From IMG/VR virus record IMGVR_UViG_3300005513_000301, positions 1 through 29,351 of that record: DNA of 29,351 nt; one strand, 5' to 3'. This document shows positions 1-29,351 of this stretch, one piece after another. A program made the translations under genes and the position numbers. This stretch comes from a virus. The notes beneath the pieces were generated by a model, which saw only the letters and a program-made list of their open reading frames with translations, did no database searches and had not been told where the DNA came from. How positions within the stretch are numbered: the stretch's first letter is position 1; the number at the start of each line of letters is the position of its first letter.

Positions 1-273
1 TATGCCGCGAACGGCTCGGGCACCGGCAACACCCTCGGCATCGGCGTGTCGAACGACTTCGGCATTCCCAGCTGCCCGGGCGTGGTCGACTTCGCGATCG
101 TCAAGGCGACCAAGATCACTAAGGTGCTCGGCACGTCCAACACCGCGGCGGACGACGTCGCCTCGACGGCGACCGTGGATGCGGTGGCGCGCACCATCGC
201 CCCGACCACGGCGCCCAGTGCCAACGGCCTCGTCGATTTCGAGTTCGTCTACTCCTACAGCTTCGCCGGCTAA
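1..273 (+). CDS. C-terminal end of an unidentified late protein (5' truncated)
   Basis: Frame 1 is open from the first base to a TAA at 271-273, giving about 90 residues of a protein whose start lies outside the window. The visible part is rich in Thr, Ser, Val and Gly, has no long helix, and ends in alternating aromatic residues (FEFVYSYSFAG), as in beta-rich structural proteins. I recognise no domain. It lies 22 bases before the portal gene on the same strand, where a terminase-to-portal gene is expected, so a structural or decoration role is possible but is inference only. A GTG at 46 is an internal codon, not a convincing start, because the frame continues upstream without a stop. Confidence 0.6.
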   Translation, partial: YAANGSGTGNTLGIGVSNDFGIPSCPGVVDFAIVKATKITKVLGTSNTAADDVASTATVDAVARTIAPTTAPSANGLVDFEFVYSYSFAG

Positions 274-295
274 CGCCCTCGGGGGACACTGAGCA

Positions 296-2878
296 ATGGC
301 CCAGCGTGACGCGGGCGGGGTAGTTTCGCCCGTCGATCAGCAGGCCGTGAGCGCGGCTGGCGGCAATGAAGACGCCGGCATCATCACCCACACCGGCGCC
401 GACTGGTTCTCGCCGCTCAACCCTCAGAAGCCCAGCGCTCCGCCAGAGGTGGCGGGGCGTCAACTTGACTTCCCGTCGGGCTACAACCTCACCGTTCAGC
501 CTCGCTCCTATGACGTCGTCAAGTTCGCCGAACTGCGGGCTTTGGCCGACGCCTATGACATCCTTCGGCTCGTAATCGAGACCCGCAAGGACCAGATGGC
601 GCGGCTGGAATGGGCCATCAAGCCGCGCAAGAAGACCAAGGGCAAGCAGGCGGACCAGAAGTCCGATCCGCGTGCCGAGGCGATCGATGCGTTCTTCCGG
701 TTCCCCGACAAGGTCAACGCGTGGGATGCCTGGCTGCGGATGCTGCTCGAGGACATGTTCGTCCTCGATGCGCCGGCGATGTTCGTCCGTCGCACGCGGG
801 CAGGGGACCTCTATGCCCTTGAGCCCATCGATGGGGGCACGATCAAGCGCGTCATCGACGCCTACGGCAGGACGCCGGCGCCGCCGTCGCCTGCCTATCA
901 GCAGGTGCTGAAGGGGCTTCCCGCTGTCGACTACATGACGCCGAACCGGGACATGTTCATGGCCATGCTTGGCCAAGGCGCCGTCGGCAATCGGACGGTC
1001 AACGGCCAGGCGAAGCGCTTTCCGGCCGGCGAACTGATCTATCGGCCGCGCAACATGCGGACCAATCGGGTGTACGGCTACAGCCCGGTCGAGCAGATCA
1101 TCCTCACGGTCAACACCGCTCTGCGCCGCCAGATCTTCACCCTGCAGTATTTCACCGAGGGGAACATTCCAGAGGCGTTCATCGGGGTGCCGGAAAGCTG
1201 GACGCCCGACCACATCAAGAGCTTCCAGGAGTGGTGGGACTCGGTCCTCGAAGGCAATACGGGCGCGCGCCGGCACGCCAAGTTCGTCCCGGGCGGGATG
1301 GACATCAAGGCGACGAAGGAGCCCGAACTGAAGGGCGTCTTCGACGAATGGCTGGCCCGTGTGGTCTGCTACGCCTTTTCGATCAATCCGCAGCCCTTCG
1401 TCTCGATGATGAACCGGGCCACGGCCCAGACCGCCAAGGAGGCCTCGCTAGAGGAAGGCCTCGCCCCGACCCAGCACTGGGTCAAGCAGATGATCGACTT
1501 CGTCATCGCGTCCGAATTCAACGCGCCTGATCTCGAGTTCGAATGGGCCGAAGAGGACGAGACAAACCCGGTCGATCAGGAGACGGTCCTTACCGGCTAC
1601 GCGACCAAAGGCGGCATTACGCTTAACGAACTCCGCGACAAGCTGGGGCTCGAAGCAGACGCCAATCCTGCTGCCAGCACGCTGATGGTGCTCACCCAGA
1701 CCGGCTATGTGCCGATCGACGCCTACGCCGCCCAGATGGAAGCGCAGCAGGCCAACACTGAGGCCACCCTGGCGGCCGCACAGGCCAAGCCGAAGGAAGA
1801 CGCGCCGGAGGGCAAGCCTGCTACTGGCAGCGCCTCCACGGGCCCGAAGAACGGCATCGAGAAGCTGCAGATGCCAACGGACACCAACCGAGCATTGCCG
1901 GTGAGCGTTCTGCAGCCGAAACTATCGAAGCTGAGCTGGGCGTGCGTACAGCATCTGGAGGCCCAAACTCTCGGTGACTTGCTCGACAAGATCAAGGAGC
2001 CGTCAGTCGAAAAGTTTGGCCGTTTTCCGCTGGATGAGATCGAAGGCGAGTTAGCGCGCTACGGGCTATTCGTTCGTCCCGAGAGGCTTGAGAAGGAGGT
2101 AGGCGAAGCAGCCTACGTCCCTTTCACCAAACGGGCGCTGGGGCCGATAGCCTACCCGCGCCGGAACACGCGGCGCGCGGCGAACGCGGCGGCCAGGATC
2201 TGGAACGGGGTCTTCGACCGTCAGGCCAAAGCCGTGGCAAGCGGAATCCGGGCTACGCTGTTCAAGGCATCTGAGGACGATCGCCAGACCGCCGATGGCT
2301 ACGTCGCCAGCCTCGATTTTTCACTAACCTCGTCGGAAAGCGCGGACTTCGCCCAACAGCTGGCCACTGTGGCGAGCGACTCCGGCTCGCTGGCATTCGC
2401 CCAGATCGGCGCGGATCAGGACATGTTCGAGCAGATCAACGATCGGGCTGTGGCCTGGTCGCAGGATCATGCTGCCGACCTGGTGACCTCGGTCAGCGAC
2501 ACGACACGCGAACTGGTGCGCCAGGCGATCGCCGATGGAACGGCCGAAGGGCTGTCGTCGGACGAGATCGCAGAGAGCATTGAGGCGCTCGGCGCCTTCT
2601 CGATGGAGCGTTCGCTGCTGATCGCCAACACCGAGATCGCCAACGCGAACAGCCAGGGCGCGCTGGTCGGCTACAAGGCCGCGGCGGATGCCGGCGTGAC
2701 CGTCAAGAAGGCGTGGCTCCTTGCCGACGAAGATGTCGACGATGAATGCGCCGACAATGCCGACGCTGGCCCGATCGATCTCGATGACGTGTTCCCGAGC
2801 GGGGATGACGCCCCGCTTGCCCATCCGCGGTGCAGGTGCGTGTTGATCCCGGTGGTTGGCGAGGATGGTGAAGAGTGA
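296..2878 (+). CDS. Portal protein fused to Mu gpF-like head morphogenesis domain, with alpha-CTD-like insertion
   Basis: This 860-residue protein should form the dodecameric ring at the capsid vertex through which DNA passes. Residues about 60-480 look like a siphovirus portal core (IETRKDQMARLEW near 100, then long helices ending around VKQMIDFVIASEF). Residues about 640-855 look like the Mu gpF/SPP1 gp7 minor head family: a helical region, then a C-terminal HPRCRC motif with H843, C846 and C848. Portal-MuF fusions are known in other phages. Residues about 534-595 between them resemble the RNA polymerase alpha C-terminal domain, with LSWACVQHLEAQTLGDLL aligning to helix 1 and GRFPLDEIEGEL to the helix-hairpin-helix; base composition looks less GC-rich there. 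The ATG at 296 has only a weak ribosome binding site. The stop overlaps the next gene's GTG by 4 bases. Confidence 0.88.
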   Translation: MAQRDAGGVVSPVDQQAVSAAGGNEDAGIITHTGADWFSPLNPQKPSAPPEVAGRQLDFPSGYNLTVQPRSYDVVKFAELRALADAYDILRLVIETRKDQMARLEWAIKPRKKTKGKQADQKSDPRAEAIDAFFRFPDKVNAWDAWLRMLLEDMFVLDAPAMFVRRTRAGDLYALEPIDGGTIKRVIDAYGRTPAPPSPAYQQVLKGLPAVDYMTPNRDMFMAMLGQGAVGNRTVNGQAKRFPAGELIYRPRNMRTNRVYGYSPVEQIILTVNTALRRQIFTLQYFTEGNIPEAFIGVPESWTPDHIKSFQEWWDSVLEGNTGARRHAKFVPGGMDIKATKEPELKGVFDEWLARVVCYAFSINPQPFVSMMNRATAQTAKEASLEEGLAPTQHWVKQMIDFVIASEFNAPDLEFEWAEEDETNPVDQETVLTGYATKGGITLNELRDKLGLEADANPAASTLMVLTQTGYVPIDAYAAQMEAQQANTEATLAAAQAKPKEDAPEGKPATGSASTGPKNGIEKLQMPTDTNRALPVSVLQPKLSKLSWACVQHLEAQTLGDLLDKIKEPSVEKFGRFPLDEIEGELARYGLFVRPERLEKEVGEAAYVPFTKRALGPIAYPRRNTRRAANAAARIWNGVFDRQAKAVASGIRATLFKASEDDRQTADGYVASLDFSLTSSESADFAQQLATVASDSGSLAFAQIGADQDMFEQINDRAVAWSQDHAADLVTSVSDTTRELVRQAIADGTAEGLSSDEIAESIEALGAFSMERSLLIANTEIANANSQGALVGYKAAADAGVTVKKAWLLADEDVDDECADNADAGPIDLDDVFPSGDDAPLAHPRCRCVLIPVVGEDGEE

Positions 2879-3291
2879 GTTCCCAAATGACGCCGGATAC
2901 GCTCATCGACGATGCGATCTGCCTGAGGCCATCGGCAATGGCCGCTCTGAAAAGTGTCTGCGTGTGGGAATTGAAGGACTTTGCCGAAGTCAGCGCCGCG
3001 CATCTTTTGAGGGTGCCTGGCTTTGGACGCACTTCACTCCAATCGCTACTCAAGCAACTGGCGGAGCTTGGAATTCGCCTCGGCCGAAACCTCACGCAAG
3101 AGCAGGCCAGCGACTCTTGTTATCGCGACATGGTGATCCACTACCAGTCCAAGGTGGCCGGCTATCAATCCGTCGCCGCGGCGGGCGTGTCTGAGCCGGG
3201 GAGCCAGCAGTCGCCGCCGCCTTTTCGCATCACCCTCTCGACCGGTCGCTCCATTGAAGCGTCGGCGGACACGTGGGCGTACCGAGACTGA
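2875..3291 (+). CDS. Small free-standing alpha-CTD-like protein
   Basis: A 138-residue protein starting at GTG 2875 inside the portal stop (GTGA overlap, translational coupling). An in-frame ATG at 2887 is an alternative start. Residues about 9-70 match the fold of the RNA polymerase alpha subunit C-terminal domain: a first helix ending in AALK, then WELKDF, then a VPGFGRTSLQSLL helix-hairpin-helix, then LAELGIRLG. By eye the residues at the E. coli R265 and N268 positions are Ser20 and Ala23, so UP-element DNA binding in the classical way looks unlikely. Residues 75-138 carry no motif I know. It sits between the portal and the protease-scaffold gene, and composition looks less GC-rich than the flanks. 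It could be a head-assembly partner of the portal insertion or a modulator of host transcription. The function is unproven. Confidence 0.72.
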   Translation: MSSQMTPDTLIDDAICLRPSAMAALKSVCVWELKDFAEVSAAHLLRVPGFGRTSLQSLLKQLAELGIRLGRNLTQEQASDSCYRDMVIHYQSKVAGYQSVAAAGVSEPGSQQSPPPFRITLSTGRSIEASADTWAYRD

Positions 3292-3315
3292 TCGGCCCTA
3301 CGCAACTGTTTTCGC

Positions 3316-3320
3316 AAAGG
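3316..3320 (+). promoter_or_regulatory. Ribosome binding site favouring TTG start at 3330
   Basis: AAAGG lies 9 bases before a TTG at 3330. It supports that start over GTG 3273, which would overlap the upstream gene by 19 bases without a purine-rich site, and over ATG 3345. Confidence 0.5.
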
Positions 3321-3329
3321 AAAACGGCT

Positions 3330-5132
3330 TTGACTGACCTTCAGATGTTCATTCCGATCACCAAGGTGGATGCCGCCAAGCGGCTCGTCTACGGCGTCGC
3401 CACGGCCGAGGTGAAGGATCGCTCCGGCGAAATCTGCGACTACGCCGGCACCAAGCCGCTCTACGAGAAGTGGTCCGGCGAAATCGCCAAGGCGTCCGAC
3501 GGCAAGAGCCTGGGCAACCTCCGCGCGATGCACGGCAAGGTCGCGGCCGGCAAGGTCACCGAGATCAACTTCAACGACGATCAGAAGCAGATCGAAATCT
3601 GCGCCAAGGTCGTCGACGATGCCGAGTGGAACAAGGTCGAGGAAGGTGTCTACACCGGCTTCAGCCAGGGCGGCTCCTACGTGAAGCGCTGGAAGGACGA
3701 CGAAGGCCTTCAGCGGTACATCGCCGAGCCGATCGAAGTTTCACTGGTCGACGTCCCTTGCCTCCCCACGGCGACGTTTGAGATGATCAAGGCGGACGGT
3801 GCCGTGGTGCAGAAGGCGTTCGCGACTGTTGCGCCCAAGGTGCCCACCAACGACGAGATCGCGGCCAAGGCGAAGGAACTGGCGAAGGCCGCCGGGGACG
3901 AGACCAAATGGCCAGACCATATCGAGGCGGCCGGCGCCGAACTGGCTAAGGCCGTTGTCGTGGCGCCGAAGGTCGAAGCCGAAAAGGTCTCCGAGCCCGT
4001 CGAGGATCCCCGCTCCGAAGTGGAGCAGGTGTGGAAGTCCAAGGACGGCCAGACGTTCAAGCTCAAGGCCGACGCCGTCAAGCACAACGAGGAGTTGGCC
4101 AAGGTCAGTTCGCCGGCCAAGCCCCTCGACGACGCCACCGCCGCGCTCGCCGCGGCGCTGGGCAAGGCCGACCTGTCGACCGATGGCCGTAAGGAAGAGG
4201 CCAAGGAAGGCGTCGCCATGAAGGACGGCTCCTATCCGATCGACGACAAGAAGAGCCTCGGTGACGCGATCGAGTCCTACGGCCGGGCGAAGAACAAGGC
4301 GGCCACCAAGCGCCACATCATCAAGCGGGCCAAGGCGCTGAAGATGACCGACATGCTGCCCGCCGACTGGCCGGGCAGCACCAAGAAGGACGACGCGGCC
4401 AAGGCAGCCGGTGCGACCGTCGAAAAGGCGATCAGCCTCTATGGCGTCGCCAACCTGGTCCAGCTGCTCGCCGCCATCAGCGATGCCGAGGAAGGCTTCG
4501 AACAGGACACCTATTGGGATTTTGGGGGCGCGATCTCCGCCAGCGACGATCTCAAGACCCGGTTCGGCGCACTGCTGGTGGAATTTGGCGATATCGTTGC
4601 CGAGGCGCTCGACGCGATCCTGTCGAGCACGTCGGACGAGGAATCCGCCGAGGCCATGGAGCGCTATGCGCCCGTGCTCGAGCTGATGAAGGCCGGTGCC
4701 CGTCACAGCAAGACGGACAAGGCGACCCTGCAGGCGGCGCACGACGCGCTGGTGAAGCTGGGCGCCGACTGCGGCATGGACAAATCGGCCGCCCCCGACC
4801 TCTCCAAGGCGGCGGACCTCACGAAGGTCCTCGCCGACAACGCCGACCTGAAGGCGTCAATGGAAAAGGCCATCGGCATGATGGCCGATGCCGGCAAAAC
4901 CATCACCGAGCTGCGCACCGAGGTGGACATGCTGAAGAAGCAGCCACTGCTCGGCGGCCCGGTCCAGCTTCAGGTCGTCAGCAAGGAGGACGAGTCCGTG
5001 ACCGCCGTTCGCAAGGCGGCCGAAACCGGCGACGCCAATGCCGTGGCGGTGGAGCTGATCAAGCAGTCCTTCGGCAATCCGTATCGCGGTCTGCCGGGCC
5101 TCGAAACGAAGCGGGACGTCCCCGCCCAATAG
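3330..5132 (+). CDS. XkdF-like prohead serine protease fused to scaffold
   Basis: About 600 residues from TTG 3330. The N-terminal 160 residues fit the XkdF-like S78-type capsid maturation protease family: AMHGKV with candidate catalytic H68, and GFSQGG with candidate nucleophile S112, followed by IEVSLVDVPCLP. This enzyme class cleaves scaffold and capsid precursors inside the prohead. A lysine/alanine-rich middle follows, with a segment (YPIDDKKSLGDAIESYGRAK, then HIIKRAKAL) that recurs in phage protease-scaffold proteins. The last 150 residues are helical and likely coiled coil (LADNADLKASMEKAIGMM), as expected for a scaffold. It lies directly upstream of the major capsid gene, the usual order. 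The start is the main uncertainty; GTG 3273 and ATG 3345 are alternatives. Confidence 0.85.
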   Translation: MTDLQMFIPITKVDAAKRLVYGVATAEVKDRSGEICDYAGTKPLYEKWSGEIAKASDGKSLGNLRAMHGKVAAGKVTEINFNDDQKQIEICAKVVDDAEWNKVEEGVYTGFSQGGSYVKRWKDDEGLQRYIAEPIEVSLVDVPCLPTATFEMIKADGAVVQKAFATVAPKVPTNDEIAAKAKELAKAAGDETKWPDHIEAAGAELAKAVVVAPKVEAEKVSEPVEDPRSEVEQVWKSKDGQTFKLKADAVKHNEELAKVSSPAKPLDDATAALAAALGKADLSTDGRKEEAKEGVAMKDGSYPIDDKKSLGDAIESYGRAKNKAATKRHIIKRAKALKMTDMLPADWPGSTKKDDAAKAAGATVEKAISLYGVANLVQLLAAISDAEEGFEQDTYWDFGGAISASDDLKTRFGALLVEFGDIVAEALDAILSSTSDEESAEAMERYAPVLELMKAGARHSKTDKATLQAAHDALVKLGADCGMDKSAAPDLSKAADLTKVLADNADLKASMEKAIGMMADAGKTITELRTEVDMLKKQPLLGGPVQLQVVSKEDESVTAVRKAAETGDANAVAVELIKQSFGNPYRGLPGLETKRDVPAQ

Positions 5133-5230
5133 CCACCATTCGGGCCCGGAGACGGTGCCCATGACTTTGCTCGACCGGAGACGGCGACCGCCTCACGCGC
5201 CTTAGGCAAGCGCACCCGTCCTCCCACGCA

Positions 5231-5253
5231 GGCCCCCGTAGCGGGCCCTTTTT
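5231..5253 (+). terminator. Intrinsic terminator before the capsid gene
   Basis: GGCCC (5231-5235) pairs with GGGCC (5243-5247) around a 7-base loop, followed by C and five Ts (5249-5253). It lies 17 bases before the capsid ATG, immediately followed by that gene's CGGAG ribosome binding site. The 98 bases before it (5133-5230) hold no gene. They contain a repeated 10-mer, CCGGAGACGG, near 5145 and 5175, and a small GCG/CGC hairpin near 5200. Confidence 0.65.
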
Positions 5254-5269
5254 CATTCGGAGCAATTCC

Positions 5270-6796
5270 ATGACTGCCCACGATCCCGGGCTTGCCCAGG
5301 CGACCCTGGACGCCTTCCGCAAGGCGTTCGAATCCCCGATGGCCGGCGACCCGATCCTCGCCAAGATGCTCGAGAAGAGCACCTTTGCGCAGAGCGCGTC
5401 GGCGATTTCCGGTCTCACCTATTACGACCTCGAGGCCGGCGCCAAGTTCCTGTACCCGGTCCTGACCCCGCTGCGGAACGTCATTCCGCGCGTTTCCGGC
5501 AAGGGCGGCATTCAGGCCAACTGGCGCGGCGTTACCGGCGTCAACACGTCGGGCATCCGCCTCGGCGTGTCCGGTGGCAACCGCGGCGGCGTGATGGCTG
5601 TCACCACCCAGGACTACACCGCGTCCTATAAGGGCATCGGCCTCGAAGGCAACGTCGACTTCGAGGCGCAGTACGCTGGGCAGGAATTCGACGATATCCG
5701 CGCCATTGCGGCCAAGACGCTGCTCGAAGCCACCATGATCGGCGAGGAGCAGATCATTCTCGGTGGCAACGGCTCGGTCAATCTCGGCACCACGCCAACC
5801 CCGACCGTGGCCGGCGTTGCATCCGGCGGTGCGCTGGCCGACGCCACCTACTCGGTGATCTGTGTCGCGCTCACCCTCGACGGCTACCTCAATGGCTCCG
5901 TCGCCGGCGGTATCCAGGCGCAGATCACCCGCACCAATGCGGATGCGTCGACCGATACCTTTGGCGGCGGTGCCGCGCAGCAGTCTGCCAATGCCACCGC
6001 CACGGTCTCCGGCGGCAGCGGCGCGGGCTCGGTGACTGCCAAGGTTGCGGTGGTCAAAGGCGCCGTCGCCTATGCGTGGTTCTGGGGCTCGGCCGGCTCC
6101 GAAAAGCTCGGCGCGATCACCACGATCAACTCGGTGGTCATCACCGCCGCTGCGGCTGGCACGCAGACCGCGCTGTCGCTCGGCACCACCGACTATTCGT
6201 CCAATGCCCTGGTGTTCGATGGCCTGCTGTCCCTGGCCGCGAAGTCCGGCAGCAACTCCTACTTTGCCTCGCAGCCGGTAGGCACGCTGGGCACCGGCAC
6301 CGCGCTGACGTCCGATGGGGCAGGCGGCATCGTCGAGATCGATACGGCGCTGAAGTCCTTCTGGGACAACTACCGCCTGTCGCCCGACACGATCTGGGTG
6401 AACAGCCAGGAAGCGCTGAACATCTCGAAGAAGATTCTCGCCGGCAGCGCCACTGCCGCGCAGCGCTTCGTCTTCGAGAGCGAGCAGTCGGCCCTCGGCG
6501 GCGGCATCATGGTCCGCACCTACCTCAACCGCTTCTCGATGGCGGGCGGGTCGGTGATCGACATCAAGGTGCATCCCAACATGCCGGCGGGCACGATCCT
6601 GTTCACCACCAACAAGCTGCCTTACCCGCTGTCGAACGTCGGCAACGTGATGCAGATCCGCACCCGCCAGGACTACTACAACATCGCCTGGCCGCTCCGC
6701 TCGCGTAAGTACGAGCAGGGCGTCTACGCCGACGAGGTGCTGCAGCACTATTTCACCCCGTCCCTCGGCATCATCACCAACATCGCCAACGGCTGA
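5270..6796 (+). CDS. Major capsid protein (HK97-like fold, with inserted beta domain)
   Basis: A 508-residue protein starting at ATG 5270 with CGGAG 6-10 bases upstream. Position after the protease-scaffold gene and before the head-tail connector, together with the residue pattern (YPVLTPLRNVIPRV near 65, a long helix containing TLLEATMIGEEQIILGG near 150-165, and a C-terminal block ending in QHYFTPSLGI), identify it as the shell subunit. Residues about 173-310 (starting near VAGVASGG, with VAYAWFWGSAG and SVVIT) look like an immunoglobulin- or fibronectin-like insertion of the surface-exposed kind found in several phage capsid proteins; the core resumes near FWDNYRLSPDTIWVNSQEAL. No separate delta domain is seen, in keeping with the separate scaffold. 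The assignment is by context and pattern, not by a search. Confidence 0.88.
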   Translation: MTAHDPGLAQATLDAFRKAFESPMAGDPILAKMLEKSTFAQSASAISGLTYYDLEAGAKFLYPVLTPLRNVIPRVSGKGGIQANWRGVTGVNTSGIRLGVSGGNRGGVMAVTTQDYTASYKGIGLEGNVDFEAQYAGQEFDDIRAIAAKTLLEATMIGEEQIILGGNGSVNLGTTPTPTVAGVASGGALADATYSVICVALTLDGYLNGSVAGGIQAQITRTNADASTDTFGGGAAQQSANATATVSGGSGAGSVTAKVAVVKGAVAYAWFWGSAGSEKLGAITTINSVVITAAAAGTQTALSLGTTDYSSNALVFDGLLSLAAKSGSNSYFASQPVGTLGTGTALTSDGAGGIVEIDTALKSFWDNYRLSPDTIWVNSQEALNISKKILAGSATAAQRFVFESEQSALGGGIMVRTYLNRFSMAGGSVIDIKVHPNMPAGTILFTTNKLPYPLSNVGNVMQIRTRQDYYNIAWPLRSRKYEQGVYADEVLQHYFTPSLGIITNIANG

Positions 6797-6812
6797 CCTC
6801 GGCCGGCACGAT

Positions 6813-6835
6813 CCGGCGGCGGTCATCGCCGCCGG
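6813..6835 (+). other. Strong hairpin between capsid gene and next gene
   Basis: CCGGCGGCG (6813-6821) and CGCCGCCGG (6827-6835) form a perfect 9-bp stem with a 5-base loop. No T-run follows, so it is not a standard terminator. It may stabilise the abundant capsid mRNA or attenuate read-through. Confidence 0.5.
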
Positions 6836-6863
6836 GCGTCTATCCAACCCACGGAGCTTTCCG

Positions 6864-7316
6864 ATGATCAACCTTTCCGGCCCCGTCGGCGTCACCAGCG
6901 TTTCGGTCGGCGGTTTCGAATATGCCGTGTCCAACGGTCTGGTGTCCGTGAAGCCCGAGCATGTCGCCGCGCTGGCGGACATGGGCTTTTCCGTCGCGCC
7001 CGATCCGGCAGACGATCCCAATTCCGAGCCGAGCGACGATATCGGCACGATGAGCCGCAACGAGCTGTTCGCGTTCATCAAGGCCAAGGGCGTCGCCGTG
7101 GCGCTGCCGATCACCAACGAGCAGCTGCGTGTCGTTGCCCGGGACGCTTCGGCCCCCGCTGCGACCATTGCGCCGGCCGCCGAACCGGCTCCCGCCGCTC
7201 CCGTGGTTCCTCCCGCTCCTGAGCCGGCGCCGGCCCCGGTGGCGCCCGCCGCGCCAGTATCCGCCGCAACACAGGCGGCTCCGGCTGCTGCCGCCCCCGC
7301 GGCGCCCGCCACCTGA
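6864..7316 (+). CDS. Hypothetical protein with proline/alanine-rich tail downstream of capsid
   Basis: A 150-residue protein starting at ATG 6864, preceded by CGGAG at good spacing. Residues 1-48 look like a small beta domain (SVGGFEYAVSNGLVSVKPEHV). Residues about 62-92 form a compact helical segment (MSRNELFAFIKAKGVAVALP), resembling the small helix-extended-helix modules at the ends of some phage head proteins. Residues about 95-150 are almost only Pro, Ala and Val, a likely disordered arm. Its place between the capsid and connector genes suggests a head accessory or decoration protein. I do not recognise a family. Confidence 0.7.
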   Translation: MINLSGPVGVTSVSVGGFEYAVSNGLVSVKPEHVAALADMGFSVAPDPADDPNSEPSDDIGTMSRNELFAFIKAKGVAVALPITNEQLRVVARDASAPAATIAPAAEPAPAAPVVPPAPEPAPAPVAPAAPVSAATQAAPAAAAPAAPAT

Positions 7317-7325
7317 GGCTGACCC

Positions 7326-8141
7326 ATGCCGTCCCCAGCCGACCTCTGCTCGCTCAATGACGCGAAGGCGTGGCTGGGGATCAACAACACCACGAGCGAT
7401 ACGCTCCTCGCCGGGCTGATTACGGCGGTGAGCCGGTCGATCCTCGAATACCTCAACCGCTCGTATCTGCTCCCCATGCAGCGGACGGAGGTCCGGGACG
7501 GCAGCGGCACGCAGCGCATGATGCTGAAGGAGTTTCCGGTCAACTCGATCTCCAGCCTAATGGTCGACGGATCGACCATTGCGGCCTGCTCGAGTCCGCC
7601 GTTCGGCACCGGCTACATCCTTGACGCGGCCGATCCCTATCCGCCGGGCCACATCCAGCGCCTCACCCTGACCAGCCAATATTTCCGGCGCGGGTTCTCG
7701 AACGTGACGGTGGTCTACAGCGCCGGCTACCAGGTGACCGGCGAGGCTTGGACCGTGCCCGGCACTCCGTACCAGGTCACGACCCTGCAGCCCTGGGGAA
7801 ACTGGGGCTCCGACCAAGGCGTCACCTACGCCAACGGCACCGCTCTGGTGAAGGTCGCCAGCGGCCCGGCGGTGGGGCAGTACAGCGTCAGCGCGACCGG
7901 GGTCTACACCTTCGCTGCCGCAGACGCTGGGGCTCCGGTCCTGATCTCCTACGGCTATGTCCCGGCCGACGTCAGGCAAGCCTGCCTTCAGGCGCTGGGC
8001 GACGAGTTCAAGTCGAGGGACCGCATCGGCATCCAGTCCAAGTCGCTCGCGGGGCAGGAAACCATCACCTACACGTCCAACATGCTCACCACCCGGGTGA
8101 AGGCGATGCTGGCGTCCTTCGTGAACGTGACGCCGGTATGA
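7326..8141 (+). CDS. Head-tail connector protein (gp6-like) with extra beta domain
   Basis: A 271-residue protein. The N-terminal part (CSLNDAKAWLGI, then LLAGLITAVSRSILEYLNRS) is typical of gp6-like adaptor proteins, which form a ring under the portal. The family is usually about 100-200 residues, so this one is longer. The extra length includes residues about 143-215, a beta-rich unit (VKVASGPAVGQYSV, then GVYTFAAADAG, then LISYGY) that occurs again in the tail tube protein at 9334. The C-terminal helices (VRQACLQALGDEFKSRDRIG) return to the connector pattern. The stop overlaps the next ATG by 4 bases. Confidence 0.82.
   Translation: MPSPADLCSLNDAKAWLGINNTTSDTLLAGLITAVSRSILEYLNRSYLLPMQRTEVRDGSGTQRMMLKEFPVNSISSLMVDGSTIAACSSPPFGTGYILDAADPYPPGHIQRLTLTSQYFRRGFSNVTVVYSAGYQVTGEAWTVPGTPYQVTTLQPWGNWGSDQGVTYANGTALVKVASGPAVGQYSVSATGVYTFAAADAGAPVLISYGYVPADVRQACLQALGDEFKSRDRIGIQSKSLAGQETITYTSNMLTTRVKAMLASFVNVTPV
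7755..7970 (+). repeat. Copy 1 of a beta domain shared with the tail tube gene
   Basis: This segment of the connector gene encodes VASGP..GQYSV, GVYTFAAADA and LISY in the same order and spacing as copy 2 at 9620-9835. The DNA has diverged, mainly at third codon positions, so the relation is clear at protein level but is not a recent exact duplication. Confidence 0.7.
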
Positions 8142-8623
8142 GCGAGTTCAGCGTCGAGGTCGACGACAGCCGCATCCGCGCCCGCCTGTCGGGCATGTCG
8201 GAGAAGCTGCATTCGGCACTGGTCAGGAAGACCACCGTCCTGCGGCTGCTGCTCGAGGCCAAGGTGGAGCAGAAGCTCTCCGGCGACGTCCTGAACGTCA
8301 GGACGGGCAATCTGCGGCGTTCGATCTTCTCCGATCAGGCGGACACGGCAACCTCGGTCGAGGGCAGGGTCGCTTCGTCGGGCGACGTCAAATACGGCCG
8401 CATCCATGAGTACGGAGGCACCGTCCACATTCCCGAGATCGTGCCGGTGAAGGCAAAAGCGCTTCACTTCGCCACGCCCGGCGGGGACGTGTTCGCCATG
8501 CGCACCAAAGCCCACGACGTCACTATTCCCCAGCGATCGTTCATGCGCTCGTCCCTCGCCGATATGCGCGAGGAAATCGTCTCGGGCTACAAGGAAGCCG
8601 CGCTCAAGGAGGCCGGGCTGTGA
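8138..8623 (+). CDS. HK97 gp10-like tail completion protein
   Basis: A 161-residue protein starting at ATG 8138, overlapping the connector stop (ATGA). The pattern LNVRTGNLRRSIFSD followed about 35 residues later by YGRIHEYGGTV is the signature of the HK97 gp10 family, whose members complete the head-tail joint. Length and position (connector, gp10-like, tail terminator, tail tube) agree with the family. Its stop overlaps the next gene's GTG by 4 bases, so it is translationally coupled on both sides. An upstream extension of the frame to 7748 is a shadow of the connector gene and lacks a ribosome binding site. Confidence 0.85.
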   Translation: MSEFSVEVDDSRIRARLSGMSEKLHSALVRKTTVLRLLLEAKVEQKLSGDVLNVRTGNLRRSIFSDQADTATSVEGRVASSGDVKYGRIHEYGGTVHIPEIVPVKAKALHFATPGGDVFAMRTKAHDVTIPQRSFMRSSLADMREEIVSGYKEAALKEAGL

Positions 8624-9051
8624 GAACGCGCGAGGCCGCCTTTGCCGCGCTCTTCTCCAAGGTCAGCGCGGCCTATTCGTGGGGAAACGTCCCCTCGCGC
8701 CGGCTCGTGCTGTGGGACGCCAGCCCCAAGGAGGAGCGACCGGCCTTCTACCAGTTCGAGGGCGGCAAGGACGCCTACAAGTGGACGGCGAGCGCCTACG
8801 CGGCGCGCACCATCGAGGCACGGCTGTTCATCTATCTCGACTCCTCAGACCACAGCATCGCTCGCTCGACTCAGATGAACCAAATCAAGGACGCGATCGA
8901 CGCCGCCCTGGCGCCGGAAGTGCTGACCGGAAAGTGCACGCTCGGCGGCACCTGCGAATATGCCCGCATCGAGGGCGACATCATCAGCGATCCCGGCGAC
9001 ATCGACGATGACGGTGTGATCGTCCTGCCCATCAAGATCACTCTGCCTTAG
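8620..9051 (+). CDS. Tail terminator protein candidate (DUF3168/gpU-like position)
   Basis: A 143-residue protein starting at GTG 8620 within the previous stop. It has the alpha/beta pattern of tail terminator proteins: an N-terminal helix (REAAFAALFSKVSAAYS), central strands with ARTIEARLFIYLD, a helix (MNQIKDAIDAAL) and a C-terminal strand ending in DGVIVLPIKITLP. Tail terminators cap the tail tube after its length is fixed and join it to the head. The position between the gp10-like and tube genes supports this. The sequence itself has no invariant motif, so the call rests largely on order and fold pattern. Confidence 0.72.
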   Translation: MRTREAAFAALFSKVSAAYSWGNVPSRRLVLWDASPKEERPAFYQFEGGKDAYKWTASAYAARTIEARLFIYLDSSDHSIARSTQMNQIKDAIDAALAPEVLTGKCTLGGTCEYARIEGDIISDPGDIDDDGVIVLPIKITLP

Positions 9052-9063
9052 GAGCCACGCATC

Positions 9064-9330
9064 ATGCCCGATCCCGAAACGGCGCCGCTGTCGGCCGACA
9101 GCCCAGTCGTGTCCGCGGCAGCGCCCGTGGCGCCTGCCGCTGCTCCGGCCGCTGTCGCCGAGCCTGCACCGGTTGCCGCCGCTCCTGAGCCCTCCAAGAC
9201 GGACCGCATCATCGACCTCTGGTTCGCCGAGTGCGTCCAGGGGACCGAAGTCGGCCGGTACACCGGCGCCTACAACGCAGTCTATGCCGCCAAGGAAGAG
9301 CTGAAGCGGCGCCTCAACAAGGAGTCCTGA
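9064..9330 (+). CDS. Small hypothetical protein with N-terminal proline/alanine-rich arm
   Basis: An 88-residue protein with GGAG 9 bases before ATG 9064. Residues about 10-45 are almost entirely Ala, Pro and Val; residues 47-88 form a charged helical domain (KTDRIIDLWFAECVQG, then AAKEELKRRLN). The end of the gene contains the AAGGAG used to start the tail tube gene, so the two are tightly linked. The proline/alanine arm resembles that of the protein encoded at 6864-7316, and the gene may encode a minor head or tail accessory protein. I do not recognise a family. Confidence 0.65.
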   Translation: MPDPETAPLSADSPVVSAAAPVAPAAAPAAVAEPAPVAAAPEPSKTDRIIDLWFAECVQGTEVGRYTGAYNAVYAAKEELKRRLNKES

Positions 9331-9333
9331 TCG

Positions 9334-10074
9334 ATGTTCGCCTTCGGCTCGGGTGTGCTGATCGGCACCCCTTCGGGTGCCAACCCCACCCCGGTAAATT
9401 TCGGCCTCGTTCAGGAGGTCACCATCGACGACACGGCGACGCTCAAGTCGCTGTTCGGCCAGAACCGCCGCGCGGTCGCCGTCGGCGCCGGCACCATCAA
9501 GACGACCGGCAAGGCCAAGGCGGCCAAGATCAGCGGCCTTGCCATGGCCAGCCTCTACTATGGCGTCTCGCTGGTCACCGGGCAGCTGGCGACGGTCTAT
9601 GGCGAAGCCGGCTCGGTGCCAGGCGTGTCGACCTACACGATCACGGTCGCCAACTCGGCCAACTGGCAGAACGACCTTGGCGTGCTTTATGCCGGCACCG
9701 GCCTGCCGTTGAAGCGCGTGGCGTCCGGGCCAAGCGCCGGGCAGTATTCGGTCGCCGCGGGCGTCTATACCTTTGCGGCGGCGGACGCCAATGCGGCGGT
9801 GCTGATCAGCTACAACTACACGATCAGCGCGTCCGGCCAGAAGCTGCTGATGAACAACCCGCTGCTCGGCGCCACCGTGAGCTTCGGTGTCACCCTCTAC
9901 GGCCTCGATCCGACGACAAACCTCGGCTACTCGCTGCAGCTCTACAACTGCGTCTCGAGCAAGTTCACGTTCGGCACGAAGTTGGAGGATTTCGTGATGC
10001 CGGAGTTCGACTTCGAGTGCTTCGTCAACGCCGCTGGCAACCTCGGCCAGTGGAACTTCCCGGATGCGGCGTGA
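9334..10074 (+). CDS. Major tail tube protein
   Basis: A 246-residue protein with AAGGAG 9 bases before ATG 9334. It fits a siphovirus tail tube subunit: an N-terminal GSGVLIGTPSG segment, EVTIDDTATLKSLFGQ and repeated GKAKAAKISGLAMAS elements, and a C-terminal beta block (FTFGTKLEDFVMPEFDFECF). It sits between the terminator and chaperone genes, as expected. Residues about 95-167 hold a second copy of the beta unit found in the connector protein (VASGPSAGQYSV, GVYTFAAADAN, LISYNY). That unit is probably an added surface domain on the tube. The stop overlaps the next ATG by one base. Confidence 0.84.
   Translation: MFAFGSGVLIGTPSGANPTPVNFGLVQEVTIDDTATLKSLFGQNRRAVAVGAGTIKTTGKAKAAKISGLAMASLYYGVSLVTGQLATVYGEAGSVPGVSTYTITVANSANWQNDLGVLYAGTGLPLKRVASGPSAGQYSVAAGVYTFAAADANAAVLISYNYTISASGQKLLMNNPLLGATVSFGVTLYGLDPTTNLGYSLQLYNCVSSKFTFGTKLEDFVMPEFDFECFVNAAGNLGQWNFPDAA
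9620..9835 (+). repeat. Copy 2 of the beta domain shared with the connector gene
   Basis: It encodes the same ordered motifs as copy 1 at 7755-7970, inside the tail tube gene. A shorter related hairpin (GATGVVTFGSAPANGAALVW) occurs in the DUF2460 gene at about 14707-14766. Confidence 0.7.
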
Positions 10075-10400
10075 TGGCTGATTTTGTCCTTGGCGGCCGC
10101 AGCTTCGCGCTCTCCGGGCCCATGCGGCTCAAGCAGCTCAAGCGGGCGCTCCCGCTCATCGCTTCCATCAACGTCGCGAACGTGGCGGGCGAGATCGACA
10201 AGATGGTCGAGGTGCTCAAGATCGCCCTCTCGGTGGACTATCCCGACGTCGATCTCGATGAACTGCCGGCCAGCCTCGATGAGGTCGCCGACGCGCTCAA
10301 CGTGCTGATGGAAGTCAACGGCTTCGAGAAGAAGGCCGCCTCATCGGGGGAAGCCCAAGCGGGGGTGGATTCGATCTCGACGACATCCGCGGCCGGCTGA
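10074..10400 (+). CDS. Tail assembly chaperone, upstream frame (gpG-like)
   Basis: A 108-residue protein starting at ATG 10074, overlapping the tube stop by one base. It is small and mostly helical (MRLKQLKRALPLIASINVAN, then VEVLKIALS, then LDEVADALNVLMEVNGFEKK). Such proteins coat the tape measure during tail assembly and lie between the tube and tape measure genes, as here. In this family the product is normally made both alone and as a -1 frameshift fusion with the next frame. The last residues of the zero frame (after about 10352) are low in complexity, as expected for a tail that has no function of its own. Confidence 0.75.
   Translation: MADFVLGGRSFALSGPMRLKQLKRALPLIASINVANVAGEIDKMVEVLKIALSVDYPDVDLDELPASLDEVADALNVLMEVNGFEKKAASSGEAQAGVDSISTTSAAG
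10346..10352 (+). other. Candidate -1 frameshift site in tail chaperone genes
   Basis: The zero frame reads G GGG GAA here (codons GGG 10347, GAA 10350). Slipping back one base enters the frame of the 10400-10621 gene, which stays open and reads a plausible linker (GFDLDDIRGRL) into that gene. The fusion would be about 182 residues. A second five-G run at 10361-10365 is an alternative site. Neither is a perfect X XXY YYZ heptamer. Confidence 0.5.
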
Positions 10401-10621
10401 TGGCAGATGGCGGCTACACGCCGTCGGAGATCGATGAATTCACCCTCGCTGATGTCAACCTGCTCTATGGGCACTGGAACCGCTTCCCTACGGTCCAGGC
10501 TATGGTCGCCGCGTATCTTGGCATCAACCCCAGGCCGATAGCGGCCGAGCCGGCCGGGCCTATCGTCACCGACATTGCCTCCTTGAAGGCGATGTTCCCT
10601 CACGGGTTCATGAAGGGATAG
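10400..10621 (+). CDS. Tail assembly chaperone, downstream frame (gpT-like)
   Basis: A 73-residue reading frame from ATG 10400, overlapping the previous stop by one base (TGATG). It contains YTPSEIDEFTLADVNLLYGHW and a short helix (VQAMVAAYLGI). No Shine-Dalgarno sequence precedes the ATG, and the frame is open well upstream of it, so it is probably made mainly as the C-terminal part of a frameshift fusion with the 10074-10400 product, like lambda gpGT. Coupled re-initiation at TGATG is the alternative. It is the last plus-strand gene before the minus-strand cargo operon. Confidence 0.68.
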   Translation: MADGGYTPSEIDEFTLADVNLLYGHWNRFPTVQAMVAAYLGINPRPIAAEPAGPIVTDIASLKAMFPHGFMKG

Positions 10622-10641
10622 GGCGCGACAGGGATAACCGT

Positions 10642-10670
10642 GGCCATCCTTCGTCGTGCGAAAGGTGGCC
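10642..10670 (+). other. Intergenic hairpin after chaperone gene
   Basis: GGCCA (10642-10646) pairs with TGGCC (10666-10670), and the inside CCTT-CG pairs with CG-AAGG allowing small bulges. No T-run follows. The remaining intergenic sequence to 10863 shows a second pairing (CGTCAC 10835-10840 with GTGACG 10855-10860) and the minus-strand terminator at 10735-10761, but no gene that I can support. Confidence 0.4.
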
Positions 10671-10734
10671 TCCCCCGTTGGTGGTGGCACCCACCTCGCA
10701 AACAGCCGTCGCGACAGCCCGCGAGGTGTTTCGA

Positions 10735-10761
10735 TTCAAAACAAAAATCCGAGCGCCTCGG
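10735..10761 (-). terminator. Terminator of the minus-strand cargo operon
   Basis: Read on the minus strand, CCGAG, a GCG loop and CTCGG (10761-10749) are followed by ATTTTTGTTTTG. It lies about 100 bases past the stop of the Clp-fold proteinase gene, so the inserted operon seems to carry its own terminator. Confidence 0.6.
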
Positions 10762-10863
10762 TGGGCGTGCGGACGTTGCGGTCGCCTTCAACCAAATACG
10801 CGCTCAAGGCGCTTCTTGGTTAGCGAGGCAATGGCGTCACCGTGGGTGGGAGCAGTGACGGGC

Positions 10864-11988
10864 TTAATCATGCTCTGGGGGCGTTGCTCCTTCTTCGAGC
10901 GGTTCATAAGCCCCTCCGAGATCTGCTTCTGCGCTATCGTCCATGTCCGGCTCTGGTTCTTCATCATCATCCTTCCCCGCCGCCTCCGTGAGGCAGGCCA
11001 CTATTTCACCCTCAGTAAACACCATCGAACCCACCAGGGAAAGTAGCCCGTACAGTTCGCGGCTCGGTTCCTCGACGTTGTCGAACATCTCCCGAGCTTC
11101 CCACGCATCGATTATGAAATCGTGAGCAGGGAAGCCGTTGGTGAGGTGGTCAATGAATTCGGGCTGTATGTTGTTCCCGTGATAGGCCAAGCGCTGACCG
11201 TACTCCACGGCGACCTGGAGATCGCGATAGTCGCTTCCCAAAGCTTCCGGAGAGATTTGCTCGAACACAGGAGCCATGAGCTTCGCCGCCATGTCGCCGG
11301 CAACCTCGGACGCCAATGAGAAGCTAATGCGATCATAGCTTCGCAGCTTAATGTTGAGCATGAATGACTCGTAGAGCGAAAAGGTCTCCTCCTTTAGCGC
11401 CTCGAAAGCCGAGTGATTCAGAAGACCGGATCGCCGCGAGCCAATCTCGTCCCGCGCATATAGTTGAACGTCTAGCGGTCCCAATTCAGAAAACGCGTTC
11501 ATTATCAGCCGATGTGCGCCGCACGCAATCAGCGTTCCAGCGCTCTTGCAATAGCTCGGAATGAAGAGGATGAACTCGTCGTACTCGGTCTGAAAGAATC
11601 GGGCGATCTTATAGGCAGAATTCGCGAGACCACCATTTGTGGTCAAAATCAAAAGCGCGTTGGATCGATTCTTGCCATCGTAGCACCCGACGACCTTCCC
11701 GAACCCGTCGTGATCAATTGGTGCAGAATATAGATAGATATCCGCATCGTAGGCATCGGCAACTGAAGCGATCAGCCTGCGCGCCTCGTCAACCGCGGTT
11801 TTCGCGTTGGTCTCGTACTCCTCGTCACCACCGGCCATTTTACTGCGAAGCCCCCTTCTCAATGAACCCGAAATTGGGTTGCCGAGAAAGACATCAATAA
11901 CAGGTAGATGATCGCCGGTCGCCCCCCTCGAACCAGACACTGGCAAACTGGACACAACCGAGGGCGACGGGTGGCGTACCCGGCGCAC
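10864..11988 (-). CDS. SDH-family Clp-fold serine proteinase (cargo gene)
   Basis: A 374-residue protein on the strand opposite to the late genes. The core matches the SDH-type serine proteinase family, which has the ClpP/crotonase fold: LLILTTNGGLANSAYKIARFF, then IPSYCKSAGTLIACGAH with candidate nucleophile S149, then AFSELGPLDVQ. These enzymes act in the cytoplasm or at the inner face of the membrane; substrates are poorly known. GTG 11988 is preferred because AGGAG sits 6 bases upstream, just after the lipoprotein stop; ATG 11838 would cut off the conserved-looking segment around residue 40. The C-terminus is very acidic. Composition is visibly less GC-rich than neighbouring phage genes, which suggests separate acquisition. 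A role in host modification or defence is inference. Confidence 0.82.
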   Translation of the reverse strand: MRRVRHPSPSVVSSLPVSGSRGATGDHLPVIDVFLGNPISGSLRRGLRSKMAGGDEEYETNAKTAVDEARRLIASVADAYDADIYLYSAPIDHDGFGKVVGCYDGKNRSNALLILTTNGGLANSAYKIARFFQTEYDEFILFIPSYCKSAGTLIACGAHRLIMNAFSELGPLDVQLYARDEIGSRRSGLLNHSAFEALKEETFSLYESFMLNIKLRSYDRISFSLASEVAGDMAAKLMAPVFEQISPEALGSDYRDLQVAVEYGQRLAYHGNNIQPEFIDHLTNGFPAHDFIIDAWEAREMFDNVEEPSRELYGLLSLVGSMVFTEGEIVACLTEAAGKDDDEEPEPDMDDSAEADLGGAYEPLEEGATPPEHD

Positions 11989-11994
11989 CGGGGT

Positions 11995-11999
11995 CTCCT
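11995..11999 (-). promoter_or_regulatory. Ribosome binding site deciding the proteinase start
   Basis: On the minus strand AGGAG lies 6 bases before GTG 11988 and just after the TGA of the lipoprotein gene. This links the two genes as an operon and supports the longer proteinase form. Confidence 0.6.
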
Positions 12000-12001
12000 G
12001 T

Positions 12002-12358
12002 TCATCGGGCTGCCGCGAGTCCTTCCGATTTCGCCAGGGCCATTATCTCGGGGCCAGTCTTGCCCTGCTCAAGTTCCCGGATCTTCCCCAGGATTTGAGC
12101 GAGCATCGGATCGAGCTGGCCCGGTGCGGCCGGCGGCGCTGATGCTGCCTGAACGAGACCGGCTTGTCCGCCCATTCCGTTGATCGCGATCTCCGTGACG
12201 TCATCCTCGAATGCTGCAGCGTCTGCCGGTGACAGCGTCGCCTTTATGGCCTTGAGGCTGGCTGTCAAAGTCTCCGGACTGGTCGCGTCCAGCGTCGGTT
12301 CGGCCTGACCGCATCCTGCCAGGCAGGCGAGCGCGCCAACCGCAATCCAAAATCGCAA
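12002..12358 (-). CDS. Small lipoprotein resembling DUF6694 (cargo gene)
   Basis: A 118-residue protein starting at TTG 12358, with GGAG about 8 bases upstream on the minus strand. Its N-terminus is a short lipoprotein signal peptide (RFWIAVGALACLAGC) with lipobox LAGC and lipidated Cys16. The mature part (LDATSPETLTASLKAIKATL, then DVTEIAINGM, and a C-terminal GKTGPEIMALAKSEG) matches the pattern I associate with DUF6694 lipoproteins: small envelope proteins of unknown function. The stop lies 13 bases before the proteinase GTG, so the two form an operon. A phage-encoded lipoprotein expressed from its own transcript would fit superinfection exclusion, but nothing in the sequence proves it. 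The frame extends upstream to 12856 only as a shadow of the tape measure gene. Confidence 0.72.
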   Translation of the reverse strand: MRFWIAVGALACLAGCGQAEPTLDATSPETLTASLKAIKATLSPADAAAFEDDVTEIAINGMGGQAGLVQAASAPPAAPGQLDPMLAQILGKIRELEQGKTGPEIMALAKSEGLAAAR

Positions 12359-12370
12359 GGTTGATCTCCG

Positions 12371-14269
12371 ATGGCTGAGGAAGACGTCGAAGTCCGTTTT
12401 GGTGCCTCGCTCGAAGGACTGCAAGAGGGCGTCAAGCAGGCGCTCGAAACCATTGACGGTCTGAAGGAGCGCATCGACTCCGTCACCGAGACGGTCACCA
12501 ACCTGGGCGCCGCGCTTCAGACTGCGTTCGTCGGCCGCGAAATTTTCGAGTTCATCGACTCGATGGCGGAGATCGGCGAGCGCACCGAGCGGCTGGCCAA
12601 CATCTTCGGCATCACTGCCGAGCAGGTCGGGTTTCTCGACTTTGCCGCGCGCGAGACCGGCACCGATACCGAAGGGATGACCAGGAGCCTGGAGCGACTC
12701 TCTCTGCAACTGTCGGAGGCTGGAACCAAGGCCACGCCAGCGGCCGCCGCGCTCAAGCAGCTGGGGCTCAACGCCGGGGATCTGGCCAAGCTTCCGCTCC
12801 CTGAACTGCTCGATCAGCTCCGGGAGAAGTTTTCCACCCTCGAGCCCGGAATGCAAAGGACGGCGCTTGCTCAGGCGCTGATCCGCAACGGTGCAGAAAC
12901 GCTGCTGCCGATCCTCTCACTCTCCAATGAGCGGTGGGAGGAGTTGCGGAAGAGCTTCGAGGCGACCGGCGCGTCGATGACCAACTCCATGGCGTCGGCC
13001 TTTGCCGAGACCAAAGAGAAGATCACGACGTTCGAGACCGCGGTGACCGCTCTGGGGGAGCGCATTTTCGCCCTGCTGAAGCCGGCCATCGATGCCGCTC
13101 TCGATTCGATGACCAAGTTTGTGGAATCGATCGACGCGCCGCACATCGCGACGGCGCTCGGCAGCGTCGCCGACGTGATCATCAACTTCATGGAGGACGT
13201 GACCAAATTCGCGGCCGTAGCCGAGGCCGCGATCGAGGAGATCATGATCCGCATCGATATGTGGAACAAGTACCGGCTGCAGATGTTCGACGATGAGCAT
13301 CGCGCCGAACTGGCGGCCGACCTCAACGCGATGCACGACAGCATCGACAAGACCCTCGACAACCTGCTGGCCACCTTTGAGGTGTGGCGGGACAAGGCGC
13401 ATGCGATCCTCGACAGCGCCATAGATCCTGTCGTTGGCGATCGCGCCGATGAGCTTCGGGCCGCCATGTCTGGCGGGACCGGGGTGCTCCCGACGGTTCC
13501 AAGCGCTTCGACCGGGACGAACGCGATCAAGACGCAGTTTCAGGACCTCGGAAAGGCCATCCAGAAGATCGGGCAAGATACTGAGCGCACCTGGACGCAG
13601 GCGATGGGCGCGATCGTGTCGAGCGTCAACAGCCAGATCATGGGGCTGATCAAGGGCACGACGACTTGGGGGCAGGCCCTGTCGAATATCCTGCTCTCCT
13701 TCGCCCAGCAGGGCATCGAGTGGGTCGAGAAACTGGCCATACAGTGGATTGCCAAACAGGTTGGCATGACGGCCGTGACCCAGGCCGAAACCGCTGCTCG
13801 CACGGCAGCCGAGCAATCAGGTACTGCGGCGTCCACAGCCACCCGTATCGCGGCTGCAATGGCGGCTATCCAGAGCGACGCGGCCGCGACGTTCGCCGGC
13901 ATCATGGCAAATCTGGCGCCGGTCATGGGCCCGGCCGCAGTTGGACCGGCTGCCGCCGGCCAGGCGACGGTGCTCGCCCAGATGGCCTCGCTCGACGTGG
14001 GCACGTGGGGGCTGCCCGCCGACATGCCGATCATGGCGCACCAAGGTGAGACCATCATCCCGCGTTTCGAATCCGGCCAGTTCCGCGATGCCATTGCCAA
14101 GCTGGCGGGCGGGCAGGCTGGCGGCGGTGCAGGCGGCGAGGTGCATTTCCACGTCCACGCGATCGATGCAGCCGGGGTGGCCGACTTCCTGCGGACGCAC
14201 GGCGGCAATATCGCCAAGACCGTTTCTGGGCAGTTCAACGCCAACCGATCGCTGAGGCCGGCCTACTGA
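12371..14269 (+). CDS. Tail tape measure protein
   Basis: A 632-residue, mostly helical protein that sets tail length and occupies the tube lumen. The N-terminal 60 residues are coiled coil (LKERIDSVTETVTNLG); the middle has long helices and hydrophobic stretches (SVADVIINFMEDV), then Gln/Ala-rich amphipathic helices (QALSNILLSFAQQGIEWVEK). A GVADFLRTHGGNIAKTVSG segment near the end is common in short tape measures of GTA-like tails, as is PIMAHQGETIIPR near residue 555. At the rule of about 1.5 angstrom per residue the tail would be below 100 nm. The ATG at 12371 is only 12 bases from the divergent lipoprotein start, so the two translation initiation regions overlap. The stop overlaps the next ATG by one base. 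Confidence 0.85.
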   Translation: MAEEDVEVRFGASLEGLQEGVKQALETIDGLKERIDSVTETVTNLGAALQTAFVGREIFEFIDSMAEIGERTERLANIFGITAEQVGFLDFAARETGTDTEGMTRSLERLSLQLSEAGTKATPAAAALKQLGLNAGDLAKLPLPELLDQLREKFSTLEPGMQRTALAQALIRNGAETLLPILSLSNERWEELRKSFEATGASMTNSMASAFAETKEKITTFETAVTALGERIFALLKPAIDAALDSMTKFVESIDAPHIATALGSVADVIINFMEDVTKFAAVAEAAIEEIMIRIDMWNKYRLQMFDDEHRAELAADLNAMHDSIDKTLDNLLATFEVWRDKAHAILDSAIDPVVGDRADELRAAMSGGTGVLPTVPSASTGTNAIKTQFQDLGKAIQKIGQDTERTWTQAMGAIVSSVNSQIMGLIKGTTTWGQALSNILLSFAQQGIEWVEKLAIQWIAKQVGMTAVTQAETAARTAAEQSGTAASTATRIAAAMAAIQSDAAATFAGIMANLAPVMGPAAVGPAAAGQATVLAQMASLDVGTWGLPADMPIMAHQGETIIPRFESGQFRDAIAKLAGGQAGGGAGGEVHFHVHAIDAAGVADFLRTHGGNIAKTVSGQFNANRSLRPAY

Positions 14270-14886
14270 TGACCGTTCCCAGCTTTCCGACCCTGCCAGG
14301 TCTCGACTGGCCGGTCGTCCGCTCGCCCTCCAGCAAGACGGTGCGACAGGAGTCGATCTCCGGCCGACGCACCATCCTGCCGCTGCGCACCATTCCCCGG
14401 TGGTCGTGGGAGTTGCAGTACGAGTTCCTCCGCAGCGCGGCATGGACTGGGCCAGACGGCCCGTTTGCCGAACTGGAGACGCTCGCCTCCTTCTGGCTGG
14501 CGCGGACCATGGACGGGCTCGGCTTCGGCTACACCGATGCCGAGGACAATACGGCGACCGCGCAGGGCTTCGGGCAGGGCGATGGCACCACCACGGCGTT
14601 TCAGCTTGTGCGAGCTCGGGGCGGCTTCACCGAGCCGGTGTACCTGCCGACGATCACCTCGATGACAGTTGCCGGCTCGCCGGTGGTGCAGGGCACCGAC
14701 TACACGCTGGGCGCCACAGGCGTCGTCACCTTCGGCTCGGCGCCCGCCAACGGCGCTGCGCTGGTCTGGAACGGCACCTTCCAATGGCTGTGCCGGTTCG
14801 ATGAGGACTCGCTCGACTTGTCCAGCTTCATGGTCGGCATGACCGAAGCCAAGAGCGTCAAGTTCTCGAGCGAGATCAACCCATGA
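14269..14886 (+). CDS. DUF2460 distal tail protein (GTA gp12-like)
   Basis: A 205-residue protein overlapping the tape measure stop by one base. The start (FPTLPGLDWPVVRSPSSKT), WELQYEFLR, the FGYTDAEDN region and the C-terminal EAKSVKFSSEINP fit the DUF2460 family, which corresponds to the distal tail protein of Rhodobacter-type GTAs. It forms the ring joining the tail tube to the baseplate hub. Residues about 100-170 hold a beta-rich insertion with VQGTDYTLGATGVVTF. It overlaps the DUF2163 gene by 4 bases, and the order gp12, gp13 is that of GTA tails. Confidence 0.87.
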   Translation: MTVPSFPTLPGLDWPVVRSPSSKTVRQESISGRRTILPLRTIPRWSWELQYEFLRSAAWTGPDGPFAELETLASFWLARTMDGLGFGYTDAEDNTATAQGFGQGDGTTTAFQLVRARGGFTEPVYLPTITSMTVAGSPVVQGTDYTLGATGVVTFGSAPANGAALVWNGTFQWLCRFDEDSLDLSSFMVGMTEAKSVKFSSEINP

Positions 14887-15866
14887 AGACGGCCTCGACG
14901 GCCCTGGTCTCGCTGCTCAACGGAGCCGGCGGGGCAACCCCGCTCTGCTATGCCGACCTCTACACCTTCGTCCTCGCCGGCGGTGGCCTGCTGCTCTACA
15001 CGACGGCCGACTTTCCGATCACCGCGGCGAACAATACGATCTGGGATGCGCCGAAGGCCGACGGGTCGGGCAACCTCTGGTACTCGGGCATCACCTGGGC
15101 GCCGGGTCTGGTCGACACGGAAGCCTCCAAGAGCACCGGCCATTGGAAGGTCGGGCTAGATGCCGATCAGTGGTCGGTTCAGGTCAGCCCGCGGCCGGTC
15201 GACATCATCTCGGGTGCCGCGTTCCCGGACAAGATCGGTTCGGTGCCGTGGCTGCAGGCGGCGCGCTCCGGCGCACTGGACAACGCCGAACTGATCGTCT
15301 TGCGGGCCTACTTCGCCTCGATGCCCACCTGGCCGATCCCCGTGAAGGGCCTGTCGCCGGTTGGCACGATCACTATCTTCCGGGGGCTGGTCGGCACGGT
15401 TGACTGCTCCAATTCGGCGGCGATCGTCACCGTCAACGACTGGAAGTCGATCCTCAACCAGAACATGCCGAGGAACCTCTACCAGTCGAGCTGTCGCCAC
15501 CGGGTGTTCGACGCCCGATGCGGCCTCAGCGCGGGCTACTACACCGGGTCTGGCGCTGCCGGGGCCGGAAGTACGCGGGCAAGCATCGTGGCCACCGTGG
15601 CCGCGCCCGGCGGCTCGGGAACCTACACGCTGGGGACGCTCAAGATGACGTCCGGCCTGAACAGCGGCTTCAGCCGCGTGGTCTCGAACTGGGCGGGCGG
15701 GGTCTTCTCGCTGCTCAACCCGTTCCCGTTCGATATCGCGCTTGGCGACACGTTCACCGTGACGGCCGGCTGCGACAAGAGCACCGCGACGTGCATCGCC
15801 TTCGGCAACCTCGCCAACTTCGGCGGCGAGCCGTTCATTCCGATTCCCGAAGTCTCTGTCGGCTAG
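14883..15866 (+). CDS. DUF2163 tail hub protein (GTA gp13-like), probable Fe-S cluster
   Basis: A 327-residue protein starting at ATG 14883, overlapping the DUF2460 stop. It matches the DUF2163 family: ALVSLLNGAGGATPLCYADLYTF at the start, a YSGITWAPG element, a central IFRGLVGTVD, and a C-terminal GGEPFIPIPEV. Four cysteines, C204 and C213 (SSCRHRVFDARCGL) and C297 and C304 (GCDKSTATC), are arranged as in lambda gpL and in the GTA hub protein, for which an iron-sulfur cluster has been described. The cluster probably stabilises the C-terminal fold. Next in a plain GTA-like order would be the NlpC/P60 gene, but two spike genes intervene here. Confidence 0.88.
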   Translation: MKTASTALVSLLNGAGGATPLCYADLYTFVLAGGGLLLYTTADFPITAANNTIWDAPKADGSGNLWYSGITWAPGLVDTEASKSTGHWKVGLDADQWSVQVSPRPVDIISGAAFPDKIGSVPWLQAARSGALDNAELIVLRAYFASMPTWPIPVKGLSPVGTITIFRGLVGTVDCSNSAAIVTVNDWKSILNQNMPRNLYQSSCRHRVFDARCGLSAGYYTGSGAAGAGSTRASIVATVAAPGGSGTYTLGTLKMTSGLNSGFSRVVSNWAGGVFSLLNPFPFDIALGDTFTVTAGCDKSTATCIAFGNLANFGGEPFIPIPEVSVG

Positions 15867-15875
15867 GAGAACACC

Positions 15876-16145
15876 ATGCCCGCCATCGACAACTACAGCG
15901 ACAGCCCCACCGGGCTGGACGCGCCGGCTCATGATGCCTTCGCGATCACGCCAACGGACGGCGTCGATCTCTCCTACGTCACCCGCGCGATCTATGTCGG
16001 GGGCGGGGGCGACGTGGTGGCCGTGTTGCGCTCCGGCGCGAGCGTGAAATTCGTCGGCGTTCCTCAGGGGGCGATCCTGCCGATCCGGGCGCGCCAGATA
16101 TCTGCGACCGGGACGACGGCAACCTCGCTTGTCGGGATGCTCTGA
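15876..16145 (+). CDS. Spike base protein (Rhodobacter Rcc01079 family)
   Basis: An 89-residue protein with AGGAG 7 bases before ATG 15876. The start NYSDSPTGLDAPAHDAFAIT, the middle VTRAIYVGGGGDVVAVLRSG and the ending ATGTTATSLVGML fit the Rcc01079-type spike base family. In Rhodobacter GTAs this protein anchors head spikes and is encoded away from the main cluster. Here it lies inside the tail-tip block and overlaps the following spike gene by one base, so the pair is likely base plus fibre. Whether the spike sits on the head or the tail tip cannot be read from the sequence. Confidence 0.83.
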   Translation: MPAIDNYSDSPTGLDAPAHDAFAITPTDGVDLSYVTRAIYVGGGGDVVAVLRSGASVKFVGVPQGAILPIRARQISATGTTATSLVGML

Positions 16146-17920
16146 TGCCCATTGGGATCGGTCTCGGCATGCCTATCGGCGGGCAGTCGGTGGCAAAGCG
16201 GCTGGGCCCGATCGCCTGGACCTCCGGGATCCCCAACGAATACGGGACGCCCGGTTCTGCCGGCAGCCTTGGCGCGACCAACAAGCAGGTCGGCTCGACC
16301 ACGCATTTCGTCTTCTACGAGGACATCGCCGACGGGAGCTTCTGCGTCGCCTTCTGGAACGGTGCGGCGACCGCCGGTCACGGCGAGTGGTCGGCCGGCG
16401 CGGCGGCGAGCATGCGTGCGTCAGTGCTCTGGATCGACCAGAACAAGGCGCAGCACATCACGCAGCTCGTCGCGGCCGACCTGCTGTCGACGACGGCAAC
16501 CGTCCCCGATGGCGCTCTTGGCTGGCTTTACGGGCCGTCGATCCGCGGTCTCGTCGGCTCCCATGCCTGGGTGAAGTTCTGGGGTAACCTCGGCAACGGC
16601 GGCTACTACAGCCATGGCAAGGCCGACTATGCCAATGGCGAGGAACTGGTCTACGGCGCGACTGTCACGGATCACACCGGCGACTTCGGCTCCTACGGCA
16701 ACACCTCGACCGCCTCGAACGACCACTATGGCCCCGTCTTCATCGGCGGCCACGCCAAGCGGCAGACGTTCCTCACCGATGGCGACAGCCGCGAGGCGGG
16801 CGTGGGCGTTGTCGGCGGCGTGCCCGATGTGCCGAACAAGCTCTATGGCGGTCACGGCGCGGTCAACCGGCTGCTGACGCCCTACATGGCCGGCATCGAT
16901 ATCTCCGTGCCCGGCGCCACGGCGCAGGAAATGGCCGACCCGACCAAGACCGTGATGCGCGACTACATCGCCAAGACCCTGTCGGGTCCGAATGTCATCC
17001 GCATGGATGCGACCGGGATCAACGATACGATCTTTCAGGGCCGCACCTCGGCCCAGATGCTCGCCGACGCCGCGACCCGCGCCGCTCGGCTGGGCCTCAA
17101 GACTTACCCGGTCACCCTCTATCCGGTGGTCACTGACGCGACCCACAACACCGTCTACAGTTCCGCCAACGACCCGCAGCGCATCGCGGTCAATGTCGCC
17201 CGGCGCGCAGTTGCCGGGGTCTATGATCCCGCACTTGTGCTCGAGAGCGGCGTGACACCCGGAACGCTCGGCACGCTTGCCGACATCTTCGACGGCACCC
17301 ATGCCAACGCCACCGGCAACGAGCATGCCCGCACCGGCTCGGGTTACGACGTCGCCGCGAACTACAACGGGGTGGCCGCCATACCCGCCGGTTTCCAGTT
17401 TGGCAGTGGCGCGGCCTACCAGTCGCTCGCGTTGGCAGACAGCTGGTCGGCGAGCGACGGCACCTTCACGCCGAGCAACGTCTATTCACCCGAGCACAAG
17501 CTGACCGCCGGCACGCTAGTCGAGGCGGCCACCACTGCCAACCACCAGGTGTTCAAGCAGCCAACGCTGAGCCTGGCGGCCGGCGCCCACATGATCACGC
17601 TGTTCGCCAAGCGCGGCGCGGGGTCACGCAACCTGCGGATCGAGACTTATAAGTCCGACTTCAGCACCAGCGGGATCGTGTCGTTCAACCTCGGCAACGG
17701 ATCAGTATTCTTCACCGGCGGCACGAACGCGCTGTTCACTGCCCTGTCGGGGGCCGTCACTACCGTCGACGACTTCTACAAGCTGGTGGTGAGCTTCACC
17801 CTCTCAGCGACCCTGACCAACCCCTACATCATCTTCGATCTGGGGGACGCCACGGGGGTCAATGGCTACGCCGGTGACGGCACCTCGAGCGTTGTGCTCT
17901 GGGGATTGGACGTTCGCTAG
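16145..17920 (+). CDS. Spike protein with SGNH/GDSL hydrolase domain
   Basis: A 591-residue protein overlapping the spike base stop. Residues about 205-400 form an SGNH hydrolase: GDS at 213-215 (nucleophile S215), GIND at 291-294 (N293), and DGTH at 383-386 (D383, H386). Such enzymes usually remove acetyl or other acyl groups from polysaccharides, so the spike may deacylate the host capsule or lipopolysaccharide during attachment. Residues 1-200 are beta-rich and may bind the base protein. Residues about 430-591 look like a carbohydrate-binding beta sandwich (SWSASDGTFTPSNVYSP, then MITLFAKRGAGSRNLRIE). It is the last gene before a structured intergenic region. The substrate is not determinable from the sequence. 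Confidence 0.8.
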   Translation: MPIGIGLGMPIGGQSVAKRLGPIAWTSGIPNEYGTPGSAGSLGATNKQVGSTTHFVFYEDIADGSFCVAFWNGAATAGHGEWSAGAAASMRASVLWIDQNKAQHITQLVAADLLSTTATVPDGALGWLYGPSIRGLVGSHAWVKFWGNLGNGGYYSHGKADYANGEELVYGATVTDHTGDFGSYGNTSTASNDHYGPVFIGGHAKRQTFLTDGDSREAGVGVVGGVPDVPNKLYGGHGAVNRLLTPYMAGIDISVPGATAQEMADPTKTVMRDYIAKTLSGPNVIRMDATGINDTIFQGRTSAQMLADAATRAARLGLKTYPVTLYPVVTDATHNTVYSSANDPQRIAVNVARRAVAGVYDPALVLESGVTPGTLGTLADIFDGTHANATGNEHARTGSGYDVAANYNGVAAIPAGFQFGSGAAYQSLALADSWSASDGTFTPSNVYSPEHKLTAGTLVEAATTANHQVFKQPTLSLAAGAHMITLFAKRGAGSRNLRIETYKSDFSTSGIVSFNLGNGSVFFTGGTNALFTALSGAVTTVDDFYKLVVSFTLSATLTNPYIIFDLGDATGVNGYAGDGTSSVVLWGLDVR

Positions 17921-17926
17921 CGCGTC

Positions 17927-17964
17927 AAAAAAAGGCTCCGGCGCTGCATGGGCGGACCGGAGCC
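17927..17964 (-). terminator. Minus-strand intrinsic terminator with no matching gene
   Basis: GGCTCCGG (17934-17941) and CCGGAGCC (17957-17964) form a perfect 8-bp stem with a 15-base loop. The A7 at 17927-17933 becomes a T7 run on the minus strand. The plus side has no T-run. The surrounding annotated genes are all plus-strand. Confidence 0.6.
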
Positions 17965-18023
17965 GTCAGTAAGACCGCGATTGCTTAGGAGAGCAACGCC
18001 CCCGGAAACGCTTTGCCCCGACG

Positions 18024-18044
18024 AATGTTCCCGCCCGGAACATT
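18024..18044. repeat. Perfect inverted repeat upstream of NlpC/P60 gene
   Basis: AATGTTCC, CGCCC, GGAACATT: 8-bp arms with a 5-base loop, followed by AAAAA. It could be a protein-binding palindrome or an RNA hairpin. A smaller hairpin (TTGCT/AGCAA) lies at about 17981-17996. Confidence 0.55.
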
Positions 18045-18096
18045 AAAAAGCACCGGGTCGCGAAGCCCGCCCTTGGCTCGCTATGGAAGCTCCCAG

Positions 18097-18558
18097 ATGT
18101 CCGTTCGCGTCATGGTACGGGCGTCGGCGTCCGCTGACCGGGCCCTGGTCATCGCGGCCGCCCGTAGCTGGCTCGGCACGCCCTTCCACGACAACCAAGG
18201 CCTGAAGGGCGTCGGCTGCGACTGCGCTCACCTGCTCGGCAGGGTCTACGTCGAGGCCGGACTGGTCGAGCCGTTCGAGATCGCCCCGTACTCGCCGCAG
18301 CACTTCCTCCATTCCGACCACGAACTGTTCCTCTCCTATGTCGAGCGGTTCGGCGTCGAAGTGGCGGAGGCTGACGCTAAGGCCGGCGACGTCGTCGTCT
18401 ACCGCGTCGGGCGGGCGTTCGCCCACGGCGCCATCATCGTCGACTGGCCCACCAGCATCATCCACGCCTTCAAGAGCTTCGGCTGCGTCGCCGAGACACA
18501 TGGCTTTGAAGCTGATCTGCGCGGGCGAAAGACCCGGTTCTTTGCGATAGGTTCCTGA
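18097..18558 (+). CDS. NlpC/P60 peptidase, tail tip (GTA gp14-like)
   Basis: A 153-residue protein. ATG 18097 is chosen because GGAAG lies 8 bases upstream; the frame extends back to 18013 but only through the structured intergenic region. The NlpC/P60 cysteine peptidase pattern is clear: ARSWLGTPFHDNQ, then GCDCAHLLG with candidate catalytic C43, then FAHGAIIVDWP with H110. GTA gp14-type proteins sit at the tail tip and are thought to cut peptidoglycan peptides during DNA entry. The position between the DUF2163 hub and the large hub protein matches this. The stop overlaps the next ATG by one base. Confidence 0.88.
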   Translation: MSVRVMVRASASADRALVIAAARSWLGTPFHDNQGLKGVGCDCAHLLGRVYVEAGLVEPFEIAPYSPQHFLHSDHELFLSYVERFGVEVAEADAKAGDVVVYRVGRAFAHGAIIVDWPTSIIHAFKSFGCVAETHGFEADLRGRKTRFFAIGS

Positions 18559-21500
18559 TGGCTGGCATCTTCGGGCTTGGGCAGCGCGCCAATAGCGATA
18601 CTGCCCCGTCCACCAACCTCAGGGTGCAGACGTCCCTGCAGGGCCGCCCCATGCCCATGGGCGCCGGCCAGAACCGGCTTGCCGGCAATCTGATCTGGTA
18701 CGGCGACTTCAAGAGCACGCCGGCCAGCCAGGGCGGCAAGGGCGCTGGCGGATCGGGGAAGGGGAGCAGCCAGTCCTACACCTACTCCGCCTCGTTCATG
18801 ATCTCGCTCGGCGAGCAGATCGCCGCGGTGCAGGCGATCATCAACGGCAACGAGTTCGACTTCTTCGCGACGCCGCCATCGTCCGTGCTCGCCGATCTGG
18901 CCAGTCTCGGCATCACGCCGACCTATGGGAACACCTATGGCGCCTCGTTCCAGCTGGGGACCTGGTCGCAGGCGCCGTGGTCGTATCTGACCTCGAAGCA
19001 CCCCAGTCAGGCCTTGAACTACCGCGGCGAGGCATCGGCCTCGTTCGCGAACATGGGGCTCGATTCGTCGCCGACGCTGCCCAACTTCAACTTCGAAGTC
19101 CTGTGGGCGCTCAACTCGGACATTCCCGCCCTGGGTCCCGACGCCAACCCGGCCGACTGGGTATCGGCATTCCTGAGCAATGCCGACTATGGCGCGGGCT
19201 TTCCCGCCGGCCTGATCGGCGACCTGTCAGCGTATCGGACTTGGGCCCGGGCGACAGGGATGCTGATCTCGCCTGTCCTCACGGACCAGACGTCAGCCAG
19301 TTCGCACCTTGCCGACCTGATGAAGGGTACAGTCGCCGACTTCCGGTGGAGTTCCGGCCAGCTCACCGTCGTGCCCTACGGGGACGCGGCGGTGACCGGC
19401 AACGGCTACACCTTCACGCCTGCCGTCACCCCGCTCTATGACCTGACCGTCGACCAGTTCCTGCCCAACCAAGGCGGCGCCGGGCAGACCGGGGATTCGC
19501 CGATAGCGTGGACGCGCCGTGACCCGGCGCAGATGCTGAACCAGGTCAAGGTCGAGTTCCTCGACCGCGGCAACCTCTACAACCCGGTCACGATCTACGA
19601 TTCGGACGATGCGCTGATCGTGGCCGCTGGCCGGCTGAAGGCCAGCGACCTCCGCACGCACCACTTCTTCTGCCTGCGGACCGCCGCCTCGATCTCGGCC
19701 TCGCTCCAGATGCGGCGCGAACGCGTGCCGGCCGACTGCCAGTTCACCTTGCCGGCGCAGTTTATCCTGCCCGACGTCATGGACATCGTGACGGTCACCG
19801 AGCCTAACCTCGGGCTTTACCGCCAGCCGGTGCGGATCACCGAGATCCAGGAGAACACCGATCGGTCGCTGACGTTCACCTGCGAGGAATTCCTCGGCAC
19901 AGTGTCGGCCCCGCTCTATGGCCGGCAGGCGCCGGCGGGGGCAGGGCGCAACAACAACGTCGACCCGGGCAACGTCAACACGCCGATCCTCTTCGAGCCG
20001 ACCGACGAGCTCGCCGGCGGCCTCGAGATTTGGTGCGCCGTCTCGGGCGTCAACGCGGCCCTTTGGGGCGGCTGTGAGGTGTGGGTCGCCACCGATCCAG
20101 GCGGCACCTACACGAAAGCTGGGACGATCAGCGGGCCCGCCCGAATGGGCGTCACGACTGCCGATCTTCCGATCATCGCCGCGGCGTCGAACGGCCAGAC
20201 GATAGACAACACCAACACCCTGTCGGTCGACCTCACCGAGAGCCTTGGAGCTCTCGCCTCGGGCAGCATCAATGACATGACGGCCCTGAACACGGCCAGC
20301 TATGTCGGCGGTGAGGTGATTGCCTACCAAAATGCCACGCTGACGAGCGCCAATCACTACGATCTCGCTCCCATGGTGCGCGGCGCCTACGACACGCCGA
20401 TCGCCGATCATCCGGCCGGCAGCCTGTTCGTGCGCCTCGATGACACCGTCTTCAAACTGCCCTTCACCCAGGATCGCATCGGCTCCCCGATCTACATCAA
20501 GCTGCCGAGCTTCAATATCTACGGCGGGGGACTGCAAGACCTCTCGGCTGTCTCGGCCTTCACCTACAACATCGTTGGCACCGCACTGGCGTCGCCGTTG
20601 CCGACCGTCCAGAACCTCCGCGCGACCTTCGTCGACAGCACATCCAACATCACCTGGGACGACGTCACCGATTTCCGGTCGGTTCGATACGAGGTGCGGG
20701 TCGGGGATAGCTGGGATACGGGGCTGTCCCTCGGGACGGTCGCCCATCCGCCGTTCCCGACCTACGGCGACGGCAATTACATGGTCCGGGCCGTCAGCGA
20801 GCCTACGGCTGGACTCGTCGTGTACAGCGAGGCCACGGCCGCCCTGCTGATCTCAGGATCAGTGCTTGTCGACAATGTTGTTGCAGTCTGGGACGAGGCG
20901 GCGACGGGTTGGGCTGGAGCGATCAGCGGGCCCGGTGCGATCGTTGGCGGCAACTTCGTTACCACCGCATCGGGGACCATTGCCTATTACGAGATGGCCG
21001 CCGGCCATGACTTCGATGTCAACTTCGTCCGGGCTACCAGGCTCACGACAAGTTGGAAGGCGGTTGGCGTCCCGGTCGCCGATAACGTCCTAACCGACCC
21101 GGATTTCCTCAATAGTCCGGACATTCTTGGATCTGGCGCGTCGCAGTTCGTCGACTCCTGGGTCGAGGTGGCTGTTGGGCAGACAGGGTCGACGGACGTC
21201 TTCGGGCTGGCCGACGTCTTTACCCCGACGGACGTCTTTGCCGGTTCGGTCGCCTATGCCGATTGGGTGAAGTTCGCGCCCGGCCAGTACCTGGGCCGCT
21301 TCTTCAAGATGCGGGTCGCTCTGATCTCGAATGACGCCTCGACCCAAGGCGCGATCATTGCCTTCTCGAACACGGCCGACGTCCCCGATCGAGTGGATCA
21401 CATCACGAACTATGCGCTCCCGTCCGGCGGGCAGACCTTCACCTTCACTCCAGATGGTGGAGCGACCGCCGTGCCGTTCAAAGGCGGTCCGAACTCGGCG

Positions 21501-21653
21501 ACTGTCCCGTTTGTCAGCGTCGACGTCCTCAATGCCCAAGCCGGGGACCAGATTTCCATCACCGGCGAGACCCTCAGCCAGGTGACCATTCAGGTCCTCA
21601 ACGGCGGGGTCGGCGTGGCTCGAAACATCAACGCTTTCTTCCAGGGCTGGTAG
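18558..21653 (+). CDS. Large tail tip hub protein (gpJ-like / GTA gp15-like position)
   Basis: A 1031-residue protein overlapping the NlpC/P60 stop by one base. The N-terminal start (MAGIFGLGQRANSD) and YSASFMISLGEQIAAVQAIING, then a region with DLTVDQFLPNQGG, MLNQVKVEFLDR and FTLPAQFILPDVMDIVTV, fit the phage-tail_3-like central hub fold that closes the tail tube. Residues about 680-780 look fibronectin-like (NLRATFVDSTSNITWDDV, then YEVRVGDSWDTG). Residues about 830-1031 are beta-rich and may dock fibres. A short triple repeat (TDVFGLADVFTPTDVFAG) lies near residues 881-898. It lacks the N-terminal barrel of the longest GTA gp15 proteins as far as I can see. The fibre genes follow at once. 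Confidence 0.82.
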   Translation: MAGIFGLGQRANSDTAPSTNLRVQTSLQGRPMPMGAGQNRLAGNLIWYGDFKSTPASQGGKGAGGSGKGSSQSYTYSASFMISLGEQIAAVQAIINGNEFDFFATPPSSVLADLASLGITPTYGNTYGASFQLGTWSQAPWSYLTSKHPSQALNYRGEASASFANMGLDSSPTLPNFNFEVLWALNSDIPALGPDANPADWVSAFLSNADYGAGFPAGLIGDLSAYRTWARATGMLISPVLTDQTSASSHLADLMKGTVADFRWSSGQLTVVPYGDAAVTGNGYTFTPAVTPLYDLTVDQFLPNQGGAGQTGDSPIAWTRRDPAQMLNQVKVEFLDRGNLYNPVTIYDSDDALIVAAGRLKASDLRTHHFFCLRTAASISASLQMRRERVPADCQFTLPAQFILPDVMDIVTVTEPNLGLYRQPVRITEIQENTDRSLTFTCEEFLGTVSAPLYGRQAPAGAGRNNNVDPGNVNTPILFEPTDELAGGLEIWCAVSGVNAALWGGCEVWVATDPGGTYTKAGTISGPARMGVTTADLPIIAAASNGQTIDNTNTLSVDLTESLGALASGSINDMTALNTASYVGGEVIAYQNATLTSANHYDLAPMVRGAYDTPIADHPAGSLFVRLDDTVFKLPFTQDRIGSPIYIKLPSFNIYGGGLQDLSAVSAFTYNIVGTALASPLPTVQNLRATFVDSTSNITWDDVTDFRSVRYEVRVGDSWDTGLSLGTVAHPPFPTYGDGNYMVRAVSEPTAGLVVYSEATAALLISGSVLVDNVVAVWDEAATGWAGAISGPGAIVGGNFVTTASGTIAYYEMAAGHDFDVNFVRATRLTTSWKAVGVPVADNVLTDPDFLNSPDILGSGASQFVDSWVEVAVGQTGSTDVFGLADVFTPTDVFAGSVAYADWVKFAPGQYLGRFFKMRVALISNDASTQGAIIAFSNTADVPDRVDHITNYALPSGGQTFTFTPDGGATAVPFKGGPNSATVPFVSVDVLNAQAGDQISITGETLSQVTIQVLNGGVGVARNINAFFQGW

Positions 21654-21656
21654 CAT

Positions 21657-22817
21657 ATGAGCCAAGGTTCTCTTGTCCTCCCGACGACGGGTACCGTCTC
21701 GGGCCTGACGGTCGTGACTGACGTCAACAGCGCGCTGGATGCACTGGTCACGGCCAACAGCGGCGCATCTGCCCCGACGAATGCAAGCGGTGGGGCGCCT
21801 GAGGAGGGCCAGTTCTGGCTCGACCAGTCCGCCACGCCGCACCACCTGCGGTTCTATGATGGTGCGACCTGGCTAGACCTCGGTGCGATCGACACGACCA
21901 ACCATATCTGGTCTCCGCCCCTGGGCGGCGGCCTGAACAATCTCGCGTCCGCCTCCACGGTCGATCTTGGCTCGGTGCCGCAGACGTCGCTTGTCATCAC
22001 CGGGACGACGGGCATCACCTCGTTCGGAACTTCGATGGTTCCGGGCACGATCAAGGTCATCGAGTTCGCTGCGGCCTTGGTGCTGACCTACAACGCCACG
22101 TCGATGATCCTGCCGGGCGGCGTAAACATCGCCACCGCCGCAGGCGACACAGCAATCGTTGAAGCTCTCGGCGGCGGCAACTATCGGGTGGTCGCCTACC
22201 AGCGGGCAACTGGCCGGGCGGTGACTATCGACGCCCCGACCGGCGAGATCGGTCACTTCATGCTCGCTACGGCACCGACCGGCTGGGTCGAGATGAACGG
22301 CGGGACCATCGGCGACGCGTCGTCTGGCGGTACTCTTCGCGCCAACGCCGACACGTTCGCGCTCTTTTCCGCGGCCTGGGCATTGTCCGCCACCGTGGCG
22401 CCACTGCAAACGTCGTCCGGCGGCGCGACGACGCGCGGCGCATCCGCAGCAGCCGACTACGCCCTCCATTGCCGCATCGTGATCCCGGATCAGCGCGGGC
22501 TCTTCACTCGCGGCCTCGACAATGGTCGCGGCCTCGATGCCGCCCGCGTCCTTGGCTCCCAGCAGGCCGACTCTCTCGGGTCTCACAATCATACGGCGAC
22601 AGTGACCGAGAGCCCGCACTTCCATAACGTCCAAGCCAAGACCGTCAGCGTGGCGAGCGGCGGCTTCTACAACGTTCTGCAAGCCGACGGCGGACCAGCC
22701 ACCAGCCCCATCAACACTTCCGCCGTCTCGACCGGCCTCACCGTGGCGATCGGATCGACGGGCGGATCGGAAACGCGAGGCATCAACGGTGCCTGGCTCG
22801 TCTGCGTCAAGCTTTAG
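21657..22817 (+). CDS. Tail fibre 1 with collar domain (no signal peptide)
   Basis: A 386-residue protein. Residues about 8-190 form a fibre N-terminal module (PTTGTVSGLTVV, WLDQSATPHHLRFYDG, LVLTYNATSMILPGG) that is shared with the fibre at 25730 and, more distantly, with the one at 22827. Residues about 197-386 match phage tail collar-type receptor-binding domains: GEIGHFMLATAPTGWVEMNGG, then IPDQRGLFTRGLDNGRGLD, then SLGSHNHTATV and HFHNVQ, whose histidines often bind metal in the trimer. It begins directly with the module, without a hydrophobic leader, unlike the two later fibres. It lies 3 bases after the hub gene and probably encodes the main receptor-binding fibre. Confidence 0.8.
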   Translation: MSQGSLVLPTTGTVSGLTVVTDVNSALDALVTANSGASAPTNASGGAPEEGQFWLDQSATPHHLRFYDGATWLDLGAIDTTNHIWSPPLGGGLNNLASASTVDLGSVPQTSLVITGTTGITSFGTSMVPGTIKVIEFAAALVLTYNATSMILPGGVNIATAAGDTAIVEALGGGNYRVVAYQRATGRAVTIDAPTGEIGHFMLATAPTGWVEMNGGTIGDASSGGTLRANADTFALFSAAWALSATVAPLQTSSGGATTRGASAAADYALHCRIVIPDQRGLFTRGLDNGRGLDAARVLGSQQADSLGSHNHTATVTESPHFHNVQAKTVSVASGGFYNVLQADGGPATSPINTSAVSTGLTVAIGSTGGSETRGINGAWLVCVKL

Positions 22818-22826
22818 GAAGACAAC

Positions 22827-24839
22827 ATGAAATTGCTGAAGTTCTTGGCCGCAGCGCTTCTCGCGCTGGCGCCGACGGCTGCGCTCGCGGCACAGGCCTC
22901 ATACGCGATACCGACGACCGGTCCGCACTCGATGGCGGACCTCACCACCAACTACTTCAACCCGGCATTCGCCGCGATCCTGAGCAACAATTCTGGCTCG
23001 ACCGCGCCGAGCGTTTCCGGCCAGCCGGCGACCTACCAATGGTGGGTGGACACCTCCACGTCGCCTCGGGTCGTGAAGGTCTACGACGGCACCTCGTGGC
23101 TCTCCATTGGCACGATCGATACCTCAGGCCACTTCTGGGGCATCACCGGATCGAGCCTCAAGCTCAACGGCTCATCGTCGGGCGCGATCTCGATCCTCCC
23201 GCAGGCGGCGGCCGGCACCTATAACTACAACCTCCCGACGACCGCCGGTTCATCGGGACAGCTTCAGCAGTCCGCGGGCGGCGGCTCGTCGCCCATGACC
23301 TGGTGGGCGCCGTCGGCCCATGCCGTGATCGTTGGGGCGGGCGCAGCGGCGCCCAACACCGTCGCCGTGGGCACTGCCGGACGTCTCTTCGTCGATCAGG
23401 GCGCCAGCGCCGACCCGGCATTCGAGGTGACCTCAGGCGACTGCACCAGCGCCAGCACCGGCGCTTTCACCTGCACCAAGACCAACGGCTCGGCGTTCGC
23501 CGCCTCTGCGACCACTGACACGACCAATGCCAGCAATATCTCGTCCGGGACGCTGGCATCTGCACGCGGCGGTGCCGGATCGATCAACGGCGCCCTGAAG
23601 GGCAATGGATCTGGCGTCGTCTCACAGGCCGCCTGCGGTGACCTCAGTAACGGCGCCAGCGGGTGCTCCACAGCGACGTCTGCCTCGGCGACCGCTTCGA
23701 CCACGGCCCTTCGCGACGGCAACGCCAATATCCTCGCCAACAACGAGGTCTCCGGGCTGACGTCGACGGCGACGGCGGCCGGGACCACGACGCTCACGTC
23801 GGCGAGTAGCAAGACCCAGGTCTTCACAGGCTCGACCACCCAGACCGTGGTTCTGCCGGTCACGTCCACCCTCTCGCTGGGGTGGTCCTATACGATCATC
23901 AACAACTCGAGCGGTTCCGTCACCGTCCAGTCGTCGGGCGGCAACACCATCCTGGTGATCGCCACCGGCAATACGGCCGAGTTCAAGGTCGTCTCGACCT
24001 CGGGAACGACCGCGGCGTCGTGGACCTACTTCTACGTCAGTTCCGGCGCCGGCCTGGGCACCGTCACCTCAGTCGCTGCGACGGTCCCCGCCTTCCTGTC
24101 CGTGAGCGGTTCGCCGATCACGAGCGCTGGCACTCTCGCGTTCTCCTACAGCGGCACGGCGCTGCCGATCGCCAACGGCGGTACCGGCCAGACGACCGGC
24201 GCCTTCGTCAAGATCAACATCCAGACCTTCACCTCGAGCGGCACCTACACGCCATCGACGGGGCTTCTCTACGCCGACATGCGGTGCGTCGGCGCCGGCG
24301 GTGGCGGTGGTGCTGTTGTCGGCAACGCTTCCGGCCTCGAGATCGGGCAGGGCGGTGGCGCCGGAAGCTTCTCGGAGGACATCGAGACAGCCGCAACCAT
24401 CGGCGCGTCAAAGACTGTCACCATAGGCGCCCACGGAACGGGCGGCGCGGCCGGCGCCAATGCCGGCACGGCCGGCTCTGCCTCGAGCATTGGCACTCTG
24501 GTGGTGGCCAATGGCGGGGCAGGCGGCGGCGCCACCAGCGGCAACGCAACAACGGCACCGGCCGCAGGCGGAACCGCCGGAACGGGCAATGTCATCGCTG
24601 CCGCCGGGAACCCCGGCACCGGTGGCGTCGGCTCGAACACCACCATCATCCTGAACGTCGGCTGGGGCGGTAGCTCTCCCTTCGGTGCAGGCGGCATCGA
24701 GGCCATCGGCTCGACCGGCGCCACTGGCGGCAAGGGTGCGGGTGGCGCGCCTGGTGGGCAGTTCTCCAGCGCGACAAACGTTGCCGGCGGCAATGGTGGC
24801 GACGGGGAATGCGTCGTTATCGAATACCTGAACCAGTAG
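22827..24839 (+). CDS. Tail fibre 2 with signal peptide and glycine-rich tip
   Basis: A 670-residue protein with AGGAAG 7 bases before ATG 22827. It begins with a textbook Sec signal peptide (KLLKFLAAALLALAPTAALA) ending in an AxA site near residue 22. Residues about 28-130 are a diverged copy of the fibre module (IPTTGPHSMADLTTN, QWWVDTSTSP, KVYDGTSWLSIG). The middle is a Ser/Thr/Ala-rich shaft. From about residue 465 (FTSSGTYTPSTG, then CVGAGGGGG) to the end it is a glycine-rich domain dominated by GGAGG-type repeats, like glycine-rich adhesins of other phages that pack as polyglycine helices and bind receptors. A signal peptide on a fibre that should assemble in the cytoplasm is odd. Confidence 0.78.
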   Translation: MKLLKFLAAALLALAPTAALAAQASYAIPTTGPHSMADLTTNYFNPAFAAILSNNSGSTAPSVSGQPATYQWWVDTSTSPRVVKVYDGTSWLSIGTIDTSGHFWGITGSSLKLNGSSSGAISILPQAAAGTYNYNLPTTAGSSGQLQQSAGGGSSPMTWWAPSAHAVIVGAGAAAPNTVAVGTAGRLFVDQGASADPAFEVTSGDCTSASTGAFTCTKTNGSAFAASATTDTTNASNISSGTLASARGGAGSINGALKGNGSGVVSQAACGDLSNGASGCSTATSASATASTTALRDGNANILANNEVSGLTSTATAAGTTTLTSASSKTQVFTGSTTQTVVLPVTSTLSLGWSYTIINNSSGSVTVQSSGGNTILVIATGNTAEFKVVSTSGTTAASWTYFYVSSGAGLGTVTSVAATVPAFLSVSGSPITSAGTLAFSYSGTALPIANGGTGQTTGAFVKINIQTFTSSGTYTPSTGLLYADMRCVGAGGGGGAVVGNASGLEIGQGGGAGSFSEDIETAATIGASKTVTIGAHGTGGAAGANAGTAGSASSIGTLVVANGGAGGGATSGNATTAPAAGGTAGTGNVIAAAGNPGTGGVGSNTTIILNVGWGGSSPFGAGGIEAIGSTGATGGKGAGGAPGGQFSSATNVAGGNGGDGECVVIEYLNQ

Positions 24840-24847
24840 GAGCGATC

Positions 24848-25363
24848 ATGCGCACCATCTTGAGGGGCCTTCTTGCGATCGCCCTGACCGTCGCTCTCGC
24901 CGGCGCGGCATCGGCGGACAGCATCTATGTGCACGTCACCAATGGCGTGGTCGACAATCGCGCGGTGTTCCCGGACTCCGGCCTGCCGCAGGGTTGGCCG
25001 GACGCCTCTAACTGGATTGCCTCCGACCAGGCGCAGATCGGTTGGCAGCTATCCGGCGGCGCGCTCTCGGCTCCGCCGACCGTTCCGGTCCAGCCCTCGA
25101 CGAATCCTGCCGACTACCCGCTGCAGCGCTACCAGTTCTTGGCCATGCTCAAGATCGCCGGGCTCCAGTCCGTCGCCACGACCGCGATCGCCTCGATCAG
25201 CGATCCGACGCAGCAAGCCGTCGCCCAGGCCAAGTACGACAGCGCACAGGTCTTCTTCTGGGGCGATCCGACCACTCAGCTTCTGATCGGCGCCGCCGTG
25301 TCGGCTGGCGGGATCACTCAGCAGCAGGCTGTCGCGTACTGGCTCCAGGCCAAAGGCCTCTAG
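24848..25363 (+). CDS. Small secreted protein of the fibre block
   Basis: A 171-residue protein; ATG 24848 has AGGAG 5 bases upstream. Residues 1-23 form a Sec signal peptide (RTILRGLLAIALTVALAG, cleavage likely after ASA). Residues about 24-90 are beta-rich (IYVHVTNGVVDNRAVFP). Residues about 92-171 are helical (YQFLAMLKIAGLQSV, then AKYDSAQVFFWGDPTTQLL, then GITQQQAVAYWLQA), like the helical tails of some tail fibre assembly or fibre-associated proteins. It lies between two fibre genes. The stop codon shares a CTAG with the stop of a small minus-strand frame. I do not recognise the family. Confidence 0.68.
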   Translation: MRTILRGLLAIALTVALAGAASADSIYVHVTNGVVDNRAVFPDSGLPQGWPDASNWIASDQAQIGWQLSGGALSAPPTVPVQPSTNPADYPLQRYQFLAMLKIAGLQSVATTAIASISDPTQQAVAQAKYDSAQVFFWGDPTTQLLIGAAVSAGGITQQQAVAYWLQAKGL

Positions 25364-25449
25364 GATGCTCGCCGGCGACGGCAGGTGACGAGGACCGCTG
25401 CCGCTGCAACGATGGCGATGATGACGCTGAAGTCGTCGATGATCTGCAT
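25360..25449 (-). CDS. Possible 29-residue membrane protein
   Basis: On the minus strand an ATG at 25449 is preceded by GGGAG at 7-base spacing (25457-25461). The product is one hydrophobic segment (FSVIIAIVAAAAVLVTC) followed by a basic tail (RRRRAS), the pattern of small single-pass inner membrane proteins with a cytoplasmic C-terminus. The TAG stop is part of a CTAG shared with the plus-strand gene's stop. No clear promoter is seen. It may be chance, but the ribosome binding site and the membrane topology together are suggestive. Confidence 0.35.
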   Translation of the reverse strand: MQIIDDFSVIIAIVAAAAVLVTCRRRRAS

Positions 25450-25729
25450 AGGGAAACTCCCACTGATCGCCGTCGGGGAGTTGGAAAGCCAGCACACAGT
25501 GTGGCCGCGTTGACCTTCTGAAGTGCGGCGAGCCGCCTTCGTCGTATACGCCAACGCCTCCCCGACGAAGATCGGAGAGTGCAAATCGGTCGCACCTAGA
25601 CCGCTGTATGCGGGGTTTCCACGCCCCAGAGCGCAATGCGTGCGCTCCACCGACGACCATAAGGCAACCGCCGCCCGCAATCTAGTGCGCCGCGCGATCG
25701 CCGATCCCTCTCACGGCTCAGAGACGAGA
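25364..25729. other. Gap between fibre-block genes
   Basis: A 366-base stretch without a plus-strand gene that I can support. It holds most of the 29-residue minus-strand frame, a hairpin with GCGGC/GCCGC flanked by GAAG/CTTC at about 25519-25540, and GC-rich short inverted repeats near 25612-25650. A TTGACC at 25510 lacks a -10 box at the right distance. The plus frame open from 25523 to the fibre gene lacks a ribosome binding site. Confidence 0.4.
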
Positions 25730-26845
25730 ATGTTCAAAACCATGCTTCGCGGCGCGGTGCTTCTGCTCGCCCTTCTTGCGGCACCGGCCCTCGCAGACCA
25801 AGGCACGCTGTGCTCGCCGACGACAGGCACGGTCTCCGGCCTCACCCTGACGCAGAACTACAACGCCGCGCTCCAGGCGCTGGTGACGTCCAACTCCGGC
25901 GCCTCTTCACCGGCTAACGCCTGCTCCGGCGCGGCGCAGACCGGGCAGCTCTGGCTCGACCAATCGGCCACGCCGTCCGTTCTCAGGATCTACGACGGAG
26001 CGAACTGGCTTGCGCTAGGCGCCGTCGATGCCGCTTCGCACATCTGGACGCCGCCGGTAGGGGGCGGGGCGGCCTCGATTGCCAGCGCCACCACGACCGA
26101 CCTCGGCAGCGTCCCGCAGGGATACCTGACAGTCACCGGGACGACGGCGATCACCGGATTCGGTTCCTCGGCAACGTTGGGCACGTCGAAGATCATCCGC
26201 TTCGCCGGCTCGCTCACGCTCACCTACAACGCCACGTCCCTCATCCTGCCGACCGCGGCAAACATCTCGACCGCGGCCGGCGATACCGCGCTGGCCGTTT
26301 CGCTCGGTGGCGGAAACTGGGTCGTCGTCGCCTATCAGCGCGCCGACGGGACGATCACTGGGCAGGTCGGAACCGCCAACATTGCCAATGGCGCGGTGAC
26401 CTCGTCACAGATCGCAGCCAACACGATCACCGGGTCGAATATTGCAAGCTCGACGATCCCTGCCTCAAGCTTGGCCTCGACGACAGGCTCCGGATCGACG
26501 GTGGTGCTCTCGGCCTCCCCGGCTCTGTCAGGGTCGCCCACCACTCCCACGCAGACCACCGGCGACAACACGACCAAGATCGCCAGCGACGCCTTCGTCA
26601 ACTCGTCTATCGCGGCGAACGTCTACACCGGCACGTCGGCGAGCAACGCTACCTATCCGATCGGCACGACGATCTACGTCACCGGGTCCTATGTCGCTCG
26701 CAATACGCAGGTGACAATCTACACGTCAGCGGCCCAGGAATTCAGCTTGAGCGTGGGCACTACGACCTTGACCGGCACCTGGTCGGCGCGGGGCTGCTCG
26801 TCCTTTGGCGGCAACGGCGCCTGCCTGTTCCAACGGATCAACTAG
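25730..26845 (+). CDS. Tail fibre 3 with signal peptide, paralogue of fibre 1
   Basis: A 371-residue protein from ATG 25730; the ribosome binding site is weak (GAGACGAGA). The upstream extension to 25523 looks non-coding. Residues 1-21 form a Sec signal peptide (TMLRGAVLLLALLAAPALA) with AxA cleavage before D22. Residues about 28-210 closely match the N-terminal module of fibre 1 (PTTGTVSGLTLTQ, LWLDQSATPSVLRIYDG, LTLTYNATSLILPTA, VVVAYQRADG). Then come NGAVTSSQIAANTITGSNIA-type repeats, a SPALSGSPTTPTQTTGDNTT element common in fibre shafts, and a C-terminal beta domain with two cysteines (GCSSFGGNGAC). It is the last fibre gene; a terminator follows. Confidence 0.77.
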   Translation: MFKTMLRGAVLLLALLAAPALADQGTLCSPTTGTVSGLTLTQNYNAALQALVTSNSGASSPANACSGAAQTGQLWLDQSATPSVLRIYDGANWLALGAVDAASHIWTPPVGGGAASIASATTTDLGSVPQGYLTVTGTTAITGFGSSATLGTSKIIRFAGSLTLTYNATSLILPTAANISTAAGDTALAVSLGGGNWVVVAYQRADGTITGQVGTANIANGAVTSSQIAANTITGSNIASSTIPASSLASTTGSGSTVVLSASPALSGSPTTPTQTTGDNTTKIASDAFVNSSIAANVYTGTSASNATYPIGTTIYVTGSYVARNTQVTIYTSAAQEFSLSVGTTTLTGTWSARGCSSFGGNGACLFQRIN

Positions 26846-26895
26846 GGCATCGGCGCCCCGCAATCCAGCCGACTCAAGCGCAGTCGAATCCATCA

Positions 26896-26919
26896 GGGCG
26901 TCCTTCGGGGCGCCCTTTT
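26896..26919 (+). terminator. UUCG-loop terminator before lysis genes
   Basis: GGGCGTCC (26896-26903), loop TTCG, GGGCGCCC (26908-26915), then TTTT and, after CA, TTTT again. The 8-bp stem includes one G-U pair. It lies 18 bases before the endolysin ATG, whose ribosome binding site follows directly. This arrangement repeats that of the terminator at 5231. Confidence 0.8.
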
Positions 26920-26937
26920 CATTTTCGGAGATCCACC

Positions 26938-27612
26938 ATGGACGCATCCGTTCCTCGCGGCGCGGCGCTTCTGCTCGATTTTCTGGCAGTCCACGAAAGC
27001 CGGGGCGACTATGCCGCCGTTTTCGGTGACCACAAGCTCGCCACGCCCGTGACGGCCATGACCATCGATCACCTGATCGCTGCGCAGAAGGTGTGGGGGA
27101 AGGCCTGGGGATCGTCGGCCGCCGGGCGATACCAGTTCATGCCGGCGACCCTGACGGGCCTCAAGAAGGCCATGGGGCTGACCGGGAGGGAGTTGTTCAC
27201 CCCGGACTTTCAGGACCGGCTCGCCTACCAGCTGCTGAAGCAGCGCGGCTATCAGAAGTTCGTCGCCCGGCAGATCACCGGGACCGAGTTCGGGCTGCAG
27301 CTGGCGGAGGAATGGGCGTCCCTGCCGGTGCTCGCATCGACCAAGGGCGCTCACCGCGTCGTGGCACGCGGCGAAACCTACTATGCCGGCGACAAGCTGA
27401 ACCGCGCCCTCGTCAGCCCGGCGGACGTCGAGGCTGCCCTCGCTCAAGTCCTCGCTGCGTTGCAAGGGGCGAAGAGCGTGATCCCGGCGCCGCCGGCCGC
27501 CAAGCCTGTCTCACCCGCCGTGCCGGCCGCCCCTGCGGCCAAGCCCGTCAATCCTCCATCGCTGCTCCAGCGGCTGGAGAACTTCATCCTCAGCGCTCTC
27601 GCGCGCCACTGA
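26938..27612 (+). CDS. Endolysin, lambda R-like lytic transglycosylase fold
   Basis: A 224-residue protein with CGGAGA before ATG 26938. Residues about 10-140 align by eye with the lambda R (GH104) transglycosylase: FLAVHESRGDY with candidate catalytic E20, SSAAGRYQFMPATL, FQDRLAYQLLKQRG, and EEWASLP. It should cleave the glycan strand of peptidoglycan at the end of infection. Residues about 180-205 are a Pro/Ala-rich linker. The last 18 residues form an amphipathic helix (LLQRLENFILSALARH) that may contact the membrane or wall. There is no signal peptide, so export would need the holin. It leads the lysis block. Confidence 0.84.
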   Translation: MDASVPRGAALLLDFLAVHESRGDYAAVFGDHKLATPVTAMTIDHLIAAQKVWGKAWGSSAAGRYQFMPATLTGLKKAMGLTGRELFTPDFQDRLAYQLLKQRGYQKFVARQITGTEFGLQLAEEWASLPVLASTKGAHRVVARGETYYAGDKLNRALVSPADVEAALAQVLAALQGAKSVIPAPPAAKPVSPAVPAAPAAKPVNPPSLLQRLENFILSALARH

Positions 27613-27624
27613 TCGGAGATAACC

Positions 27625-28191
27625 ATGAAGACCTATCTGCTCGCGGCCTTGGCCGTGATCGCCTTCGCTTGCCCGGCGCTCGCCGATACCACGGTCGTTG
27701 CGCCCGCGGCGTCCACCGTCACTGTCCCCTATGGGGACTGGATCAACGAGCTCGCCTCCGTCCTCACCGTCGTGGCGGGCGCCGTCGTCACGGTCGGTGT
27801 GCCATTCCTTCTCCGCTTCGTTCCGGCCGGCATCCGCGCCTTCATCACGCAGGCGCAGATCGCCCAGGCCGAGCAGCTTCTGTCTGCCGGCATCGGCTTC
27901 GGCATCAACCAGGTCGCCGGCGCGACCAAGGGCCAGAAGCTCGAGGTGAATGTCGGCAACGCCGTTGTCACCGAGGCCGCCAACTACGTGATCCAGCACG
28001 GCCCGGAATGGCTCATCGACTGGATGGGCGGTCCCGACATGATCGAGCAGAAGATTCTCGCCCGCCTCGATCTTGTGCCGGCCGCCACCGCTCCCGCGGC
28101 CGCCGTTGTGCAGGCCGCCCCCGTCCCCCAGCCCGCACCAGCCCCGGCTCCATTGGTGGTCCCTGCCGCCGCGGCGGCCCCGGCCGCATGA
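27625..28191 (+). CDS. Holin candidate with signal peptide
   Basis: A 188-residue protein with GGAGA before ATG 27625. Residues 1-20 form a signal peptide-like segment (KTYLLAALAVIAFACPALA). A second hydrophobic segment lies at about 44-66 (ASVLTVVAGAVVTVGVPFLL). The following helical domain (AQIAQAEQLLSAGIGFGINQ, then VVTEAANYVIQHGPEWL) is like the C-terminal region of LLH-type phage holins, and the last 35 residues are Pro/Ala-rich. The position between the endolysin and the spanin-like genes supports a holin role. The call is from topology and context; the family match is tentative. Confidence 0.6.
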   Translation: MKTYLLAALAVIAFACPALADTTVVAPAASTVTVPYGDWINELASVLTVVAGAVVTVGVPFLLRFVPAGIRAFITQAQIAQAEQLLSAGIGFGINQVAGATKGQKLEVNVGNAVVTEAANYVIQHGPEWLIDWMGGPDMIEQKILARLDLVPAATAPAAAVVQAAPVPQPAPAPAPLVVPAAAAAPAA

Positions 28192-28407
28192 ATGGACTGG
28201 GTCAAAGCCGGAATCGCTCTCGTTGAGCTGCTCGCCGACCTCGTCGGGTGGCTCAAGGAGCGCGAGTGGTATCAGAAAGGAGCCGCCGATGCGGACGCCA
28301 AAGCAAACGCCGTTCAGCAGACCCGGATCGCCGTCGCCAAGACTGCTCGCGCGGCGCCGGATCAATACGCCAACAGCAAGGCGGTTGATCCTTACGATCG
28401 GGGCTAG
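28192..28407 (+). CDS. Small i-spanin-like protein
   Basis: A 71-residue protein whose ATG directly follows the TGA of the holin candidate, so it is probably translated by re-initiation. Residues 1-20 are hydrophobic to amphipathic (VKAGIALVELLADLVGWL), followed by a charged helix (KEREWYQKGAADADAKANAV) and an ending VDPYDRG. Its 3' half overlaps the o-spanin-like lipoprotein gene in another frame, the arrangement typical of Rz/Rz1 pairs. It is short for an i-spanin and the first helix is a weak membrane segment, so the DUF1515-like protein downstream may instead be the inner membrane partner. Confidence 0.6.
   Translation: MDWVKAGIALVELLADLVGWLKEREWYQKGAADADAKANAVQQTRIAVAKTARAAPDQYANSKAVDPYDRG
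28276..28282 (+). promoter_or_regulatory. Ribosome binding site of the overlapping o-spanin-like gene
   Basis: AAAGGAG, 6 bases before ATG 28289, inside the i-spanin-like gene. It is one of the strongest Shine-Dalgarno sequences in the window and decides the start of the overlapping lipoprotein gene. Confidence 0.65.
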
Positions 28408-28579
28408 CCTGGCGCTCGCCGGCTGCACGACGCTGGACAGCACGCGGTATGTGGACACCTCGTGCTCAGCGTTTGAGCCGATCACCTATTCCTCGAGCAA
28501 GGACACCCCGGAGACCATCAAGGAAATCCGGGCTCACAATCGGGTCTACGTGGCGCTCTGCCAGGGGCAGGGCAAATGA
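28289..28579 (+). CDS. O-spanin-like (Rz1-like) lipoprotein, overlapping gene
   Basis: A 96-residue protein from ATG 28289, overlapping the i-spanin-like gene by 119 bases in another frame. The first 30 residues are basic. Residues about 31-46 form a lipoprotein signal (RRLILTIGASLALAGC) with lipobox LAGC and lipidated Cys46. The mature 51 residues include YVDTSCSAFEPITYSSS, then DTPETIKEIRAHNRVYVALC, with a Cys pair (C59, C91). This matches a common short envelope lipoprotein in lysis blocks of alphaproteobacterial phages. An o-spanin links to the inner membrane partner and disrupts the outer membrane at lysis. The long basic leader before the signal is unusual. The stop overlaps the next ATG. 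Confidence 0.68.
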   Translation: MRTPKQTPFSRPGSPSPRLLARRRINTPTARRLILTIGASLALAGCTTLDSTRYVDTSCSAFEPITYSSSKDTPETIKEIRAHNRVYVALCQGQGK

Positions 28580-29001
28580 CGGCGCCGGACCGGTCGGACG
28601 AAATCATCCGGCAGCTGGCGACCCTCGCCGAGAGCGTAGCCGGTCTGCGCCGGGACGGTGACCGGCGCGACGAGGCGTTCGAGCAGGAGCGGCAGGACAG
28701 CCACGCCAGCCGGCGCGAACTCCATACCAAGGTCAATGGGGTAGTCGAGGATATCGCCGCGGTGAAGGGCGACATCCGCGTTGCCGCCGAGGTGACGGCG
28801 CAGACGCGCGAGACCGTCAAGACGCTGAGCGAGGCGGTGACGGCGGCCGCGCCTACGATCGCCGACGTCGAGCGCGCCAAGCGGCTCGGCGCCTGGATAC
28901 TCGGCGGGGGCGCCGCCGCCGCGATCGGCAGCGGACTCGCTATCCTCGCTTGGGGCGAGGCGATCAAGGCGTGGTTGGCGCACTGGCTGGGCATCAAATG
29001 A
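28576..29001 (+). CDS. DUF1515-like coiled-coil membrane protein
   Basis: A 141-residue protein from ATG 28576 (ATGA overlap with the lipoprotein gene). Residues about 5-90 are predicted coiled coil (IIRQLATLAESVAGLRRD, then VNGVVEDIAAVKGDIRV). Residues about 104-130 form a single transmembrane segment (LGAWILGGGAAAAIGSGLAIL), followed by a short tail. This layout fits DUF1515-type proteins of rhizobial phages. It could take part in lysis as an inner membrane spanin partner or accessory holin. The function of the family is not established. Confidence 0.65.
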   Translation: MTAPDRSDEIIRQLATLAESVAGLRRDGDRRDEAFEQERQDSHASRRELHTKVNGVVEDIAAVKGDIRVAAEVTAQTRETVKTLSEAVTAAAPTIADVERAKRLGAWILGGGAAAAIGSGLAILAWGEAIKAWLAHWLGIK

Positions 29002-29351
29002 GGGATGCTCTCTGGCGCTTCGCTACGCCGATCGGCATCGCCCTCGGCGGGCTGCTGGTGTGGGGCGTCATGTCGGCCCATGCAGAGTGCGGAATCGCCT
29101 CCTGGTACGGCTACACCGGCCATAGGACGGCATCCGGGCTTCCCTTCGACGGTAACGCGATGACCGCCGCCCATCGCTCGCTGCCCTTCGGCACCCGCGT
29201 CCGCGTCAGTGACCAGCATACCGGCCGCTCGATCACTGTCACCATCACCGATCGTGGGCCCTTCATCAGGGGCCGGATCATCGATCTATCGCCGGCCGCG
29301 GCCCGGGCGCTCGGCATGGCGGATTTAGCAAAGGTGTGCATTTCGAATTGA
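28998..29351 (+). CDS. RlpA-like secreted lytic transglycosylase
   Basis: A 117-residue protein from ATG 28998 (ATGA overlap). Residues 1-29 form a signal peptide (WRFATPIGIALGGLLVWGVM, cleavage likely after AHA). The rest is one RlpA double-psi beta-barrel domain: CGIASWYGYTGHRTASG, MTAAHRSLPFGTRVRV, TDRGPF with candidate catalytic D85, and GRIIDLSPAAARALGM. Host RlpA cuts glycan strands lacking stem peptides and normally carries a SPOR domain; this one has none. It would act in the periplasm independently of the holin, unlike the endolysin. The stop codon is the last three bases of the window. Confidence 0.85.
   Translation: MRDALWRFATPIGIALGGLLVWGVMSAHAECGIASWYGYTGHRTASGLPFDGNAMTAAHRSLPFGTRVRVSDQHTGRSITVTITDRGPFIRGRIIDLSPAAARALGMADLAKVCISN

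Follow-up and report, generated by a model that had tools for sequence, protein, structure and literature searches.

An RNA polymerase alphaCTD-like domain in the linker of a phage portal-MuF fusion and a free-standing alphaCTD-like protein encoded next to it

Organization of the head module

The window, which is the whole 29,351-base stretch of viral DNA analysed here, opens in the head module of a tailed phage. The portal gene is followed by an ORF of 138 amino acids, a protease-like gene and the gene for the probable major capsid protein, and then by connector, tape measure, tail and lysis genes. The features of the head module are listed below.

296..2878, + strand: portal-MuF fusion gene, 860 aa (Pfam PF04860 and PF04233; phrog_2662)
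1895..2074, + strand: alphaCTD-like insert in the portal-MuF linker, aa ~534-593 (PDB and NCBIfam matches, shuffles, structural model, linker length)
2875..3291, + strand: free-standing alphaCTD-like protein, 138 aa, GTG start (PDB, NCBIfam rpoA, custom HMM)
2917..3093, + strand: alphaCTD-like part of the 138-aa protein, aa ~15-73, with the hairpin GFGRTSL (sequence matches, residue alignment)
3345..5132, + strand (listed ORF from 3273): head maturation protease-like gene (phrog_9427 and the phrog_80 protease)
5270..6796, + strand: probable major capsid protein, 508 aa (phrog_13692; Arthrobacter phage homologues annotated as major capsid protein)

Judged by its domain matches, the 860-residue ORF is a portal-MuF fusion, since the portal core (PF04860, residues 98-451, 52.7 bits against a Pfam cut-off of 39.1) and the Mu_F domain (PF04233, residues 741-851, 40 bits against 29.6) are both found over cut-off in one chain. 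The portal family phrog_2662 spans nearly the whole ORF (E=1.4e-106). The GTG of the 138-aa gene overlaps the portal stop codon by 4 nt (GTGA). At its other end, the 138-aa gene is overlapped by the protease ORF only if the latter starts at GTG 3273; the alignments of protease homologues begin at residue 23-24 of the listed ORF, which makes ATG 3345 the likelier start. A search for defence families (PADLOC) and a plasmid search gave no match.

The portal linker and its alphaCTD-like domain

An earlier note on this DNA had placed two domains resembling the C-terminal domain of the RNA polymerase alpha subunit (alphaCTD) at portal residues 534-595 (1895-2080) and at residues 9-70 of the following protein (2899-3084), and both the coordinates and the reading frames are right. 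For the portal segment, the matches are individually weak, and all of them are of one kind. In a phmmer search of PDB chains, nine out of nine matches were RNAP alpha subunits (best E=0.035), with 3gfk_B, 1z3e_B and 3ihq_B as the best, and the five NCBIfam matches were likewise all to rpoA (E=0.021-0.095); Pfam, including PF03118 with its gathering cut-off of 23.8 bits, returned no match for the segment. With a custom HMM derived from 68 alphaCTDs of cells and phages, the score of the segment was reached by 14 of 50,000 shuffles and by one of 14,934 real 101-aa tiles.

The AlphaFold2 model of the segment, for which 24 further alphaCTD-type rows were supplied in the input alignment, has a mean pLDDT of 86-92 over model residues 21-70, and its predicted helices (22-31, 36-43, 46-51 and 53-65) follow the alphaCTD order in a four-helix helix-hairpin-helix (HhH) arrangement. 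Foldseek placed the alphaCTD 1z3e_B at the top with a probability of 1.00, and nearly all leading matches were RNAP alpha. VIA-align gave a Z of 8.1 for alphaCTD, a middling value for a helical domain, with other HhH domains, among them a RAD51-paralogue, next at Z 5-6. Because alphaCTDs were supplied in the alignment, the model tests compatibility with the fold and is not an independent discovery of it. Altogether, the portal linker at residues ~534-593 appears to hold an alphaCTD-like domain, and the evidence for it is moderate but consistent.

The adjoining 138-aa protein

The sequence resemblance of the 138-aa protein to alphaCTD is secure. All 25 of its phmmer matches among PDB chains were to RNAP alpha (best E=3.4e-4), the best score being obtained against 9zum_A, the Caulobacter alphaCTD; NCBIfam gave rpoA only (8/8, best E=6.4e-5); and none of 50,000 shuffles reached the 41.1 bits that the protein scored with the 68-sequence HMM. 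The comparison with PF03118 suggested in the earlier note fell short, with 13.6 bits for the small protein, under the cut-off of 23.8, and no match for the portal segment. The suggested structure prediction succeeded in part, yielding the homologue-informed HhH model of the portal segment and, for the 138-aa protein from its single sequence, an uninformative model with a pLDDT of 45, the Foldseek matches of which were dismissed as meaningless.

Contact residues and surfaces

In E. coli alphaCTD, R265, N268 and K298 are the established contacts with DNA, residue 261 that with sigma and residues 285-288 those with CRP. At positions 265, 268 and 298 the portal insert has Leu, Ala and Phe and the 138-aa protein Ser, Ala and Thr, in agreement with the residues that the earlier note gave for the first two positions; its view that classical DNA binding is unlikely is supported, and K298 is lost as well in both proteins. 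In contrast, R265 and K298 are kept in 23/23 and N268 in 18/23 of the other phage alphaCTDs. Glutamate 261 is replaced by Lys in the portal insert and by Cys in the 138-aa protein, and the CRP-contact patch is mostly changed in both; these positions are mostly retained in the other phage alphaCTDs. Of the hairpin, G296 and R297 persist in both proteins (as FGR), and S299 is additionally lost in the portal insert. The net charge is -1 for the insert and +4 for the domain of the 138-aa protein. As far as can be judged from the alignment, both domains appear to have kept the fold, and the known binding faces of alphaCTD are gone. The loss of R265, N268, K298 and most of the sigma- and CRP-contacting residues leaves both DNA binding of the classical type and imitation of the host polymerase unsupported for either protein, and the changes at residue 261 and in most of 285-288 speak against the suggestion in the earlier note that host transcription factors might be captured.

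Composition and origin

The lower GC content that had been noticed for both segments is real, with 57.0% in the portal insert and 57.5% in the domain segment of the 138-aa gene, compared with a mean of 65.1%; these values lie at the 3.5th and 4.1st percentile, respectively, of windows of the same length. GC3 is 0.68 and 0.66, respectively, and 0.80-0.88 in the neighbouring coding sequence. By their composition, both segments are foreign, the insert in the portal-MuF fusion as well as the domain of the 138-aa gene. The two domains gave no BLASTP alignment with each other and are thus not detectably paralogous. With no detectable paralogy and different best matches, independent acquisition fits better than duplication.

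Distribution among relatives

No alphaCTD insert was found in alignments with 22 full-length portal-MuF relatives, which include two Brevundimonas phages and the relatives most similar in capsid protein, and searches of the relatives turned up no alphaCTD-like small gene. At 199 residues, the portal-MuF linker of the window is longer than that of any of the 14 relatives measured, in which it spans 108-175. Across portal-family records, PF03118 was matched in 0/44, 0/7 and 1/48; the one case is a sub-threshold match at the C-terminus of the L065 portal, a region that resembles a CdiA-type toxin end, and the match was treated as chance. Since PF03118 also misses the window's own portal insert, the absence of the insert in relatives rests on the alignments and the combined HMM. 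The insert and the small gene were found only in the window and in two near-identical contigs, L005 and L006; weak tape-measure matches in L099 and L100 were judged to be due to chance. The matched system proposed in the earlier note fits this co-presence, neither part having been found in any relative, but the three sequences represent one evolutionary event, and thus the pairing itself is not demonstrated. On the whole, what the earlier note observed is borne out, and its interpretation in part.

The linker is occupied differently elsewhere. L118:687-4202 encodes a portal of 1,172 aa with inorganic pyrophosphatase (InPase) and ADP-ribosyltransferase domains between the portal core and Mu_F, from which the portal-MuF linker appears to be a domain-acceptor site. 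The earlier note had overlooked both the fusion of portal and MuF in the window and the position of the insert in this same linker.

The slot between the portal and protease genes also holds a conserved gene of ~68-80 aa in L101 (4723-4923) and, at equivalent positions, in L017, L018, L023 and L038. Its sequence (VTKSPVDLEGT...GAGTYTIA...) is unrelated to the 138-aa gene sharing that slot and had no match in NCBIfam. Separately, in L031:4926-13572, L065:2178-9959 and L074:2485-8139 (also in L019 and L024-L033) a variable toxin-like portal C-terminus replaces Mu_F. In arrays of this type the portal is followed by a small ORF and then by at least one further portal-like copy; several of these copies are truncated, starting within the portal core, and their C-terminal domains differ. 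Such arrays look like orphan cassettes of a polymorphic toxin system on a phage portal.

Possible roles of the two domains

The reading that we favour, with somewhat less than even confidence, is that a foreign alphaCTD fold entered an acceptor slot in a head protein and was retained as a module for protein interaction carried on the head, together with a translationally coupled free partner. The linker would be a site in the head protein where additional domains are tolerated. As the C-terminal part of the portal would face the capsid interior, about twelve copies of the domain would be displayed on the portal face turned towards the head, and we infer both this location and the presence of the domains in the virion from the protein family. 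With the DNA, sigma and CRP contacts lost and the fold kept, the portal domain would most likely serve as a protein-protein adaptor. Its likeliest partner would be the free 138-aa protein, which would be made by coupled translation within the same head-assembly programme and so be recruited to the portal, where it would act as an assembly factor or else be packaged as cargo for delivery together with the DNA; the latter role would parallel proposals for other MuF- and portal-fused domains. This interpretation draws on the identities of the two domains, the longest linker, the low GC3, the GTGA overlap, the L118 linker, published fusions and the loss of contact residues. Several points count against it. 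First, with a single carrier lineage there is no conservation showing selection on the insert or on the 138-aa gene. Next, the lack of similarity between the two domains leaves nothing to suggest homotypic pairing. Finally, other phage alphaCTD genes, where the neighbours were checked, mainly lie beside replication rather than head genes, and the individual E-values of the portal segment are weak. The pairing is something that we infer from one lineage, and it is doubtful that the two proteins form a two-part portal docking system, rebuilt from the alphaCTD fold, that controls packaging or loads a partner for delivery.

A reading that we also take to be possible, if less than probable, is that two separate recent acquisitions occurred with no joint function, the linker and the gap between portal and protease genes being permissive slots, so that the insert is a tolerated passenger and the 138-aa gene a moron of the alphaCTD-like type common in phages, acting elsewhere. 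The confinement of both to one lineage, the low GC3 of both segments, the presence of a different ~68 aa gene in the portal-protease slot of several relatives, the wide occurrence of free alphaCTD-like genes in phages and the missing paralogy by sequence all agree with this, although it is hard to regard as unrelated two rare alphaCTD-type gains that adjoin each other and have lost the same DNA-contact residues.

A role in nucleic-acid handling on the head side, where the HhH hairpins would bind packaged DNA or RNA non-specifically beside the MuF domain and aid DNA entry, retention or ejection, seems unlikely. The hairpin glycine and the basic residue after it are kept in both proteins and the 138-aa domain is positively charged, and MuF-type proteins are located at the portal, all of which would suit such a role; however, the three DNA-contact residues are gone in both, S299 as well in the portal, and the portal insert carries a net negative charge.

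A decoy for host transcription, in which alphaCTD mimics would titrate away sigma or activators, either at a late stage of infection or once injected, is very unlikely. Other phages do encode alphaCTD proteins, the fold match is to RNAP alphaCTD, and, according to PMC5512222, the phage T4 Alt protein is a virion protein that modifies the RNAP alpha subunit, yet residue 261 and most of the CRP-contact patch are altered in both proteins, and a structural role is what their expression from the head operon suggests. Finally, it is highly improbable that the helical portal segment resembles alphaCTD by chance and that the 138-aa protein alone is a true relative. In favour of chance are the weak E-values of 0.02-0.04, a score that some shuffles reach, a weak PF03118 match at the unrelated-looking L065 portal C-terminus and a model helped by supplied homologues. 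Against it, every match in two libraries is an alphaCTD and spans the whole domain, the alignment takes in the hairpin and all four helices, and the segment is foreign by GC3 and adjacent to a gene that certainly encodes an alphaCTD.

Portals are regarded as conservative machines. Under the favoured reading of a head-borne interaction module, a transcription-type fold between the portal core and MuF would mean that the linker accepts non-enzymatic modules too, and if the 138-aa protein docks on the portal, the pair would offer a genetically simple model for the loading of phage proteins into heads.

Comparison with known systems

The bacterial RNAP alphaCTD (PF03118; 1z3e, 9zum, 1lb2) has in common with the pair in the window the GR hairpin and, in the homologue-informed model of the portal insert, the four-helix HhH fold and the order of the helices; the 138-aa protein probably has this fold too. 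In contrast, the window domains lie outside any polymerase subunit, score below the Pfam cut-off or have no match, are without R265, N268, K298 and the canonical residue 261, and are mostly changed at 285-288. The domain is mobile in bacteria too, as it is found in large proteins of the types ROS_MUCR-alphaCTD-SNF2 helicase (L208:784-5760) and NERD-kinase-kinase-alphaCTD (L209:3446-7738).

A free-standing alphaCTD-like protein is by itself unremarkable and common in phages. A motif-based scan found 50 other viral contigs (L220-L269) that encode alphaCTD-like proteins, and BFVD holds several entries named 'RNA polymerase, alpha subunit, C-terminal' of 111-135 aa (mostly 128-135) and one of 240 aa. 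The 138-aa protein resembles these in size and single-domain build; unlike the 23 compared, it lacks both R265 and K298, and whereas the free phage genes checked have mainly DNA polymerase, exonuclease and methylase genes as neighbours, the 138-aa gene adjoins a portal gene. The co-occurrence survey proposed in the earlier note was negative, as a PF04860 portal or Mu_F was matched in none of the 47 other alphaCTD contigs searched, many of them short fragments. In the Brevundimonas phages vB_BpoS-Polewnik and Strzyga, the portal-MuF and capsid proteins are ~50% and 65-66% identical, respectively, to those of the window, but neither the insert nor the small gene was found.

MuF/portal fusions with effector domains, described among polyvalent proteins (PMC5512222), and fusions of ART and Nudix domains to MuF/portal proteins (PMC9503650) have been proposed to be packaged and injected. 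They share with the window portal an extra domain on a portal-MuF head protein, but bear enzymes where the window has a non-enzymatic interaction fold, and no alphaCTD was found in the passages searched in these papers. For the domain inserted in the window portal, Pfam, NCBIfam and PADLOC gave no enzymatic or toxic domain, with alphaCTD-type matches only. The earlier note knew of no described case, and indeed no paper on alphaCTD in portals was found in the literature searched. Within that literature, the combination of the insert with a free alphaCTD partner is undescribed, while each part is a variant of a known arrangement, and to the settings in which the alphaCTD fold is known to be reused it adds a case apparently without the DNA-contact surface.
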